From Bacteroidetes bacterium GWF2_38_335 (GTDB taxonomy: Bacteria > Bacteroidota > Bacteroidia > Bacteroidales > GWF2-38-335), in NCBI GenBank assembly GCA_001769535.1, contig MEOH01000026.1, positions 1 through 64,000 on the forward strand: 64,000 nt of DNA. Reading direction: 5' to 3'. The notes beneath the pieces were generated by a model. That model was not told the origin of the DNA, did no database searches, and saw only the letters and a list, made by a program, of their open reading frames with translations. The position numbers were made by a program, and so were the translations under genes. This document shows, piece by piece, positions 1 through 64,000 of the stretch (position 1 is the stretch's first letter; every line of letters starts with the position of its first letter).

Positions 1-1
1 C

Positions 2-592
2 GATTCCTACACATGGATTGACGGCATCACCTACACCTCAGACAACAACACCGCCACCCACACCCTGACCAACATAAACGGCTGCGACTCGCTTGTTACG
101 CTCAACCTGACCATCATTAACGTGAACACTGAAGTTTCATCCTTAGGTCCGGTCATCACCGCAAGTGCCGTTGGCGCTTTGTATCAATGGCTTGATTGCA
201 ATAATGAGTTTTTACCATTAATAGGAGAAACCTCGCAGGTATTTACTGCCTTTGAAAACGGCGATTATGCAGTCGAAATAACCGAAGGCGGCTGTGTGGA
301 TACCTCCTTATGTGTGACTGTTTACGGAATAAATGTGGTTGAAAACAGTATATCCGGAGAAATGATCCTTTATCCAAATCCCACCGACGGGATTGTAACT
401 ATTGATGCAGGAGCTTATTATCCTGAAATTCGCCTGAAACTTTATAATGAAAACGGTAAATTGATTAAATCTGTCGGATACCATAATACCCGATTATTGA
501 ATGTAAAAATAGAGGGACCAAAGGGAGTTTATATTGTTGAGGTATATGATACCAATGAAAAGAAAGTCGTTTTCAAAGTGATAAAGAGATAA
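2..592 (+). CDS. Secreted T9SS cargo protein, C-terminal part (5' end outside window)
   Basis: The frame is open from the first bases of the window, so this is the 3' end of a longer gene; the apparent GTG at 122 is probably internal. The first ~40 residues look like the repeats of large Bacteroidota adhesins (YTWIDGITYTS, NGCDSLVTLNLT). An Ig-like segment follows. The last ~85 residues are a type A T9SS sorting domain: a YPNPTDG motif, a GKLI motif, a GVYIVEV strand and a basic end (VFKVIKR). This implies Sec export, outer-membrane passage by T9SS, and release or attachment at the cell surface. Ligand and total length cannot be told. It converges with the kinase gene that ends at 647. Confidence 0.88.
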   Translation, partial: DSYTWIDGITYTSDNNTATHTLTNINGCDSLVTLNLTIINVNTEVSSLGPVITASAVGALYQWLDCNNEFLPLIGETSQVFTAFENGDYAVEITEGGCVDTSLCVTVYGINVVENSISGEMILYPNPTDGIVTIDAGAYYPEIRLKLYNENGKLIKSVGYHNTRLLNVKIEGPKGVYIVEVYDTNEKKVVFKVIKR

Positions 593-646
593 TTAAAAGC
601 ACTGTTTATATTTTTTTTACATTCGATAAATTCTTCAAATAAAAAA

Positions 647-3600
647 CTATTTTCTGAAATATTTTTGTATCAATGTTTGTATATCCTTTTCACCATAAGG
701 TTTGGCTATATAATCGTTGCATCCCGATTCTATTGCTTTTTCTCTGTCACCCGACAAACCAAAAGCTGTTTGTGCGATGATGATCACCTCCTTGTTAAAT
801 TCCCTGATGTGCTTTGTGGCTTCGTATCCTCCAATTTTCGGCATATGAATATCCATAAATATCAGGTCTGTGTCAGGATTTTCGCGGCAAGCTTGAATAA
901 CCTCTGTCCCTGACTTGGCTTTTATAATTTCTCTGCAAAACATTTTTACTGTTTCGTCAAGCAACATTTCAGAAAACACATCATCTTCGGCAATCAGTAT
1001 TTTTAGTTTTCTGATATTGGGATTTTTCTCCGAATTTGTTGATTTATCATCAGAGGTTTCTATCTCATTTTTAAAGTTGTAAGGTACGGTAAAGTAGAAT
1101 GTTGAGCCAAGACCTTCTTCGCTTTCAACAAAGATTTCACCGCCAAGCATTTCGGCATACGCTTTGGAAATTGACAAACCCAATCCTGCACCCTGATAGG
1201 CCATTTTATCAGCAATATCTGCCTGGACAAAACGTTCGAAAATGGCTTCCTGTCTGTTTTTGGGGATTCCTATTCCGGTGTCTTTTACATGGAAACGTAT
1301 TTGATGCACATTATTTTGTGCATCAACAACCACAATTTCATAACCAAATTCAATGGAACCCTTTTTGGTAAATTTTATGGCGTTTTTTACAAGATTCACA
1401 AGTATGGCATACAGCTTTTCCCGATCGGTTTTGATGATTGCCTGTTTTGCAGGTAAAGGGGTTTTAAAAGACAGCGTTAGCCCTTTGGCCTCTGTTTCGG
1501 GTTTGAAGAAAGTGTAAATAAACTCAATTTGTTCGTTGATATTTGTTTCTTTAACAGAGAGTTTCATCAATCCGGATTCTATTTTGGAAATATCAATAAT
1601 ATCATTGATGATATTTAACATTCGCTTGCCGCTTTTTTCTATGATGTCAATAAATATTTGCTGTTTTTCGTCTGTTAGCCCGGGCTTTTTCAGTAAGTCA
1701 GCAAAACCAAGAATGCCATTCATGGGGGTTCTGATTTCATGCGACATATTGGCAAGAAAAGCAGTTTTGAGACGGTCGCTTTCTTCAGCTTTTTCTTTGG
1801 CTTTAAGTAATTCCAGTTCATTTTTTTTGCGGTCGGTGATGTCGATGGCTGTAGTTAAATTTAATATCACTTTACCATTTTCATCTTTTATTGGATTTGC
1901 TTTTGCAAGAAAGGAGAGTGTTCTGTCGGGTAAGGGAACATTTACCTCTATAGTTTGCACTTCTCCTGTGCGGAACATTTCTTTAACTGCTTCGTAGCGA
2001 TGATCTGCCTCCTCTTTAGGATATATATCCCAGAATGTTTTTCCAATAAAATACTCCGGTGTTTTGCCGAAAGTTTTTGCAAAAACATGATTAGTGAACT
2101 TATATTCGCCTTTTTCGTCCACACAGAAAACCACATCATTCGTATTCTCAATAAGGGAACGATATTTTAGTTCGCTTTCTTTTAATTTTTCTTCTGCTTT
2201 TTTTCTTTCTGTGATATCCTGAAAAGAGCCATGCACTTTATATATTTTTCCATTTTCGTCAGTAACCGCTTCTCCACTGGTTCGCACCCAAACCCTCTTG
2301 CCTGTAGAAGTTAATATCTCCATGTCTTCGTCATAGGGAATACCTTTCTGGGCGCAATCGGTGAAAACTTTTGTAATTCTATCGCGCCATTCAGGGGCAT
2401 AAAAGTTTATTCCATCCTCTACCAGGGGTGCGTATCCTGCCGGCATCTCATGAATGGCTGCCACCTGATCGGACCAATATGAACGGTTCTCTTTCAGAAT
2501 AACATTCCATCCGCCAAGTTTTGCCTTTTCTCCCGCTATACGCAGAAGTGCATGACTTTCTATTATTTTTTCTTCAAGCTTTTTGCGTTCTGTAATATCA
2601 ATAAAACTTATTATAATTTCTGTTATCTCATCATCATTATTTATGACAGGAAATCCATTAACTAATAACCAGACAATATCATTGTCATTGCGACATACTC
2701 CCAAAATCTGATAATTAAATGCTTTTTTGCTTTTAACTATTCGTGTTACAGGGAATTCGCTGACAGGAATTGGGGTATTGTCTTCAGCAATAAATTTCCA
2801 TTGCGGGTCAATTGCTACCTTACCTTTCATCTGGTCTTCACTTAATCCTAATAACTCGCATGCCCTTGGGTTGCTCATAATAATTGAAGTATCAGCAGCA
2901 TGAACCACAACCCCTGCTTCGATATTGGTGATTAAGCCCCTGTATCGTTTCTCGTTTTCTTCTGATACTTCTTTGGCTTTAATTAGTTCAGCTTCTGCAT
3001 GCTTCTTGTCAGTGATGTCAATAGTATAACCGGCCAACAGGGTTTTATCCTGGTGGTAGATGGGAAACTTAATGGTGGTGTAGCTCCGGCCATTAAGCTC
3101 TTCATCTACTGTAAATACCTTTTGGTCAGAAACACATGCCCAATCGTCAGCAATAATCTTTGCAGCCAAATCAGGGGGGAACAATTCTGTCATGGTTTTT
3201 CCGATCATGTCAGCTCCTTTAATGCCGATCATTTGTTGGTAATTTTCACTTGCCTGAAGAACGACGCATTCAGTTGGAGTTACATCCTTAATGAAAGTAT
3301 AGATCGGTGAGTGAGCCATGAACATGGCAAACAACTCATTGCTCTCCCTTAACTTTTGCTCTGTCAGCTTGCGTTCTGTGATATCAATAATTACCGGTAA
3401 AAAAAATAATGGATTATTGTGGCTGTCGCGAACCATTTTTATGCTAATCTCACCCCAAACAATAGCTCCGTTTTTACGAACGTATCTTTTTTGTACAGTT
3501 GCCGTTTCTGTTTTTCCTTCGGACATAAGTTTCAAATCCAACATCCCCAATTCTCGATCCTCAGGATAAGTTATGTCGGCTATGGTTTTTCCGATTAATT

Positions 3601-4231
3601 CTTCATTGGAGTAACCAATAAATTCACAGAAAGCTTCATTACTTTTGATAAAACGTTTATCCAAACCTACAATGACTTCACCTACCGGAGACTTGTCGAA
3701 TGCAGTTCGGAAACGCAATTCATTGTCCATAAGTTTTTTCTCAGTTTCCTTGCGATCGGTGATATCAATAACTGCCGAATGATAGCCCATGAGATTTCCC
3801 TGCAAATCGCGTATGGTGGTAGCCAGTCCATGAGCAATAAAAACAGAACCATCCTTTCGTTTTGCAGTATATTCACCTTCCCAAACATCTATAGTGTTGA
3901 GAGCCGTGACAATGGCCACGGCCTCATCCTGGTTTTGAATAAACTCCGAAATAGGGCGGCCTACAACCATATCTTTTGTTTTATATCCCCAAATCTTTAA
4001 AAAGGTGTTGTTGATTTCAGTCAGCACACCATGGCTGTCTGCAATGCTATTAGCTGCAATGGATGAGTCGAAAACAATTTTCTTAAGCCGGAGTTCCAAT
4101 TCGGTCTGTCTGCTCACTGAATCATCCTGAGGATAATCAGCAACGATTTTTGTTTTTAATAAAATATGTTTCTGACGCAGTTCCTTTAACTCGCGGATGA
4201 GTTCTTCTTTTGTTTTATTCTGATCATTCAT
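647..4231 (-). CDS. Six-PAS hybrid sensor histidine kinase with receiver domain
   Basis: A 1194-residue cytosolic hybrid kinase. There is an N-terminal coiled coil (residues 5-30), then six PAS/PAC units ending near residues 160, 288, 410, 550, 678 and 800, each closing with an IDITDRK-type PAC motif. HisKA has the phospho-acceptor His near 831 (NMSHEIRTP). HATPase_c has an N box (NLVKNAIKF), G1 (DTGIGIP) and G2 (GAGLGLS). The C-terminal REC domain has the phospho-acceptor Asp near 1127 (FMDIHMP) and the conserved Lys (AKPY). No signal peptide or transmembrane segment is visible, so it should sense an intracellular cue such as redox state, a ligand or light. Phosphate would pass from His to its own REC and then to an unknown Hpt protein. 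No partner regulator is adjacent. Confidence 0.93.
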   Translation of the reverse strand: MNDQNKTKEELIRELKELRQKHILLKTKIVADYPQDDSVSRQTELELRLKKIVFDSSIAANSIADSHGVLTEINNTFLKIWGYKTKDMVVGRPISEFIQNQDEAVAIVTALNTIDVWEGEYTAKRKDGSVFIAHGLATTIRDLQGNLMGYHSAVIDITDRKETEKKLMDNELRFRTAFDKSPVGEVIVGLDKRFIKSNEAFCEFIGYSNEELIGKTIADITYPEDRELGMLDLKLMSEGKTETATVQKRYVRKNGAIVWGEISIKMVRDSHNNPLFFLPVIIDITERKLTEQKLRESNELFAMFMAHSPIYTFIKDVTPTECVVLQASENYQQMIGIKGADMIGKTMTELFPPDLAAKIIADDWACVSDQKVFTVDEELNGRSYTTIKFPIYHQDKTLLAGYTIDITDKKHAEAELIKAKEVSEENEKRYRGLITNIEAGVVVHAADTSIIMSNPRACELLGLSEDQMKGKVAIDPQWKFIAEDNTPIPVSEFPVTRIVKSKKAFNYQILGVCRNDNDIVWLLVNGFPVINNDDEITEIIISFIDITERKKLEEKIIESHALLRIAGEKAKLGGWNVILKENRSYWSDQVAAIHEMPAGYAPLVEDGINFYAPEWRDRITKVFTDCAQKGIPYDEDMEILTSTGKRVWVRTSGEAVTDENGKIYKVHGSFQDITERKKAEEKLKESELKYRSLIENTNDVVFCVDEKGEYKFTNHVFAKTFGKTPEYFIGKTFWDIYPKEEADHRYEAVKEMFRTGEVQTIEVNVPLPDRTLSFLAKANPIKDENGKVILNLTTAIDITDRKKNELELLKAKEKAEESDRLKTAFLANMSHEIRTPMNGILGFADLLKKPGLTDEKQQIFIDIIEKSGKRMLNIINDIIDISKIESGLMKLSVKETNINEQIEFIYTFFKPETEAKGLTLSFKTPLPAKQAIIKTDREKLYAILVNLVKNAIKFTKKGSIEFGYEIVVVDAQNNVHQIRFHVKDTGIGIPKNRQEAIFERFVQADIADKMAYQGAGLGLSISKAYAEMLGGEIFVESEEGLGSTFYFTVPYNFKNEIETSDDKSTNSEKNPNIRKLKILIAEDDVFSEMLLDETVKMFCREIIKAKSGTEVIQACRENPDTDLIFMDIHMPKIGGYEATKHIREFNKEVIIIAQTAFGLSGDREKAIESGCNDYIAKPYGEKDIQTLIQKYFRK

Positions 4232-4564
4232 AGCATTACCCTTTTGTAAAGTTATAGGTTAGTTTTGCATGACAACTTATAGCCTTTAATAATGTATTAA
4301 TCAAAGTGAAACTATTATCAGATAGCAATTTATCAGATATTTATGGTTGCAAACAATAAACCAATATACATATTTTTAATCAGATAGCAAAAAAATGGCA
4401 GATTTTATACTTCTCTTGGGTTGAGACGAAATAAATTTTTATTTTTGAATAATCTTGCCTGCAGAAAGTAAAAAAGCAAATTTTTATTATCTTTATATCC
4501 GGCATTAAAAATGCTACAGTTTTTGGTTTTAGTCATTGTGGTTCATTCATTAACCTCTGTCTGT
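4232..4564. other. Divergent intergenic region with a repeated 12-mer
   Basis: This 333-bp AT-rich spacer separates the divergent kinase gene and the FG-GAP-like gene, so it should carry promoters in both directions. ATCAGATAGCAA occurs twice (4317-4328 and 4379-4390), and a shorter ATCAGATA lies at about 4332; these could be operator half-sites. A TATCTTTA-like -7 box lies near 4490. It would give a leader of suitable length for a start at 4565, but is too close for the alternative ATG at 4511. Confidence 0.4.
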
Positions 4565-6049
4565 ATGGAAAATTTTATAATCCGTAAAAGGAATACAGTT
4601 ATTGAAAAATCTGGATTGATACTGTTTTTTTTATTTGCAACATTCCAGAGTTTCTCCCAATTTACCGTTAGGAATTTGTCAGGATCTTGTCCTGTTTACG
4701 AATCACCCAATGCCTCATGGAAAGATTTTAACTCTGATGGCTATCTGGATATCGTTTTGCATGGTTGCCTTAATGTTGGGGCGGACTGTTATGGAAGTGG
4801 TGTAATGTTTGTTTCTGAAGATGTTTCGTTTAATATGTACTTTTTCGATGAAGTGCCGGGCGGCATGTATTATATGGATGGCATCGCATGGGCTGATTTT
4901 AACAATGACGAAAAAATGGATTTGGTAATTTCCGGCTATTATGGGATTTTTGTTTATTTTCAGACTGATTCAGGGTTTGTTGATACCGTTATTGCTGATA
5001 TGTACTGTGGCGATCTGGATGTTGGTGATTATGATTTGGATGGCGATGCTGATATTCTTTCAAATGGAGTTTATGGTTTTGATCAGATTCCGTACACCAG
5101 TATATTTCTTAATAATGAAGGATTTTTTACGGAATCAACAGTTGAAATTGAACCGCTGAATTTAGGATCATGCGACTGGGGCGACTATGATCAGGATGGG
5201 GACCTTGATATTTGCTATAATGGTGTTGTTGGTGATGTTGAGGTTGCACCCGGACTGATATCCAAAACCTATATCCTCCGAAATGATGGCGGTGTTTATA
5301 ATAATATCGAAGCTCCTTTGCCCGGTTTGAGCCGCGGTGATATTGCATGGGTTGATTTCGACGGCGACGGAGATTTGGATTTAAGCATGAAAGGGTTGGA
5401 TTATTCATGCATCTATGAAACGGAATATATTCAATCATGGACTGATATATATTTTAAAATGTATGAAAATATTGACGGATCCTTTGTCGAAATTCCGGTC
5501 ACAATACCAGGCACAACCCTCGGAGCAATTGATTGGGGCGATTTTGATGCCGATGGTGATCCCGATTTGCTCATTTCCGGTGAAGTAGATACCGTTTCGG
5601 GCTGGCAATTCCTTAGCCGTTGCGCAGTGTATGAAAATATTGAAGGCACATTGACCCTGCTTGATACGGTTATTGGAAAAGTTCAAATTGCCAGGTGGGG
5701 AGATTATGAAGGCGACGGAGACCTTGATTTTCTGACTTATGGAGGAATACCCAAAGTAAGGTTATTTTTGAATGATATGATTACTGATTTTGAAAACAAG
5801 GAAATTCTAAAGGAAATCATTATCTATCCAAATCCTGCAAAAGATGAGATATTCGTTGAAATACCAGATGTGCATCGGAAGGGAAGGGTTTCCTGCGAAT
5901 TGTACGATGTAAACGGCCGGTTAATTGATTCCGGTTATTTTGACTCAACAGTCCGGAAAATTGATATTGCCGGATTAAATAGAGGGCTGTACGTTATAAA
6001 AATAAAATCATACAGTGGCTTAGTTATTGAAAAAATTGTAAAGATTTGA
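4565..6049 (+). CDS. FG-GAP/VCBS-like repeat protein with T9SS sorting domain
   Basis: I prefer the ATG at 4565 over 4511 because it gives a normal signal peptide (basic start, then a LILFFLFATFQSFSQ core), whereas the upstream extension is hydrophobic with no basic region. The mature part carries about six repeats with calcium-binding-like loops of the D-x-D-x-D-G-D-x-D type (DFNSDGYLD, DYDLDGDAD, DYDQDGDLD, DFDGDGDLD, DFDADGDPD, DYEGDGDLD). These are typical of FG-GAP/VCBS beta-propellers. The last ~75 residues form a type A T9SS domain (YPNPAKDEI, GRLIDSG, GLYVIKI). It is an exported, Ca2+-stabilised surface or released protein. Binding partner unknown. It stands alone, divergent from the kinase. 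Confidence 0.88.
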   Translation: MENFIIRKRNTVIEKSGLILFFLFATFQSFSQFTVRNLSGSCPVYESPNASWKDFNSDGYLDIVLHGCLNVGADCYGSGVMFVSEDVSFNMYFFDEVPGGMYYMDGIAWADFNNDEKMDLVISGYYGIFVYFQTDSGFVDTVIADMYCGDLDVGDYDLDGDADILSNGVYGFDQIPYTSIFLNNEGFFTESTVEIEPLNLGSCDWGDYDQDGDLDICYNGVVGDVEVAPGLISKTYILRNDGGVYNNIEAPLPGLSRGDIAWVDFDGDGDLDLSMKGLDYSCIYETEYIQSWTDIYFKMYENIDGSFVEIPVTIPGTTLGAIDWGDFDADGDPDLLISGEVDTVSGWQFLSRCAVYENIEGTLTLLDTVIGKVQIARWGDYEGDGDLDFLTYGGIPKVRLFLNDMITDFENKEILKEIIIYPNPAKDEIFVEIPDVHRKGRVSCELYDVNGRLIDSGYFDSTVRKIDIAGLNRGLYVIKIKSYSGLVIEKIVKI

Positions 6050-6179
6050 GAACGTAATTGATTATTGTTTGTTCCTTTTACCGTTTACAATGTAATTGTT
6101 TACAGTTAATGAAAAAAACATAAGATCTTTATTTTACTTTGATAACATTTATCTACTATATAAATTATTAATTATACAG

Positions 6180-6833
6180 ATGTCATTAATTAAATTAGAA
6201 ATTTTGAAAAGGTTGCTTCTGATAATTTTTGCCGCATTGTTTTTTTCTTTCGATCTTGATGCTAAACAAGTTGAAGGACTAATTATTTATGAAAACGATA
6301 CGGTGAAAGTTACATTTGATATTCCTGTGACAATGTTTAAGAAAAAAATAAACTTCAGAAAAATCCAATATCGGATAAAATATTTGGATTCGCTTGGAAA
6401 TAAGGAAGTTTTGAAGCCACGTATGGCTAAAGGGATTATCATAAAATTTGAGGAGTTGAACATTAAAATGATATCCGAAAAAAACTCTCTGACATGGTGG
6501 ACATTTCTTGTGAAAAATTCGAACATTTTTCTCAAACTGGAATTAAATGGTGAGTTAAAACTTTATAAATATTTCCTTCATCCTTCGTCAGGTACCGTTT
6601 ATACTCCTGGATCAAATCAATTTCTTTTTGTTAGCTACAAGGATAATGGAGTAAGATATGTGTTGAAAAAAGGAGAGGGGAAACTGAACAGGGTGTGGTA
6701 TGTTTATTATGTAATCGGAATGCAGGATTACTTTCGCGATTGTCCGGCCTTAGTTGATGCCTTAAACACCAAATACAAAAGCATTGAAGATATTGAGTTT
6801 ATTGTCAGGTTTTATAATTCGCAGTGTAAATGA
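6180..6833 (+). CDS. Exported protein of unknown function
   Basis: The ATG at 6180 yields a signal peptide (KRLLLIIFAALFFSFDLDA). The upstream TTG at 6096 would add a long extension and is unlikely. The mature protein of about 190 residues is basic and beta-rich in appearance. It has two cysteines in the C-terminal third (DCPALVDALN and QCK at the end) that could form a disulphide. No lipobox or sorting domain is seen. I do not recognise a family. It follows the FG-GAP-like gene by 130 bp on the same strand and may or may not be co-transcribed. Confidence 0.6.
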   Translation: MSLIKLEILKRLLLIIFAALFFSFDLDAKQVEGLIIYENDTVKVTFDIPVTMFKKKINFRKIQYRIKYLDSLGNKEVLKPRMAKGIIIKFEELNIKMISEKNSLTWWTFLVKNSNIFLKLELNGELKLYKYFLHPSSGTVYTPGSNQFLFVSYKDNGVRYVLKKGEGKLNRVWYVYYVIGMQDYFRDCPALVDALNTKYKSIEDIEFIVRFYNSQCK

Positions 6834-6977
6834 AAAACGGTATGATTATTGTTAACTGTTTTTCTTATTATTTGCCAATTTATGTGTAGTTGTCTTCTTT
6901 ATTTTGCTGCTTTTTGATTCATTTACAGCATTTTTGTAGAATAAACCGACAACTTCATATGAATTTGTTTATAAAAT

Positions 6978-6985
6978 TAATTTTG
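6978..6985 (+). promoter_or_regulatory. -7 box TAATTTTG
   Basis: This is a perfect match to the Bacteroidota TAnnTTTG -7 box, only 7 bp before the ATG at 6993. The transcript would be leaderless or nearly so. No well-spaced -33 TTTG is visible. Confidence 0.45.
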
Positions 6986-6992
6986 TAATGAG

Positions 6993-7400
6993 ATGAAATA
7001 TCTAACCCTGATAACCCTGTTCCTGATTTTTTTGTCTGCATCTGCACAGGAAATCAATAAATCATATTTGACAGGTTCCTGGATTGATTCGTTTGAAGAA
7101 AAAGAAGAAGGATTTGGTGGTGTTGTTTTAAGACCATACAACTTCAAGTATTTTCCACAGGCATGGTTCAGATTCAGCATTAATTTAGAAAAGGATTCTG
7201 AATGTTCGTGGTTGGTGCTGGCACCAGACGATGCTCATTATTTCAAGACCGGAACCTGGACTTTTGATGAAGGAACAAATGAAATTAAAGTAAATGACAA
7301 GGAAGGTAATTTGTGTTTACGCTTTTTGGTTGTTTTTTCAGATATAAATTTATTGATTTTAAAACCCGTCTATTCATTAACTAATTTCAATAAACAATGA
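6993..7400 (+). CDS. Small exported protein, lipocalin-like appearance
   Basis: This 135-residue protein has a clean signal peptide (TLITLFLIFLSASAQ, cleavage after AQ). The mature part starts with a G-S-W motif (YLTGSWIDSFEE) and contains KTGTWTFDEG, a pattern seen in small Bacteroidota lipocalin-like proteins whose beta-barrel opens with GxW. Two cysteines are present (ECSW, NLCLRF). Family assignment is only by appearance. Its stop overlaps the next start by 4 bp (ATGA), so the two genes are translationally coupled. Confidence 0.65.
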   Translation: MKYLTLITLFLIFLSASAQEINKSYLTGSWIDSFEEKEEGFGGVVLRPYNFKYFPQAWFRFSINLEKDSECSWLVLAPDDAHYFKTGTWTFDEGTNEIKVNDKEGNLCLRFLVVFSDINLLILKPVYSLTNFNKQ

Positions 7401-8071
7401 CCGGCCAATACAATTATATAAAAAACTTTTCTGTAATTGTTTTACTGTTTTTTGCAGCTGAATTTACTTTTTCCCAGAGTAACTCAGCAATACCGCCTGA
7501 AATTATATGCGGTTATAAATATTTCCAAAAAGACTTAAGCAGGCAATTGCAAACAACCAGTGAACCTGAATCCGCCTTTCCAATGCAAATGGCGGGCTTT
7601 TCATTAACTTCAAGTCAGGTTGAATTAAAGTTAAACGGAAAAAGATTTGATGATAAAATCTGTAATCTTTCCTATTTACAATTAATTCCGAAAACCATTG
7701 AAATTTATGACAGTCTTAAACTACGGCTGACAGGCTATATTTTTAGTTTTTCCATGGGAAGGGATTTGTTTGTCAAAAGCCGTAATTTTGATTTAATTAC
7801 CGGGTTCGGACTGGGTTTTGGCAGGACAAACATCAGGGATGTTGAAGTAAAATATTTTAAAAAGAAAAACGCATTATTTTCTCCGGTTTTCTCACTAAGT
7901 CCAGGTTACAGAATAGGGAGACTGTACCTTGGATTGAGAGGAGTTTACAATTTTGATATTTCGCATTATGCATGGAGACAAATAAAAGTTATTGACAAAC
8001 CTTTAAATTTAAATAAGTTAAACCAGAGCGGGGCAAGCATTTTTTTTACGATTGGACTTGACTTGAATTAA
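7397..8071 (+). CDS. Predicted outer-membrane or periplasmic beta-barrel protein
   Basis: This 224-residue protein begins in the ATGA overlap with the preceding gene. The N-terminus has a late signal peptide (KNFSVIVLLFFAAEFTFSQ). The second half has alternating hydrophobic strands and glycine-rich turns (ITGFGLGFGRTN, PVFSLSPGYRIG, LYLGLRGVYNF) and ends in a strand (SIFFTIGLDLN) like a small porin-type barrel. The coupled partner upstream may be its accessory. No specific family is recognised. Confidence 0.6.
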   Translation: MTGQYNYIKNFSVIVLLFFAAEFTFSQSNSAIPPEIICGYKYFQKDLSRQLQTTSEPESAFPMQMAGFSLTSSQVELKLNGKRFDDKICNLSYLQLIPKTIEIYDSLKLRLTGYIFSFSMGRDLFVKSRNFDLITGFGLGFGRTNIRDVEVKYFKKKNALFSPVFSLSPGYRIGRLYLGLRGVYNFDISHYAWRQIKVIDKPLNLNKLNQSGASIFFTIGLDLN

Positions 8072-8406
8072 TTTCAATTCAGGGATGGTTGGATAAATAA
8101 ACCACTTACTTTTTCTTTACCCCTTTGATTATGGCTTCGCATATTTTATTAATATCTTTTTCTTGAGCACATGACAAAACTTTATGAACCAATAACTAAA
8201 GGTAGTAAAAATGAACTGCCCCGTTACAAGCAAACGGGGTATCAACTTAGGATTTATTACATATCCGCCCTAAGGGGCAAGGAACCGAGTTTACGAGCTC
8301 GGCGAAGCCAATAAAACCTTAGAGATCCCTCGGCTTCCCTCGGGATCAGTTCGACTAAATAATTTCAGTTCACTATCGTTCCTGAAATTATAGTCTCACT
8401 GATTTA

Positions 8407-8542
8407 AGATTTCTCCCTTCGGTCGAAATGACAAGATTAGTGTGTAGGTTGCAGTGGGAGATGGTTAGGCGGCAAACCGCCTAACCATCTCCCACTGCGA
8501 GTCCCCAAATTACCTTGTCATTTCGACCATCGGGAGAAATCT
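8407..8542. repeat. Nested inverted-repeat element (REP/MITE-like)
   Basis: Outer arms of 29 bp (8407-8435 and 8514-8542) are inverted copies with three mismatches, reading AGATTTCTCCC...GGTCGAAATGACAAG. Inside lies a perfect 22-bp inverted repeat (8451-8472 and 8477-8498) around a CAAA loop. The outer arm resembles a short sequence (TCATTTCGACC...GGGAGAAATCT) that I recall recurring in many Bacteroidota genomes, so this is probably one member of an interspersed non-coding family with a private stem inserted in its centre. Confidence 0.7.
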
Positions 8543-8603
8543 TTTGTAACTATTTGGAATCCAGTTTTGTATTTGTAATTAGATAAATTTTTGTCATGTA
8601 CAA

Positions 8604-8708
8604 TAATTTCAGGTATAAGTTGCACGATTCGGAAAACCTGCGAATTTTGTTCAGTTTAAAAGGGTGGAGGAAGAAATGATGGCGATTGAGGGGGAGGTTA
8701 ATGGGTAA
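8604..8708 (+). repeat. Gene-tail repeat family, copy A
   Basis: First of four related copies (others at 29873, 31495 and 32287). The last 60 bp read as an open tail VQFKRVEEEMMAIEGEVNG followed by a stop at 8706-8708. It is related at both DNA and peptide level to the other copies but has no upstream gene body. It lies immediately 3' of the minus-strand gene ending at 8715. Confidence 0.65.
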
Positions 8709-8714
8709 TGTTTA

Positions 8715-9332
8715 TTAATATATTTTAAACCCGATTCCAAAAAATGGAGAAATAGTAAAACGGCCATCCTCATTTTCATATTGTATTGATGGATTAGCAT
8801 AATAATAAAAATCAGAATAATAAATCAACTCACATGGAACAATTAATGAAATAAACAATTTTTTGCTAATTTCAAAATTTGCACCAAATACAATATTGAT
8901 TTCGGCTTGAAAATATTTTCTTTGTAAATCCCAATAATTTAAACCATCTTTAAAATACTTGTATTTATTTATATAGGGTTCGAAAGAAAAGCCAATTAAG
9001 GGCTTAATTTTGAATGGTTCGTTATTCAAAGGAGAAAATAACACTTCAAAATTCAATCCAATTTCAGTATTTTTTCCTTTATCATTTGAATATGAGGATT
9101 CTGCATACTCACTTTTAAACGATTGCAAGCCAATTCCAAAATGTAATCCATTTTTTCTTGTAAAAATTATATCAGTAACTGGTCCAATAAATGAATAATT
9201 AGTGCTCTCATATTTTTTTATGTATTTGACACCTGTTCTGGCATGTAGACTATAATTGGGGCTTTCTGCTGTTTGTGCAAAGGAAACAGTAAATAGAAAA
9301 ACAGTAATGATAACCAAAAAAAAGTACCTCAT
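8715..9332 (-). CDS. Outer-membrane beta-barrel protein (porin-like)
   Basis: This 205-residue protein has a signal peptide (FFLVIITVFLFTVSFAQ). Alternating strands and a predicted barrel run to a C-terminal aromatic strand (RFTISPFFGIGFKIY), as in small outer-membrane beta-barrel families of Bacteroidota. Several strands start with G-x-x-F/Y (HFGIGLQSF, EIGLNFEVLF, LIGFSFEPY). It has no partner gene. It is one of only three minus-strand genes in the 8-33 kb region and, like the one at 31567, ends just beside a gene-tail repeat. Confidence 0.7.
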   Translation of the reverse strand: MRYFFLVIITVFLFTVSFAQTAESPNYSLHARTGVKYIKKYESTNYSFIGPVTDIIFTRKNGLHFGIGLQSFKSEYAESSYSNDKGKNTEIGLNFEVLFSPLNNEPFKIKPLIGFSFEPYINKYKYFKDGLNYWDLQRKYFQAEINIVFGANFEISKKLFISLIVPCELIYYSDFYYYANPSIQYENEDGRFTISPFFGIGFKIY

Positions 9333-9388
9333 CTTTCAAAATTTATTTAATATGATTTTTTCAAAGCAATATTATAATAATATTCTTT

Positions 9389-9440
9389 CCTTTCCAAAAA
9401 TTCCCCTGCCCAATACATTTACCCAAAATTAAAATTTCAG
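9389..9440 (+). repeat. 52-bp repeat shared with 32235-32286
   Basis: The stretch beginning CCTTTCCAAAA and ending AAAATTTCAG matches 32235-32286 with few differences. At 32 kb it runs directly into a gene-tail repeat copy, so the two blocks probably form one larger element of which only the left part remains here. Confidence 0.55.
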
Positions 9441-9465
9441 CCATATAAGAAACCAAACCAATTTT

Positions 9466-9517
9466 GAAAGTCCGCCGTTTTTGATTAATTTTACTTTGGC
9501 TGTTGGTCAATGGGTTT
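9466..9517 (+). repeat. Leader repeat family, diverged copy 1
   Basis: The segment containing TTAATTTTACTTTGGC and then TGTTGGTCAA aligns with the better copies at 12366-12494 and 20660-20773. Like them it lies about 50-100 bp before the start of an unrelated plus-strand gene (9568). Confidence 0.4.
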
Positions 9518-9567
9518 TTTTACCCTGATAAAACCAACACACCTGACAAAATCGAAAAACCATTGTA

Positions 9568-10224
9568 ATGAAGTATTTTGGATTTATAGTTTTGATCTTG
9601 ATCTTGATGGCTTGCCAAAACAAAAAAGAAAAAGGCAATAATGAAATTATTTGTAATGAAGATACGCCAGTTGTTTCAATGGATTCGTCAGATATTAAAT
9701 CTGAAAAAGCATTTCGGGATAGCTTATACACATGCGAGTGTAACCAGTTTATTTCAAAGCTTGAGGAAATTCCTGACAGAGACTCGAACGCTTATAGAAT
9801 TACAATTAATTCAAAAGCAGGCGATTGGAAGAAATCAAAAATTATTAATACCCGACCCCAAATGTCTCGCATAAGTTATTGCTCTGAATTTTATACGGTT
9901 GTTAGTTTTGCCTGCGGTGGCCCCTGCCATTCCGAAGTTTTTATTTTTACGACTGAAGACAGACCAGACGAGCAATATGATTTTACGATACAAGTAAAAA
10001 ACAATCCTGATCTTATTGCTCACTACAGAAATGAAGAATTTGATAAACTCCTTATACACAACTTTAAAAACAACAAAGAACTGTCTGTTGACGTTTCAGA
10101 TGAAAGTTTTCATAGTTATGAGATAGACTCCTTGACAATGAATAAGAATATAATTACACTTCATTACACGTCAGAAAACGAAAAGCAAAAAACCAAAACG
10201 ATAAATATCAAATCCATATTATAA
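9568..10224 (+). CDS. Lipoprotein of unknown function
   Basis: This 218-residue protein has a lipoprotein signal (LILILMAC, Cys16) followed by a charged linker (QNKKEKGNN). Several cysteines are present (CNEDTP, CECNQF, SYCSEF, FACGGPCHSE). The FACGGPCH segment resembles a short disulphide loop. The second half is beta-rich. No family is recognised. The lipid anchor predicts attachment to the outer or inner membrane, facing the periplasm or surface. A diverged leader repeat precedes it. Confidence 0.68.
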   Translation: MKYFGFIVLILILMACQNKKEKGNNEIICNEDTPVVSMDSSDIKSEKAFRDSLYTCECNQFISKLEEIPDRDSNAYRITINSKAGDWKKSKIINTRPQMSRISYCSEFYTVVSFACGGPCHSEVFIFTTEDRPDEQYDFTIQVKNNPDLIAHYRNEEFDKLLIHNFKNNKELSVDVSDESFHSYEIDSLTMNKNIITLHYTSENEKQKTKTINIKSIL

Positions 10225-10433
10225 AAACACCCATGCTGAAAATGTGCGCTAATATGCATAACGGTTATTAATAGAATTAGATGAGACAGTCAATACAAGT
10301 TTTATTTAAAAGATGATCAAATAAAGACATTTTAAAACATGCATGAATAAATTTAGTTTTAAGAAGTAATACCTTATTTTTGATAACTGTAAATAGAAAA
10401 AATACTGAATATATCCCGGTTTTTAAAATTGTT

Positions 10434-11012
10434 ATGAAGTATTTAAAAGAGATATTGGTAATAGTGTCATATGTCTTCATGCTATTATCCTGCTACTTTT
10501 TAGAATGGAAACCACTTGGCCTGTTTCTTTCGTACCTTATTGAGGTTGTTGCCTTAATAGTTTTATATTCAGTTATCAGACTCATGGATCAGTCAAAAAG
10601 ACCGCAGATGTATAAAAAGCAGCCCCCTCTGGAAACCATTCTGATTTCGTGTATTCCTTTAATTTTGTTTCAATATTTTATAATAGGGTGGATGGCATCA
10701 TCCATAAATCCTGAAGAAAATTTCCTTAAAGAAAAACCATGGATGAGCCGGGAAGTGATTTATTCAGTAGTCTTCTTTATTATTATTTATATTATAAAAC
10801 TCAGGGATATCTCACAAAAAACTGAAAAAGTAAAAATTTTAAAAAATATTTTGCTTTTCAAAGCAGTTGCCCTGACACTTGTGAATGTTGTGGTTTCGGT
10901 AATTGTATTAGGTTTTAAAATTCATGATTTATTGCTGGTTGTTTCGCTAATGGCAGCATTCAGGATTTATCTGGAATGGTTCGCTTCACGGCAATTCTCA
11001 AAGATTAATTGA
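10434..11012 (+). CDS. Integral membrane protein (possibly DUF6498-like)
   Basis: I choose the ATG at 10434; the TTG at 10380 would add an unlikely polar tail. About 192 residues form roughly five or six membrane segments (ILVIVSYVFMLLSC, LFLSYLIEVVALIVLYSVI, LISCIPLILFQYFIIGW, VIYSVVFFIIIYII, LLFKAVALTLVNVVVSVIVL, LLLVVSLMAAFRIYLEW). The N-terminal G-L-F-L-S-Y-L-I-E-V pattern recalls DUF6498 membrane proteins, but this is only by appearance. Transport or signalling role unknown. No partner is obvious. Confidence 0.6.
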   Translation: MKYLKEILVIVSYVFMLLSCYFLEWKPLGLFLSYLIEVVALIVLYSVIRLMDQSKRPQMYKKQPPLETILISCIPLILFQYFIIGWMASSINPEENFLKEKPWMSREVIYSVVFFIIIYIIKLRDISQKTEKVKILKNILLFKAVALTLVNVVVSVIVLGFKIHDLLLVVSLMAAFRIYLEWFASRQFSKIN

Positions 11013-11325
11013 TTTTGATGGGTAGGTTAAATAATAGATTTATAAACCCGGCACTTTGTTTACTGAGGAGGAAAACATTAAATAAATACAGGCAAATGCA
11101 ACAATTAAATATATTTTTTGGCGACAGTTAGTTTGGAAAAGACATGATAAAAAAACCGGGGAATTCGGTTTTTGTTATAAAAAATATTGTTTTATATTTA
11201 CATTTAAATCCATGAGAAAGTACGGTTATCTATCCATAAGTTGCCAGAAGACCTTAATTTTGTCACGGTTATAAAAGTTATGAGAAAATTGAATATTAAA
11301 GTAATCTGAAAATTATTTCTGAATT
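11013..11325. other. Intergenic region with duplicated upstream element (copy 1)
   Basis: A fragment of the leader repeat (GGCGACAGTTAGTTTGGAAA) lies near 11119-11140. Positions 11158-11226 closely match 27004-27072, with a promoter-like TATATTTA box and an upstream TTTTTG 18 bp away. Both copies precede unrelated membrane-protein genes (11326 and 27151), and the similarity fades towards the start codons. A hairpin of CCGGGGAATTCGG type sits near 11157. Confidence 0.55.
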
Positions 11326-12339
11326 ATGATCATAGAATTTCAAAACACAAAAAGGAATTTGTGGATGTATTTCTTAAGATTTCTTTTTTCCAGAAATTTG
11401 CCGGGGTTTATTTTATTTTTTCTTGTTATATGTGCAATTTCTTTTGTGTTTGGTAACAGAGTGGATGATGAATTGGAATCTGTATTAATTCCTTTGATTT
11501 TGATACTTTTAATTTTATTGTTTTTTATTGTTCCGGTCTTCTTTTTGAGAAGATATGTAACGAATGATTTTTTTACTCAAAATCTAAAGCTGACTATTGA
11601 TGATAATGGAATTAAACTAGAATCACTTGCTGAAGTTAAAACAGCTAATTTCAATGAAATAAAAGATATATACATTCACAGAAAATTCATCCTGATTTTG
11701 ATCCCGAAGCAAAGAACCATCATAGTTCCGAATGATGCTGTTTTTATAGACAACTCTCGCAAACAGCTTATAGATTATTTAAAAAGCAGGGCTTCTAATT
11801 TAATAGTAGAGGATATGGAAAGCATAAATAACCGAAAGGGTAATTTACTGTATCTTTTAGGGATTTTGTGTTTAATTCCATATCTCGGAGCATTTGTCGG
11901 GATAATTCTGGCTGCTTTAGGCCTGGGAAAAAATAAAAATAAAATTCTGGTGGCAATCGGCAGCATCGGAGTAATTATAACCATATTCGTTCACATTAAT
12001 ATTGTAAATGCCAGAAGAGAATTAAATAAAGATAAATATTTTGAAACTAAGAAGGCCAAAGGAATGCTAATAATTATAGTAAAAGATATTGAATTGTATA
12101 AAGTTCAATTCGGAGTTTATCCTGACAGCCTTGAACAATTAAACGAAATTGAACCGGTTGATATAATTGATCCGCTGGGTGTAAACCAAAGTAAATATTG
12201 TTATAAAAAATCAGGCAGCAAGTACACTTTGTTTTCCATTGGTTTGGATGGGAAAATGAATACGAAAGATGATATCTTTCCGGTAATTAAAGACAAAAAT
12301 GGGAAATTTGGGTTAATTATTGAGAATAGTGCAAAGTAA
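11326..12339 (+). CDS. Membrane protein with PH-like and GspG-like C-terminal domains
   Basis: A 337-residue protein with three parts. First, two membrane segments (GFILFFLVICAISFVFG, IPLILILLILLFFIVPVFFL) and a YcxB/PH-like beta domain (KLTIDDNGIKLESL ... IPKQRTIIVPNDAVF). Second, a glycine-rich double membrane hairpin (YLLGILCLIPYLGAFVGIILAAL, ILVAIGSIGVIITIFV). Third, a C-terminal domain that reads like the soluble part of a type II secretion major pseudopilin GspG (DIELYKVQFGVYPDSLEQL, DPLGVNQSKYCY, LFSIGLDGKMNTKDDI). GspG normally follows a single N-terminal methylated helix, so this is a fusion. Function unknown; the GspG-like Ca2+-loop region suggests an extracytoplasmic C-terminus. 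Confidence 0.65.
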   Translation: MIIEFQNTKRNLWMYFLRFLFSRNLPGFILFFLVICAISFVFGNRVDDELESVLIPLILILLILLFFIVPVFFLRRYVTNDFFTQNLKLTIDDNGIKLESLAEVKTANFNEIKDIYIHRKFILILIPKQRTIIVPNDAVFIDNSRKQLIDYLKSRASNLIVEDMESINNRKGNLLYLLGILCLIPYLGAFVGIILAALGLGKNKNKILVAIGSIGVIITIFVHINIVNARRELNKDKYFETKKAKGMLIIIVKDIELYKVQFGVYPDSLEQLNEIEPVDIIDPLGVNQSKYCYKKSGSKYTLFSIGLDGKMNTKDDIFPVIKDKNGKFGLIIENSAK

Positions 12340-12365
12340 ACAGCAGTTGCCAGTATGATAATTTT

Positions 12366-12494
12366 ATTTGGGCGACCATCAGTTTGGAAAGTTTGGAAAA
12401 CTCACAGCAATAAATTAACTTTACTCCCGGCGGTTAGTCAAGCAGTATTTAATCCCAAACAAAAACACGGAACGTTGCATAATAAAACGACACA
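12366..12494 (+). repeat. Leader repeat family, full copy 2
   Basis: The block contains GGCGACCATCAGTTTGG, then TTAACTTTACTCCCGGCGG, TTAGTCAAGC and CACGGAACGTTGCATAA, ending at the ATG at 12495. The copy at 20660-20773 shows the same order of motifs before another unrelated gene. The order and the position next to a start codon suggest a shared 5' module rather than chance. Confidence 0.6.
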
Positions 12495-12941
12495 ATGAAA
12501 AAATTTCTACTCATTTTGACAGGATTTATCCTTTTTAATAATGTTACCGGACAAGTAAGTAATAGAATTAATATTTTTAATAAGGATTCCGGTATCACCG
12601 GGTTTAGTATTGATGATTACGACCGATTTAATCCAACTGAAAATGATTTTCTAATTGCCGATAGCTTAGCGAAAATTTATATTATACAAAATTCAGGCAA
12701 ATTGACACATGATAACTCGTCAATTGACAATTACAATGATTATTACAAGCAAGTCTATGGTTTAATCAATAAAAATGGAGATAAAATAATCTTTTTGAAT
12801 TGTTTTTGTAGTGCAGAAAATAATGATTTTTGGAAAAATAAGACAGTATCAGTAAAAGGTGGCGGAAAATGTTATTTTAGCATAAAGATTAATTTGACAG
12901 AATTTAAAACATTTGATTTTTGGATTAATGCATCTGAATAA
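12495..12941 (+). CDS. Small exported protein of unknown function
   Basis: This 148-residue protein has a signal peptide (FLLILTGFILFNNVTGQ). The mature protein starts with SNRINIFNKDSGITGFSIDDYDRF, is rich in Asp/Asn and contains two or three cysteines (FLNCFCSAEN, GGKCYFS). No lipobox or sorting domain is seen. No family is recognised. It begins immediately after the leader repeat, and its own spacer has no better promoter. Confidence 0.6.
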   Translation: MKKFLLILTGFILFNNVTGQVSNRINIFNKDSGITGFSIDDYDRFNPTENDFLIADSLAKIYIIQNSGKLTHDNSSIDNYNDYYKQVYGLINKNGDKIIFLNCFCSAENNDFWKNKTVSVKGGGKCYFSIKINLTEFKTFDFWINASE

Positions 12942-13128
12942 TAAAAATAAGCAATGTAACAGAGCCTGCCAAAAAGCAGGAATTCAGTGCTTTTGGAGAT
13001 GGAAAAGTGTATTCCCGATAGAGGCGGAGTACAAAGATAATTTACGTCAAAATGATTAAAAAATAATAACAAAAAAACTAAACAAAATAAGCAAGTGTAA
13101 CCAATCAATAACCCGGAGTTCAACCATT

Positions 13129-13620
13129 ATGAATAAACAGTATGAATTAAATTCGAACGTACTCGTACTCAGAGTAAAAAAAGCTCCTTTGTTTGTCAGG
13201 TCCGTCATGTTCTTTTTCTCCTTTTTGTTTTTCCTGCTTCCCTTAACCGGAATGATTTTAGCAATAACAATGGGCAAAGGAATGCATTTTGGTTTTATAA
13301 TAGGAATGTTCGTTTTTGGAGTATTGGGATTCTATATGCTGCGCATATCATTATTGAATACCTTTGGAAAGGAAATCATTACATTCGAAAATACGAACAT
13401 AACTTACATTGCCGACTATGGATGGTTTAAGGATGGTAAAAAACAAAAAGAATATGAGAAGCCTCTTAAATACACGATCAGACAAATTGGCTATAAGGAA
13501 GACAACGAAGGAGGACTCGTTATTGAATTAGAAGAACCAATTTTATGTGTTACAAAAATGCCGAATGCTGAACTCGGAGAATTGATTGATATATTGAATG
13601 ACTTATATATCACGCAGTAA
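13129..13620 (+). CDS. Two-TM membrane protein of unknown function
   Basis: This 163-residue protein has a cytosolic start (YELNSNVLVLRVKKAP), two adjacent membrane segments (VMFFFSFLFFLLPLTGMILAI, HFGFIIGMFVFGVLGFYML), and then a beta-rich tail of about 90 residues (KEIITFENTNITYIADYGWF ... GGLVIELEEPILCV). The layout resembles small PH-like membrane proteins of Bacteroidota, but no family is certain. A 190-bp spacer precedes it. Confidence 0.58.
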   Translation: MNKQYELNSNVLVLRVKKAPLFVRSVMFFFSFLFFLLPLTGMILAITMGKGMHFGFIIGMFVFGVLGFYMLRISLLNTFGKEIITFENTNITYIADYGWFKDGKKQKEYEKPLKYTIRQIGYKEDNEGGLVIELEEPILCVTKMPNAELGELIDILNDLYITQ

Positions 13621-13733
13621 GAAAAATGACGCAAAATTACAATCGAAAAAAGCCCTGCAATTAATAGCTGCAGGATGTTGAAATAATATTTTCCCATAAT
13701 CCCCGTTTATCCCAAAATCAAAACCCTGAAGTC

Positions 13734-14150
13734 ATGCAAAATATTTGGATTGTTTCGTTGGTTGTTATAACCACAGTGTTTTTCTCAAGCTGTAATGAAG
13801 AAAAAACCAGTGCTGAGAAAAAGGAAAATACTATTGTTGGAAAGTGGGAAAAAATTAACAAAAATGGTTTTAATTTGGAATTCACTGAATCAGGAAAATT
13901 GTATTATTGGGAAAATGGTGAATATTTAACAGATTCAACTGGTGAAAAGTTCTCATTAGATTGCAGTTATGAAAAAATTAGTAATGAAGAATTTGAAGTA
14001 ATATATACGGAGATTCCGGGTTATGATACAATCCAAAAATTAAGGATATTATTTATTGAACCAGACATCATTAAAATAATGGTGATAACTAATGATTCAA
14101 TAAAGGTTTCAGAGGATAAATTTCACAGGGTAAGCAGCATTTCAGAATAA
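13734..14150 (+). CDS. Lipocalin-like lipoprotein
   Basis: This 138-residue protein has a lipobox (VFFSSC, Cys21) followed by a charged linker. The mature part opens with IVGKWEKINKNGFNLEFTESGKLYYWENGEY. The G-K-W start and the F-x-x-x-G-x-L-x-x-W pattern are typical of lipocalin-like proteins of Bacteroidota that form a small beta-barrel. It is lipid-anchored in the periplasm or on the surface. Ligand unknown. It stands alone, followed by gene debris. Confidence 0.65.
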   Translation: MQNIWIVSLVVITTVFFSSCNEEKTSAEKKENTIVGKWEKINKNGFNLEFTESGKLYYWENGEYLTDSTGEKFSLDCSYEKISNEEFEVIYTEIPGYDTIQKLRILFIEPDIIKIMVITNDSIKVSEDKFHRVSSISE

Positions 14151-14207
14151 ATGAAATAACTTCTCATTGTCCTTTCTACTTAAAATTTTCATTGCTATCG
14201 TCACAGC

Positions 14208-14294
14208 ATGGAAAAATCAATTCACATGTTTTCGGCAATTGTTCAGGTGCTGGAGCTGAGTAAAGTGGAAAAAGTTTCTCTTTTTCTTTTATAA
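14208..14294 (+). pseudogene. Gene remnant (FSAI...ELSK motif), copy 1
   Basis: The frame reads MEKSIHMFSAIVQVLELSK... for 28 codons to a stop. It aligns over its whole length with 22755-22847 (IEKSIDLFSAIAQMRELSK...). Both copies are preceded by a similar non-coding stretch and neither is attached to a full gene. The DNA is less AT-rich than its surroundings. This is probably the relic of a mobile-element or phage-type gene; the family is not recognised. Confidence 0.5.
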
Positions 14295-14399
14295 GTTATA
14301 ATTGTGACATATCGGGGAGGATGGCTGGCGCTCGTTGATGATCAGTATAGGAGCTTGAGGTTTGGGGAGTGGGAGGGTGTTTTGAAAGAGTTTGAATAG

Positions 14400-14425
14400 A
14401 CGGGCTTTTTGCCCGTTTTTTTTTT
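14400..14425 (+). terminator. Rho-independent terminator
   Basis: The stem ACGGGC/GCCCGT closes a five-T loop and is followed by a run of nine or more T. It lies directly after the decayed tail and would also insulate the gene at 14524. Confidence 0.75.
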
Positions 14426-14523
14426 GATAATTACCAGCAAAATGTTAATATTGATGCAGGGTTTGATTTTTAAATGGTTTGAAAATGTATCAGTTAATAA
14501 ATACTATTTAATTTAAATAATTA

Positions 14524-15891
14524 ATGTACAGACAAATAACTACTTTTTTTGTAATAATTATTTTTTCTTTTTATGGAGAATGTCAGATTGAAATTGCAGA
14601 AATTTCAAATTTGAAGTATAAAAATATTGAAGAATTGCATTTTCAAGCAGATTCGTCTGGTAACATTTTTTATTACTATAAATGTACCCCAATTTATAAT
14701 TTAGGTATAATTACAGAAAAAAGAACCGAAAATCTTTTGTTGGCGGTACAAACAGAATACTTTCCTAAAATATTAGGCACCATCTATGATGAGGATAATT
14801 TTTTCATGTATTATTGGGGTGATAGCGAAATTAGAAACACCTATATTAGCTGTTATACAGTTAATAAAAAATCAGGAATAACTACAAATACTTCAGGAAC
14901 ACATTTGTATTTAAATTCCAGTGACAAATATGTCACACATTTTATTGCCGATAATAAATTCTTTGTTATTACTCTAAATAAGAGTCAGAATAAATTATAC
15001 CTGTTAAAATTTGGTAAGGGAACCGAATTTGAAAGATTTTCCTTTACCTGGATAGTCCCGATACCATTGATTGAAATGAAAAAAATAGATTTTGGCTACA
15101 TTAGCAATTCGGAAATTAACAAACTGGCCCAATCAGTAAATAAAAACAAGATATTTTGTTCTGATGGAAATACAATTTATCTAACGGCCGAGCAAATTAA
15201 TAAAACCACTAAAAAACCACTAACGTTAGTTGTAAAGCTGGATTTAAAAACCAATGAACTTAGTTATATTAATATTGAGCAAAAAATTGAAAACTATAAT
15301 ACATATATTTTTGAAGATAAACTTTTTAACATTTATTCAAACGATACATGCCTTAATTTATCTGTGTTTTCAATGGATACCCTTAATTTGATTAAAGATT
15401 TTTCATATTCTTATAAAGATTCAATCGGACTAAAATGCAGCCCGCTGTTTTACAGATATGTTGAAACAGCTTTCGATAAAACAATAGTTACTACTTCTGT
15501 CAATGAGTTTGAAACAATAAACAAATCCACTTATAATGAACTAAATAAATACTCTGTCTTAATACATGTGAGCAGGATAAATAATAAGACATTAAATATT
15601 TGTATAGGAAGTTATAAGATTATATATAATTATTATTACGGCTACGGCACTGAATTAAGAGATGATGTAGTAATTAATGAATTTGGTTTATATTTTGAAT
15701 CATATTTAGATGAAAATAATTATTCAATTATTAACAATGTTGAATATAAAAATATTCAAAGAAAGATTGATGAATATAGACATAGTATTAATTTTAATGG
15801 TCTGGAAACAGTATTTGCCAATAATAATAATTACTATATTTCTTACTTTGATAAAGAAAATAGGGTAATAAAAACTATCCAGATTGAGTGA
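14524..15891 (+). CDS. Large exported protein of unknown function
   Basis: This 455-residue protein has a signal peptide (ITTFFVIIIFSFYGECQ). The mature part is beta-rich and reads like a WD/propeller-type protein of short strands (YFPKILGTIYDEDNFFMYYWG, HFIADNKFFVITLNKSQNKLYLLKF, LTLVVKLDLKTNELSYINIEQ), but clear repeat signatures are missing. It is rich in Asn, Tyr and Lys with very AT-rich codons. There is no sorting domain at the C-terminus, so it may stay in the periplasm. No family is recognised. Confidence 0.6.
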   Translation: MYRQITTFFVIIIFSFYGECQIEIAEISNLKYKNIEELHFQADSSGNIFYYYKCTPIYNLGIITEKRTENLLLAVQTEYFPKILGTIYDEDNFFMYYWGDSEIRNTYISCYTVNKKSGITTNTSGTHLYLNSSDKYVTHFIADNKFFVITLNKSQNKLYLLKFGKGTEFERFSFTWIVPIPLIEMKKIDFGYISNSEINKLAQSVNKNKIFCSDGNTIYLTAEQINKTTKKPLTLVVKLDLKTNELSYINIEQKIENYNTYIFEDKLFNIYSNDTCLNLSVFSMDTLNLIKDFSYSYKDSIGLKCSPLFYRYVETAFDKTIVTTSVNEFETINKSTYNELNKYSVLIHVSRINNKTLNICIGSYKIIYNYYYGYGTELRDDVVINEFGLYFESYLDENNYSIINNVEYKNIQRKIDEYRHSINFNGLETVFANNNNYYISYFDKENRVIKTIQIE

Positions 15892-16107
15892 GGAAATTAA
15901 AAAAATAAATATCTAGTGCAAAACTAAAAAGAACTGATGAGCTTATTTGATTTTATCAAAACCAAAATGAAAATGTCCCATGTTTGCCAACCGGTATCAA
16001 TGTTTATCGTTTTTCTACATTAATTAATTACTTATTTATTTGATTGTTTAGTTCTAAAAAAAATATATAATATCTTTACTCACACAGGCCATGGAAAATA
16101 TTAAATT

Positions 16108-16542
16108 ATGAAACTTGAAAATTATAAAAAGGATGCGCAGTATTTTACAGGAAAACTTAGTGATATTAATAGGTACTTGGCATTTGTAGGAATAGGTATT
16201 ATTTGGATTTTTAGAACAGATTTAAATGGAGTGAAAGTATTCCCGGAAGAATATATTATTCAAAGAGAATTAATTCTGCCTTTAGGATTATTTATCATAT
16301 CTCTATTATTAGATTTTATTCAATATACTTATTCATCAGTTGTTTGGTCAATTTTTTATAGAATACATGAGAAAAGAAAAAGAAAAAATCCTGATGATTA
16401 TTTAATTGATGATATTAAAGCACCAAGTTATCTTTCAAATATTTCATATATCTGTTTTTTCTATCCTAAGATTATTGTAAATTTTATTGGTTATGTTTAT
16501 CTTATGGGTTATATATTTAAAGGTTTATATATTTACTTATAA
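16108..16542 (+). CDS. Small integral membrane protein
   Basis: This 144-residue protein has about three membrane segments: LAFVGIGIIWIF, LILPLGLFIISLLLDFIQYTY and IIVNFIGYVYLMGYIFKGLYIYL. A basic cytosolic loop (RIHEKRKRKNPDDYL) lies between the second and third. A TATCTTTA-like -7 box lies near 16069. Similar small proteins are common as unassigned genes in accessory regions. No function can be given. Confidence 0.58.
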   Translation: MKLENYKKDAQYFTGKLSDINRYLAFVGIGIIWIFRTDLNGVKVFPEEYIIQRELILPLGLFIISLLLDFIQYTYSSVVWSIFYRIHEKRKRKNPDDYLIDDIKAPSYLSNISYICFFYPKIIVNFIGYVYLMGYIFKGLYIYL

Positions 16543-16903
16543 GCACTTACAGTTTTTCAGATCAGTGTTTTTGGATTTTTATTATTTCAGAGGAGTTATT
16601 TTCACCTCAACTCCGCCAACATCTGATTCCCTTTCATCATATCATGCGGTGTGTAAATGTCGGTCATGGCGATGGGGTAGTGGCGTATCCGGTCACTGAC
16701 TAAAAGACAACTGTAAGGTAACTTTTTTAAGGCAGTTTGGTTTTAATGGATTCAGAATGAAAACGTTCAGTTGATTTGTAAATTTGTTTTTTTTTAATAT
16801 ATTTACATTAAAATCTTAAAAAAAAACGCTTAATCCGATTCATTCACTGATCAGCTTAGTTCTATCAGAATATTGGGGTTAACCGGACCTATAAACAAGC
16901 TAT
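16543..16903. other. Intergenic region with GC-richer gene-tail fragment
   Basis: Positions 16602-16690 on the minus strand hold a gene-tail fragment described separately. The rest is AT-rich leader; a TAATATATTTACATTAAA stretch near 16796 resembles the promoter box of the duplicated upstream element at 11190 and 27040. Confidence 0.45.
16602..16690 (-). pseudogene. Gene-tail fragment (DRIRHYPIAMTDIYTPHDMM)
   Basis: The minus strand reads SDRIRHYPIAMTDIYTPH, then DMMKGNQMLAELR and a stop, in DNA clearly richer in GC than the surroundings. No start or upstream body remains. The peptide looks like a well-conserved protein end, perhaps from a phage or conjugative element. A weaker relative of the last ten residues (EGNWMLTEFE, then stop) is at about 28518-28550, also on the minus strand. 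Confidence 0.4.
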
Positions 16904-18517
16904 ATGAAAAAAAAGATATTTATTTTTGCAATTTTCCTTAATTCCATTTTAACAATTAATGCTCAGACCCCGGAATGGGAATGGGCTAATAGCTTTAAGG
17001 GATCCAGTTATAAAACGGCTACCGACAACGAAGGTAATTGTTACTTAACTGGTGGTTTTAACGGCACAACAATTTATTTTGACAGTTACATGTTAAATAG
17101 TTTTGGCGCTTCAGATGTTTTTGTGGTTAAATACAATTCGTCCGGAAATGTAGAATGGGCATATAACTACGGCAGCAGTTTTATTGAGTCTGGTCAATCA
17201 ATAGCCGTTGATGATGATGGTAATTGCTATATTACAGGAAGTTTCTCGGGACCTACAATTACTTTAGGCACAACTACCTTCACTAACCATGGGGATGTTG
17301 ATTTTTTTACAATAAAGATAAATCAATCAGGAGAAATATTATGGGCAAATAGTTTTGGAGGCAGCGGAAATGATATGAGTACTGATATTTCCATTGATGA
17401 AATCGGCAATGTTTTTATAACCGGAAGGTATGATAGTCCGGAAATTAATATAGGCACTGATACCATGGCTTCAATTGAAGAATGGGATATTTTTGTAATG
17501 AAATTTGATCCGGAAGGAAACGTTGCATGGGGCAGTTCATCCGGTGGCGAGGGTGTTGAATATACCAGTAGTATATGCACGGATATTAATGGAGATGTTT
17601 TTATTACAGGAAAATTTGCAAGTCCTATGTATTTTATTGGCAACGATACTTTGTTTAATCCCTTTGGAAATGAAATTTTTATTTTAAAATATGATACCGA
17701 AGGAAATGCTGTATGGTACACAAATATTGCCAGTACTTCGTCATCTTATGGTTCAGGGATAGATACTGATGATAGCGGAAACTTTTATGTGACAGGATAT
17801 TATAACGGGGATTCCATCAGTTTTGATGATGTTACATTAATAAACACGGTTGATTATACTTTCGATATTTATATTGTGAAATTTGATTCGTTATATAATG
17901 TTGTTTGGGCGAAAAATGCGGGAGGGACATCTATTGATGGTGCATACGATATCAGTACTGATTCTTATGGAAACAGTTATATTACAGGAGAATTTTCAAG
18001 CAACGAAATCGCATTTGGCCCTTTCACATTGATTAAAGATGGAGATTTAGATATTTTTGTTGCCAAGTATGATTCAAACGGAAATGAATTATGGGCAATA
18101 AGTGCCGGTGGGGATAACTATGATGAGGGACTCTCTGTAAGTAGTATTGAAAGTGATAATTGCTATGTTACGGGGCATTATATGAGCAACTATATTGCAT
18201 TTGGTGATGATACACTTATAAACCCTACTACAACTACATACTATCAGTTTGTTTCAAAAATAGGAATAAAGACAGGCGAAGAGATAAACACTGTAAATGA
18301 TGGTATTCAGATTTATCCAAATCCCACAAACGGATTGTTCACAATTGAGGGCATAACAGACGAAAATACTTTTTTTGAGATTACTGATATTACCGGCAGA
18401 ATAATTCAAACAGGATACCTTAAAAACAAACAGGAAATTGTTGACCTGTCAAAGTATAATAACGGTTTATACGTGCTGAAAATTGATGGACAGACAATTC
18501 TTTTATTAAAGCAATAA
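16904..18517 (+). CDS. SBBP-type beta-propeller protein with T9SS sorting domain
   Basis: This 537-residue protein has a signal peptide (FIFAIFLNSILTINAQ). About eight repeats of ~55 residues follow, with the pattern D-x-x-G-N-x-Y-I-T-G-x-F and then D-I-F-V-x-K-Y/F-D-x-x-G-N-x-x-W, as in SBBP beta-propellers. The C-terminal ~75 residues are a type A T9SS domain (YPNPTNGLF, GRIIQTGYL, GLYVLKID). It is secreted through the outer membrane. The gene at 18917 encodes a diverged paralogue of the same build, so the pair arose by duplication. Ligand unknown. Confidence 0.9.
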   Translation: MKKKIFIFAIFLNSILTINAQTPEWEWANSFKGSSYKTATDNEGNCYLTGGFNGTTIYFDSYMLNSFGASDVFVVKYNSSGNVEWAYNYGSSFIESGQSIAVDDDGNCYITGSFSGPTITLGTTTFTNHGDVDFFTIKINQSGEILWANSFGGSGNDMSTDISIDEIGNVFITGRYDSPEINIGTDTMASIEEWDIFVMKFDPEGNVAWGSSSGGEGVEYTSSICTDINGDVFITGKFASPMYFIGNDTLFNPFGNEIFILKYDTEGNAVWYTNIASTSSSYGSGIDTDDSGNFYVTGYYNGDSISFDDVTLINTVDYTFDIYIVKFDSLYNVVWAKNAGGTSIDGAYDISTDSYGNSYITGEFSSNEIAFGPFTLIKDGDLDIFVAKYDSNGNELWAISAGGDNYDEGLSVSSIESDNCYVTGHYMSNYIAFGDDTLINPTTTTYYQFVSKIGIKTGEEINTVNDGIQIYPNPTNGLFTIEGITDENTFFEITDITGRIIQTGYLKNKQEIVDLSKYNNGLYVLKIDGQTILLLKQ

Positions 18518-18916
18518 AAGACGAGTTTGCAAATTTTAATAATTCTTGGAGTTCTTGGATTCAAAAAAGATGTCAGAAAGTGAATTTATTAGAGTAAATG
18601 TTTTTTTCAAAGGAATAGATTATTAGTTTTTTATTGTACTGAAACCGTAAACCCTGCTCATAGTTGTTTTGGAGAAGACCGGTATACCATTCACATGATT
18701 TCAATCAATTCATTTGGTCCGGATAAATTGATAAGTAGTTAGTTATTTGGGGATTGTCAAATAAAAAGATGGTTTTTTGTTTGTGATTAACAAAAAAAAA
18801 TGTATACTTGTTTACTTTTTCAGCACAGATTTAATAGGGTTCGGATTTGTGTCTGAAAGTAAAAGAATTGTTTTTAGAACCCCGCTGTAGACGACCCATA
18901 ACTAAAACCTGAAATT
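18518..18916. other. Intergenic region, nothing clear
   Basis: 399 bp of AT-rich spacer between the two beta-propeller paralogues. I see no gene, strong hairpin or member of the repeat families in it. Confidence 0.4.
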
Positions 18917-20560
18917 ATGAAAACATTTATTCTTTCCATGCTGTTTTTTATACCATTTGCTTTGGCATCACAAACCACTATTTGGTCAGATTACCGTTAC
19001 AACAATAGTAATGACATATATACAAATTCCGTTATATTTGATCAATTTGGGAATTCTTTTGTAGGTGGTACCTATTTTGCATCTCTGTATTTTCCAAACG
19101 ATACTCTGACTACTTATTACAGTGGTCCAAATAATTATCCTGATATTTTCATAACAAAATATGATTCACTTGGCAATATTAAATGGGCAATTAATGACGG
19201 GGGTGTTAATGACGGAGACTATTGCGAAGATTTAGTTTCAGATTATAATACAGGGGATGTCATTTCTGTTGGCTATTATCGTGGAGATGATGCTTTTGGC
19301 GGTTTACCTTCTTCTTCCTATATGGCTGCATATATTGCAAGGTATGACAGTACCGGTACTTTATTATGGAGCGTCGGAGGAAAATGTCCTTCTGCCGATG
19401 TTGTGTCAAGGGCAGTTGACATTGATCCAGATGGGTTTATATATGTATTTGGTGAAGCAACATCATCAATAAATATGAGTCCGTTTTATCTGGACAGCTT
19501 TGATTATGGATTTTTTTTAGCGAAAATTTCCCCTCAGGGAAATCCTGTTTGGTTAAAAGCATTTGATTCTTCTTCAAATCGTTCTGTTGCTGATATAAAA
19601 TATGATGAAAACGGATACATTTATATTTCCGGAGCATTTAATCATGAACTGAACTTTAATGACACCATTATTTATCCAAATCTTGGAGGGTATTCTGACT
19701 TTTTTTGCGCAAAACTTGATACTGCCGGTAATTTAATTTGGGTCAATAAAGCGGGTGGTTATACAAATGATTATGGCTATAGTATGGATATAGATAATGA
19801 AGGGAATAGTTATTATTATGGCAGGTTTGCAGATTCAATTGTTTTTGAAAATGATACAACTATTTATGGTTTAGGCGATAAAGATCAGTTTACAGCCAAA
19901 TATAATAGTGATGGCCAGCTTGTTTGGGCAAAGACATTTATTGCAGCCGGGGATTATGAAATATATTATAATTTTAGTTTTCCAAGGATTGTTTTAGATA
20001 ATACCGGAAACATGTATATCGCAGGGAATTTTAAAGGGGTGGGACACATAGGGACGGATTCTATTGTAAACTCCGCAACTGATTATGATATTTTTTTAGT
20101 CAAGCTGGACACAAGTGGAAATCCTATTTGGATTTCAACATCATATAGTGAAAGCGATCAATACTGCAGGGATATTTCCTATAACAATGGAAAAATTTAT
20201 ATGACAGGCATGGCTCATGGAACAGACATTAACATATTTGGTGATACATTAACATATTTTCCAACAATGAATTATTTTGTTGCTGTATTAGATACTACTG
20301 ATTCAAGCTTACCAACATATTTTGAGAATCAAAATAAAATGGAGAATATTGTGGGTATTTATCCAAATCCGGCAAGCAATGCCCTTTTTGTAAAGAATGC
20401 GAGTGAAGGCACCATATTTATTTATAACCTGTTGGGGATTCTACTGGATGAAGTAGAAGTGACCTCAGATAATCAAATGATTAACCTGTCCGATTACAAA
20501 CCGGGAACATACATTCTCAGACATAATGAATTTACAGAAAAATTCTTTATAATCAAATAA
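18917..20560 (+). CDS. SBBP-type beta-propeller protein with T9SS sorting domain (paralogue)
   Basis: This 547-residue protein has a signal peptide (ILSMLFFIPFALASQ). Propeller repeats carry the same D-x-F-x-x-K-Y-D-S-x-G-N-x-x-W core as the preceding gene (DIFITKYDSLGNIKW, FFLAKISPQGNPVWL, DFFCAKLDTAGNLIW, DQFTAKYNSDGQLVW, DIFLVKLDTSGNPIW). The C-terminus is a type A T9SS domain (YPNPASNALF, GILLDEVEV, GTYILRHN). It is exported to the surface or released. The long spacer argues for separate transcription from its paralogue. Confidence 0.9.
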   Translation: MKTFILSMLFFIPFALASQTTIWSDYRYNNSNDIYTNSVIFDQFGNSFVGGTYFASLYFPNDTLTTYYSGPNNYPDIFITKYDSLGNIKWAINDGGVNDGDYCEDLVSDYNTGDVISVGYYRGDDAFGGLPSSSYMAAYIARYDSTGTLLWSVGGKCPSADVVSRAVDIDPDGFIYVFGEATSSINMSPFYLDSFDYGFFLAKISPQGNPVWLKAFDSSSNRSVADIKYDENGYIYISGAFNHELNFNDTIIYPNLGGYSDFFCAKLDTAGNLIWVNKAGGYTNDYGYSMDIDNEGNSYYYGRFADSIVFENDTTIYGLGDKDQFTAKYNSDGQLVWAKTFIAAGDYEIYYNFSFPRIVLDNTGNMYIAGNFKGVGHIGTDSIVNSATDYDIFLVKLDTSGNPIWISTSYSESDQYCRDISYNNGKIYMTGMAHGTDINIFGDTLTYFPTMNYFVAVLDTTDSSLPTYFENQNKMENIVGIYPNPASNALFVKNASEGTIFIYNLLGILLDEVEVTSDNQMINLSDYKPGTYILRHNEFTEKFFIIK

Positions 20561-20659
20561 GTTACTCATAATGAGGAGGATTTAAGGAAGATTCTGAATC
20601 AGGTAATTGTTTTTTTATGTTTATGCAGCAGGCTGTACCAGACAGGTTGTTAGTATTGA

Positions 20660-20773
20660 ATGGGTAGCTATAGGTTTGGAAAGTTCGATGCAATTAATTA
20701 GCTTTACTACCGGCGGATGGTTAAGCGATTTTTAAGCATGAACAAATCCAACACGCGGAACGTTATAAATTAT
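20660..20773 (+). repeat. Leader repeat family, full copy 3
   Basis: It contains GGTTTGGAAAGTTC, TTAGCTTTACTACCGGCGG, GGTTAAGC and CACGCGGAACGTTATAA in the same order as 12366-12494, ending 30 bp before the ATG at 20805. GCTTTAC and GTTAAGC form an imperfect inverted pair around the GC-rich centre (20701-20726). Confidence 0.6.
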
Positions 20774-20804
20774 TTGTCTCAACAAAATATTTAACTAAAA
20801 CATT

Positions 20805-21464
20805 ATGGATATATTTGATATTAAAACCTGGTATAATTATGAAATACCAAATGAATGGAAAAATGAGTTAAAAACACATTCAGGATTAATTTCTGAAGAA
20901 AAGGGTTTTTGGAGAGCATTTAAAAGTGCGCATAAAATTAATTTTGATGATTTAAAGGAATTATTAAGAGTAAAACAGTTTTCGTTAAACACACCTGTTG
21001 ATACAATTGAACCTATTTCAAAATTTAGTGAACTTGAAATTTTTATTTCAAGTAACTTTAATCATGCATATAAAGAAATAAAATTCCTGCAAAAATGTCG
21101 AAAATTGGAAAGACTTACAATTAGGGATAATAGAAATATAATTGATTGGGAATTTTTAAATACAATGGCAAATTTGAAAGTTTTAAAATTAGTCGGAACT
21201 AATTTTAGGGATCTGAAAAATATTGAAAATATTAAATATTTAGAGCATCTGGAGTTAAATAATCTAAAAAACGAAGACTATTCTATTCTATCTAAATTGA
21301 CTAATTTATGTTCCATAAGTCTTAATTCGTGTGATGTGCGTGATTTGTCATTTGTTTATTCTTTATCAAATATTTTTAGTCTGAACATTGAGTATACAAT
21401 GGTTGATAATGATCAAATATTGAAACTGAAGTCAAAAATGCCTAATATTGAAATAAAATATTAA
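20805..21464 (+). CDS. Leucine-rich-repeat-like protein, cytosolic
   Basis: This 219-residue protein has no signal or membrane segment. Residues ~70-215 form about six LRR-like units (LEIFISSNFNHAYKEIKFLQKC, LERLTIRDNRNIIDWEFLNTM, LKVLKLVGTNFRDLKNIENIK, LEHLELNNLKNEDYSILSKL, LCSISLNSCDVRDLSFVYSL, IFSLNIEYTMVDNDQILKL). LRR domains bind protein partners. Only 4 bp separate it from the next gene, so the two probably form an operon. The leader repeat lies upstream. A sensor or adaptor role is possible but not shown. Confidence 0.7.
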   Translation: MDIFDIKTWYNYEIPNEWKNELKTHSGLISEEKGFWRAFKSAHKINFDDLKELLRVKQFSLNTPVDTIEPISKFSELEIFISSNFNHAYKEIKFLQKCRKLERLTIRDNRNIIDWEFLNTMANLKVLKLVGTNFRDLKNIENIKYLEHLELNNLKNEDYSILSKLTNLCSISLNSCDVRDLSFVYSLSNIFSLNIEYTMVDNDQILKLKSKMPNIEIKY

Positions 21465-21468
21465 TTAA

Positions 21469-22407
21469 GTGATTTATAAAAAGGAAACGACTGCAATTTG
21501 TTTTGATGAGCATAGCATCAAGCAATGTGCTCTATTTCATTCTTATGTAATTCCTGGTATTATTAATAAAACAGAACAAGAGGATTTCTTTCCTTTTGCT
21601 GACAATATTTTACCACCATACTTAAAAAAAGATCAGCTTTTCTCAATTTTTTTTAATTCAGAAAACAGGATTGAAGATTATCTTTATTATGAAGTTCCAA
21701 GAACAGATGATGATTCAAAAAAGGAATTCCTGTTAGGATATATGATTGATTTTCATATAAATGTAACACCATTCTCAGTGGATTCTGCTCATGGCAATTT
21801 ACCAGTGGCATTTAGAAGTATTAATTTTGAAGCATATGACCCTCCATTATGGAATTGTGATGTTTTAGATATTTTTCAGCAAAAAGGAAGAATAATTCTT
21901 TCCGGATCACCACAAAAAAACAAATTAGAAAATAATAAGACTTACCCCGCAATAATATTGTCAGATTTGGACCTTATTGATGCTTCTAAATTAAGTTGGA
22001 AGCAGATTGTTGAAATTAGGAAAGATGAAAAGTCAATAAAAGCACTTAGGAATTTACGTTTATTTACTTATCAAAATTTCAAACATGATGATTCTATTGA
22101 ATATTTTAAAGATTTATTTCAAAAGCATATTGAAGATTATAAAGATACTGCAAATATTTGGGGATTAGATACATTAAAGCAATCAATTAATATTGGACTT
22201 ACACAGTCAATGGTTGCTGGTGTTGGAACAGCTTTAGCGGCAATTATTTTTCAAACAGATTTTTTAGTTGCGGTAACTGCCGGATTGTCAACAACTATAG
22301 GTCATATTCCTATAAAGTTTTCTGAGCAAATTCGATCTAAAAAGGAAAATCAAAAAAACAACCCGATTCATTATATTATTGAGCTTGAAAAACAATCTAA
22401 GAAATAA
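21469..22407 (+). CDS. Unknown protein with C-terminal membrane segments, paired with LRR gene
   Basis: This 312-residue protein probably starts at GTG 21469, 4 bp after the LRR gene. The first ~230 residues are soluble with acidic and aromatic patches (FFPFADNILPPYL, VPRTDDDSKKEFLLGYMIDF) and a helical stretch SWKQIVEIRKDEKSIKALRNLRLF. Residues ~245-290 are hydrophobic and glycine/alanine-rich (MVAGVGTALAAIIF, LVAVTAGLSTTIGHI) and could cross or insert in the membrane. A membrane-acting effector beside an LRR sensor is conceivable, but this is inference only. No family is recognised. Confidence 0.6.
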   Translation: MIYKKETTAICFDEHSIKQCALFHSYVIPGIINKTEQEDFFPFADNILPPYLKKDQLFSIFFNSENRIEDYLYYEVPRTDDDSKKEFLLGYMIDFHINVTPFSVDSAHGNLPVAFRSINFEAYDPPLWNCDVLDIFQQKGRIILSGSPQKNKLENNKTYPAIILSDLDLIDASKLSWKQIVEIRKDEKSIKALRNLRLFTYQNFKHDDSIEYFKDLFQKHIEDYKDTANIWGLDTLKQSINIGLTQSMVAGVGTALAAIIFQTDFLVAVTAGLSTTIGHIPIKFSEQIRSKKENQKNNPIHYIIELEKQSKK

Positions 22408-22413
22408 TAATAA

Positions 22414-22705
22414 ATGACAACGCTTATACTTTCTATTGTTATTATTGTGTTTGGTACATTACTTGCTCTTTTTGATAAATACTCTGATAAGACAAGCAAT
22501 AATGCGGAAGAAAAATAATTAGCAAAAAAGAACAAAACAAAAAAAATTGCCATAATCGCTCTTTTTATTTTTGGTTTTTTTAAATATAGCTAATACTGTC
22601 TATGTTAATTATGAAGAATCAAAAAAAGAAGCTAAATCTAATGAAGAATATGAAAATGTTGAAAATTGCAAAATATTTTTCCCTGATTTTGTTTTATTAA
22701 ATTGA
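22414..22705 (+). pseudogene. Broken small membrane-protein gene
   Basis: An ATG at 22414 opens a single-TM peptide (LILSIVIIVFGTLLALFDKYSD) that stops at 22516. In the same frame after the stop a second membrane segment follows (KKIAIIALFIFGFF). After a one-base shift at a T-run near 22575, coding-like sequence continues (NIANTVYVNYEESKKEAKS) to a stop at 22703-22705. The three pieces read as one two-TM protein with a nonsense mutation and a frameshift. Alternatively only the first 34 residues are a real small protein. It follows the gene ending at 22407 by 6 bp. Confidence 0.5.
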
Positions 22706-22754
22706 AACAAGCCTTGTCCTTTCCCCCAACCCCCTTCCATGCTACCTTCACCAC

Positions 22755-23113
22755 ATTGAAAAATCAATCGACCTGTTCTCAGCCATCGCTCAGATGCGTG
22801 AGCTGAGTAAAGCGGATAAATGCTTCTCTTTTTCTTTTATGAGATAGGTTTTGTCCACAACCAATTCCTGTGTAACCCCGATACCTTCGAGGAAATCAAC
22901 ACCATAATAATCTTCGCCCATACCAAACACAGCCATTCCGACCTAAACCAAACCGCCAAACTCGCCGCTTTCCAAAACTCACAGCAAACCATTCTGGCTG
23001 TCCGCTCCCTCATGCTGCATGACTGCGCCGATTATTCCGGTGGCTGCAATCTGATGCATGGCCTGGATACTAAGAATATTCAAATTGACCTGGTTAATTA
23101 TTATTGGGGGTAG
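22755..23113 (+). pseudogene. Gene remnants in GC-richer DNA (FSAI...ELSK motif, copy 2)
   Basis: Positions 22755-22847 read IEKSIDLFSAIAQMRELSK and then ADKCFSFSFMR to a stop, matching the remnant at 14208. In another frame a second stretch of coding character runs to 23113 (DTFEEINTIIIFAHTKHSHSD, LAAFQNSQQTILAVRSLML). GC is visibly higher than in the flanks, with a sharp edge near 22706, right where the previous pseudogene ends. It looks like truncated mobile-element genes. No family is recognised. Confidence 0.45.
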
Positions 23114-23248
23114 ATTGGGAGGTGAGTAGTTAAAATTGTTTGAATTTGCTTGGATAATTTTTGAGCTTGTCGTATTATTGTAAGGAATAATGCAATCAAT
23201 AACAGTATTCACTCATCTCTTTTGAAACAGATACAATTACTATTGTTG

Positions 23249-23920
23249 ATGGATAAATTAGAAAAATTACTAAAACACATTCCAACTATAACATTAATTT
23301 GTTATATCTGCGGATTTGTTATTTATAAGTCATTCCTTCTTAGCTACGGTATACATGAAGCTGAAATACTTAATGTAAAATACATAGAAGCAGGTTTGTT
23401 ATACTTGGTTATGGCTCCATTTATTCTCACTACTCATCTGATAACAAATAAAAAACTTAATTACTGGGCATCAATTGCTACTGCCTCTTTTGCATTTTTC
23501 ATACTTAATAGCTTATTTGGCTCATTAGAAATATGTTTTGTTGTTATAGCCTTATTAATTGTTATAGCCTTAAATAGTTATGCTTATTTTATCTTTTACA
23601 AATACAAAGCTGAAAAGAAAACTAAATTGAGTGACTTAACTGAATCCCCTATTTTCTTCTTCATTCTTGTTATCTCTAGTTTGATAATTTTCAGCTTTTA
23701 TTACAAAGAAATTAAATCTAATTTGGGTGGGGGAAAAAAATACAAAAAAATTTTGATTTTGAATGATAAACAAGAAAATATCATTTTTACTGATAGTCTA
23801 ATGCGAACGGACACGTTGACAGTTATTTATGAAAGTGGAGATTTTATATATTTCGAAGACAATAATTCGATAAAAAGCATTCGAAAAGTTTTAATAAATG
23901 GAGAAATTAGTATAAAATAA
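23249..23920 (+). CDS. Membrane protein, first gene of HEPN/discoidin cluster
   Basis: The ATG at 23249 is preferred to the TTG at 23222. About 223 residues contain four or five membrane segments (IPTITLICYICGFVIYKSFLL, GLLYLVMAPFILTTHLI, WASIATASFAFFILNSLFG, ICFVVIALLIVIALNSYAYFIFY, PIFFFILVISSLIIFSFYY). A soluble beta-rich tail of about 60 residues follows (KYKKILILNDKQENIIF ... IYFEDNNSIKSIRKVLING). Very AT-rich codons. It is followed 114 bp later by the putative HEPN-like gene. No family is recognised. Confidence 0.6.
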   Translation: MDKLEKLLKHIPTITLICYICGFVIYKSFLLSYGIHEAEILNVKYIEAGLLYLVMAPFILTTHLITNKKLNYWASIATASFAFFILNSLFGSLEICFVVIALLIVIALNSYAYFIFYKYKAEKKTKLSDLTESPIFFFILVISSLIIFSFYYKEIKSNLGGGKKYKKILILNDKQENIIFTDSLMRTDTLTVIYESGDFIYFEDNNSIKSIRKVLINGEISIK

Positions 23921-24034
23921 TAAATTCGTATTAACCGAATATGGAAAAATCGAAATTGAATTTAAATATAATATTTTTTTTTTGAGCGATACTAATTATG
24001 AATAGCTTTCAAAGGTTTCAGAAAAACATAAATT

Positions 24035-24778
24035 ATGAACTATTTATTTACCGGAATTGAATTACAAATTGACAAAGGTTTTGGGATTACTGCTGATGCT
24101 TATTTTAAAAGTGCCGAACATTTATTAAATAATCACTTTGAGAATTACGACTCAACTCAACAAGCCGAAATGCCACAGAACTATCTTTACAGACACTCAA
24201 TAGAATTATATCTAAAATCTCTAATAATAATTTTTCATCGCAAATTGAAATTGGATTTTGGAACTGTTTTATATGACAGTGAAGATCCTGAAGTATGTAT
24301 TGAAGGTAAATGGATTAAACTATACAAATGTCACTTCATAGATAAATTATATGGATATTGGCTTAATGATCTTTTACTAAATAAAATAGAACTATTGAAG
24401 GAAATAGCTCCAAAAGGGGAATGGCATGAAACAGAAAGAATAACTGAATTATTTTCTTTAATTTCAAAATATGATCAAGATAGTTCATTCTTTAGATATC
24501 CAATTACAAAAAATAATTCCCTTGATCATAAAAAATATACAATGCAAAAATTCAAAGCAACAAATATGAAAGATTATATTAAAAATATTCAGAAACAAAA
24601 TATACCAAAAAAAGGCACTATTACAATGCTTTTAGTTGATGAGAATGATAATATTGTTGATGCATTTAAACAAAATAAAAATGTTCTATCGGATGTTCGT
24701 GATGCTTTAAAAGAAATTGCATTTTATTTTCATTGTATTCATATTATGACTAGAAAAACATTATGTGGAGGAATGTAA
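24035..24778 (+). CDS. Unknown cytosolic protein, possibly HEPN-like
   Basis: This 247-residue soluble protein has an N-terminal helical region (ITADAYFKSAEHLLNNHFE) and the segment MPQNYLYRHSIELYLKSLIII. An R-H-x-x-E-L-x-L-K-x-L-I helix of this kind is seen in many HEPN-superfamily proteins of bacterial conflict loci; assignment is by appearance only. A C-terminal helix (VRDALKEIAFYFHCIHIM) would complete the bundle. Its stop lies 1 bp before the next start, with GGAGG inside its last codons serving as a ribosome site for that gene, so the two are tightly coupled. Confidence 0.58.
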   Translation: MNYLFTGIELQIDKGFGITADAYFKSAEHLLNNHFENYDSTQQAEMPQNYLYRHSIELYLKSLIIIFHRKLKLDFGTVLYDSEDPEVCIEGKWIKLYKCHFIDKLYGYWLNDLLLNKIELLKEIAPKGEWHETERITELFSLISKYDQDSSFFRYPITKNNSLDHKKYTMQKFKATNMKDYIKNIQKQNIPKKGTITMLLVDENDNIVDAFKQNKNVLSDVRDALKEIAFYFHCIHIMTRKTLCGGM

Positions 24779-24779
24779 A

Positions 24780-25625
24780 ATGGATAGTAGTATAGATAAT
24801 ACTTTTAACTCAAATAAAACAGCAATTGATAGGTTATATCCACTTATTGAAAAGTATATTGAACGATCATTTTATTATGAGTCAATAGAACTTATTTGTA
24901 ATGATTATGATATTGATTGTGATAAAAATTTTAAAAATACAAATTGGGAAAATTCATTAATTAGAAAAATTCTTCAAACTCATGAAAGAATTAAGTTAAC
25001 GGATTGCTTACTACAAGATATTTCGAATAGTTTTTTTAGACAGTATGAATATCCTAAATTAATTACTTATTTGAAGTTAACATGTTTTGATCTCTTAGGT
25101 CAACCTGATAAATGGGTAATTTTTTCTGATTGGATAAATTCAAAAAAGTATAAAGATCAAAGGGATATTATTATTAGCAAAATTGAAACTCATGATAAAT
25201 TGGAATTTTCACAAACTTTGTTTTTAAAATATCAGGAAATATTTAGTGTAAAGAACTCCTTTTTCAGATTTTTAAATGAAATATTACCTTTTGAAAATAA
25301 AAAGGAATTATTAGATAGAATTGAAATAAAAAAGTTTTCTGAGCCATTCAGTAAAGTTAATATAGAAGTGATTGATAAAGAAAAAGAAGAGTATCTATAT
25401 AAAATAAGAAATAATTATACTCATAAAATTTATGGCAAAGCTCCAATTCATGGAAGAGAATCTAAGTCTAGAAGGGAAAATTGGTTGTCAAGGGAAATTA
25501 TTTATAAAAATAATATAACTCATTGTTATGCAACTTCAATTGATTTTGAAGAAAAGTTAAAATGTGCTGTTTATATTGGAATTGCAGAAACAATTAAAAA
25601 ATATGCAATAAAGAAAATTATTTAA
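24780..25625 (+). CDS. Protein with HEPN R-X4-H motif
   Basis: I place the start at ATG 24780, which is preceded by GGAGG (24768-24773 region) within the upstream gene's end, rather than the GTG at 24765. The protein of 281 residues is helical. Near residues 208-216 it has KIRNNYTHK, which fits the HEPN ribonuclease signature R-(N/H)-X3-H: Arg210, Asn211, His215. Family members often cleave RNA as toxins, abortive-infection factors or CRISPR effectors. The C-terminal helix (CAVYIGIAETIKKYA) follows. It is coupled to the upstream gene. RNase activity is inference from the motif only. Confidence 0.62.
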   Translation: MDSSIDNTFNSNKTAIDRLYPLIEKYIERSFYYESIELICNDYDIDCDKNFKNTNWENSLIRKILQTHERIKLTDCLLQDISNSFFRQYEYPKLITYLKLTCFDLLGQPDKWVIFSDWINSKKYKDQRDIIISKIETHDKLEFSQTLFLKYQEIFSVKNSFFRFLNEILPFENKKELLDRIEIKKFSEPFSKVNIEVIDKEKEEYLYKIRNNYTHKIYGKAPIHGRESKSRRENWLSREIIYKNNITHCYATSIDFEEKLKCAVYIGIAETIKKYAIKKII

Positions 25626-25649
25626 AAAATTATTTATATTTTATTGATT

Positions 25650-26786
25650 ATGGCAAATTTAGCAGCAAATAAACTCCCGTTAGAAAAAGATAATTGGAAA
25701 AGACCAGAAATTGCAACAAATGGTATAATTAATAAATATGATGGGGCTAATGGATATGCACATGCGAATTGGCCATGTGTGTTTACAATAGATTTAGAAA
25801 ATGAAATGAGAATTTCTTTTATCCGTTTTTTGTTATGGGATGGATTAGGGACAAGTCAAAAAGAAAAAGATATTAGAAAATACACTTTTACTTTAAGCAT
25901 TTCTTCTGACGGGTATAATTATTTTGACATTTTTTCAAACAAAGCTGATAGTGGTGAAAACGGTTGGTTTTCATTTAAACTGTTAAATGAAACTTATGCA
26001 AGATTTGTAAGATTAACAGGTCATTATAATACAAAAAATATTGCTTTTCATCTAATAGAATTTGAGATACATGATAGTGAACCATATTCAATTAATAGCC
26101 CAAATATTCATAACTATGATATAGTTACAGGAATTCCAAGTGAGAAACTTATTAATAATTTAATTGATAGGGCAATTTCACTTAAAAGCACAGTTTTTGA
26201 AGGTATTGAAAGCAAACTTGATAAGCTTAATATAGCCATTTCAAGATCTGATGAAGCTTTTGACCAAATTGAACTTATTAAACAAAGCACGGGTTTTATG
26301 GAAGAGTCTGAAAGTAATAAGAAAAGAGCACAAAATTGGATATATGCTTCAATTGGTTGTTTTAGTATTTTTATTTGTTTATTGGGTTATTTTATTTTTT
26401 GTGATGATCATTCAAAAAGTATAATTACTGAATCTGAAAAAGACGAATCCTTAAAACAATTCACGATCTATTTACTATCAGCATATTATGCTACAAAAGC
26501 AGTAATAATTTCAACTTTTATATTTATTTTAAGTTGGTTTTTAAAAAATTACCGATCTGAAAGACACAATTATATAGTTAACAAACACAAGGCTATGTCA
26601 ATTACAATGGCTATAGCAGTGCTTACAAAAAGTGAATATAAAAATGTTAATAAGAGTGTTGTTTTTGAAGAAGCAATGAATATAATATTATCTCATCAAA
26701 CCTCTGGGTTTTCTAAAGAGGAAAACTCCTCCTCAAATATTATTAATTCTGTTTTACCTAAAGAAACTCAAAGAATTGTTCCATAA
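25650..26786 (+). CDS. Discoidin-like domain plus two-TM protein, no signal peptide
   Basis: The start ATG 25650 is used; the TTG at 25644 is weaker. Residues 1-145 match the F5/8 type C (discoidin) fold in pattern: AANK..., YDGANGYAHANWPCVFTIDL, ISFIRFLLWDG, YTFTLSISSDGYNY, YARFVRLTGHY, FHLIEFEIHD. No signal peptide precedes it, so this domain should be cytosolic, unusual for a carbohydrate or lipid-binding module. A coiled-coil stretch (170-210) leads to two membrane helices (231-250 and 284-298) and a C-terminal cytosolic region (RHNYIVNKHKAMSITMAIAV). The gene follows the HEPN-motif gene by 24 bp. A membrane effector is plausible, not proven. Confidence 0.68.
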   Translation: MANLAANKLPLEKDNWKRPEIATNGIINKYDGANGYAHANWPCVFTIDLENEMRISFIRFLLWDGLGTSQKEKDIRKYTFTLSISSDGYNYFDIFSNKADSGENGWFSFKLLNETYARFVRLTGHYNTKNIAFHLIEFEIHDSEPYSINSPNIHNYDIVTGIPSEKLINNLIDRAISLKSTVFEGIESKLDKLNIAISRSDEAFDQIELIKQSTGFMEESESNKKRAQNWIYASIGCFSIFICLLGYFIFCDDHSKSIITESEKDESLKQFTIYLLSAYYATKAVIISTFIFILSWFLKNYRSERHNYIVNKHKAMSITMAIAVLTKSEYKNVNKSVVFEEAMNIILSHQTSGFSKEENSSSNIINSVLPKETQRIVP

Positions 26787-27150
26787 TTAATATTTCCTTT
26801 CCCTACCCCCCTCCATGCCCTAACTTCCCGACATGGATCCAAAAACAAAAACCGAATTCGTGCGCCGCGCCCTGGTGGATGCCGGGCATAATATCAATAA
26901 ACGCCAGATAAGGGCGATTTACAAATACCTGCAGTTTCGCAGCTTAAAAATACCTGGCCCAAAAACATCTGTTGAATCAGAATGAAGGTGGTATTGGTCG
27001 CCGAGGTGAATTTGTAATTTTCCTATAATAAAATATTGTTTTATATTTACTTTTAAATACATGAGAAATTAATGTTATCACCTCAAATAACCGGATATCC
27101 TTACTTTTGATCTGTATAAAAACTTTATGAATAGAGTAATTTGACAGTAT
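26787..27150. other. Intergenic region with gene remnant and duplicated upstream element (copy 2)
   Basis: Just after the discoidin-like gene the DNA changes from AT-rich to mixed composition with a C-rich stretch (26805-26820). A short open remnant occupies 26833-26985, continuing weakly to about 27017. Positions 27004-27072 are the second copy of the upstream element seen at 11158-11226, giving a promoter-like TATATTTA box ahead of the gene at 27151. Confidence 0.55.
26833..26985 (+). pseudogene. Short conserved-looking gene start (50 codons), probably truncated
   Basis: The ATG at 26833 opens MDPKTKTEFVRRALVDAGHN, then INKRQIRAIYKYLQFRS, and stops at 26983-26985. Codon use is much less AT-rich than the neighbours, with Arg CGC and Ala GCC codons. 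A frame-shifted continuation (GGIGRRGEF) follows. It reads like the N-terminus of a longer, conserved helical protein from a phage or other mobile element, now cut off. It could also be a real 50-residue protein. Confidence 0.4.
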
Positions 27151-27876
27151 ATGGAATTTTCAAATGAGTTGAGAAAAAAACTGAAAGAGCTGAATCGCAG
27201 AAGAAAAATAATATTATTCAGAAATGTTTTGTTGACTTACATAGTACTGGCTGTTATATTTATTTCATCATTCTTTATACCGATAATAGATAATTACTCA
27301 TTTCAAATATTATTTGCCGGCATTGTTTTTTGCCTGTTTATCAATTGGATTATTGATAGTTTTGATAATTCCAGAAAAAAGTATTACCATGATTTAAAAA
27401 CTACTATAGTTCCATATTTTATTGAGAAACAAACCAAAAACTTTGTTTATGAACCAAAGAAGTATATCCATCCGACTGATTATTTGAAATCAGGATTTGG
27501 TAAAGAAAGATTTCATAAAACAGACGGGCATGATTTAATAAAGGTAATAGAAGACAATTACTTGGTCATGGTCTCATTTTTTACTACTTATATTTTGGAT
27601 TACAAATCTCACAGAGGAGGAGCTCGCCAACATACAACCGCATTGTTTAAAGGTCTTTTTATGGCTTACTACTCTGAAAACATTAAAAAAAGCAGTATTG
27701 ACCATGATCTTTTCCCCTGGCAAAAAATGAAAATTGAAGATAAACTATATTTGAGATATGAATATTCAAAAAGATTTTGTGAGCCCAGTCTTTTTGAAAA
27801 CCCGTTAAAATCATCAACTCATATGCAAACAGAAGAAATAATTAAATTAATATTTGAGGTGATAAGGAAAATATGA
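27151..27876 (+). CDS. DUF3137-like membrane protein
   Basis: This 241-residue protein has an N-terminal basic helix (LRKKLKELNRRRKI), two membrane segments (LLTYIVLAVIFISSFFIPII, ILFAGIVFCLFINWII), and then a soluble domain with K-x-x-I-V-P-Y-F, a FVYEPKKYIHPTDYLKSGFGKERF stretch split by turns, and TTALFKGLFMAYYS. The Y-x-P...S-x-(L/F)-F and F-K-G-L-F pattern matches DUF3137 proteins as I know them. Function of the family is not established. Its stop overlaps the next start by 4 bp (ATGA). Confidence 0.68.
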   Translation: MEFSNELRKKLKELNRRRKIILFRNVLLTYIVLAVIFISSFFIPIIDNYSFQILFAGIVFCLFINWIIDSFDNSRKKYYHDLKTTIVPYFIEKQTKNFVYEPKKYIHPTDYLKSGFGKERFHKTDGHDLIKVIEDNYLVMVSFFTTYILDYKSHRGGARQHTTALFKGLFMAYYSENIKKSSIDHDLFPWQKMKIEDKLYLRYEYSKRFCEPSLFENPLKSSTHMQTEEIIKLIFEVIRKI

Positions 27877-28505
27877 AAAAAACATTAATGCTTCTAATTG
27901 CCATTTATTTTATTTCCTGTTCAAATGATGAACAAAAGGAACATTCAATCAAAAGTAATTTAAAAAAAGATAGAACAAAAATTTCCGGGAGAGAGGAGTA
28001 TAAATTAAGCATTGAAAAATATGGTGATCAAATACATGACACAGCAGTTTTTCCAATGCGGTCTTATGACAGGGCAGTTTTATATGAAATAAGTGTAACC
28101 ATGGAGCCACGGAGAACTCCATTCGAATATAGAACAGGAAAATTTAAGGAATTAAGTAAAGAGGATTTATCGGAGTTCTTAAAAATAATAAATTCAAAAG
28201 AATCTTATGGAAATACCTCGGCAGCTTGTTTTGACCCTGATTTAGGAATAGTGTTGTACGATTCTGAAGGTATAGCAATGCAATATTGTATATTTTCATT
28301 AAATTGTAACAGGATTTACGGTAATCCGGTAATCAGGGCACAGTATGATAATGAAAATTCAAAAAACGGGCTCAATGGATTCTCTTTGGATGCAAGAAAA
28401 AAGCTTAAGGAGATATATGCTTTATGGGGTTTTCCTTATAAAAAATACTCTGAATTTTGGGATGATGAAAACGATTTGCAAAATTATATAAATAATAAAA
28501 AGTGA
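27873..28505 (+). CDS. Lipoprotein of unknown function
   Basis: This 210-residue protein has a lipobox (YFISC, Cys16) and a charged linker. The start is inside the ATGA overlap with the DUF3137-like gene, so the two are translationally coupled. The mature part is mixed alpha/beta with two cysteines (AACFDPD, QYCIFSLNC). No sorting domain and no recognised family. Lipid anchoring places it in the periplasm or at the surface, where it could cooperate with the upstream membrane protein. Confidence 0.62.
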   Translation: MKKTLMLLIAIYFISCSNDEQKEHSIKSNLKKDRTKISGREEYKLSIEKYGDQIHDTAVFPMRSYDRAVLYEISVTMEPRRTPFEYRTGKFKELSKEDLSEFLKIINSKESYGNTSAACFDPDLGIVLYDSEGIAMQYCIFSLNCNRIYGNPVIRAQYDNENSKNGLNGFSLDARKKLKEIYALWGFPYKKYSEFWDDENDLQNYINNKK

Positions 28506-28553
28506 CGTTAAATCTTTTCATTCAAACTCCGTCAGCATCCAATTTCCCTCCCA

Positions 28554-29408
28554 TCACCCAATAACCCTCAAACAAACCCTTTCAGTCAGTTCCCTTAAAA
28601 TCTTCACCCTTTCGGCAAGCCATTCCAGTTCCCCTTTGGTAATATTGTAATCCAGCTTATACCGCGAATCAATATACGCCCTTTTAAGCAAGTCAAAAAG
28701 TCTCTTTTCTTCAGCAGTGGTTCTCGGAAAAACATTCTTAAACCCGCTGTCAATTTTAGCAGCCATACCATCGAGCTTGTAAAGGTCATGCAGCTTGGGT
28801 TTGTAGTCGGTATAAACAAGAATAAGAGTCATGTAAAAACGCTCGGTGGCCTGGTGGAGTTCAAATGCAGCCTTATTATATCTTTGCTTATTTATATCAT
28901 CAAAAGTTGTATCGAAAAACTCATTTGCATTCTCAAACCACTTCTCAAAATACATTTTGGCTTTTTCCTTACGTTGTTTTTCGTTCAGCGGTTTGGGTTG
29001 CGAAAGCTTATGTTTGCCACTGTCGTAAAGTAAAACACCGTCCTTAATTATATCAGTAAAAAAGTAATTGCCACTTTCAATTTCAGCATTAAGAAATTCA
29101 ATACCGTGAAAAATAATGCTAAGCGGAGTAACATCCGAAACAACACCTTTAAGTTTCTGTTGCCACCGCTTTTCAGCCTCTTTGGCAACAGCTAAACTTT
29201 CGCTGTCCATAACCACTAAAATATCATAATCACTCCGGTATTCGTAGGTAATGCCGTCCTCAACATACTTGTCGCTAACCTGTTCGCCCCGTGCAAACGA
29301 CCCGAACAAAATCACCATCTGCGCAGGCAGTTTGTCCTTAATAACCGAAACAATTCCGGTTATCTCGGTCTGGTTCACAATGGGCAGGTGTCCAATTGAA
29401 GTTTTCAC
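28554..29408 (-). CDS. MNT nucleotidyltransferase-HEPN fusion protein
   Basis: This 284-residue protein has two domains. Residues ~20-130 are a minimal nucleotidyltransferase: ILFGSFARGEQ then SDYDILVVMD, the G-S-X(n)-D-x-D signature, with an insertion between the glycine motif and the aspartates. Residues ~150-280 are a HEPN domain (YFEKWFENANEFFD, KAAFELHQATERFYMTLILVY, KLHDLYKL, ITKGELEWLAERV). In MntA-HepT systems separate MNT and HEPN proteins form a toxin-antitoxin pair in which MNT AMPylates HEPN. Here both are one chain, as in many Bacteroidota. The canonical R-X4-6-H is not obvious. It is transcribed against its neighbours. Confidence 0.82.
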   Translation of the reverse strand: MKTSIGHLPIVNQTEITGIVSVIKDKLPAQMVILFGSFARGEQVSDKYVEDGITYEYRSDYDILVVMDSESLAVAKEAEKRWQQKLKGVVSDVTPLSIIFHGIEFLNAEIESGNYFFTDIIKDGVLLYDSGKHKLSQPKPLNEKQRKEKAKMYFEKWFENANEFFDTTFDDINKQRYNKAAFELHQATERFYMTLILVYTDYKPKLHDLYKLDGMAAKIDSGFKNVFPRTTAEEKRLFDLLKRAYIDSRYKLDYNITKGELEWLAERVKILRELTERVCLRVIG

Positions 29409-29491
29409 GCTGTTATTTTTGTCCGGCTAAGATAAAGAATATTTTGAATTATATATATTATTGTTAATAAATTGAACCCGGGCACACCCAA

Positions 29492-29850
29492 TCCGCTAAC
29501 CAGCGGAAAGCAAACGTCGCTCATGTTCAAGCAAACGTCGCTCAAGGTCAAGCAATCGTCACTCAAGGTCAAGCAAACGTCGCTCAAGGTCAAGCAAACG
29601 TCGCTCATGTTCAAGCAAACGTCAGTGACATTGAAACAAACGCCAGTGACATCGAAACATACGCCTGTGACAGTAAAACAAACGTCAGTGACATCGAAGC
29701 AAACGTCAGTGACATTGAACAAACGTCTGTGGCATTAATACATACGCCAGTGACATCAAGGCAAACGTCGCTCATAATCAGTCTGTTAACCATTTGAATG
29801 AAAATCCGCTAACCAGCGAAAATCAGCGGAAAACAAACGTCAGTTCTAAG
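29492..29850. repeat. 21-bp minisatellite, 13 tandem units plus one outlier
   Basis: From 29511 to 29782 thirteen units of 21 bp (one of 20) follow head to tail, each starting CAAACGTC or a close variant. Two sub-types alternate in blocks (CGCTCAAGGTCAAG at 29511-29615 and CAGTGACATYGAA at 29616-29761). A fourteenth start lies near 29833. Both sides carry TCCGCTAACCAGCG (29492 and 29806), so the array is flanked by direct repeats. Because the unit is seven codons, both strands stay open; neither product looks like a real protein (heptads KQTSLKV or NVTDVCF). Confidence 0.8.
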
Positions 29851-29872
29851 GATAAACTATTTTTCTACAATA

Positions 29873-29974
29873 TGTTACACGATTCATATTAGCAAATATA
29901 TAAAAGCGGATTTTGTGCAGTTTAAAAGGGTGAAAGAGGAGTTTTTGGGAATTCAGGGGGAGGTTAATGGGTGA
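29873..29974 (+). repeat. Gene-tail repeat family, copy B
   Basis: Shares ACACGATTC, TTTTGTGCAGTTTAAAAGGG and GGGGGAGGTTAATGGG with the other copies. The frame reads FVQFKRVKEEFLGIQGEVNG to a TGA stop at 29972-29974. It sits between the minisatellite and the gene at 30181. Confidence 0.65.
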
Positions 29975-30180
29975 TTATTTGAATATCGAACACCGAACGT
30001 AGAATATCGAATGAAGAATTCTGCCCACTTCGATATTCTTTTATCCTTTTAAAAATTCCACCCAGATATAAGCTTTTTTTAGCAGTTGCTTTTATTTTTT
30101 TTTTAGAGTTTAGATTAGTTTTTTTATTATTTATTTGTTATTTTGTAATGATGTCATATTTCATATTTATATTAAGTCGC

Positions 30181-31416
30181 ATGAATAAGTATATATTATT
30201 AATTCTGGTAATTTTTTTTCTCACATCCTGCAACACATCAAGATTAAGTGAATTTAAAAAAGACTTTAAAAATGTTCTTTCTGATGATTTTGACAAGAAA
30301 CAATTCAGTGAAATGCTTGATAAATATCCTGAATTAAGAGTTCATAGTGATGTAATTAGTTTATCTGAGGCTCTGTTGGGAAACCAACATGAAAAATACC
30401 CACTAAAGGAATTTATTAATGATGATTTATATAAAGATAATATAGATCAGTTAATCAACAATGGAAATCCATTTCAAAAAACTATCGCATATATGGTTAT
30501 TGCATCTGGTGGTGATTCAACTAAGGTTCCAATTTTATTGGAGAAAATAAAAACCGAAACAGATGAATATCCATTAATGTGGTCAGGAATGGCATTGCTT
30601 TATATGAAATGTAATCATACAACCGCCTTATTTGATTTTTTTTGTAGAAACCAGAATTTACCTTTGGAAAATATGTTTCCATTATATTTTCAATTTAATA
30701 AAGATTCTTTACAAAAAACAGCCTATAATAGAATTCATTCTGAAGATGATTTTGCAAAAATATTATCTGCTCAGATGTTGTCTGTTACCCCTCTTAATAA
30801 AAAAACAGAAGAATTATTATTAAACGCTGCAAAAAACTGGAATATTAAAATTAAAGGTTATGCAATATATTCTATAAAAGAATTAAGAATTGGAAACCTT
30901 CTAGAAACTTTTAAACCATTAATTGACAGTAGTAAAACTTCTAAAATAGCTTTAGAAGCTTTGGCAAACTCACCAACTGATATAGATGTTCAATATGTTT
31001 ATAGCCTGGTTGAACAAGCTGATACTGTTTCAGAAGATCTTTTGGACTGTTTATGTAATTCTAATAATATAAATAGTATCAGATATTGTTTAAAAGTACT
31101 ATATACAAAACCAATCCCTAAAGATTATCAATTAGGCGCTTATGGAGACTATGTAATAAGGTCAATGACGATTCTTCCGGATATCCATATCGCAATAGAA
31201 AAAGTCGAAAACATAGATATCAAATCCGATTTAATAAGAACGTTGGAAGATAAAACTGATGAAAAATCAATTGAATTATTAAAGAAATATTTAGATCATG
31301 GGAATTCAACTTTGAGATATTGGACAGCTAAAACCATTGTTGAAAATCCTTCAGAAGCTTTTAATTCAGATGAAATTCATAAAAAAGTTAAAATAATATT
31401 AGAAAGTGAAAATTAA
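30181..31416 (+). CDS. HEAT-repeat-like lipoprotein
   Basis: The start at ATG 30181 gives a compact lipoprotein signal (ILLILVIFFLTSC, Cys17); the ATG at 30148 would add residues before it. About 411 residues in total. The mature protein is helical with HEAT-like paired helices through the second half (KIKGYAIYSIKELRIGNLLETF, TSKIALEALANSPTDIDVQYVYSLV, LRYWTAKTIVENPSEAFNSDEI). HEAT solenoids bind other proteins. Anchored to a membrane facing the periplasm or surface. Context gives no further clue. Confidence 0.68.
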   Translation: MNKYILLILVIFFLTSCNTSRLSEFKKDFKNVLSDDFDKKQFSEMLDKYPELRVHSDVISLSEALLGNQHEKYPLKEFINDDLYKDNIDQLINNGNPFQKTIAYMVIASGGDSTKVPILLEKIKTETDEYPLMWSGMALLYMKCNHTTALFDFFCRNQNLPLENMFPLYFQFNKDSLQKTAYNRIHSEDDFAKILSAQMLSVTPLNKKTEELLLNAAKNWNIKIKGYAIYSIKELRIGNLLETFKPLIDSSKTSKIALEALANSPTDIDVQYVYSLVEQADTVSEDLLDCLCNSNNINSIRYCLKVLYTKPIPKDYQLGAYGDYVIRSMTILPDIHIAIEKVENIDIKSDLIRTLEDKTDEKSIELLKKYLDHGNSTLRYWTAKTIVENPSEAFNSDEIHKKVKIILESEN

Positions 31417-31464
31417 GGAATTAGGACACTTTTTTAATAATTAAAATAAAACTTCCAAATTCAT

Positions 31465-31489
31465 AAATCGGTGTTCCTTGTTCAATATT
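31465..31489 (-). repeat. 25-bp inverted copy of 47194-47218
   Basis: The 25 bp are the exact reverse complement of 47194-47218 (core AACAAGGAACACCG). A diverged relative is near 33660. It belongs to an AT-rich interspersed family seen only between genes here. Confidence 0.55.
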
Positions 31490-31494
31490 AATAT

Positions 31495-31552
31495 CAGTTT
31501 AAAATGGGTGGAGCAGGAAATGATGGAGATTGAGGGGGAGGTTAATGAGTAA
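31495..31552 (+). repeat. Gene-tail repeat family, copy C (short)
   Basis: Only the last ~58 bp of the element remain. The frame reads VEQEMMEIEGEVNE to a TAA at 31550-31552. An inserted base near 31504 breaks the frame of the upstream VQFK part. The minus-strand gene at 31567 ends 15 bp further on, as happens after copy A. Confidence 0.6.
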
Positions 31553-31566
31553 GTTTCGAATATACT

Positions 31567-32136
31567 TTATTTGTTTTTAACTTTTAATTTTCTTTTTTTA
31601 TAATCTATATATATTGTTTTGCTTTTGCCACGTCCAAATCTAACCATAATATTTTCTGCTTCATCATTTTCATTATAATGTATTGTTATATAGCGCATTC
31701 GAAACTCTTCAAATAAATAATCTCTTTTACAATTTTCATTAAATTTTATTCCAATCTGACCAATGCTTTCACCAAAAATAGGTTCAAATATTTCTCTAGC
31801 TGTATCTCGTGGTGAATATAAAAAGTAATCTAAAACATCTGCCTTTGACCATGATAATTGTATTCGTTGTTTATATGAAGTATAACTAAATGAGCTAATT
31901 GAATTAGAAGAATCATTCAAAAAAATCATCCAGTTTTCACTTGTTTCTCCATTTATTAGATAACCTTTCTGTTTTATGAAACCGTTAGGGTAGTATTGTA
32001 TCACATTTCCAGTAAATGGAATACTACCTTTATAATATAATCCACGATAATTGGATAAACTATCTAAGTTCTCATACTGACAAAAACAAAGAATATTTGT
32101 TGTCATTAAAATTATTAAGAAAAAGGATTTCACCAT
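31567..32136 (-). CDS. Exported protein with MORN/YwqK-like repeat
   Basis: This 189-residue protein has a signal peptide (SFFLIILMTTNILCFCQ). Residues ~30-70 contain two MORN-like units (GLYYKGSIPFTGNVIQYYPNG, FIKQKGYLINGETSENWMIF), as in the YwqK/MORN antitoxin-like family common in Bacteroidota. The C-terminal two-thirds are unassigned (FEPIFGESIGQIGIKF, MRYITIHYNENDEAEN) with a basic end. Probably periplasmic. It opposes its neighbours and ends beside a gene-tail repeat. Confidence 0.62.
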   Translation of the reverse strand: MVKSFFLIILMTTNILCFCQYENLDSLSNYRGLYYKGSIPFTGNVIQYYPNGFIKQKGYLINGETSENWMIFLNDSSNSISSFSYTSYKQRIQLSWSKADVLDYFLYSPRDTAREIFEPIFGESIGQIGIKFNENCKRDYLFEEFRMRYITIHYNENDEAENIMVRFGRGKSKTIYIDYKKRKLKVKNK

Positions 32137-32571
32137 GATTTTAATATTATTGAATTTAATAAACGAAAGAAAAAAGAAAGTATTATAATTTCTAAAATAT
32201 ATATCATTTTATCAAAACGGCCTCTTTTTTCTGTCCTTTCCAAAAGTTTCCTCACCCAATACACTTACCAAAAAATAAAATTTCAGTTACATGTTAAACG
32301 ATTCATTATAGCAAAAATATCAAGGCATATTTTGTGCAGTTTAAAAGGGTGGAAGAGGAGTTTTGGAGATTCAGTGGGAGTTAATGGATAAGTTTTGAAA
32401 AAGAATAAGCTCTATTTTTTAATTGAAATTGGTTGTAATTATGATGATTATAAAACAATAACATTGATATCTTAAAAAAAGTAGCAACTAATTTCACATG
32501 TTATTGATAATTACTTATTTTTGCTCACAGTTAATTTTGTCAACTAATTTACTCATTTAAAAAAAATAGCT
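32137..32571. other. Intergenic region with repeat copy and two -7 boxes
   Basis: Positions 32235-32391 hold the longest copy of the gene-tail element. Two perfect TAnnTTTG boxes (TATTTTTG at 32516-32523 and TAATTTTG at 32532-32539) lie ahead of the T9SS gene at 32572 and are its likely promoters. The rest is AT-rich. Confidence 0.5.
32235..32391 (+). repeat. Gene-tail repeat family, copy D (longest)
   Basis: The left block (32235-32286) matches 9389-9440 and the right block matches copies A and B (TTTTGTGCAGTTTAAAAGGG). The frame FVQFKRVEEEFW is broken by a later shift. Showing both blocks joined, this copy defines the element as at least 157 bp. Confidence 0.65.
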
Positions 32572-33558
32572 ATGAAGAAGAATTACTTAATTTTAATCTT
32601 TGTTTGTTTTTTTTCCTGTACCTACGCACAAATTACGCTAAACCAAACAACAAGTGTGCCTCAAATTGGGGAAAGCCTGGATTTCATTATTCAAAACCCT
32701 CCAACTATTGGTCCGGGAAGCGCAGGGCCGGGCCAGACATGGGACCTTTCAGGAATTACAGGAACTGCAACAAATTTTTCATTTATTAGTTTAGCGAGTT
32801 CACTGGAACCGGCTAATTTCCCTTTAACAGATGTGGTGGAGCATATCGATGGAAGGGAAAATTTTTATTCTTACGATTCAGATGAACTTTCTTATGAAGG
32901 TTCTTTTATCCCTGGTCAATTAAGGGTGACTTATACTGATGACCGTGAATTTTTAAAGTTTCCGATCACCTATAACGATGAATTTAACGAAAATTTTGAT
33001 GGAGTTGCAGAAAATATTGCGTATGGTCAATCATTTGACAGAAGTGGAACAATCCATATCATGGCTGATAGTTATGGTAGTCTCATACTACCTTATACAA
33101 CAGTTAATAATGTTCTTAGGGTAAGGGTAACCTGTTCGTATACAGACTATTTAGGAAGCTCTTTAATAGCTAGCTATGTTGATACAGTTTATTATTGGTA
33201 TGATATGGCTAATGATTACCCTGTTGCTGCTTATACTGTTCTATATGTTGGTACAACATTATATTACAAACAGGCAATGTACCTAGAGGAATCTGATCTG
33301 CAGTCATCAATTGAAAATACAGAAGCAATTGATGAAAATCCGGCATTTTTCCCAAACCCGGGGTCTGATAAAATATGGTTTTCTGATTACAATGATATTA
33401 TTTCAATAGAAATAATTGACTTGGCTGGCAGAAAAATAGATTATAAAGAGAACTTAGAAAGTAATTATATGGATGTTTCATTTCTCGAAAAAGGAATGTA
33501 TATAGTTAATATTAACAAAAGAAACACAAAGCTTTCTGAATATTTGATAATTCAGTAA
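32572..33558 (+). CDS. Secreted protein with T9SS sorting domain
   Basis: This 328-residue protein has a signal peptide (NYLILIFVCFFSCTYAQ). The mature part is a beta-rich domain beginning ITLNQTTSVPQIGESLDF and containing PGQTWDLSGITGTATNF, a type seen in Bacteroidota secreted proteins of unknown role. The last ~75 residues are a type A T9SS domain (FFPNPGSDKI, GRKIDYKEN, GMYIVNIN). It should cross the outer membrane through T9SS. Single gene with its own -7 boxes upstream. Confidence 0.86.
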   Translation: MKKNYLILIFVCFFSCTYAQITLNQTTSVPQIGESLDFIIQNPPTIGPGSAGPGQTWDLSGITGTATNFSFISLASSLEPANFPLTDVVEHIDGRENFYSYDSDELSYEGSFIPGQLRVTYTDDREFLKFPITYNDEFNENFDGVAENIAYGQSFDRSGTIHIMADSYGSLILPYTTVNNVLRVRVTCSYTDYLGSSLIASYVDTVYYWYDMANDYPVAAYTVLYVGTTLYYKQAMYLEESDLQSSIENTEAIDENPAFFPNPGSDKIWFSDYNDIISIEIIDLAGRKIDYKENLESNYMDVSFLEKGMYIVNINKRNTKLSEYLIIQ

Positions 33559-33805
33559 ATCATAGAAAACCATAGAGTGTTTTTATAAATAAGGGATATA
33601 CGATTAAGAAGACTGTTTAATTATAAAAAAGTTTGATCAAAAACGTTCTTTCAGCATCAGGTATTCCTTGTTTAATTATTCAAAAACCAATTAAATAACG
33701 AACGCCAAATAACGAAAAACGAACATCGATAGGAGTCCACGTTCGAAATTCAACATTCAGTGTTCCCCCGACAAATAGTACGGGGCAGGCGTTGTTCGAT
33801 ATTCA

Positions 33806-33982
33806 AAAACAAACAAGATTATTGGCATGATCTTGAGTAGGGGATAGTCACAATGCCCAAAAACAAAGAACGCTCCTTTGGGGATGAGCGTTGGTTAACT
33901 TATATAAAAAGCAAGATTACTAACGTGATCTTGAGTGGGGGAAGTACTCAATGCCCAAAAACAAAGAACGCTCCTTTGGGGA
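33806..33982 (+). repeat. Tandem duplication (~98-bp period) ending in a terminator
   Basis: Two copies run 33806-33884 and 33904-33982. The last 34 bp of each (33851-33884 and 33949-33982) are identical and end CGCTCCTTTGGGGA. The first part is diverged (GATCTTGAGT conserved). The final copy closes a full terminator hairpin, while the first forms only AACGCTC/GAGCGTT with no T-run. It may be a duplicated small-RNA or 3'-end module. Confidence 0.6.
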
Positions 33983-33992
33983 GCGTTTTTTT
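33967..33992 (+). terminator. Rho-independent terminator
   Basis: Perfect 8-bp stem AACGCTCC/GGAGCGTT around TTTGG, followed by seven T. Probably ends any transcript of the tandem duplication. Confidence 0.75.
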
Positions 33993-34088
33993 GTTTTTAT
34001 TCCATTCCTTACGAAAACGGGGTTTTCGACGGACTGGCATAAAAACAAAAAAAACTGCCGTTGGCAGTTTCTTTGTTTTTGGTCATTG

Positions 34089-34105
34089 GTCGGGGTGGCA
34101 AGATT
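34089..34105 (-). repeat. Partial tRNA-Pro 3'-end copy (attachment-site-like)
   Basis: The 17 bp are identical to 35298-35314, the acceptor/T-arm end of tRNA-Pro, in the same orientation. Such a displaced copy of a tRNA 3' end is the usual mark of tyrosine-integrase insertion (attL/attR). No integrase gene remains between the copies. Confidence 0.6.
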
Positions 34106-34185
34106 TCCTCATGCAACTCTCTGATTTGTAAGTTATTAATAATCAACATCTGTTTTTTTAATTTAAGCATATTTTTTATTTTTCA

Positions 34186-34203
34186 TGTCCCGTTTCTGTC
34201 CCG
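34186..34203 (+). repeat. 18-bp motif TGTCCCGTTTNTGTCNCG, copy 1 of 3
   Basis: Copies are at 34186-34203, 35046-35063 and 35225-35242, in the same orientation and all inside the 1.2-kb segment bounded by the tRNA-Pro end duplicates. Could be arm-type integrase sites or debris of repeated insertion. Confidence 0.55.
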
Positions 34204-34260
34204 GTAAAAGGACAAAAAAATAGCTGAGTATTAGTCAGTAATCTCGTTTAAAATTTGTAT

Positions 34261-34770
34261 TTAATAATTATACTCCCCCATAACAATAACTGCTGATAAC
34301 ATGTATATAATTAATAGAATAAAGAAAAATCCAATAGAAATTGTTTTGACCCTTTTTTTGCCTCTAAGAACCTTCCAGATTATCCTTTTTCTATTTTTTA
34401 CTTCTATTTTTTTTATTAAATAATAAAAGGGTAAAGATGCAAGAAATACAATTAAGCCATATCCAAAGCCTGGTAATTTTTTTGAATGTGCATCAAAAAA
34501 AAGAAAGCCAACTTGAATGTTAAAAAATAATTGTAAATAAATCCATGTGGGAAGGGCAATCGCAAACAAAAATGAATAGGCGTTAGAATCAATTTGATTG
34601 TGATAATCTTTTAACTTTATTAAAACAATATCCTTCTTTTTTTTCTTTTCTTTTTGTTTTAAATTTTTTTCTCGGGCCTTTTTAAAGAAATTCTCTTTAG
34701 TAATAAGACTTCTATTGAATAAAATATACTTTACCCAAAATTTAAAAAATATACTTTCAATACTTATCAT
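34261..34770 (-). CDS. Small integral membrane protein inside the tRNA-linked segment
   Basis: This 169-residue protein has an N-terminal soluble, very basic stretch (FFKKAREKNLKQKEKKKKKDIV) followed by four membrane segments (AYSFLFAIALPTWIYLQLFF, LPGFGYGLIVFLASLPFYYLI, and near the end ISIGFFFILLIIYMLSAVIVM). It lies between the two copies of the tRNA-Pro 3' end and is the only gene there, so it may be a cargo gene of a small integrated element. No family is recognised. Confidence 0.55.
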   Translation of the reverse strand: MISIESIFFKFWVKYILFNRSLITKENFFKKAREKNLKQKEKKKKKDIVLIKLKDYHNQIDSNAYSFLFAIALPTWIYLQLFFNIQVGFLFFDAHSKKLPGFGYGLIVFLASLPFYYLIKKIEVKNRKRIIWKVLRGKKRVKTISIGFFFILLIIYMLSAVIVMGEYNY

Positions 34771-35045
34771 ATGAAAATTGGTTGACTCATCTTTTACTCA
34801 TAAAACTTCTTAATCAAAACATCCAGCTCTTTTAAGAGCTTCTTAAAATCCGAGTCGTATTTTATCACATTCCCGGAAAATTAGTTATAAATATACTAAA
34901 TAAAGATTGAATTTATTGTCACATCTGAAAATTATTTTTATGGACAATGAGTGTGTTTGCTTTCATTTTCTTTAAATTTCATTTTTATTAACTTGTTGAG
35001 ATAAAACAAATAAACATTTGTAAATTATTTTTTGAAATTCATGTT

Positions 35046-35063
35046 TGTCCCGTTTTTGTCTCG
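35046..35063 (+). repeat. 18-bp motif TGTCCCGTTTNTGTCNCG, copy 2 of 3
   Basis: One mismatch (TGTCTCG at the end) relative to the other two copies at 34186 and 35225. Confidence 0.55.
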
Positions 35064-35224
35064 ATGAAATACACCAAAACCTATATGTTTAAACAATTTT
35101 TAAAAGAACATAATGTTTGTAAAAAATATTTAGTAATCAATATGTTATATAAATATTACTTAAATAAATATTGTTAAAGCAAATCTTATAAAATGAGTTT
35201 TTTTTTGGTTTCCTCTTGTGATTG

Positions 35225-35242
35225 TGTCCCGTTTGTGTCCCG
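35225..35242 (+). repeat. 18-bp motif TGTCCCGTTTNTGTCNCG, copy 3 of 3
   Basis: Lies 57 bp downstream of the tRNA-Pro 3' end, just before a short CGACAAGG...CCTTGTCG hairpin that probably terminates the tRNA transcript. Confidence 0.55.
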
Positions 35243-35298
35243 AAATACAAAACGACAAGGCGTAAAACCTTGTCGTTAAATATTTTATGGGCTTTTCG

Positions 35299-35373
35299 TC
35301 GGGGTGGCAAGATTCGAACTTGCGACCTCCTGGTCCCAAACCAGGCGCGCTGACCGGACTACGCTACACCCCG
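35299..35373 (-). tRNA. tRNA-Pro (anticodon TGG)
   Basis: On the minus strand the acceptor arms CGGGGTG and CACCCCG pair, with discriminator A. The anticodon stem CCTGG/CCAGG holds the loop TTTGGGA, giving anticodon TGG (proline, codon CCA). The T loop reads GTTCGAATC. No CCA is encoded. A strong TTTG-N20-TATCTTTG promoter lies upstream. Its 3' end is duplicated at 34089, marking it as an integration target. Confidence 0.96.
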
Positions 35374-35419
35374 GAATCTGTTTTTACTTTTCAAAACAAA
35401 CAGAACATTTTTGAGGGTG

Positions 35420-35451
35420 CAAAGATATTACTAACTTTTGTCTTTCCCAAA
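35420..35451 (-). promoter_or_regulatory. Bacteroidota sigma promoter of tRNA-Pro
   Basis: On the minus strand TTTG (35448-35451) is followed after 20 bp by TATCTTTG (35420-35427), matching the primary-sigma consensus of Bacteroidota. It lies 46 bp before the tRNA. Confidence 0.85.
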
Positions 35452-35609
35452 TAATAAGATGATTTTTTAATTTCTTATTACACTGATCACACCTTTTTTA
35501 GTTTTTGTGCTGAGTTTGATCAAATATACCCCGCTGCCCTGCGGTGTGATAGTTCATTTCTATTATCAATAATTATTGGAAAACTGTTTTATTGTTGATT
35601 TGAAAGAAC

Positions 35610-36452
35610 TTATTTCTTTTTCGCCTTTTTTAATTCTTTTGCTTTCTTTTTTGCTGGCAAATAGTTTTCTGATGTAATAACTTTTTCACCACTTTCTTTC
35701 TCTAATTCTTTTAGAGCATTTCCTGCTATTTTCCCGCCTATTTTGGCAGCATTTTTATTCTCAATAAAACCTTTTGCATTTTTTGCTCTGGTTACTTTTG
35801 TTGTTGAAGCTTCACCTAACATTGAAAAAAGCAACTCAAGGTCGGTCATATGGTCACGAAGATTTTGACTTCTTAAACCTTTTATCTTTTTTTATTCAGC
35901 AGGTGTTAACCCAAAAGTAGCTTTCGAAATTTCTGCGGTTAATATTGCATATTCAAGTTGTTCTTTTACTCCTCTGTTTTTCCATTCTTCTGTTAATTCT
36001 TCACGAATTGCAATACTTCTCATTCGTTTCTCAATCCAATCATCAGGATAACCTTTTGCTTTATACAATTCCCGAGTCCTTTGAGTAGCTAATTCCGGAT
36101 TTTCAATTTCATCTAACCTGTCAGAACCAACTTGTGCCAACCATTGTTTAAAGGGTTCAGCTTTTGGAGAAGGAATTGATTGTACTATTCTTAAAAGTCC
36201 TTTGGCATCAGCACAATCAGTTGTGTATTTTTTACCATCTGTAGAAATCATTTTCAGTTGTACGATAATTTCGTACAACTGAGAAAACCCTTCCGAGTTA
36301 AGTTTTCTTTTAAGATCACTCCAATACCTACGGGGATTATTGCTTTCGGTAAGAATTTCAACAACGTCGATTATTGCAAAATACCATTTTTGTGCTGACT
36401 CATTCCATTCAGTTCGAATATGTTTACTTTCAAATAGTTAAATATTACTCAT
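35610..36452 (-). pseudogene. BRO-N/DinD-like gene, broken by two stops and a frameshift
   Basis: An ATG at 36452 starts MSNI, then TAA, then in the same frame LFESKHIRTEWNES and WYFAIIDVVEILTES, a Bro-N type start. Coding continues through MISTDGKKYTTDCADAKGLL, SIPSPKAEPFKQWLAQVG and YPDDWIEKRMRSIAIREELT to a TAA at 35892. After a frameshift the end of the protein follows (RSQNLRDHMTDLEL, GGKIAGNALKELEKESGEK) to 35610. Intact relatives are DNA-damage-inducible protein D/BRO-family antirepressor-like proteins linked to mobile DNA. With two in-frame stops and a shift this copy cannot make the full protein. Confidence 0.82.
36255..36281. repeat. Perfect 10-bp inverted repeat inside the BRO-like pseudogene
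   Basis: Arms CAGTTGTACG and CGTACAACTG flank seven bases. It encodes part of the Bro-N region, so it may be a coding coincidence, but it also has the form of an operator. Confidence 0.45.
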
Positions 36453-36688
36453 AATTTATTCTTTATTAAACTCAAAAATAGTATTTTTTTGGGTTTTTAA
36501 AAAGTCATGAAAAATAGCAATATTTTAAATTAGTCTTAATGGTGTTCAATTTAAATATTTTTTTTATACGCCACGTTTCGTTAAAGATGTTGCGAAGGGG
36601 AACGTTAAACTTTGTGCGCTTAGGATGTATTAGACAATACGCAGTATAGCTTTTGCGTAGTTTTATGGTTTGAAAACAACTGGGCGAT

Positions 36689-37069
36689 TCAATCTTTAAT
36701 CAAAGGAAGATATTTACGAAAATTCTCAGCCAAAATCCAGATCTCAATAACCAAGAGAACCAACGGTATCATCAACCCCGAGGGATCAGTATAAGCATGT
36801 GTCAGAATGATACCTACTAATATCGGAAAAATCACAACGGCTCCCAGCGCTCTTGTCATGGTAATCATAATCAATAAGCCCCCGAGGATTTCAACTACCG
36901 CCACCAACGGCATCAACCAGCCGATTTGCCCGAATCCTGTCATCATTGTGATCATTTTTTCCGGCATTTCTTCCGGCATGGGCATGTATCCGAAAAACTT
37001 ATTGAGCCCCGAGTTGATAAACATCAGTCCGAACAGGATGCTGACGATCAATATTAGATTTTTTTTCAT
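36689..37069 (-). CDS. DoxX family membrane protein
   Basis: This 126-residue protein has four membrane segments. The N-terminal helix contains GLMFINSGLNKFFGYMP, the typical DoxX start with an asparagine-lysine-phenylalanine motif. Then come IGWLMPLVAVVEILGGLLIMI, ALGAVVIFPILVGIILTHAY and LMIPLVLLVIEIWILAENF. DoxX-type proteins are small inner-membrane proteins linked to quinone or redox and sulfur metabolism in some species. Here no partner (such as SseA or SodA) is next to it. Length is normal for the family. Confidence 0.82.
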   Translation of the reverse strand: MKKNLILIVSILFGLMFINSGLNKFFGYMPMPEEMPEKMITMMTGFGQIGWLMPLVAVVEILGGLLIMITMTRALGAVVIFPILVGIILTHAYTDPSGLMIPLVLLVIEIWILAENFRKYLPLIKD

Positions 37070-37454
37070 GGTCTTTTATTTGTTTTTTTTCACAAAACAA
37101 TTAAAAGGGGGGAATTGTTCACCGCTGGCTTAGGTCATTTGATGACTTGATTGTTCCATGGACTTTACGAATCCCAATTGTATCCCTCAAAACTCCCCTC
37201 CCTGGAGGGGCCGGGGGTGGGTATAACCCATCTCCATCATCCATTTCCGCCGGATCAATATTTTTCTTTCTAATGTATTCACGTCCGGCGGTTTTAATCG
37301 TACCGGTTCATACCCCGGCCGTTAGCCGGGGCTGAATTAATATGGCCCTCCAGGCCGTTTGTTTCATCGTTTTTTAATGGTAAGTCATAACCCATAACCC
37401 ATCACCCATCACCCATCACCCATCACTCATCACTCATAACTCATAACTCATAAC
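37070..37454. other. Intergenic region with REP-like composite repeat and simple repeat
   Basis: Positions 37189-37360 hold a composite element: CTCCCCTCC...GGAGGGG, CCGGGGGTGGGT, CCGCCGGA...TCCGGCGG, CCCCGGCC...GGCCGGGG-like and GGCC...CAGGCC hairpins. Two close relatives lie at 40637 and 43206. Positions 37384-37456 are a simple repeat of CATCACC/CATAACT units running up to the stop of the ABC-F gene. Confidence 0.65.
37189..37360. repeat. REP-like composite repeat, copy 1
   Basis: Starts with AACTCCCCTCC and GGGGCCGGGGGTGGGT, then a CCGCCGGA/TCCGGCGG stem around a ~30-bp loop, then a CCCCGG stem before GGGGCTGAATTAA, and ends GGCC...CAGGCCGTTTG. The same order occurs at 40637-40815 and 43262-43435. 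Confidence 0.65.
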
Positions 37455-37456
37455 TT
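37384..37456. repeat. Simple repeat (CATCACC / CATAACT units)
   Basis: Ten or so 7-10-bp units of CCCATCACC, then ACTCATA, lie between the composite repeat and the gene stop. No function is apparent; likely slippage-prone. Confidence 0.75.
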
Positions 37457-39092
37457 ATAACCTCCCTTCCAACTCCCTCAAATGCTCCATCTTCTTCTGC
37501 TCCAGAAACTCTTTGATTCCTTCCAGATGCTCTTTTACCCGTTTGTTGCCGAATTCATAAACCTTTGTCACCATCCCGTCAAGGAAATCTCTGTCGTGCG
37601 ATACAAGGATCAGGGTGCCGTCGAAATCCATCAGCGCTTGCTTCAGAATGTCTTTGGTGCGCATGTCGAGGTGATTGGTGGGCTCGTCGAGGATAAGCAG
37701 GTTAACGGGCTCCAGAAGCAGTTTAATCATGGCCAGACGGGTACGCTCACCACCTGAAAGCACTTTTACTTTTTTATCCCAGTCTTCTCCACCGAACATA
37801 AATGCCCCGAGAAGGTCTTTGATTTTGGTTCGGATATCACCCTTCGCAACATCGTCGATGGTCTGAAACACTGTCAGGGAATCGTCCAGCAAGGATGCGG
37901 CATTTTGCGCAAAATAACCGATCATGGTATTGTGCCCAAGGGTAAGCTGCCCGCCATAATCAATCTCCCCCATGATGGCTTTGACCATAGTTGATTTGCC
38001 CTCACCATTCTTTCCGACGAAAGCCACTTTTTCGCTCCGCTGAATGACCATTCCTGCTTTTTCAAAAACAAGAAGGTCGTCATAGCTTTTTGAAACATCC
38101 TCGGCAATCACTGGGTAGGAGCCGGAGCGGGGAGAGGCAGGAAAACGGAGTCTGAGATGTGAGGTGTCTTCTTCATCCACTTCAAGTATTTCAAGCTTTT
38201 CGAGCATCTTCACGCGCGACTGCACCTGCAGGGTTTTTGAGTAGGTACCGCGAAACCTTTCTATAAATTCCTGATTATCGGCAATCATTTTCTGCTGCTC
38301 GTCGTATGCTTTTTGCTGATGAACGCGTCTATCCTTGCGCAGCTCGAGGTATTTGGAGTAATTGACCTTGTAGTCGTAAATCCTTCCCATGGTCACTTCG
38401 ATGGTGCGTGTGGTGATGTTATCCACAAAAGCACGGTCGTGAGAAATTACAATAACAGCACCGGCACTGGTGACCAAAAAATTCTCCAGCCATTGCACCG
38501 ATTCGATGTCCAAATGGTTGGTCGGTTCATCAAGAAGGATCAAATCCGGATTCTGAAGAAGAATCTTCGCAAGCTCGATACGCATGCGCCATCCCCCGCT
38601 GAAATCGCTGGTGGGACGGGTAAAATCCGATCTCAGAAAACCCAATCCGGTCAATATTTTCTCCACATCGGCATCGAAATTAATTTCGCCGTGTCCGTAG
38701 AGTTTTTCACTCAGAGTTGAAACCTTTTCAATGATCTCATAATATTCGGGCGAGTCGTAATCGGTGCGGACAGTAAGCTGGTGATTGAACTCATCCAGTT
38801 CGCGCTGCATCTCTAAAATACCCGAAAATGCCTGAGAGGCTTCCTCAAAGACAGTCCGCTTATTTTCGGTCATCAGCATTTGCGGAAGATAAGCAATCAC
38901 CGCCTCTTTCGGAGCAGAAACCCTTCCGGCAGTTGGCTTTTGCGCCCCCGCCATAATTTTCAGCAAAGTAGATTTGCCTGCACCATTTTTCCCCATGAGG
39001 GCGATGCGGTCCTTATCGTTCACCACGAAGGAAATATCTTTAAAAAGGGTTGTTCCGCCAAATTCAACCGCCAATCCGTCAACAGAAATCAT
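37455..39092 (-). CDS. ABC-F family ATPase (ribosome-associated)
   Basis: This 545-residue soluble protein has two ABC ATPase domains and no membrane part. The first has Walker A GKNGAGKST, signature FSGGWRMRIELAKIL and Walker B ILLDEPTNHLD. The second has Walker A GKNGEGKST, signature LSGGERTRLAMIK and Walker B ILDEPTNHLD. The linker between them (RVHQQKAYDEQQKMI, SRVKMLEKLEILEV) matches the P-site tRNA interaction motif region of ABC-F proteins. ABC-F proteins act on the ribosome in translation control or antibiotic protection. The subfamily cannot be fixed here. A TACCTTTG box lies 20 bp before the start. Confidence 0.95.
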   Translation of the reverse strand: MISVDGLAVEFGGTTLFKDISFVVNDKDRIALMGKNGAGKSTLLKIMAGAQKPTAGRVSAPKEAVIAYLPQMLMTENKRTVFEEASQAFSGILEMQRELDEFNHQLTVRTDYDSPEYYEIIEKVSTLSEKLYGHGEINFDADVEKILTGLGFLRSDFTRPTSDFSGGWRMRIELAKILLQNPDLILLDEPTNHLDIESVQWLENFLVTSAGAVIVISHDRAFVDNITTRTIEVTMGRIYDYKVNYSKYLELRKDRRVHQQKAYDEQQKMIADNQEFIERFRGTYSKTLQVQSRVKMLEKLEILEVDEEDTSHLRLRFPASPRSGSYPVIAEDVSKSYDDLLVFEKAGMVIQRSEKVAFVGKNGEGKSTMVKAIMGEIDYGGQLTLGHNTMIGYFAQNAASLLDDSLTVFQTIDDVAKGDIRTKIKDLLGAFMFGGEDWDKKVKVLSGGERTRLAMIKLLLEPVNLLILDEPTNHLDMRTKDILKQALMDFDGTLILVSHDRDFLDGMVTKVYEFGNKRVKEHLEGIKEFLEQKKMEHLRELEGRL

Positions 39093-39112
39093 GTTTTATT
39101 TTTTTAAGGGGG

Positions 39113-39120
39113 CAAAGGTA
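39113..39120 (-). promoter_or_regulatory. -7 box TACCTTTG of the ABC-F gene
   Basis: Perfect TAnnTTTG on the minus strand, 20 bp before the ATG. No clear -33 TTG at standard spacing. Confidence 0.55.
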
Positions 39121-39218
39121 ATGAAAAAGTCGAAAGCCGAAAACTTAGAAACTCCCCTCCTCCGGAGGGGCTGGGGGTGGGAAAATGGATGATGTATGCC
39201 CACATTCGACTTCATACA

Positions 39219-39563
39219 TCAGGCAAATCTCCCCAACGCTTCCTCCACCGACCCCACAAACCCAACCAACTTGCCTTTATTGCTCTCATAAATAAAATCC
39301 CTCAGGCTTTTGCTGGTAAATTTGGAAAAATCCCCCACAATAGCCAGTCGCATGCGGTAATTGGAGAATTTTTGGAGAATATCACCGGCAATTTTGGTTT
39401 TGAGGTCGAAAAACTCCGGACAAAGGTTTTTTTCGTGGATAATCAACGAATCAGCTCCCTGATAGCGGCAGTCGGCCATAATATCCAGGGCATCCTGGAC
39501 TTCGTTGATCAGTATTTCATCTGAGATTATTTCGGCGATTGAGTTGTGAAGAATAATTTCCAT
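39219..39563 (-). CDS. DUF4180 domain protein
   Basis: This 114-residue cytosolic protein covers a whole DUF4180 domain by pattern: an N-terminal strand-helix (IISDEILINEVQDALDIMADCRY), then DSLIIHEKNLCPEFFDLKTKIAGDILQKF split by a turn, MRLAIVGDFSKF, and SKSLRDFIYESNKG. The family's reaction is not established. The gene lies between the ABC-F gene and an outer-membrane protein gene; a short CTCCCCTCC...GGAGGGG repeat (39150-39180) separates it from the ABC-F promoter region. Confidence 0.8.
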   Translation of the reverse strand: MEIILHNSIAEIISDEILINEVQDALDIMADCRYQGADSLIIHEKNLCPEFFDLKTKIAGDILQKFSNYRMRLAIVGDFSKFTSKSLRDFIYESNKGKLVGFVGSVEEALGRFA

Positions 39564-39572
39564 TTTTTCCTT

Positions 39573-40427
39573 TTAAAAATTGTACTGAATTGCTATTCCG
39601 TGTCTTGACATGATACCGATTCTGCGCTCTCTTTCGTAAGTAATATATTTTTTCTCATTAAAAGTATAAACCGGAATACCGATATAAGGCGAAATATTGA
39701 GTCTTTTTTTAAATCTGTATCCAAAACTAAGTATTATACCTCCTAAAACGTTTTTATCCAATATTCTATCTTTATACTGATTGTTATATCTGTTAATATA
39801 AGTTTGTTTAAATCCGGCTCCAAAAAACAATCCTTTTGGGGCATATTCTTTTCTTGAAATAAATGGATAATAACGCAGGTCAAAACACAATGAAATACCT
39901 TTGAAATATGTCGTGTAAATGTAGATGTTGGGACCTGAATATTTAGTATTCAAATAATAATAAAAATTCAGACCAGTTTCCATTTCAGCAGCAATGGAAA
40001 AATGCTTGTTAAAGTAATACTCGAAAAAATAAGAAAGTAAGTAAACATCAGCGAGAATAGAATTGGTTAATCTGAAAAAATCTATTCCTGCAGAGTATTG
40101 ATGAGGTATTTCGAAGTCATTTTTTGTTTTTTTGTTTTCAGCTTTTTTATTGGCATTGAATTCTTCGTTTTTTTTAATAATTATATCCTGCATTTCTTTG
40201 TTGATTTTCGAATTTAAATGCAATTTGTTATTATAATTATATCCGCATATAGAGTCAGTTTGAACTGAAAAAGACTCACTGTTTTGCGAATTGATGCCCT
40301 CAATTTTATTTTCCTTTATGGATAATATTTTGCATTTTATTTCATCAGATTGATTGATAAAAATTATATCCTGACCTGATAGTTGAATAAACCAAAAAGA
40401 AACTAAGAATAAAGTGAAAAATTTCAT
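39573..40427 (-). CDS. Exported beta-barrel-type outer-membrane protein
   Basis: This 284-residue protein has a signal peptide (FFTLFLVSFWFIQLSGQ). Residues ~20-90 are a short beta domain (IIFINQSDEIKCKILSIKENKI, YNYNNKLHLN) like the domain that precedes barrels in some Bacteroidota proteins. The rest is a predicted barrel (YSAGIDFFRL, EYYFNKHFSIAAEMETG, LFFGAGFKQTY, GGIILSFGYRFKK, ISPYIGIPVY, GIAIQYNF) ending in phenylalanine. A TATTTTTG -7 box lies 21 bp before the ATG (40449-40456). Confidence 0.7.
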   Translation of the reverse strand: MKFFTLFLVSFWFIQLSGQDIIFINQSDEIKCKILSIKENKIEGINSQNSESFSVQTDSICGYNYNNKLHLNSKINKEMQDIIIKKNEEFNANKKAENKKTKNDFEIPHQYSAGIDFFRLTNSILADVYLLSYFFEYYFNKHFSIAAEMETGLNFYYYLNTKYSGPNIYIYTTYFKGISLCFDLRYYPFISRKEYAPKGLFFGAGFKQTYINRYNNQYKDRILDKNVLGGIILSFGYRFKKRLNISPYIGIPVYTFNEKKYITYERERRIGIMSRHGIAIQYNF

Positions 40428-40955
40428 TGTTTAGACTCTGTTTTTAGGCAAAAATAGTAAAAAAACCCTAATAACTTTCCTTCTTGGATGGGTCGGGGGA
40501 GGGGAATGTATGATGTATGAGGTATGATGGATGATGTATGAGGTATGATGTGTGATGTGTGATGGATGATTTACTTCACCTTCGATCTCATCATCTAATT
40601 TTTTCAACAAAAACAATAGAAGCCTAAATATCTCCCCTCCCCGGAGGGGTCGGGGGTGGGTACAACCCATCTCCCAATCCATCCACATCATTCATTTCCG
40701 CCGGAAAAAACTTTTGCTTTCTAACCAGTTTTTTGCCGGCGGTTTGTCATTGCAATTCAATTCCCGGGGCGCTGCCCCGGGCTGAATTGACTTGGCCCTT
40801 CAGGCCGTTTTGTTTGCTCATTTTGACTTTGTTTTTAAAATACCATAGTAAATTACCAATTCATAATTTCAATATTCTTTATTGCTTAAAAAAATCATTC
40901 CAGAATTTGAGGTACTTCTTTGTATAGGAATGTGTTTTTCTTTTTGTAATCCTGA
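40428..40955. other. Intergenic region with promoter, microsatellite and REP-like repeat
   Basis: Positions 40449-40456 are a minus-strand TATTTTTG box for the gene at 40427. Positions 40504-40572 are a degenerate repeat of TATGATG/GATGTATGAGG units. Positions 40637-40815 are copy 2 of the composite repeat, here with a clean CCCGGGGC...GCCCCGGG stem. No gene is seen. Confidence 0.65.
40637..40815. repeat. REP-like composite repeat, copy 2
   Basis: Nearly identical to 43262-43435 over the CCGCCGGAAAAAACTTTTGC...TTGCCGGCGG and CCCGGGGCGCTGCCCCGGG parts and diverged from copy 1. The three copies lie within about 6 kb, all between genes. Confidence 0.7.
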
Positions 40956-41495
40956 TTACTCAATACTTAAAATCTTCAGTTCCGTCCTCCTGTTCAATTG
41001 ATGCGCACCTTCCTGCTGTTCAATTGTTGGAAGGTTTTTGATGAATTCTTCGGTTAGAATATCACCGTCATTTAAATAGGTATATTTAATCAAATCAGAT
41101 TTTTGAACGGTGTACGGAATATTTTTACCGTATCCTTTTGGAATAACCCTGTCAGGTTCGATGCCTTTTTCATTAAAATAATCCCTCAGATCGCTTGCTC
41201 TTTTAAAAGACAGACTGTCATTGGTTATTGGAATTGGCCTGAAATCAGTATGGGCACTTATTTCAACAATAAATTCGGGATGTGTTTTTAGTAGCTGGAC
41301 AACCTGGTCCAATTGAGCATAACATTCGGGTGCAATTCTAACTCCCGGGCGCATAAGCGCATAATAAATATCCAGCTTATAAATTGAACCTTCAGAAAAT
41401 GCACTGTCACTTAGTTCAAAATATTTAACCGGTTGTTGGGCAAACACACCCGTAAACAATAAATTCAGATAAACCGTTATTACTATTGTCCTCAT
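40956..41495 (-). CDS. OmpA C-terminal-like peptidoglycan-binding protein
   Basis: This 179-residue protein has a signal peptide (ITVYLNLLFTGVFAQ). Nearly the whole mature chain is an OmpA C-like domain: LDIYYALMRPGVRIAPECY, QLDQVVQLLKTHPEFIVEI, SAHTDFR and the peptidoglycan motif NDSLSFKRASDLRDYF (N-x2-L-S-x2-R-A-x2-L), then VIPKGYGKN and RRTELKI. It should bind the diaminopimelate part of peptidoglycan in the periplasm. There is no lipobox or barrel. Its start overlaps the diacylglycerol kinase stop by 4 bp, so the two are co-translated. Confidence 0.88.
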   Translation of the reverse strand: MRTIVITVYLNLLFTGVFAQQPVKYFELSDSAFSEGSIYKLDIYYALMRPGVRIAPECYAQLDQVVQLLKTHPEFIVEISAHTDFRPIPITNDSLSFKRASDLRDYFNEKGIEPDRVIPKGYGKNIPYTVQKSDLIKYTYLNDGDILTEEFIKNLPTIEQQEGAHQLNRRTELKILSIE

Positions 41496-41881
41496 AATTC
41501 AATTTGAATCAGTTCAATAACTTTTGGGATAAATACAATTAGTCCGACGGTAAAAGCAGTGATGGCGCTAATTAATACGCTTGCTGCAGAAAGGTCTTTA
41601 ATCTTTTTTATGGATTCATTTTTCCCGGGTGAAACAAAATCTGAAATGTTTTCAATTGAAGAATTGATCAGTTCCATTGCAAACACAAATCCAATTGCGA
41701 AGACCACAGCAACCCATTCAGTTGCTGAGATTTCAAAATATATTGAAAAGGCGATAGCGCAAATAGCGGCAATTAAATGAATGCGGGCATTATGCTCCTC
41801 ATTGAGTAGAATTTTTAAGCCATTAAAAGCATATTTAAAACTTTTAATTCTGTCTGTGACTGAAAACTTTTTTTGTTTCAT
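41492..41881 (-). CDS. dgkA: Diacylglycerol/undecaprenol kinase family protein
   Basis: This 129-residue integral membrane enzyme has three helices (ARIHLIAAICAIAFSIYF, EWVAVVFAIGFVFAMELI, AASVLISAITAFTVGLIVFI). Conserved active-site stretches are KYAFNGLKILLNEEHNARIH and MELINSSIENISDFV, with KIKDLSAASV after them. It transfers phosphate from ATP to diacylglycerol or undecaprenol in the inner membrane, recycling lipid carriers. Which substrate is preferred cannot be told. It overlaps the OmpA-like gene by 4 bp. Confidence 0.92.
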   Translation of the reverse strand: MKQKKFSVTDRIKSFKYAFNGLKILLNEEHNARIHLIAAICAIAFSIYFEISATEWVAVVFAIGFVFAMELINSSIENISDFVSPGKNESIKKIKDLSAASVLISAITAFTVGLIVFIPKVIELIQIEL

Positions 41882-41926
41882 GAATTTCTTTTCTCTGTGT
41901 AAAAATAATGAAATATTTACTGGAAA

Positions 41927-42631
41927 TCAATCCTTTTGATTTTGCTCAGGTAATTCAAATTTTACAGGAATTTCATAATATACTCTGACCGGAACGCCGC
42001 CAGCCATTCCGGGACTGAATTCCGGCAACAGTTTCACAACTCTTTCAGCTTCTTTATCAAAACTTTTACCTGCACTTTTTACTATTTCATGAAAGGTAAC
42101 AGAGCCGTCTTCATTGATTATTATTTTGCAGACTACAGTTCTTGGGATACTGTCTTTTAAAATTTCATCGGGGTATTTAATGTTGTTTTTTATGATTTTT
42201 TTTAAACTTTCCTCCCCTGATTCAAATTGTGGAAAAATGTCGACTTCTGTATTATATAAAACTAAAGGGGCATGTATATCACAAGCTACAGGTTGTAATG
42301 GATCTATTGTCATAATTACATAACACATCACACCTGGTGTTGTGTTCGTTGTTACTTCAGGAAGCTTTTCTTTGTCTTCTATTTTTGGTTTAGGTGGAAG
42401 AAATACTCCAAATTTTTTATTCAGGTTGTTGATCTTTTTTCCTTTAAATTTTGTTCCATTATTGCATGATACCATTGAAACAGCAGCTGATAAAATTAAA
42501 ATTCCAAACCTGAGTTTTATTCTCAGAACGGATTTATTTTTAAAACTTAGAACATATAAAAAGGATAAAAGCTTGTAAATGAACAAAAAAAACAAGTAAG
42601 CAAACTGATTAATTGATTTGTATTTTGTCAT
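41927..42631 (-). CDS. TonB C-terminal domain lipoprotein-like protein
   Basis: ATG 42631 is preferred over TTG 42637; 235 residues. Two hydrophobic stretches lie near the N-terminus (FAYLFFLFIYKLLSFLYVL and FGILILSAAVSMVSC), the second ending in a possible lipobox. Residues ~145-235 are a TonB_C domain (YPDEILKDSIPRTVVCKIIIN, GSVTFHEIVKSAGKSFDKEA, VRVYYEIPVKF). TonB_C domains engage outer-membrane receptors. The internal proline-rich stretch is short, so it may not span the periplasm like TonB. A paralogue of the same build is at 55046. It follows the kinase/OmpA pair on the same strand. Confidence 0.82.
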   Translation of the reverse strand: MTKYKSINQFAYLFFLFIYKLLSFLYVLSFKNKSVLRIKLRFGILILSAAVSMVSCNNGTKFKGKKINNLNKKFGVFLPPKPKIEDKEKLPEVTTNTTPGVMCYVIMTIDPLQPVACDIHAPLVLYNTEVDIFPQFESGEESLKKIIKNNIKYPDEILKDSIPRTVVCKIIINEDGSVTFHEIVKSAGKSFDKEAERVVKLLPEFSPGMAGGVPVRVYYEIPVKFELPEQNQKD

Positions 42632-42641
42632 AATCAATTAA

Positions 42642-43142
42642 TTATATCTTTTTATGATACTTCTTCCAGCACTTTTTCAGCAAATCATTCTTAGGAAAAT
42701 TAAGCTTTTGCGAAAACTCCTCTATTTTCTTTTCTGCCAAAGAAGCCGATTTACAGCTTTTCAGCAGCAGTTTCTGTTTGGTGTGGGTGTTATTCAGGAA
42801 AATCTCATAACGACGTATTTGAACATCCGCAAAAAGACCTGGCATGTGTTCTGCTTTATTATAATTGGTCAACAACAACTCATTAAAACTTGAAAGCGTT
42901 TTCCAGTTGCCGATTTTAAATGGAAACAAAAACAATACCCGCCTTATTTTACTTTCCTCATAATTGATCTCCACTCCGGTTACCGACATGAACATTATGA
43001 ATCCGTAAATTATTAGCAACAAAGGAATTACAAAAAACACGTTTTGCACAGCACAAAGAACCCCAAGAAATAAAACAATGATACCCGACCATGAAAACAG
43101 ACCGCTGAAACTTGCACCGTGAACGACAAACTCTCTCTTCAC
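42642..43142 (-). CDS. Membrane protein of unknown function (PH-like)
   Basis: The start is GTG 43142; no in-frame ATG is available upstream. The 166-residue protein has two membrane segments (SWSGIIVLFLGVLCAVQNVFF, VIPLLLIIYGFIMFM) and a soluble beta-rich tail (VEINYEESKIRRVLFLFPFKIG, YEIFLNNTHTKQKLLL) with a basic end. The tail has the look of a small PH-like domain. It lies 10 bp upstream of the TonB_C gene on the same strand and is probably co-transcribed with it. Confidence 0.62.
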   Translation of the reverse strand: MKREFVVHGASFSGLFSWSGIIVLFLGVLCAVQNVFFVIPLLLIIYGFIMFMSVTGVEINYEESKIRRVLFLFPFKIGNWKTLSSFNELLLTNYNKAEHMPGLFADVQIRRYEIFLNNTHTKQKLLLKSCKSASLAEKKIEEFSQKLNFPKNDLLKKCWKKYHKKI

Positions 43143-43488
43143 TAATTTGATTTTTTTCCAAATTTATAAAAAAAATCAAATCCCAAACAAAAAAGCCCTA
43201 TCATTCCTCCAAAACTCCCCTTTGCCGGAGGGTTGGGGGTGGGTATGATGTATGTGTACACAACAACTCTCCTCCCCGGAGGGGCCGGGGGTGGGTACAA
43301 CCCATCCCCAACATCCATTTCCGCCGGAAAAAACTTTTGCTTTCTAACCAGTTTTTTGCCGGCGGTTTGTCATTGCAATTCAATTCCCGGGGCGCTGCCC
43401 CGGGCTGAATTGACCTGGCCCTTCAGGCCATGGCCTTCTAACGTGTTACTGTTTGGACATGCAGAAGTTGACATGCAAAAGCATGTCC
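43143..43488. other. Intergenic region filled by REP-like repeats
   Basis: Positions 43206-43240 are an isolated CTCCCCTTTGCCGGAGG-type unit, and 43262-43435 are composite repeat copy 3, nearly identical to 40637-40815. No gene is supported; short open frames here are produced by the repeats. Confidence 0.65.
43262..43435. repeat. REP-like composite repeat, copy 3
   Basis: Same order of stems as copies 1 and 2, with the CCGGAAAAAACTTTTGC to CCCGGGGCGCTGCCCCGGG part almost unchanged relative to copy 2, which points to recent spread or gene conversion. Confidence 0.7.
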
Positions 43489-44475
43489 CTACCGTTTCCC
43501 CTCCAGAATCATCTTCTCCATAGCCACAAAATGCTCATTCACCTCATCATTCATTCGGGCAAGGCATTTGTCAACATCACTTTTCAGAATACCAAACTGT
43601 TCTTCGGTAAATTCTTTGACAACAGAAAGGTCTTTTTCAAATTGCTTTTTGATTTTAACATCAGCTCCTTCGCAAATGGAAATGGCTGCAGTGACCTGTT
43701 CTTCGGTGTGCTTGTTAAGTTTGTCCAGTTTAAAGGAAAGGGTTTCATGGGTGTCGGCTATTTGTTTGCTGAGAACGTCTTTCAATGAGATGGTTTTTTC
43801 ACTGAGCTGTTCGGTGGCCAGGTTTTTTGTGACCAGAATTTCGTTCTCAAACTGACTTCTGATGCGCGAATCAGATGATTCATAGGACTTTTTAACCTCA
43901 GCAATTTGCAAATCAAGCTGTTTGTTGGTATCAATCAGCCGGATGGCAATTTTTTCATGCATTTCGTTGAGTCCTTTTGAAAGTTCGGTCTTTACCTCGT
44001 TGAGTCTTGCATTTAACTCATTTATTGCATTATTATTAAGAAGGAGTTCAGTTCGTGCCCATGAATATTTCTTTCTGAACATTAAATACATAATAACAAT
44101 CAGGGAACCCAGCAGGAAAAATCCAATTGCAGCCAGAATAACTGAAGTTTTAATAATACTCCTGAACCTCTCAAACCTGGCGTTGGTGGCTTTGTGTACT
44201 TTGATGTTCTGCTGAATGGCTTTGTTGAATTTTTGTTCGAAGGAGCTAACCTTTTCTCCTGTTCCGGCTGATACTCCGGTCAGATTTTCAATGGATTGGT
44301 TCAGACTGTCATTTACTGTTGTAAGTTGTAATTTCAATCTGTTGTTTTCGCTTTTAAGACTTTTTACATCTTTTTTAAGTTTGGTGATTTCATCGTCGCT
44401 CGTTTGAGCAAAACCATTCATTGTAAATAAGATAATTACAATAATGGCAGTCAGTTTATAGTAAAATGTTTTCAT
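43489..44475 (-). CDS. Coiled-coil protein with signal peptide and one TM segment
   Basis: This 328-residue protein has a signal peptide (LTAIIVIILFTMNGFAQ), a periplasmic coiled coil (ITKLKKDVKSLKSENNRLKL), one membrane helix (TSVILAAIGFFLLGSLIVIMYLMF) near residue 120, and a long helical part of about 190 residues rich in Glu/Lys (ELNARLNEVKTELSKGLNEM, RIRSQFENEILVTKNLATEQ). It resembles tethered coiled-coil proteins of unknown role. No catalytic motif is seen. Single gene, divergent from cstA. Confidence 0.65.
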   Translation of the reverse strand: MKTFYYKLTAIIVIILFTMNGFAQTSDDEITKLKKDVKSLKSENNRLKLQLTTVNDSLNQSIENLTGVSAGTGEKVSSFEQKFNKAIQQNIKVHKATNARFERFRSIIKTSVILAAIGFFLLGSLIVIMYLMFRKKYSWARTELLLNNNAINELNARLNEVKTELSKGLNEMHEKIAIRLIDTNKQLDLQIAEVKKSYESSDSRIRSQFENEILVTKNLATEQLSEKTISLKDVLSKQIADTHETLSFKLDKLNKHTEEQVTAAISICEGADVKIKKQFEKDLSVVKEFTEEQFGILKSDVDKCLARMNDEVNEHFVAMEKMILEGKR

Positions 44476-44618
44476 AGTTTCCTGTCAGTGTTTATAGTGC
44501 TGACGCCGCACTGTTATTAGTTTAGGGTTAACAAATCAGGGAAAGTATATATAGGGTTCGTTTGTTAGTCTTAAATCTATTATGCTAATATACAATATAA
44601 TTTTTTGAAAATCAAGTA

Positions 44619-44639
44619 GAGACGCAAAATTTGCGTCTC
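44619..44639. repeat. Perfect palindrome GAGACGCAAA/TTTGCGTCTC
   Basis: Ten-bp arms around one base, preceded by GTA. It is followed by another inverted repeat (ATTAATTAAC...GTTAATTAAT around GGCTT/AAGCC, 44640-44677). I recall GTAGAGACGC-type palindromes as common interspersed elements in Bacteroidota. Confidence 0.6.
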
Positions 44640-44740
44640 ATTAATTAACCCCGGCTTTTAAGCCGTAGTTAATTAATTTCCATCATTCAAAACAACAAAT
44701 CCAAATATTCCATAATTTCGCATGTCTAAAAGAGTAAAAA

Positions 44741-46171
44741 ATGATTACGTTTCTTATTTCACTGGCCATCCTCGTTGGTGGATATTTTGTTTACGGAGCA
44801 ATTCTTGAACGCGTTTTTGGCACAGATCCTTCACGCGAAACTCCGGTTAAAAGATTAAAGGACGGCGTGGATTATGTGGAACTTCCTTTATGGAGAATTT
44901 TTCTTATTCAGTTTCTGAATATTGCCGGACTGGGTCCGATTTTCGGAGCAGTGGCCGGAGCAATGTGGGGTCCGGTTGCTTTTTTATGGATCGTTTTTGG
45001 CTGCATTTTTGGTGGAATGGTACACGATTATATTGCCGGAATGTTATCAATGCGTCACGACGGAAAAAGTATTCCCGAAATTGTGGGGCAATATCTGGGT
45101 GTTGGTACCAAACAGTTCATGCGCGGATTTACCGTTTTGCTGATGATTGTGGTGGGAGCAGTGTTTGTTAAAGGTCCGGCCGGAATCCTGAACAGTATTT
45201 CAAATGATGAAATGGGTATAACTTTCTGGATGGCTGCGGTTTTTATTTATTATATTCTGGCCACCATGTTACCCATAGATAAACTAATCGGCAATGTTTA
45301 CCCCATTTTTGGTTTTGCACTGCTGTTTATGGCTGTGGGTATTCTGGGCGGAATATTTGCCGGTGGGTTTACGCTCCCCGAATTTTCCATGTCATCATTT
45401 ACTAATTCACATAACAATCCCGATTCGTTTCCCATCTTTCCCATGATGTTTGTTTCCATTGCCTGCGGAGCAATTTCAGGATTTCACAGCACCCAGTCGC
45501 CGCTCATGGCCCGATGCATCAAAAATGAAAAACACGGGAAAAGGATTTTTGCCGGAGCAATGGTTGCCGAAGGAATTGTGGCATTGATCTGGGCTGCAGC
45601 AGCAATGGCGTTTTTCGGAGGAACAGAAGAGCTGAACTCCGCTATGGCGGTGCATAAAAATGATGCAGCCTGGGCAGTGAACCATATTTCAAATACATTG
45701 CTGGGAAGCGCAGGTGCTGTGCTGGCTTTGCTTGGCGTTGTAGCTGCTCCGATAACATCCGGAGATACAGCCTTCAGATCAGCACGACTGATTGTGGCCG
45801 ATTTTCTGAATTACAATCAAAAACCCATAAAAAACAGATTATTAGTGACCATCCCTTTGTTTGTTGTAGGGTTTATTCTGGTTCAGCTTGATTTTGGGAT
45901 CATCTGGAGATATATGAGCTGGGCAAACCAGTCATTGGCTATGATTGTTTTATGGACCATAACCGTTTATCTGGCAATGGAAAAGAAATTTTACTGGATA
46001 ACACTTGTCCCGGCGATATTAATGACCGCAGTTTGTATCTCCTATCTATTAACCGCGCCAGAAGGATTCAGCATCTCATCGTACATTGGAAACGCAATAG
46101 GAGTGGGGGTGGCTGTTTTGCTTGTTCTTGTGTTTATGGTTTGGAAATACAGGAAAATGGAAATCAGATAA
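44741..46171 (+). CDS. cstA: Carbon starvation protein CstA family transporter
   Basis: This 476-residue integral membrane protein has about 12 hydrophobic segments. Signatures of CstA are VFGTDPSRETPVKRLKDGVDYV, FLNIAGLGPIFGAVAGAMWGP and FGGMVHDYIAGMLSMRHDGKSI, split here by turns. CstA-family proteins import peptides or pyruvate under carbon limitation. The chain is shorter than the ~700-residue E. coli type and matches the short form common in Bacteroidota. A TAATTTCG box near 44713 may be a weak -7. Single gene; no LytS/LytR-type sensor nearby. Confidence 0.92.
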   Translation: MITFLISLAILVGGYFVYGAILERVFGTDPSRETPVKRLKDGVDYVELPLWRIFLIQFLNIAGLGPIFGAVAGAMWGPVAFLWIVFGCIFGGMVHDYIAGMLSMRHDGKSIPEIVGQYLGVGTKQFMRGFTVLLMIVVGAVFVKGPAGILNSISNDEMGITFWMAAVFIYYILATMLPIDKLIGNVYPIFGFALLFMAVGILGGIFAGGFTLPEFSMSSFTNSHNNPDSFPIFPMMFVSIACGAISGFHSTQSPLMARCIKNEKHGKRIFAGAMVAEGIVALIWAAAAMAFFGGTEELNSAMAVHKNDAAWAVNHISNTLLGSAGAVLALLGVVAAPITSGDTAFRSARLIVADFLNYNQKPIKNRLLVTIPLFVVGFILVQLDFGIIWRYMSWANQSLAMIVLWTITVYLAMEKKFYWITLVPAILMTAVCISYLLTAPEGFSISSYIGNAIGVGVAVLLVLVFMVWKYRKMEIR

Positions 46172-46258
46172 AATTCCACGCATTTTTGCTTAATAGAAAC
46201 TAACATTCTACCATATAAGTCAAGGAGCAATACTGATTAAGTCAGGTTTGCATTGCCA

Positions 46259-46266
46259 TACCTTTG
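46259..46266 (+). promoter_or_regulatory. -7 box TACCTTTG
   Basis: Perfect TAnnTTTG, 23 bp before the ATG at 46290. A TTTG lies only 8 bp upstream, too near for a -33 box. Confidence 0.5.
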
Positions 46267-46289
46267 TTTCATAATTAATACAAAAAACC

Positions 46290-46985
46290 ATGAAAACGAT
46301 TTTAACTTTCACACTGATGTTCATCTTAGGATTAGAATTCAGCACAGCTCAGGATACCATTTTATATATGAATGGAAAAATGGCCTTAGGAAAAGTACAA
46401 AAAACAGCAAATACAACTGTTTATTTTACTCCTGATAATAAAAATACAAAAATCAAAAAAATTGACATTGAAGACCTTTTCAGTATAAATTATCAGAATA
46501 AATCAATGGTTTACTATTATGCTCAGGATACTGCGATTGGGAATAATATGAATTTAGATGAAATGAACACTTATGTGATGGGTAAAAATTATGCGAGAGT
46601 GAATTTTAAATCCCCAAATAGTACTCTGGGTGGAATTGTAACAGGTGCAGCTGGTGCTTTTAGTTTTTGGGGATTGGCATTACCAGTGACTTATGCTTTA
46701 ATTGTGGGATCTAAAAATCCACGTTTTGAGATAGATGAAAAAATAAAACAGGAGATTTATTCAAATCCCGTAATAGATTTTCCAACAATAGCAATAGAAC
46801 CCGGATTATCATATGATGCAAAAAATGACAGGGAAATGAAAGCGCCTATTTTTAATGAGCCACTTTTTCAGGAAGGATATAACAGAGCTGCTAAAGACAA
46901 AAAAGTCAAAAATTCATTAAAAGGAGCACTTGTTGGATTTACTGCAATGATTGGAACATTCGTATTAATTTCAGTTGGTAGATAG
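46290..46985 (+). CDS. Exported protein with central glycine-rich membrane hairpin
   Basis: This 231-residue protein has a signal peptide (ILTFTLMFILGLEFSTAQ). The early mature part (DTILYMNGKMALGKVQKTANT, IKKIDIEDLFSINY) matches the short beta domain found at the N-terminus of several Bacteroidota envelope proteins; the gene at 39573 has a similar stretch. Later come two hydrophobic runs (GGIVTGAAGAFSFWGLALPV and LKGALVGFTAMIGTFVLISV). It stands alone with its own -7 box and a strong terminator. Function unknown. Confidence 0.65.
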   Translation: MKTILTFTLMFILGLEFSTAQDTILYMNGKMALGKVQKTANTTVYFTPDNKNTKIKKIDIEDLFSINYQNKSMVYYYAQDTAIGNNMNLDEMNTYVMGKNYARVNFKSPNSTLGGIVTGAAGAFSFWGLALPVTYALIVGSKNPRFEIDEKIKQEIYSNPVIDFPTIAIEPGLSYDAKNDREMKAPIFNEPLFQEGYNRAAKDKKVKNSLKGALVGFTAMIGTFVLISVGR

Positions 46986-47009
46986 TTTTCAATATGGTTT
47001 AGATTGACA

Positions 47010-47046
47010 AAGGGACCGCATTATTTATGATGCGGTCCCTTTTATT
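47010..47046. terminator. Strong rho-independent terminator
   Basis: Perfect 12-bp stem AAGGGACCGCAT/ATGCGGTCCCTT with an 8-nt loop and a T-rich tail. It ends the transcript of the gene at 46290 and, being flanked by A and T runs, could also work in the other direction. Confidence 0.88.
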
Positions 47047-47193
47047 GATACACTATTGATAGGGGAAACCCCGGCTTTAAAGCCTATAGCCTTCAGGCTA
47101 ATAATTGCAATTGAAATGATTACAGATAGTTGTAATGATTTTCTACTACCGCCTAAGACGATGGTTTTAATAAACAAACTTTTACAAAAGTTG

Positions 47194-47218
47194 AATATTG
47201 AACAAGGAACACCGATTT
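47194..47218 (+). repeat. 25-bp copy matching 31465-31489 (inverted)
   Basis: Exact reverse complement of 31465-31489 (core AACAAGGAACACCG), 16 kb away, in non-coding DNA. Confidence 0.55.
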
Positions 47219-47260
47219 TAGATTTATGAACTTCATTAAACTTCTCAAATCGAATATCGA

Positions 47261-47296
47261 TGTTCCCCCGATTAAAATACGGGGCAGGCTTTGTTC
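47261..47296 (+). repeat. Repeat TGTTCCCCCG...GGGGCAGGC
   Basis: Matches 33761-33797 (CCCCG/CGGGG stem, then CAGGC and TTGTTC). Another small interspersed family. Confidence 0.5.
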
Positions 47297-47452
47297 TTAA
47301 ATCATTATCATTTTATAGCCGAGTCATTATTAATAACCCATCTTAATATAAAGTTGATTTTCAAAATATATTAAAGGACAAAACATTAATAAATAACAGA
47401 AATGCTGATAATTACAAACATATACCTGACGGCAATGGCTTTAAAGCCGGGG

Positions 47453-48094
47453 TTAAATGGTAACCAGTCTGTTTTTAATAGCATAAACAACCAGTCCGAC
47501 AGAATTTACCGCCCCGATTTTATCAAGCATTTTAGATCTGTAACCATCAATAGTACGATTGCTTAGGAATAATTTTTCACCTATTTGAAAATTATTAAAA
47601 CCACCACAAATCAAGTTTATTATTTCCAATTCATTTTTATTAAATATATCAGGTCTGCGTTCCGTTATTTCAGGTTTTTTTAAAAACTTTTTTGTTAAAA
47701 CATCAATCAATTCTTCCGAAAAAAATCTTTTACCTGCCAAAACTGAATTAATTGCTTTTTCCACATCCATTTCTGTAACATTTTTCAGCAAAAACCCCAT
47801 AGCACCTGCTTCAAGCATTTGTTCAAGATATTCTTCTTCGCTTTGCATACTTAAGGCAATAATTTTAATTGAGGGCTGTTTTTCAATTCCTTTACGAGTT
47901 GCTTCAATGCCATCCATAAGTGGCATCATGATATCCATAAATACAACATCAGGTTTATATTTATCCAATAATTTAAGAAAGTTGATTCCATTATCGGCCT
48001 GACCAATAACTTCTACATTTTTAATATCTTCAAGAATGGAGATAATTCCTTTTCTGAAAATTTCCTGGTCTTCTACTACAATAGCTTTTATCAT
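47453..48094 (-). CDS. NarL/LuxR-type response regulator
   Basis: This 213-residue protein has REC (residues ~3-120) with the phospho-acceptor Asp54 (VVFMDIMMP), acidic pocket VVEDQE and conserved Lys (LLKNV). Then comes a GerE/LuxR helix-turn-helix (~150-210): NKNELEIINLICGGFNNFQIGEKLFLSNRTIDGYRSKM split by a turn, and KIGAVNSVGLVVYAIK. It is the only DNA-binding output in this operon and the last gene of it. It would be activated by a kinase encoded upstream and bind target promoters. It starts 13 bp after the preceding gene. Confidence 0.92.
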   Translation of the reverse strand: MIKAIVVEDQEIFRKGIISILEDIKNVEVIGQADNGINFLKLLDKYKPDVVFMDIMMPLMDGIEATRKGIEKQPSIKIIALSMQSEEEYLEQMLEAGAMGFLLKNVTEMDVEKAINSVLAGKRFFSEELIDVLTKKFLKKPEITERRPDIFNKNELEIINLICGGFNNFQIGEKLFLSNRTIDGYRSKMLDKIGAVNSVGLVVYAIKNRLVTI

Positions 48095-48106
48095 TGTTTT
48101 TGTTAT

Positions 48107-49207
48107 TTAATCCAACATTTTTGAAACCAAAATATTAAAGGAACTTCCTTTGCCCAATTCGCTTTCTATTTGTAATTCGGCACCGTTTTTTTCAACAAAT
48201 TCTTTACATAAAAGCAAACCCAATCCGGATCCTCTTTCATTATTAGTGCCCAAATTTGAAAACTTGGTTTCAATCTGGAATATTTTAATCAAATCATCTG
48301 CACTTATTCCCGTGCCGGTATCTTTGATTGAGATTTTAAATTTGTCATCATCAAACGATGATATTTCTATTAAAACATTATCTCCCTTGTTACTGAATTT
48401 AATTGCATTGGTAACGAGGTTTCTGATAATTGTTTTGAACATCTCTAAATCAAATAAGATATATGCGCCAAAACCATTTGAAATTGTCAGTTTTATTTTT
48501 TTCTCGGCAGCAAAACTTTGCAGGGAACCAATCGATTCCAAAACAATATCGTGTATATTAAATTTTTCCTTTTTTGCTTCAAATATTCCAAGTTGCAGTT
48601 TTGACCAATTAAGCAGGTTTTCAAGCAATTTAAATGTTTCCTTTGTTTCAGCCTGCATGAGGTCGGCAATTTTTTCAACTTCTTTCATGTCTTTTTTAAC
48701 GATGCTTCTTTTCATTAAATCGCAAGTCACCATTAGTGCCGCAAACGGGTTTTTTAAATCGTGCGCTATGATAGAGAAAAATTTATCCTTGGTGGCATTA
48801 ATTTCCAACAGTTTTTCTTTAGATAATTTTAGTTCAATATGTGTGGCTACCCGAGCTGTAAGTTCAAGCGCATTAAAGGGTTTGGTGATAAAATCAACTG
48901 CACCGAGTTCAAAACCTTTTAAAATATTTTCAGGTTCGGTTATTGAGGTTAAAAAAATGATGGGAATATTATATGTCCTTGGGGATGTTTTTAATATTTT
49001 GCATACTTCGTAACCATCCATTCCGGGCATTTGAATGTCAAGTAAAATTAAATCAGGGGCCATCACTTTAACCGATTGCAAGGCGTGGGTGCCCGAAGAT
49101 GAAATGTTGATGTTATAACCTTTTTCATATAAAATATTACCAAGTACCTGAATGTTTGCAGGCATGTCATCAATGATTAAAATCAAGGGTTTTTTTTGCT
49201 GATTCAT
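48107..49207 (-). CDS. Receiver-histidine kinase (REC-HisKA-HATPase)
   Basis: This 366-residue cytosolic protein has an N-terminal REC with Asp57 (LILLDIQMPGMDGYEV), then HisKA with the phospho-acceptor His149 (FFSIIAHDLKNPF) and HATPase_c (NLVTNAIKFS, DTGTGIS, GSGLGLLLCKEFVEKNG). REC-first kinases act as relays whose kinase activity is set by phosphorylation of their own receiver. Its REC is closely similar to that of the REC-PP2C protein in the same operon (both DM-P-N-x-Q-V-L and GY...ISSSG/IASSG). It starts 5 bp after the hybrid kinase gene and probably passes phosphate to the NarL-type regulator. Confidence 0.93.
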   Translation of the reverse strand: MNQQKKPLILIIDDMPANIQVLGNILYEKGYNINISSSGTHALQSVKVMAPDLILLDIQMPGMDGYEVCKILKTSPRTYNIPIIFLTSITEPENILKGFELGAVDFITKPFNALELTARVATHIELKLSKEKLLEINATKDKFFSIIAHDLKNPFAALMVTCDLMKRSIVKKDMKEVEKIADLMQAETKETFKLLENLLNWSKLQLGIFEAKKEKFNIHDIVLESIGSLQSFAAEKKIKLTISNGFGAYILFDLEMFKTIIRNLVTNAIKFSNKGDNVLIEISSFDDDKFKISIKDTGTGISADDLIKIFQIETKFSNLGTNNERGSGLGLLLCKEFVEKNGAELQIESELGKGSSFNILVSKMLD

Positions 49208-49212
49208 AAACT

Positions 49213-52191
49213 TTATTTTTTAATAGTTGGAATTGTTTTTTGGACAGTATCCTGAATCTTAATTCCTGATTTATTAATCGGGTTTTTTTCATTTTTTGAA
49301 ACAAAACCCAAAGGAGTAATAAACTCATACAATTTTTTTAGTGTTGAATAAATTTGATTAATGTTGAAGGTTTCAATATAACCTGAAAGTTTAATGCAGT
49401 AATTACTAATTTCTTCGATTTGATGTTTTTCATTGTATTTGCCCAATTCTTTTACAAATTCAATAATTTCATCAATATTTAGTGTTTCTTGTAACTTTAT
49501 AATTACGGAATTAAATTGTTTTGACATTTCCACTTGTATTTCATGGGATAGTTTTCCTGTTAAATTTTCAGATTTAAAAGAGGATGGAATTTCTTTTTTA
49601 TCTATTTCCTTTTCCTGTAATTCTTCGTAAGGTAAAAATTTGATAAGCTTTTCCAGTAAATCATTTTTGTAAATAGGTTTAATAAGAAAATCGTCAGCAA
49701 GCTGCTCAAACTTATCTTTTTGCTGTTTCATCCCGGATGCAGTGAGCGCAATAATTGGTATATCCTTTAAATCATTGTCAGATTTAATTATATTTATTGC
49801 AGTAAAACCATCCATAACAGGCATCTGCATATCCATTAATATTAAATCGGGTTTGATTTTTCTGGCTTCGTTGATGCATTCTTCCCCATTTTCTGTTTCA
49901 ATGATTGTGATATTAAGTGATTCAAGATAGCCCTTTACAACCTGTCGGTTAGACAGTACATCTTCAGCCATCAGTAAAACAGGATTTAAAAACCTGATTT
50001 TAGATAATTTCAGGTTTATTTTTTCAGAGGAGTCATTGTTGTACAATGAGGCAATTTCGATATTGTAAACGGTGAAACTAAAAACAGTACCTTTTTCTAC
50101 TTCACTTTCCACTGTAATTTTTCCTCCCAGCAATTCAATCAATCGCTTTGTAATGCTCAATCCAAGTCCGGTTCCGCCATATTTGCTTCTGTTTTTTTGT
50201 TCAACCTGAATAAAGGGCTCAAAAATGTTTGATAATTTATCCGGAGGAATTCCAATGCCGGTATCTTTAATGGTAAATATTAAATCTACTTTACTCAGCA
50301 TTTTATCTTTCGCAATGGTGTTTACATTAATATCAACACCACCTTTATTTGTAAATTTAATGGCATTGCCGATCAGGTTGAATAAGATTTGCCTGAGATA
50401 TTTTTCATCGGTGATCAGACTGCCCGGAATTTCTTCAGAAATGTGGATGTTTATTATCAACCCTTTTTCTTTTGCTTTCATAATGAAAACAGACTGTAGT
50501 TCCTGTATGATGTTATTTAAACATACCGGTTGATTATGAATAACCATTCGTCCGGCTTCAACTTTTGAAAGATCCAGAATATCATTTATGAGAGAAAGAA
50601 GGACTTTGCTGCTTTGAATTATATTATCAAGATACTCAGTAAAAATTACCTGTCCTTCAGTTTTTTCTTTAAGAATACTTGAAAACCCGACAATAGCATT
50701 CAAGGGGGTGCGTATTTCATGACTCATATTTGCAAGAAACTCGCTTTTCATCCTGTTTGCATCTTCAGCAGATTTCTTTGCATGCATAAGTTCATTTTCG
50801 ATTCTTTTTTGCTCTGTAATATCCCTGGCCACAATTACAGCTCCGAGAACATTTCCGCGGTCGTCATTATAAACCGAACCGTTAAATAAGACATCTGTAA
50901 GTTTTCCATCCATTATGGTTAAAGGATAATCAGCTACAAAGCCTTTTTCAAAAACCTGCTGATAGCATTCTTTTGCCTTTTCGGGTTTGGTGAAATAATT
51001 AAAAAAGTCGGTGTTCATTAATTTTTCACGCGATTCACCGGTTACTTTCACTGTTGCCTGGTTCATGTCGGTTATTTTGCCTTCGGGACTAATGGTGAAC
51101 AAAGGGTCGCGACTGGCTTCGATCAGACTAAGTGAATATTGGGATGCTATTTTCAATGAATAGCTGAAAGCTTCGAGCTCTTTATTTGCAGTTTCACGTC
51201 TTTTTTTTTCCTCGGTTTGAAAAACAAGCTCTTTATCGGCAATTACCAACTCTGCAGCTCTTTTTTCTTTTTCACCTGTTTGAAAGACCAATTCTTTGTC
51301 TGCAATAACAAGTTCGGCAGCTCTTTTTTCTTTTTCCCCGGTTTGAAAAACGAGTTCTTTGTCAGCAATAACCAACTCTGCAGCTCTTTTTTCTTTTTCA
51401 CCTGTTTGAAAGACCAATTCTATATCGGCAATAACTAATTCTGCAGCTCTTTTTTCTTTTTCTTCATTTTGAAAAACAAGTTCCTTATTGGCGATGATTA
51501 ATTCATTTGCCCTTTTTTCTTTCTCTTCATTTTGAAAGACCAGTTCTTTATTTGCAATAATTAACTCAGCAGCTCGTTTTTCTTTTTCTTCATTTTGAAA
51601 AACCAGTTCTTTATTGGCAATAATCAACTCAGCAGCTCTTTTTTCTTTTTCTTCATTTTGAAAAACCAATTCTTTATTGGCAATAATTAATTCATTTGCC
51701 CTCTTTTCTTTCTCCTTATTTTGATAGGCCAGTTCTTTATTAGCATCACGTATTTCAATTGCCCATTTTTGCTGAGATATATCACGCGCAACAACAACGG
51801 CTCCCATAACATTTCCATTACCATCTTTATAAACAGCGCCGTTGAATAAAACATCAGTAAGTTTTCCGTTTTTACTTAGAAAAGTAAGAGGGGAATTTGC
51901 AATAGATCCATTTTTAAATACTTCCTGGTAAACCAAACGGGCTTTTTCAGGTTCAGTGAAATAATCATAAAAATTTGTGCCAATAAGCTTTTCGCGTTCA
52001 ATTCCTGTTATAATTACCTTTGCCTGATTCATGTCAGTGATTTTGCCTTCGGGACTGATGGTAATCAGTGGGTCCAGACTGGCTTCAATCAAACTGCTTG
52101 CGTACTGTGAATCATGTATTTTGGTTCTTTCCATTTTATTTAATATTATTTCGTTTATTTTTTTACATTTCGAGGTCCATATTTTCATCAT
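49213..52191 (-). CDS. PAS hybrid histidine kinase with 21-residue tandem repeats
   Basis: This 992-residue soluble protein starts in a TAATG overlap with the previous stop (1-bp overlap). It has a PAS domain (~25-140), a coiled coil of nine 21-residue repeats (149-336), and a second PAS (~345-460) closely similar to the first (EASLDPLITISPEGKITDMN vs EASRDPLFTISPEGKITDMN). HisKA has His491 (NMSHEIRTP); HATPase_c follows (NLIGNAIKFT, DTGIGIP, GTGLGLS). REC has Asp787 (LILMDMQMP). A ~130-residue C-terminal helical part may be an Hpt-like domain, but I see no clear H-x-x-K-G motif. No membrane segment: it senses inside the cell. Confidence 0.92.
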   Translation of the reverse strand: MMKIWTSKCKKINEIILNKMERTKIHDSQYASSLIEASLDPLITISPEGKITDMNQAKVIITGIEREKLIGTNFYDYFTEPEKARLVYQEVFKNGSIANSPLTFLSKNGKLTDVLFNGAVYKDGNGNVMGAVVVARDISQQKWAIEIRDANKELAYQNKEKEKRANELIIANKELVFQNEEKEKRAAELIIANKELVFQNEEKEKRAAELIIANKELVFQNEEKEKRANELIIANKELVFQNEEKEKRAAELVIADIELVFQTGEKEKRAAELVIADKELVFQTGEKEKRAAELVIADKELVFQTGEKEKRAAELVIADKELVFQTEEKKRRETANKELEAFSYSLKIASQYSLSLIEASRDPLFTISPEGKITDMNQATVKVTGESREKLMNTDFFNYFTKPEKAKECYQQVFEKGFVADYPLTIMDGKLTDVLFNGSVYNDDRGNVLGAVIVARDITEQKRIENELMHAKKSAEDANRMKSEFLANMSHEIRTPLNAIVGFSSILKEKTEGQVIFTEYLDNIIQSSKVLLSLINDILDLSKVEAGRMVIHNQPVCLNNIIQELQSVFIMKAKEKGLIINIHISEEIPGSLITDEKYLRQILFNLIGNAIKFTNKGGVDINVNTIAKDKMLSKVDLIFTIKDTGIGIPPDKLSNIFEPFIQVEQKNRSKYGGTGLGLSITKRLIELLGGKITVESEVEKGTVFSFTVYNIEIASLYNNDSSEKINLKLSKIRFLNPVLLMAEDVLSNRQVVKGYLESLNITIIETENGEECINEARKIKPDLILMDMQMPVMDGFTAINIIKSDNDLKDIPIIALTASGMKQQKDKFEQLADDFLIKPIYKNDLLEKLIKFLPYEELQEKEIDKKEIPSSFKSENLTGKLSHEIQVEMSKQFNSVIIKLQETLNIDEIIEFVKELGKYNEKHQIEEISNYCIKLSGYIETFNINQIYSTLKKLYEFITPLGFVSKNEKNPINKSGIKIQDTVQKTIPTIKK
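51184..51747 (-). repeat. 63-bp in-frame tandem repeats of the hybrid kinase
   Basis: Nine units of 21 codons, consensus ELIIANKELVFQNEEKEKRA. The first five carry N-E-E-K and the last four T-G-E-K or T-E-E-K, so two sub-blocks were amplified separately. The repeats link the two PAS domains as one long helix. The number of units could vary between strains by recombination. Confidence 0.88.
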
Positions 52192-53393
52192 TAAGATATT
52201 TCAATTCCTAAAATTAATATGTCATCAGTCTGGTAATTACTTCCCTGCCAGTGTTCTAAGAAATCGAGCAAGTTGTTTTTTATGGAAGGGAATGGTTCAT
52301 CCAGGTATGAAGACAGTTGGTGTTCAAAACCTTTTCTGCTTATTTGTTTTTTATCGGCATTATCAAACTGATCAACAATTCCATCAGTATACATAAAAAA
52401 CCTGTCGCCTTTAACGATGTCAATGGATTGCTTGCTGAATCCCTGATTCCGGTTTTCGGGATAATCATCACCAATGGCTAATTTGTCAGGCCGTAATTTT
52501 TTTAAAATATTATTATTAAAATACAATACCGGAATATTTGCTCCGGCAAATTCCAGTGTTTTTTCTTTATTGTTAATCACGCAAATGGCTATATCCATAC
52601 CGTCATGGATACCAGACACCTCCTGCTTAAAGATTTTCAGGAATTTGGCATTAAGACTGTTTAATATTTCAGCGGGGTCATGTATTTTTTGAATGTTTAT
52701 AATTTCATCCAGCAAATTATGTCCCGACATGGATAACAAAGCACCCGGAACACCATGACCGGTACAATCAGCTACAACCAGGAATAATTTTTCATTATAA
52801 GAATCTGTCCAGTAAAAATCTCCGCTCACAGTATCTTTTGGTTTATATATTTCAAAATGCTCAATGCCTTTTGATTTCATTATATTCAAATCGGGCAGCA
52901 TTACTTCCTGAATCATTTTTGCATAATTTATGCTGTTTTTAATTTCTCCATAAGCCACATTGAGCTTTTTGTTTAAAGCTTCGACTTTTTCCTTTTGTTT
53001 TTTAATTCTTTCCTTTGACATTTTTAATTCCACATGCGTTGCAACCCTTGCAGTTAGCTCGGCAACATTAAATGGTTTGGTGATAAAATCCACGGCTCCG
53101 AGTTCAAATCCATACAAAATATTTTCAGTATCAGTAATTGCGGTTAAAAAAATTATTGGGATTTCCTGGGTATCAGGATTGCTTTTTAATGTTTTGCATA
53201 CCTCATAACCATCCATCCCGGGCATTTGAATGTCGAGCAGAATTAAATCAGGGAGCAACGTTTTTACAGATTGCAAGGCCTGATTTCCAGAAGATGCAAT
53301 TGAAATGCCATATCCCTTTCCATATAGAATATTTGCCAAAACCTGAAGATTTTGAGGCATGTCATCAACAATTAAGATCAATTTTTTTTTCAT
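52191..53393 (-). CDS. REC-PP2C (RsbU-type) serine phosphatase
   Basis: This 400-residue protein has REC (3-120) with Asp54 (LILLDIQMPGMDGYEV), a coiled-coil linker (MSKERIKKQKEKVEALNKKL), then a SpoIIE/PP2C-like phosphatase domain: SGDFYWTDS, LVVADCTGHGVPGALLSMSG with metal-binding Asp, DGMDIAICVINN, and MYTDGIVDQFDN. Such proteins dephosphorylate anti-anti-sigma factors in partner switching or a phospho-Ser/Thr target. No STAS antagonist or anti-sigma factor is next to it. It directly abuts the ice-binding-like gene (TAA then ATG, no gap), and its last base overlaps the hybrid kinase start. Confidence 0.93.
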   Translation of the reverse strand: MKKKLILIVDDMPQNLQVLANILYGKGYGISIASSGNQALQSVKTLLPDLILLDIQMPGMDGYEVCKTLKSNPDTQEIPIIFLTAITDTENILYGFELGAVDFITKPFNVAELTARVATHVELKMSKERIKKQKEKVEALNKKLNVAYGEIKNSINYAKMIQEVMLPDLNIMKSKGIEHFEIYKPKDTVSGDFYWTDSYNEKLFLVVADCTGHGVPGALLSMSGHNLLDEIINIQKIHDPAEILNSLNAKFLKIFKQEVSGIHDGMDIAICVINNKEKTLEFAGANIPVLYFNNNILKKLRPDKLAIGDDYPENRNQGFSKQSIDIVKGDRFFMYTDGIVDQFDNADKKQISRKGFEHQLSSYLDEPFPSIKNNLLDFLEHWQGSNYQTDDILILGIEIS

Positions 53394-54848
53394 TTACTTT
53401 TTAATCATAAATTTTTTTGTAATAACTTTTGATGCTAAAATGACATTAAGAAAATATATACCATCATTCATGTTTGTCAAATCAATTGAGGAATGGTTAA
53501 GTTCTGAATAGTACACTATTTCACCGGAAGAACTATAAATTGAAATAGATTTTATATTTGGTTTATCTTCATTTATTTTGAAATTCATAATTTGTTTTGC
53601 CGGATTTGGATAAATATTTATTGTAATTAACTCTTTGGCGCAATTTTTTATGGCAACTGTTTTATAGTAACTAAAATTCCCGTTATAATCAGTTTGTTTT
53701 AATCTGTAATATGAAATTGAATTATAGGGTAAATTATCGTTAAAGGTGTAATTTATAGGAGAATAGGAATTGCCCGAACCTTTTACAATACCAATAACCT
53801 GCCAACTGGCTATATCGCTACGGTGTTCAACAGAAAAGTAGTCATTATTGGTTTCAGAAGCCGTTATCCAGTTTAAAACAACAATTTTATTTGAGCAAAC
53901 AGCGCTAAAAGATTGTATTTCTATAGGCAATGTATTTACTGTTATTTCAATAGAATCAATTCCGTTTAAACAGCAATTAATCGACGAAACATTTACGATG
54001 TATTGTGTATTAATAATTGGTGCTGCAGTTATCGATGAATCACTTTCTCCATAAGGGTTCCACAAATAAGTAACGGTTCCGTAGCTGTTTGATAAATTGG
54101 CAGTGAGGCCTACTGAATCTCCCGGACCGAAATTTGTACTTCCGTCTGCAGTAATAGTAGTTAAAGGCATTACACCAATGATAACCATATTATCTTTCAG
54201 ATTAATTGCGCCCTGTATTGACAGTCCTCTGCCAATAATTGAAGAACGGTCCAGTAAATTAATAGCTCCGTTGGCAACAATAGTTCCTTTAAAAACAGAA
54301 CTATCGCCTAAATTGAATGCCCCGTTAATTTGCCAATATACCTTACAAAGAGAAGCGGAATTAATCAAGTTGACATTAGAGGATATTCCGGTTGATAACG
54401 CACCGTCTATCTGAAAAATAAATAACGCATCAGGGTCGCCTTGTGCATCTAAAGTTAAGTTGCCGTTCAAAGAAGTAGCAGCACCTATGCAATAAGTATT
54501 TGGACCCAGAATTTGGTCATTGCCAAGAGCTGTACCTAATACCACATCGCAAGTCATTGTTTTTAAATAATTATATGCAATATCTAAATCAATAGCGGTT
54601 TGAGCAGTAATTGCATTTACAACCTGAGTTTCTCCATTGATTGTACCCGGGGGAAAACCGGAGATGCTTCCAACATTTGTTCCTACATCGCCTAAAATAA
54701 TTGAAGGCCCGATATTAGTAATTATGCCGGCAGAAGTAAATAAGGAAAAAGAAGAAGATGCACCTAAATCAGGTTCCTGACCATATCCTGTACTTTGAAA
54801 TGAAAACACTATAGCAATTAAAGCGATATGTTTCAAAATGTTTTTCAT
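53394..54848 (-). CDS. Ice-binding-like (DUF3494) adhesin with T9SS sorting domain
   Basis: This 484-residue protein has a signal peptide (LIAIVFSFQSTGYGQ). Residues ~25-220 match the ice-binding protein fold in pattern: DLGASSSFSLFTSAGI, GDVGTNVGSISGFPPG, ALGNDQILGPNTYCI, LTLDAQGDPDALFIFQIDGAL, CKVYWQINGAFNLGDSSVFKG, and GRGLSIQGAINL. An Ig-like region follows and then a type A T9SS domain (YPNPAKQIMNF, GEIVYYSEL, GIYFLNVIL). Proteins of this fold bind ice in cold organisms, but many are adhesins with other ligands. It is the first gene of the signalling operon, abutting the REC-PP2C gene. Confidence 0.9.
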   Translation of the reverse strand: MKNILKHIALIAIVFSFQSTGYGQEPDLGASSSFSLFTSAGIITNIGPSIILGDVGTNVGSISGFPPGTINGETQVVNAITAQTAIDLDIAYNYLKTMTCDVVLGTALGNDQILGPNTYCIGAATSLNGNLTLDAQGDPDALFIFQIDGALSTGISSNVNLINSASLCKVYWQINGAFNLGDSSVFKGTIVANGAINLLDRSSIIGRGLSIQGAINLKDNMVIIGVMPLTTITADGSTNFGPGDSVGLTANLSNSYGTVTYLWNPYGESDSSITAAPIINTQYIVNVSSINCCLNGIDSIEITVNTLPIEIQSFSAVCSNKIVVLNWITASETNNDYFSVEHRSDIASWQVIGIVKGSGNSYSPINYTFNDNLPYNSISYYRLKQTDYNGNFSYYKTVAIKNCAKELITINIYPNPAKQIMNFKINEDKPNIKSISIYSSSGEIVYYSELNHSSIDLTNMNDGIYFLNVILASKVITKKFMIKK

Positions 54849-55045
54849 TTAATATAATTTGAATTATATTTATTATGGCATCAAAGTTCGTAATCATATA
54901 TGCAGAAAGTATTACATTTCATCAGAAAAGATTTACATCTTTCACACTAAAATTTTATTTTATATGATAGATAACCAAATAATTCTGATAAATTGTCTGA
55001 GCACTATATCACTTGAAGAAATATAAGAAGGCAGGTTTTTTTTCC

Positions 55046-55765
55046 TTAATTAAATTTAAATTTTATTGGCAAGGCATAACTAACCCTCACAGGATTGCCA
55101 TTAACTTTTCCGGGAGTAAATGCAGGGAGCAACCCTATAACCCTTTTGGCCTCGTTGTCAAGGGACGGTTCAACGCCTCTTAAAACAGTAATATTTGATA
55201 CTTTGCCGTCTTTTTCGATGACAAATTTGCAATAAACAGTTCCTGTTATTTCATTTTCCTTTGCATACTCAGGATATTTTACTTCATCCTGAAGAAATTT
55301 TATCAAAGCGATATCTCCGCCGGGAAATACAGGTTGTACTTCGGCAAAATCAACAATGTATTCATCAGGGTAGTCAAAAGGGGCATCAACAGGTAATGTT
55401 ATTGGTTCAGTAGGTTGTGGACTGGTAGTGCCAATGTCATAGCATAAAATGATCGGCTCCGGTAAAATTATCATAGGCCTTACCCAAATCATTTTTGACA
55501 ATCGTTTTTTTAATGGCATCCTTAGATTTTTTGCAATTCCGTCATCTGCTTTTTTAAGGTTATTTTCATGATTTTTTCCAGTTTCTTCGTTTGAATTACA
55601 TGAACTTACAATGAAAGAAACGGATAAAAGTAATAGTCCGGTTTTGATTTTTATATCCCTTAGTTTTTTGTTTGAGTGGAAAACCTTATCCAAAAAAGAT
55701 ACAGATTGAAAAATTAATCTGACAAAGCAAACTACAACGAAGTTTAAGGGCCTGAATTTAAGCAT
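55046..55765 (-). CDS. TonB C-terminal domain protein (paralogue of 41927)
   Basis: This 239-residue protein has hydrophobic segments near the N-terminus (FVVVCFVRLIFQSVSFLDKV, GLLLLSVSFIVSSC) with a possible lipobox. A middle linker follows, then a TonB_C domain at the C-terminus (FPGGDIALIKFLQDEVKYPEYA split by a turn, ITGTVYCKFVIEKDGKVSNI, NPVRVSYALPIKF). FPGG-D-x-A-L-x-x-F-x-x is the usual start of TonB_C in Bacteroidota. It shares its build with the gene at 41927. It lies close to, and on the same strand as, the TonB-dependent receptor gene. Confidence 0.85.
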   Translation of the reverse strand: MLKFRPLNFVVVCFVRLIFQSVSFLDKVFHSNKKLRDIKIKTGLLLLSVSFIVSSCNSNEETGKNHENNLKKADDGIAKNLRMPLKKRLSKMIWVRPMIILPEPIILCYDIGTTSPQPTEPITLPVDAPFDYPDEYIVDFAEVQPVFPGGDIALIKFLQDEVKYPEYAKENEITGTVYCKFVIEKDGKVSNITVLRGVEPSLDNEAKRVIGLLPAFTPGKVNGNPVRVSYALPIKFKFN

Positions 55766-55875
55766 AAGGCAATTTGTTAGGGTTACAGCAAATAAATAGC
55801 AAAAAATGTGCCCTAATTACAAAATAATCAGTTTTGGAGTATAATATGATTTAAGGTTTACCGGCTTAAAAAAAA

Positions 55876-56280
55876 TTATTGAACATCCTCAATTTCCGGT
55901 TCCTCAATATCGGTCTGTATAAAAGCTGTTGCCGCCTTCCATGTTGAAAACAGACCCATGTTATGGCCTGAATTCATCAGATGGTATATGTTAGCGGCGG
56001 CTGTAGACTTGGGATTATCAACAAGTACGGCCCAGTCGTTCAGGATTGCCTTTGGGGAATTTTTCTGCATTCCGATCAGTTTAACAATATCGGTTTCATC
56101 AAAAATGAAATTGCAGTTACGGCAGTCGGTTATCCCTTTGCAGTCGGCAATATAATCGGGATCGGACCATGCATTGACAAAAGCGGTCATAAAATCTATC
56201 AGGTCAATATCTCCTCTGAGGGTAAGGAGGGCAATTTTTTGTTCTTTGTAAAACTTATGGGCAATTTTTTTGTTTTCCAT
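55876..56280 (-). CDS. Small cytosolic protein, STAS/SpoIIAA-like appearance
   Basis: I prefer ATG 56280 (MENKKIAHKF) over 56316; a TATTTTTG box lies just upstream of it. The 134-residue protein has strand-helix alternation (KIALLTLRGDIDLIDFMTAF, AILNDWAVLVDNPKSTAAAN) that resembles small STAS/SpoIIAA-like proteins. Three cysteines are present (DCKGITDCRNCNF). The assignment is weak; it could be a partner-switching factor but has no conserved serine I can point to. It is followed on the same strand by the TonB_C gene. Confidence 0.55.
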   Translation of the reverse strand: MENKKIAHKFYKEQKIALLTLRGDIDLIDFMTAFVNAWSDPDYIADCKGITDCRNCNFIFDETDIVKLIGMQKNSPKAILNDWAVLVDNPKSTAAANIYHLMNSGHNMGLFSTWKAATAFIQTDIEEPEIEDVQ

Positions 56281-56325
56281 TGGGCAAAAATATGCATTTT
56301 TACCCAATGAAATCAAAAATATCGG

Positions 56326-58692
56326 CTAAAATTCAATTTTATAGCTCAATGTAGGCAAAATTATCACAGTTTCTGACCGTTCAATATTCTTTGTTTTGTA
56401 ATTATAGTCATATCCTTCATACATTGGCGATCCCAGGGCATTTTTTAGCAACAACGCCCATGAGCTTGAATGGTTCTGCTTGTTGATGCGGTATGTAATG
56501 GAAATATCCAGATTGTATGATGCCGGCAGTTGTTCTTCAAAAGCCCTGTATTCATCGTATATCACAGTTTTTTCTTCAAGTGAACGGCTTAGAAGCACCG
56601 GACTGGTTTTTTCGCCGCCCATATAGTTCATCCTGATATTCAATCCCAACACATTTTTATTTTTCAGGAAAATCTCTCTTCCAAAAAGAAAATTAACAAC
56701 ATATCCTTTATCATACCTGGTGCTTCTCCAGATATTGTCATCACCTTTGTATTTTGAATCGAAAACCGAAGCTGTAAACAAATAGTAGTAATTATTGTGC
56801 AAAAACCTTTCAAAGGTAAAGTCAATTCCAATATTTCTTCCCTCTGAATTGTTTTCAAGTGATTCCCTGAATGACCAGTCCTGCTTGAAATTGATCATTG
56901 AAAATGAACTGTCGGCAATGCCGGGGATATTGTATAATCTCTGGTAATATGGTTCAACTTTCATGCGCAGGTTTTCATTGATCCTCCAGTCATAAGCCAT
57001 CACAAAATGCTGTGCAGGTGAAAGTTTCAGGTTTTTATTGGGATATTCGTTGCTTCCGTTTACATTTCTGTTGATAAGGTAAATTTTCAATTCTTCGAGT
57101 TGACTGTGTTTTCCGTACCCGAAGCTAAGCGAATGGGAGGGATGGAATGACCATTTAAGGCTGAGTCGGGGATCAATCGAATACTCATTGTTTAATGCAA
57201 AATATCCTGTATAAATACCGCTGTTGATGCAAATATTTTCTGTGAGATCATACTTCGATTGCAGATAATATTCCATAAAATTGCTGTGGCCTTTTTCATT
57301 CACCATATTTATGTATGATTCAGGATCGTTTCCTGTAACGCTGTTCAGATTTAGATTGTAAAGCAGGGTATGAAAATTCAATCCGGTTTTTATGGTATGT
57401 TTCTGACTAATTTTATGGTTAAGATATGAGCTTACAGTTGTTTTGGCAGATTCATCAACAAAATACCAGTATTTTCTGCGGGTAAGGTTGTCATCCAGAC
57501 GGGTTGCATCCATTTTATTTGTGATTCCGGATGCCGCCAGTGTAGAATTAATATAGGTTTTGCTTCCCAAAACTATTTTATGATTGACGCCTGCAGCGCC
57601 CGTATTTAAATTCCAGTCATATTTTAACCTGTCCCAATCTCTTTCCCAAAGCAAGGAATCTTTTTCATCGGGTTCGTTGTTTACATCGAGGGCGCCAACG
57701 CCCCATATTGAGAAATTACCGGCTTTTCCGGCAGGAAAATTAAGTTTAAATGATAAATCCTGATATTTTGGGATCTGTTGCGAAGGAATTATGCCTATTT
57801 GGGAAAACAGTCCGAGTGTTGAATACCGGTAATTAAAAAGATAGGAAGATTTGCTTCCTTTTTTAAACGGGCCTTCGGATGAAACGTCAATGCCCATCAT
57901 GCCTATCTGCACGGTATTTTCCATCTTTTCATTGTTGCCGTTCCTGAGTTTCATGTCAAAAACCCCGGCAAGGGCATTGCCATATTCAGCCGGAAAAGCA
58001 CCGGTATAAAAATCAGAATTGGTAAGCAATTGCGAGCTGAAAATGGTCACAAAACCTCCTCCGGCCACATTCCCCCCCGAAAAATGGTTCGGATTGGGTA
58101 TTTCAACACCTTCAAGCCGCCACGACACTCCCTTGGGCGAATTGCCCCTGATCACAATGGCATTGTCCTGGATATTTCCAACGGTAACACCGGCAAAAGC
58201 GGAGGCCAAACGGGCAGGATCATCAAATCCGCCGGCATACCTGCGTGTTTCTTCAACGGTGAAGGAACGGGCACTTATGGATGCCATGGAATTGACTGGT
58301 TTGTCTTTTCTTGAGTTTGCTTTTACTGTTACTTCGCCGATCTTGCTCACAGATTGTTTCAGTCCGCTTTGTATAACCACTTCTTTACCTGAGCTTACCA
58401 GAATTTCAGAGACTATTTCGGGGTCATAACCGAGAAAAGTAATTTGGATGTTGTATCTGCCCACGGGTACGCCGGTAATTTTAAAATCACCATTTTCATT
58501 GGTGGTTGAGCCGCACAGCGGATTGGTGTTTAAAACAACCACAGAGGCGCCGGGCAGGGGAGACCGTGACTCAATATCATAGATATTTCCTTTGACAGTT
58601 TGAGTTATTTCCTGTGAATATAAGTTTAATGATGTATATAAAACCACAAAGACCATCAAGTAGAGTTTTGAGATTTCAGAATATTTTTTCAT
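56326..58692 (-). CDS. TonB-dependent receptor with CarboxypepD-regulatory domain
   Basis: This 788-residue outer-membrane protein has a signal peptide (KLYLMVFVVLYTSLNLYSQ). A CarboxypepD_reg-like domain follows (VKGNIYDIESRSPLPGASVV, TNENGDFKITGVPVGRYNIQ), then a plug domain (SVSKIGEVTVKANSRKD, YAGGFDDPARLASAFAGVTV, NAIVIRGNSPKGVSWRLEGV) and a barrel of about 500 residues ending in LPTLSYKIEF with a terminal Phe. It imports an unknown ligand, powered by TonB. It has no SusD partner, so it is not a typical polysaccharide-utilisation pair; peptide or metal-chelate uptake is more likely. Confidence 0.93.
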   Translation of the reverse strand: MKKYSEISKLYLMVFVVLYTSLNLYSQEITQTVKGNIYDIESRSPLPGASVVVLNTNPLCGSTTNENGDFKITGVPVGRYNIQITFLGYDPEIVSEILVSSGKEVVIQSGLKQSVSKIGEVTVKANSRKDKPVNSMASISARSFTVEETRRYAGGFDDPARLASAFAGVTVGNIQDNAIVIRGNSPKGVSWRLEGVEIPNPNHFSGGNVAGGGFVTIFSSQLLTNSDFYTGAFPAEYGNALAGVFDMKLRNGNNEKMENTVQIGMMGIDVSSEGPFKKGSKSSYLFNYRYSTLGLFSQIGIIPSQQIPKYQDLSFKLNFPAGKAGNFSIWGVGALDVNNEPDEKDSLLWERDWDRLKYDWNLNTGAAGVNHKIVLGSKTYINSTLAASGITNKMDATRLDDNLTRRKYWYFVDESAKTTVSSYLNHKISQKHTIKTGLNFHTLLYNLNLNSVTGNDPESYINMVNEKGHSNFMEYYLQSKYDLTENICINSGIYTGYFALNNEYSIDPRLSLKWSFHPSHSLSFGYGKHSQLEELKIYLINRNVNGSNEYPNKNLKLSPAQHFVMAYDWRINENLRMKVEPYYQRLYNIPGIADSSFSMINFKQDWSFRESLENNSEGRNIGIDFTFERFLHNNYYYLFTASVFDSKYKGDDNIWRSTRYDKGYVVNFLFGREIFLKNKNVLGLNIRMNYMGGEKTSPVLLSRSLEEKTVIYDEYRAFEEQLPASYNLDISITYRINKQNHSSSWALLLKNALGSPMYEGYDYNYKTKNIERSETVIILPTLSYKIEF

Positions 58693-58877
58693 TGTGCAGG
58701 TTTTTTATGTTTTCTTTTAAGGACAAGAAAAAAATTCATCAGTTGCATTGATTGTTTGTTTCTATTCTTTTGTTCGGTATTAGCCACTTCCTGCTTCGGT
58801 CTTCTGACCAGTTTTTTTTTGAAGAATTAGATAAGGATTGATATTTTTCAGTTCAATGGCAATCCAGATTATTCTCC

Positions 58878-58907
58878 TTGCAACTAAGAAGTTTTTTCAT
58901 ATCTTTG
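58878..58907 (+). promoter_or_regulatory. Bacteroidota promoter of tRNA-Arg
   Basis: TTG (58878-58880), 19 bp, then a perfect TATCTTTG (58900-58907), 13 bp before the tRNA. It is the clearest standard promoter on the plus strand of this window. Confidence 0.88.
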
Positions 58908-58920
58908 CAACCCTAAATCC

Positions 58921-58992
58921 GGTCCCGTAGTTCAATGGATAGAATTTGAGATTCCGGTTCTCACGATGGGGGTTCGAATCCCTTCGGGATCA
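58921..58992 (+). tRNA. tRNA-Arg (anticodon CCG)
   Basis: Acceptor arms GGTCCCG and CGGGATC pair (one G-T), discriminator A. The anticodon stem TGAGA/TCTCA carries the loop TTCCGGT, giving anticodon CCG (arginine, codon CGG). The T loop is GTTCGAATC. No CCA is encoded. It has its own promoter and terminator, so it is a single-gene transcript. Confidence 0.95.
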
Positions 58993-58997
58993 CTAAA

Positions 58998-59045
58998 ACA
59001 GCATGAGTGTGAGTACGAGAGTGCGAGCGTCATGCTGTTTTTGTT
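58998..59045 (+). terminator. Rho-independent terminator after tRNA-Arg
   Basis: Stem ACAGCATGA/TCATGCTGT with a long purine/GTG-rich loop and a T-rich tail (TTTTTGTTT), 6 bp after the tRNA. Confidence 0.85.
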
Positions 59046-59151
59046 TAAATGAACCCGGACAACTTTTTCCTGTCGGCTGTAAAAATCAATAATGCAATAT
59101 TGAAACTCTTTTTTTTTAGTAAGACCAATGAGAATATAATAGATCAGGAAG

Positions 59152-59973
59152 TTATTGATTATTCTGGTTATCATTATTTTTTTGCAGGTTAATCTGAAAA
59201 CCAAAGTTGATAATCCAAGGTCTGAAATTAGGGTGTTTAAAATGGAATACAGGAATCTCATCATATGATCTGTACAGATAATAATTTGAAATGTTGTATA
59301 AGGCATTAAAGGTATATCCCAATTGAATAAAAAAGCTTGTTTTTCCTGAGTTGCTGAATTTAAAAGTTATTGTCGGTTCGATTAACAATCCAAGGATATT
59401 ATTTTCATTCACAGAATCGGCTTCAAAAATATACTGTTCCTCACTTCCCTGATAATTTTCAAGTGTATACATATATTGGTATTTATCAAAGAAAACCAAA
59501 TTGTTATTTATTGAAAAACCAAATGAGCAGTTTTTTGAAAGCTTAAACAAATAGGAGGGTTGAAGGTAATAATTAAGATACTCTGATTGTAAATTATGAT
59601 GGTAATACTTTGAGGCTATTAAAATATGAAATCCGAGCCCTCTTTCAATAATGGATTTTCTGAAATTGTATCCTATTCCAGATAATATTTCAAAATATGA
59701 TTTTTCAAAATGTTTATATTTTACCAATCCGGCATTGATGCCAAACCCCGAATTTAATATCAGGTTGGAATTAATGCCCCATTTTTCATTTAATGCTTTG
59801 GTATATTGGGTTTCAAAAATTGAAAAGTTGCCTTTTATTTTTAAATCCTGGAAATCTTTATCTTTTATATAGTTAATTGTCGGAGGCGTTGGTATATAAG
59901 TCTTATGAATAAACTGTTGTGAACAGGATGCCAGAATTATTAAAAATAGAAAGTATATATATATTCTTTTCAT
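59152..59973 (-). CDS. Lipoprotein-type outer-membrane beta-barrel protein
   Basis: ATG 59973 is used because it starts a compact lipoprotein signal (IYIYFLFLIILASC, Cys17); 60000 would add a poor extension. The ~273-residue protein continues with strands of a beta-barrel (NLILNSGFGINAGLVKY, FEILSGIGYNFRKS, NCSFGFSINNNLVF, FFIQLGYTFNALYN, WIINFGFQINL). Lipid-anchored barrel-like proteins of this size are common in Bacteroidota envelopes. It starts 8 bp after the stop of the next minus-strand gene, so they form an operon. Confidence 0.72.
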   Translation of the reverse strand: MKRIYIYFLFLIILASCSQQFIHKTYIPTPPTINYIKDKDFQDLKIKGNFSIFETQYTKALNEKWGINSNLILNSGFGINAGLVKYKHFEKSYFEILSGIGYNFRKSIIERGLGFHILIASKYYHHNLQSEYLNYYLQPSYLFKLSKNCSFGFSINNNLVFFDKYQYMYTLENYQGSEEQYIFEADSVNENNILGLLIEPTITFKFSNSGKTSFFIQLGYTFNALYNISNYYLYRSYDEIPVFHFKHPNFRPWIINFGFQINLQKNNDNQNNQ

Positions 59974-59980
59974 AATCGCA

Positions 59981-61072
59981 TTAATTACAAATATTACCAC
60001 TGGAATCAGCTTTAATTACAATATATCTGATTTGATGATACACGTTTTCTCCATCATAAATGTAACATAGTCCTGAAAGCAAAAATTCACCAGTTGAAAG
60101 CGCTTTAATATCCATTATTTTAACGCCGTCTGCTGCCGGATATACTTTAGTCCATTCAATTTCACCTGAATTATTGCATTTGTTCATTGCAAAAAAATGT
60201 TTTCCTTCAATTAACTCTGATGTGAAATAAATAAAGCCGCCATCATTTGCCGGAAAAATTTTTAATTCAGAATTGTAATTTATTGTTTTTGTAAATCCTG
60301 GATTTCCTGCAGCATCTATTTTTTTAATAACATTTCCGGAATTTGTTTTATTTAATACAAGAATATCTCCGTTTGATAAATTAATAAATTTATAACTCTC
60401 ATAAGAAGATACATTGGAAAAAATAATCTTTTCCCAAATGAGTTCTCCTTCTGAACTTATTTTTCTTAACTGGACATCAATTTTTGAGGTAATGTATTTT
60501 TTTTTATATTGTATAAAACTGCTGTCGGTTGTCGGAAAAAAATCCACCATTCTTGTGTAATATCTGCTCCAGCCTATTGTTTCATGATCAGGTAAAATTT
60601 TAGTAATTAAAACTGTGTCACAATAATCAATATATTTTGTGCAATAGATGCTGTTATCGCTTCCAACAATAAAAGAATTGAATTCAATATCAGGATTTAT
60701 TTCTTTGATAAAATTACCATTTAAATCGAATTCCTTTAGTCTTCCCGGATAAACGTAATTGAAAAAAGTTTCTGATTTCGAAAATTTTTCGGGATAGTTA
60801 TTAATTGGAGATAAAATATTTAAACTTATATCATACCTGTAATATTTATCGTTAGTAACATAAATGAATAAGTAATCGTCATCCCAAGGAGAAAAAAGTT
60901 CTTTGTAAGGCCCGTAAGAATCAATTTCAATAAGTCTCAAAAAATGCTCATTTTCACATGTTTCAATTGTTAATGGATCTGGAATATTATCAAATTCCTT
61001 TATTTTACATGAGGATAAGACCAAAATAAAAAAGGTCAAATAAATAAACGGAATAATTTTTAAATACTGCAT
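59981..61072 (-). CDS. Lipoprotein, beta-propeller-like, function unknown
   Basis: This 363-residue protein has a lipobox (FILVLSSC, Cys22). The mature part is made of short repeated strands reading like a propeller (EHFLRLIEIDSYGPYKELF, YLFIYVTNDKYYRYDISLN, SSEGELIWEKIIFSNVSS, GNPGFTKTINYNSELKIFPA, GEFLLSGLCYIYDGENVY) with G-x-x-x-x-W units related in style to the SBBP proteins at 16904 and 18917. No sorting domain; the lipid is the anchor. First gene of the pair with 59152. Confidence 0.7.
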   Translation of the reverse strand: MQYLKIIPFIYLTFFILVLSSCKIKEFDNIPDPLTIETCENEHFLRLIEIDSYGPYKELFSPWDDDYLFIYVTNDKYYRYDISLNILSPINNYPEKFSKSETFFNYVYPGRLKEFDLNGNFIKEINPDIEFNSFIVGSDNSIYCTKYIDYCDTVLITKILPDHETIGWSRYYTRMVDFFPTTDSSFIQYKKKYITSKIDVQLRKISSEGELIWEKIIFSNVSSYESYKFINLSNGDILVLNKTNSGNVIKKIDAAGNPGFTKTINYNSELKIFPANDGGFIYFTSELIEGKHFFAMNKCNNSGEIEWTKVYPAADGVKIMDIKALSTGEFLLSGLCYIYDGENVYHQIRYIVIKADSSGNICN

Positions 61073-61167
61073 CAGACTGAATGGTAAAATAATTGCTAAA
61101 ATTAAAAATTTTTATATTTCAGCTAACTATTAGATTGAATTATTTTTAAAAAGGTTGCATCAATAAA

Positions 61168-61848
61168 CTACCCCCTAACAAACAACCACTTAACCCCCTT
61201 GTACAATCCTGAAAAGAAATATCCTAAAATTCCGGGTTTGACTCGTTTTTCCATCTCAACAGTAATGGTTGAGTATTCGGTGAGGTGGCTCAGCCGGTTG
61301 ATTTTCCCCTCCATGGAATCAATTTCACCGTTAAGCCGTTCCAGTTCTTTCTCTACTTTCAATGCAGCTTCTACGTTTTCGGCTTTGGCCAACAGCTCAA
61401 GGTACCGATCACGGGCTTTTTTGGCGTTTTCAAGCCTGATCTGAACATCATAATACTCCTCAGTCACGTCTTTTCCTGTAATTACCTTGTTTTTTAGCTT
61501 GCCGAGTTTTTCAACATCGGTAATGGCCTGGTTGAGCTTGCCGGCTTTAACCCTGATTTCGGACTTAAAATTGCCCAGGGTCATTACATATCCGTCGTAT
61601 TTTTCGGCGATTGCTTTTAACAGGGAATTTGTTGAATCGGTGTTTTTTACTTTAAGGTCAATTTCGGCAGAATAAATGACCATCCTTGTCTCGGTTGCGG
61701 GCATCGTGCTTCGTTCATCGAAGGAATACCTGTATCCGGATGTACCGCCCGATACGCCGAATTTTGGCAGACCATATCGGGCACCATGCTTTGAGCAGGA
61801 TACTAAAAGTATTGCCGAAACAAACAGAATTACTATTGTTGTTTTCAT
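61168..61848 (-). CDS. DUF4349 lipoprotein
   Basis: This 226-residue protein has a lipobox (FVSAILLVSC, Cys18). The DUF4349 domain fills the rest: ETRMVIYSAEIDLKVKNTDS, YVMTLGNFKSEIRVKAGKL, KNKVITGKDVTEEYYDVQIR, then a coiled coil (LEKAKKARDRYLELLAKAEN-like, ALKVEKELERLNGEIDSMEG) and HLTEYSTITVEMEKRV. The usual C-terminal membrane segment of the family is short here (YFFSGLYKGVKWLFV). Function of the family is not established; it is an envelope protein. It ends beside the lipoprotein pair. Confidence 0.87.
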   Translation of the reverse strand: MKTTIVILFVSAILLVSCSKHGARYGLPKFGVSGGTSGYRYSFDERSTMPATETRMVIYSAEIDLKVKNTDSTNSLLKAIAEKYDGYVMTLGNFKSEIRVKAGKLNQAITDVEKLGKLKNKVITGKDVTEEYYDVQIRLENAKKARDRYLELLAKAENVEAALKVEKELERLNGEIDSMEGKINRLSHLTEYSTITVEMEKRVKPGILGYFFSGLYKGVKWLFVRG

Positions 61849-61881
61849 AGCTCAGGGATATTAGGTTTTTAAAATAGTTTT

Positions 61882-62361
61882 CTACAAAAAATCTCCTGTA
61901 AAAGTCAACGGCAAAAGATCGGCAATGCTTTTTACCATCTGGATTTTTTTATGTCCGACCAGATAAACCTCCATTTTATTATTGAACCGTTGCTCACTCT
62001 CAATCAGCGACTGGCGGCACGCTCCGCAAGGTGGAACAGGCTCGTCGGTAATGGAATTCGAATTTTTGGCCACAATGGCAATGGCTTTTATAGGAGCTTG
62101 GGGATATTTGGCATTGGCGTAAAACATCACCACACGCTCGGCACACAAACCGCTCGGATATGCAGCATTTTCCTGATTGCTTCCCGAAATAATCTCGCCG
62201 TTTTCAAGCAAAACAGCCGATCCTACATTGAATTTTGAATAGGGTGTATAGGCATCTTTTGAAGCACTGATTGCTTCCTTAACCAGCTTCTGAATTTCAG
62301 GTCTGAGCTCCGAAACCCCCGCAAACTCTGTAACCTCAATTTTTATTTCTTTCTTTTGCAT
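61882..62361 (-). CDS. cdd: Cytidine deaminase
   Basis: This 159-residue cytosolic enzyme has zinc-site motifs LCAERVVMF (Cys-Ala-Glu with the catalytic glutamate) and PPCGACRQ (two cysteine ligands), plus YTPYSKFNVGSAVL and GSNQENAAYPSGL, the substrate-binding stretches of homotetrameric cytidine deaminases. It converts cytidine and deoxycytidine to uridine and deoxyuridine in pyrimidine salvage. Length is normal with a small N-terminal extension. A TACCTTTG box (62378-62385) lies 16 bp before the start. It is followed 33 bp later by the DUF4349 gene and may be co-transcribed with it. Confidence 0.96.
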   Translation of the reverse strand: MQKKEIKIEVTEFAGVSELRPEIQKLVKEAISASKDAYTPYSKFNVGSAVLLENGEIISGSNQENAAYPSGLCAERVVMFYANAKYPQAPIKAIAIVAKNSNSITDEPVPPCGACRQSLIESEQRFNNKMEVYLVGHKKIQMVKSIADLLPLTFTGDFL

Positions 62362-62377
62362 TCTGGTTGATTTTATA

Positions 62378-62385
62378 CAAAGGTA
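62378..62385 (-). promoter_or_regulatory. -7 box TACCTTTG of cdd
   Basis: Perfect TAnnTTTG on the minus strand, 16 bp before the cdd ATG; no good -33 box is seen. Confidence 0.55.
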
Positions 62386-62834
62386 ATGAAAAAAAACAGA
62401 AATTGTAGTTTAGATCCGGTGATATTCTAACCTCGAAAAGTCAGCATTTTTTATAAATAGCCGCTAATGCGCGAATGAATATTTATAATCTCGTTGCAGT
62501 TAAATATCCTTTATCATCGAATAAGAAAATGGTTCTGGTTGATAATTTTATTGTATACACCCCGTATTAACCGTGCATTGAAATACAAGGAAATGTTTGG
62601 GTACCCGCGTTGCAGATGTAAGTAAAACCACGAAGTGGTTACCCAAACATAACTGCGGATTTCAATCCGCAGAGAATAATCAGAAAAAGTTTATCTGACA
62701 TTTCTTATCTCAATAGGGTTATTATTTTCTAAACTTTTCTAAAACAGAATCAAAAAAATCAATATTCTGGGTAATTAACATCACATTATTAATATCTAAT
62801 GGAAAGCACTATAAAATCCGTTATTATCATAGAT

Positions 62835-62842
62835 TAATTTTG
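62835..62842 (+). promoter_or_regulatory. -7 box TAATTTTG of the glucosaminidase gene
   Basis: Perfect TAnnTTTG only 7 bp before the ATG at 62850, the same close spacing as at 6978/6993, suggesting a nearly leaderless mRNA. Confidence 0.5.
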
Positions 62843-62849
62843 CAATACC

Positions 62850-63833
62850 ATGAATAAAATTGTTTTAATAGCACTGTGCTTGTTGATAACGGGATTGGGT
62901 TTTTCCCAATCTCCGTTAAAAAAAATGACCCGCGAAGAATATATTGCTGCATATTCAGACTGGGCAGTAAAGGAAATGCATGAAAGCGGAGTGCCTGCAA
63001 GTATTACTCTGGCACAGGGCATGCTGGAGTCTGATAACGGAAACAGCACCCTTGCTGTTGAAGCCAATAATCATTTTGGTATCAAATGCCATTCGTCATG
63101 GGAAGGGAAAACTTTTCATCAGGATGATGATGCCAAACAAGAGTGCTTCAGAAAATATTCGTCGGTTTATGAATCATATAAAGACCATTCGGCTTTTTTA
63201 AGAAAATATGAAAGATATGCCTCGCTGTTTGATCTTAAAATTACTGATTACAAAGGCTGGTGCAAAGGACTCAAAGACGCCGGATATGCAACCAATCCAA
63301 AATACCCCGAATTACTTATAAAAATTATCGAAGAAAATGAATTGCATAAATATGACACACAGAAAGATGATGGGAAAGAACCGGTAGCAGACAATAAAAA
63401 GGATGATAAACCTAAAAATAACCACAAGAAAAATAACCAAAATGCCTCAGACGATAACTTTGTAATCAGTGCAACCGGTAGGGAAATCAAACAAAACAAC
63501 CGCATCAATTACATCATTGCAAAAGACGGGGATAACATCAAATCACTGGCAAAGGAACTACAGATGATGGATTGGCAGTTGATCAGATACAATGATCTTG
63601 ATAAAGATGTTTCGTTAAAAAAAGGTCAAATGATTTATATTCAGCCAAAACGCAATAAAGCCGATTTTAAATATGATTTTCATATTGTGAAGGGCGGGGA
63701 GACCATGTATGATATTTCACAGAAATATGGCGTTAAACTCAATAAACTATTTCGTAAAAACCTTATGGAACCAGGAACGCAGCTAAAAGCCGGAGATAAA
63801 ATATTTCTAAGGAAAACAAAAAGAACTGTTTAA
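62850..63833 (+). CDS. Glucosaminidase (GH73)-LysM cell-wall hydrolase
   Basis: This 327-residue protein has a signal peptide (IVLIALCLLITGLGFSQ). Residues ~25-170 are a mannosyl-glycoprotein endo-beta-N-acetylglucosaminidase-like domain of the FlgJ/GH73 type: SGVPASITLAQGMLESDNGN (catalytic Glu), NNHFGIKC, SVYESYKDHSAFL and YATNPKYPELLIKII. A Lys/Asp/Asn-rich linker follows, then two LysM domains (YIIAKDGDNIKSLAKELQM, FHIVKGGETMYDISQKYGV) that bind peptidoglycan glycans. It cleaves N-acetylglucosaminyl bonds in the periplasmic wall during growth or separation. It is divergent from cdd. Confidence 0.94.
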   Translation: MNKIVLIALCLLITGLGFSQSPLKKMTREEYIAAYSDWAVKEMHESGVPASITLAQGMLESDNGNSTLAVEANNHFGIKCHSSWEGKTFHQDDDAKQECFRKYSSVYESYKDHSAFLRKYERYASLFDLKITDYKGWCKGLKDAGYATNPKYPELLIKIIEENELHKYDTQKDDGKEPVADNKKDDKPKNNHKKNNQNASDDNFVISATGREIKQNNRINYIIAKDGDNIKSLAKELQMMDWQLIRYNDLDKDVSLKKGQMIYIQPKRNKADFKYDFHIVKGGETMYDISQKYGVKLNKLFRKNLMEPGTQLKAGDKIFLRKTKRTV

Positions 63834-63878
63834 GTTTTGTTTGATTCTTTTGTCAGCCAAACATCTACTGAATATTAA

Positions 63879-64000
63879 TTATTCTGCTATTACAAACTTG
63901 CCGCATTGGCTTCCTTCTATTTGGTATATGTACATTCCTGCCGGCCAATTTTCAGTACTGATGCTGCAATTCGTGCTTTCTGAATTTTTATTGTAAATAA
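63879..64000 (-). CDS. T9SS cargo protein, C-terminal end (rest outside window)
   Basis: On the minus strand the frame is open from the window edge to a TAA at 63879-63881. The last ~38 residues read NSESTNCSISTENWPAGMY, then IYQIEGSQCGKFVIAE. The W-P-A-G-M-Y-x-Y-x-I and K-F-V-I pattern is the end of a type A T9SS sorting domain. The rest of the gene lies beyond the window, so the function cannot be told. It converges with the glucosaminidase gene. Confidence 0.8.
   Translation of the reverse strand, partial: IYNKNSESTNCSISTENWPAGMYIYQIEGSQCGKFVIAE

Follow-up and report, generated by a model that had tools for sequence, protein, structure and literature searches.

Attachment-site-like blocks in a Bacteroidota genome probably belong to an integron-like gene-cassette system

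A block that recurs before unrelated genes in a 64,000-nucleotide stretch of DNA from Bacteroidetes bacterium GWF2_38_335 (the window) is probably an attC-like recombination site, part of a gene-cassette system of Bacteroidota that resembles integrons, and stands in the window as decayed copies. A cassette would be a gene or short operon that carries the site at the 3' end. The enzyme would be a tyrosine recombinase, a relative of the integron integrases that is free of their insert; it would join cassettes at a GTT into an attI-like site, and arrays would grow in the direction of the recombinase gene. Through this system genes appear to be added and exchanged, among them, in related bacteria, genes for drug resistance. 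The preliminary description had suggested gene capture from a common upstream module with interchangeable genes. Capture was right in kind, since the blocks look like sites of gene exchange with a GTT breakpoint, but the block would not travel as a 5' module with the gene downstream; in a cassette it would form the 3' end of the preceding gene.

The ordered motifs described before the genes at 12495 and 20805 are present at 12362-12482 and 20654-20771, and the sequence-only model R1 recovers both copies, which are inside the model, with E 2.8e-23 and 1.3e-28. The true start of the block lies further upstream than first drawn, with a 5' arm mirroring the 3' end. The first clear site spans 12338-12491 (+), and its 5' arm adjoins the stop of a gene (11326-12339, +; an ORF with no Pfam match over cut-off) that would be the owner of the site. 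It is matched by the structure model R2, of which it is part, over 1-150 (E 7e-25) and by R3, which holds two other copies of this genome, at 12341-12484 (E 5.5e-6). Behind it lies an ORF for a small protein with no Pfam match (12495-12941, +). The second clear site, at 20630-20779 (+), has a weak 5' arm and is matched by R2 (E 8.2e-28; copy in model) and by R3 at 20633-20772 (E 5e-7). The gene before it (18917-20560, +) carries a Por_Secre_tail domain by Pfam and has its stop 94 nt ahead of the R1 match, while the gene behind it (20805-21464, +) gives weak leucine-rich-repeat matches under cut-off. The GTTs at 12474-12476 and 20762-20764 (both +) are the predicted crossover points, by sequence and by analogy with the aadS breakpoints described below.

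A third copy, reported before the gene at 9568, is real yet degenerate. It occupies 9427-9560 (+), its GTT end is unrecognisable, and it precedes a gene that looks lipoprotein-like by eye (9568-10224, +; no Pfam match). R1, whose model does not include it, matches 9458-9543 with E 2.3e-9, R2 gives only E 0.002, and R3 does not list it at E<=0.05. The partial copy suggested near 11119 is a short 5' fragment at 11120-11139 (+) found by motif scan; it has no R1 match at E<=1 and may be chance. An Rfam scan of the window returned two tRNAs only, and the block matches no family above gathering score.

The arms define the architecture of the site. Directly after the preceding gene comes a 5' arm that roughly repeats, in inverted orientation, the 3' arm, which ends in GTT; integron attC sites are built in this way, whereas a 5' leader is not. 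When single-stranded, the site would form a long hairpin of AACA, stem, variable core, stem, about five bases and CGTT, and one strand is the probable substrate. A folded attC with R''/R' ends and a GTT breakpoint is found at the family level, with one supporting test partly circular, and is weakly supported in the genome's own copies. The bottom strand gives the better fold in 27 of 43 family sites, yet in only 3 of 11 own copies, and compensatory changes among these 11 do not exceed those in shuffles. With the block boundaries first drawn, single-strand folding did no better than it did for shuffles, and RNAalifold gave two weak hairpins on a short alignment. A hairpin finder at score >=22 missed the window sites and reported two others in the window and one in a shuffle; site scores here and below come from a custom script tuned on known sites. 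Because their stems are poor and compensatory changes are absent, the window copies are more likely relics than an active array. They are best read as old sites in partial decay, with no recombinase gene nearby, that probably once moved genes.

The block is dispersed through the source genome. R1 matches 21 places at E<=1, 13 of them at E<=2.3e-9. Copies do adjoin gene starts: 11 of the 13 strong copies have a same-strand ATG ORF of at least 60 aa starting within 60 nt (the ORF at L044 runs into an N stretch, and L038 is too close to a contig end for a downstream ORF to be visible). For 2080 intergenic positions drawn at random from this genome the share is 21% (binomial P 1.8e-6). A same-strand ORF stop lies within 60 nt upstream of 7 of the 13, against 13.6% in the control (P 7e-4). 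Two weak R1 matches, L057 and L058, fall within genes and are apparently chance. Toxin-antitoxin-like genes adjoin three own copies, and a same-genus comparison for an empty site gave a single 45-nt match. The genome also retains an insert-free recombinase gene (P0001, C17:5478-6602) and three sites on contig C17, where one family site spans C17:1532-1670; an associated recombinase, which the preliminary description had suggested looking for elsewhere, is thus present there and in many relatives, linked to an attI-like site.

Other members of the phylum have sites of the same plan with different stem letters. Built solely from own copies, R2 detects full-length examples in 5 other genomes of 395, and genome G361 holds a site near the window type (L081) together with an IntI over cut-off. 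The set of family sites compared comprises 62, or 43 once near-duplicates are removed, of which 31 passed a length and locus filter; alignment A3 combines 24 of these, picked without a rule, with L036, L044 and L081. An over-specific core pattern had zero matches in genome and viral contig collections. In a plasmid search with the full site, matches start at GTT only, and the junctions of the resistance gene aadS were therefore compared (plasmids taken for comparison: five of six matched by the full-site search). Seven copies of aadS have six distinct upstream sequences, and in all 20 pairs with different neighbours identity stops 33-36 nt before the ATG, at GTT or 1-3 nt ahead of it. The hairpin finder places a hairpin before aadS in four of the six. 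Sites lie directly behind OXA, MYO-1, OXA-347, aadS and tet(X) genes on Bacteroidota plasmids. These alignments define a site family with breakpoints at GTT, where recombination would take place. They also speak against a 5' module that moves as a whole with its gene, as what accompanies the next gene begins at the GTT.

Arrays of such sites lie behind a particular recombinase gene. In 88 kb downstream of 21 recombinase genes, sites at score >=26 number 30 on the strand of the gene and 1 on the opposite strand, compared with 2 in 183 kb upstream and none in 378 kb of control; 20 recombinase loci were taken from the best matches with contig extent considered, and contig-start loci were mostly left out. 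Among held-out genomes, sites occur in 16 of 16 with the recombinase versus 10 of 16 without it (P 3.7e-4), several of the latter being from one family and hence not independent. All 35 matches listed within 40 kb on the recombinase contig are downstream and on its strand. Three of 15 recombinase loci followed by more than 1 kb of contig lack a site at score >=24, and recombinase-negative genomes may hold many sites (22 and 19). Cassettes follow one another in a single orientation in G478 (16 sites, all +, one also listed on -) and G536 (15 sites, all -). Behind the recombinase stop, usually at 80-102 nt, stands an attI-like motif, TATAA...AGTT, in 25 of 32 loci versus 2 of 196 control ORF ends (regex matches in L067 and L195 differ from the best candidate there); in loci outside those used to draw the motif it is found in 7 of 11. 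Two Chryseobacterium plasmids, 91% identical over 2158 nt, part exactly behind the GTT of the motif, and R3 sites are present in only one. The motif loci and this plasmid pair place a candidate attI beside the recombinase gene, with one-directional arrays starting there.

The array-linked recombinase is an IntI-like protein of 374 aa. The IntI-specific insert (I2) in the catalytic domain is missing from 12 of 12 aligned group members and present in 12 of 12 IntI proteins. Against TIGR02249 it scores 220.6 bits, under the cut-off of 265, and its score as an archaeal XerA is nearly as high (216.1 bits); a TIGR02249 search of the source genome returned nothing over cut-off. A tree, with long-branch warnings, separates the recombinase clade (94/88) from IntI (100/100). 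Of 295 genomes sampled from the window's class, 153 carry the insert-free gene, whose product is the probable enzyme acting on the sites.

Three other explanations were weighed. A promoter or transcribed regulatory leader common to unrelated genes is unlikely. Here TTTG...TTAATTA..TTTAC would be the promoter and the remainder a 5' UTR, consistent with the ORF directly behind 11 of 13 copies and with the counts of TAnnTTTG, the Bacteroidota -7 box, in the 43 family cores (8 forward, 1 reverse; shuffled mean 2.0, maximum 6 in 200 shuffles). However, the block begins where the preceding gene stops and its arms mirror each other, its relatives show six different upstream sequences, a sharp GTT border and recombinase-linked arrays, the final G of the -7 box is missing from the window copies (TAGCTTTAC), and there is no Rfam match. 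The promoter signal in the core is weak; promoter and recombination site are compatible, and the site may carry both. A MITE-like transposon remnant with terminal inverted repeats is less likely still. Such an element would suit the dispersed single copies, the independent decay of the imperfect arms and a half copy of the block at C16:101042, but orientation is regular, genes border both sides, and full-length relatives lie in arrays with GTT breakpoints.

The sites might also be moved by a true IntI from elsewhere, the insert-free recombinase being only an array neighbour with another role, which we regard as improbable though slightly less so than a leader. IntI over cut-off is found in 105 of 395 phylum genomes, G361 with its near-window-type site among them, and the insert is considered essential for integron function in the excerpted text of PMC8138268. 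Against this, G096 is the only member of the window's class among 107 genomes listed with IntI, the class has the insert-free gene in about half of its sampled genomes, and arrays, array direction and attI-like motif are all tied to that gene.

The attC-like reading invites comparison with IntI integrons, including sedentary chromosomal integrons and CALINs. Both have cassettes with a folded 3' site and a GTT breakpoint, an attI-like site beside a related recombinase, arrays, and toxin-antitoxin cassettes. The usual layout of IntI integrons is divergent. Here, in contrast, the array follows the direction of the recombinase gene, the attI-like site is behind the 3' end of that gene, and the recombinase lacks the IntI insert and scores under the IntI cut-off. 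Related to it is an integron-like tyrosine recombinase subgroup in which the insert is not fully conserved, and yet is called essential; unlike the candidate system here, an insert-free cassette system is not described in the excerpted account (PMC8138268). In Riemerella anatipestifer, about 140 bp behind aph(3')-IVb fold like attC and integrate without flanking homology; this fold, likewise behind a Bacteroidota resistance gene, is similar by its description, and the excerpted report names no recombinase or attI and leaves the mechanism open (PMC13148043). Integrons are rare in Bacteroidetes surveys, IntegronFinder 2.0 finding a complete one in Salinibacter ruber, where formerly only In0 was reported (PMC9024848). 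Among the titles listed by searches of the open PMC literature, none describes such an insert-free cassette system.

On balance, we moderately favour the view that the window's class has its own kind of integron, with an Xer/IntI-like recombinase devoid of the attC-binding I2, a new 3' attI, and aadS, OXA, MYO-1 and tet(X) as cassettes; I2 may never have been acquired or may have been lost. Escudero et al. ask how the I2 domain was selected before attC sites, or vice versa (PMC4792948). An insert-free system could be an intermediate in this puzzle or an independent invention, and a cassette system without I2 would make the question testable. The borders AACA...CGTT and TATAA...AGTT would let annotators delimit such cassettes. 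If the reading is true, a large cassette reservoir has been overlooked in Bacteroidota, given the recombinase in 153 of 295 class genomes and arrays of 16 and 15 sites, and it is one that resistance genes already use.

Two clear copies of the repeated block lie at 12362-12482 and 20654-20771, before the genes at 12495 and 20805, as the preliminary description stated. The copy it recognised before 9568 is a degenerate one at 9458-9543, while near 11119, where it saw a partial copy, a match at 11120 is present but is a short fragment. A sequence-only model (R1) built from eight copies of this genome matches 21 places in the assembly at E<=1. Thirteen reach E<=2.3e-9, and the degenerate copy is one of them although it lay outside the model. 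The description was essentially right but its boundaries were incomplete. Viewed with their flanks, the copies begin further 5', where the better ones carry TAACAGCGTGTTAATTTTATTTGGGC, a rough inverted repeat of the block's 3' end, GCCCAAACAAAACCAACACGCGGAACGTTA, and the preceding ORFs tend to stop just 5' of the block. A same-strand ORF starts within 60 nt behind the block in 11 of the 13 copies (21% of random intergenic placements), and an ORF stops within 60 nt before it in 7 (13.6%). Integron cassettes have the same gene-site-gene layout. Toxin-antitoxin-like genes precede three copies: YefM and YoeB before C29:46994, an HTH protein and a Gp49-like protein (just below the Pfam cut-off) before C27:338411, and a ParE-like protein before C9:76029, the first four proteins having been searched as 70-aa starts. 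Directly behind the gene at 12495-12941 (TAACAGAGCCTGCC...), positions 12957-13020 weakly resemble the 5' half of a different kind of site, which this genome has at C4:65935 and C17:86-222; one match spans 20 nt at 95% (E 0.002), the other 17 nt (E 0.11). If the likeness is real, the gene would be a whole decayed cassette. The window's origin in Bacteroidota is inferred from a Por_Secre_tail domain (Pfam) that it encodes and from its kin. It also contains other repeats: a 132-nt direct repeat, 96% identical and 2.6 kb apart (40675-40806 and 43298-43429), GC-rich repeats beside it (37175-37235, 40614-40674 and 43249-43309), and a tandem repeat of 21-nt period (AGCAAACGTC...) with at least 11 copies at 29488-29769.

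A structure model (R2) from eleven own copies has full-length matches in at least five further genomes of 395, a lower bound since at most seven candidates were scored per genome; R1 and R2 gave zero matches in the one same-genus genome scanned. The stem letters of the five-genome relatives differ and their plan is the same: AAC, A, stem, core, stem, four or five bases, GTT. One site (L082) stands between an OXA-like gene and aadS; L084 is flanked by tetracycline-efflux-like and dihydropteroate-synthase-like genes, the OXA, efflux and synthase likenesses being judged by eye. In an alignment of 27 sites (A3), where the structure test is partly circular because 24 rows were picked as hairpins, 87.7% of cells pair, and 42.2% at most once the structure is slid. 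There are 152 double-change cells versus 51.6 in shuffles and the covariation score is 0.615 versus 0.147; two other measures were not above shuffles. Our hairpin-scoring script requires neither the A that follows AAC nor the C that precedes GTT, and both are invariant. One A.C mismatch, which the bottom strand reads as a T.G wobble, is kept in 25 of the 27 sites, and A.C outnumbers G.T 48 to 12 (23 to 12 leaving out that column). The bottom strand is the better fold in 27 of 43 family sites, but this holds for 3 of 11 own copies. TAnnTTTG runs forward in 8 of the 43 cores and in reverse in 1, and a cassette-carried promoter is possible. In the own copies, 80.7% of cells of the named structure pair, and sliding it lowers this to 46.7% or less; compensatory changes do not exceed those in shuffles, and the script left the window sites undetected. 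The window sites look like decaying relatives of good-stem sites, a reading that makes no claim of activity.

The breakpoint lies at GTT, the predicted crossover. Searching plasmids with L082 gave six records (five examined), each matching only from GTT or 1-3 nt before it. Among seven copies of aadS there are six different upstream sequences, and in 20 of 20 pairs with different neighbours identity stops 33-36 nt before the ATG, again at GTT or 1-3 nt before. The script finds an upstream hairpin in four of the six aadS contexts and none in the floR and DHFR contexts; by eye, the DHFR junction (Riemerella), ATAAATAA|GTTG, resembles the attI-like motif described below. The gene capture proposed earlier stands, but not the leader moving with the next gene. 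An IS91 family transposase with an adjoining short tyrosine recombinase occurs at L093:4854-6004 and 8198-9346, L095:8209-9347 and L236:10954-12896; in L093 and L095 the pair adjoins copies of a single attC-like site, as though targeting it.

A candidate for the associated recombinase that the preliminary description proposed to look for elsewhere in the genome is encoded on C17: a 374-aa IntI-like tyrosine recombinase with three sites downstream on its strand. Among curated models it scores best against the integron integrase (220.6 bits; the cut-off is 265), with archaeal XerA close behind (216.1 bits, cut-off 220), and its best PDB match is IntI4, narrowly ahead of a XerC-like protein; no IntI above cut-off was found in this genome. 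Homologues occur at E<=1e-40 in 153 of 295 genomes of the class. Around 21 loci (this recombinase and 20 homologues), the 88 kb downstream contains 30 sites scoring at least 26 on the recombinase strand and 1 on the opposite strand, compared with 2 in 183 kb upstream and none in the 378 kb control; at 22 or more the counts are 37, 4, 7 and 11. Such a higher-scoring site lies downstream in 12 of the 21 loci, and the other nine have less than 0.75 kb (six) or 1.8-3.7 kb (three) of contig left. The site-family model (R3), which has own copies L036 and L044 among its members, was applied to 36 genomes. It matches all 16 held-out recombinase-positive genomes (1-28 each) versus 10 of 16 without a recombinase match at E<=1e-40 (0-22 each; P 3.7e-4). 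Among the matches listed, 35 lie on the same contig as the recombinase at a distance of up to 40 kb, all of them downstream on its strand. Arrays reach 16 and 15 sites in two genomes (G478, G536); this genome has 33 matches at E<=0.01, grouped by 2-4 on C23, C24, C14, C2 and C17.

Behind the recombinase stop, most loci carry TATAA, a few bases, AGTT, then A or G. This attI-like motif is present in 25 of 32 loci (mean 1.9, maximum 7 in 500 shuffles) versus 2 of 196 control ORF ends, and lies 80-102 nt behind the stop in 21 of the 25. Seven of 11 loci not used to draw it have it; of the four without, L148 has a broken gene. Across 2158 nt that include the recombinase and end at TATAAACAAGTT, two Chryseobacterium plasmids share 91% identity, and beyond that point they differ: in SNU WT5 a palindromic stretch directly behind the attI-like site is followed by four full R3 sites, and the C. 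oryzae plasmid has no R3 site at E<=0.01. The stretch, about 140 nt, occurs near-identically three times (L237:10169-10308, 12264-12403 and 14645-14784) and is perhaps a gene-free cassette or a mobile element of another kind; the annotation of that array also includes a group II intron gene.

Bacteroidota are included in lists of integron carriers (in PMC8618304 and PMC9668308), IntegronFinder 2.0 names Salinibacter ruber (PMC9024848), none of the 11 taxon-specific attC models in one set is for Bacteroidetes (PMC8352920), and a 2026 paper reports that DNA behind aph(3')-IVb in Riemerella folds like attC (PMC13148043). In the literature searched, recombinase, attI and site family are nowhere described together. 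The catalytic-domain insert is absent from 12 of 12 aligned recombinases of the insert-free group and present in 12 of 12 IntI; one account holds it essential for integron function (PMC8138268), and another describes I2 as the part recognising extrahelical bases of attC (PMC4792948). In the tree, subject to long-branch warnings, IntI form one clade (100/100) and the insert-free group a separate one (94/88). By sequence comparison, the insert-free system works in the manner of an integron but lacks two tested features of IntI integrons, and we file it as a variant of the integron. Outside the window's class, one genome (G361) has both a true IntI at C1:85174-86118 and a site whose arms closely resemble those of the window type (L081, G361:C18:32975-33123); because an IntI-bearing genome holds such a site, cassettes may pass between true integrons and the insert-free system.
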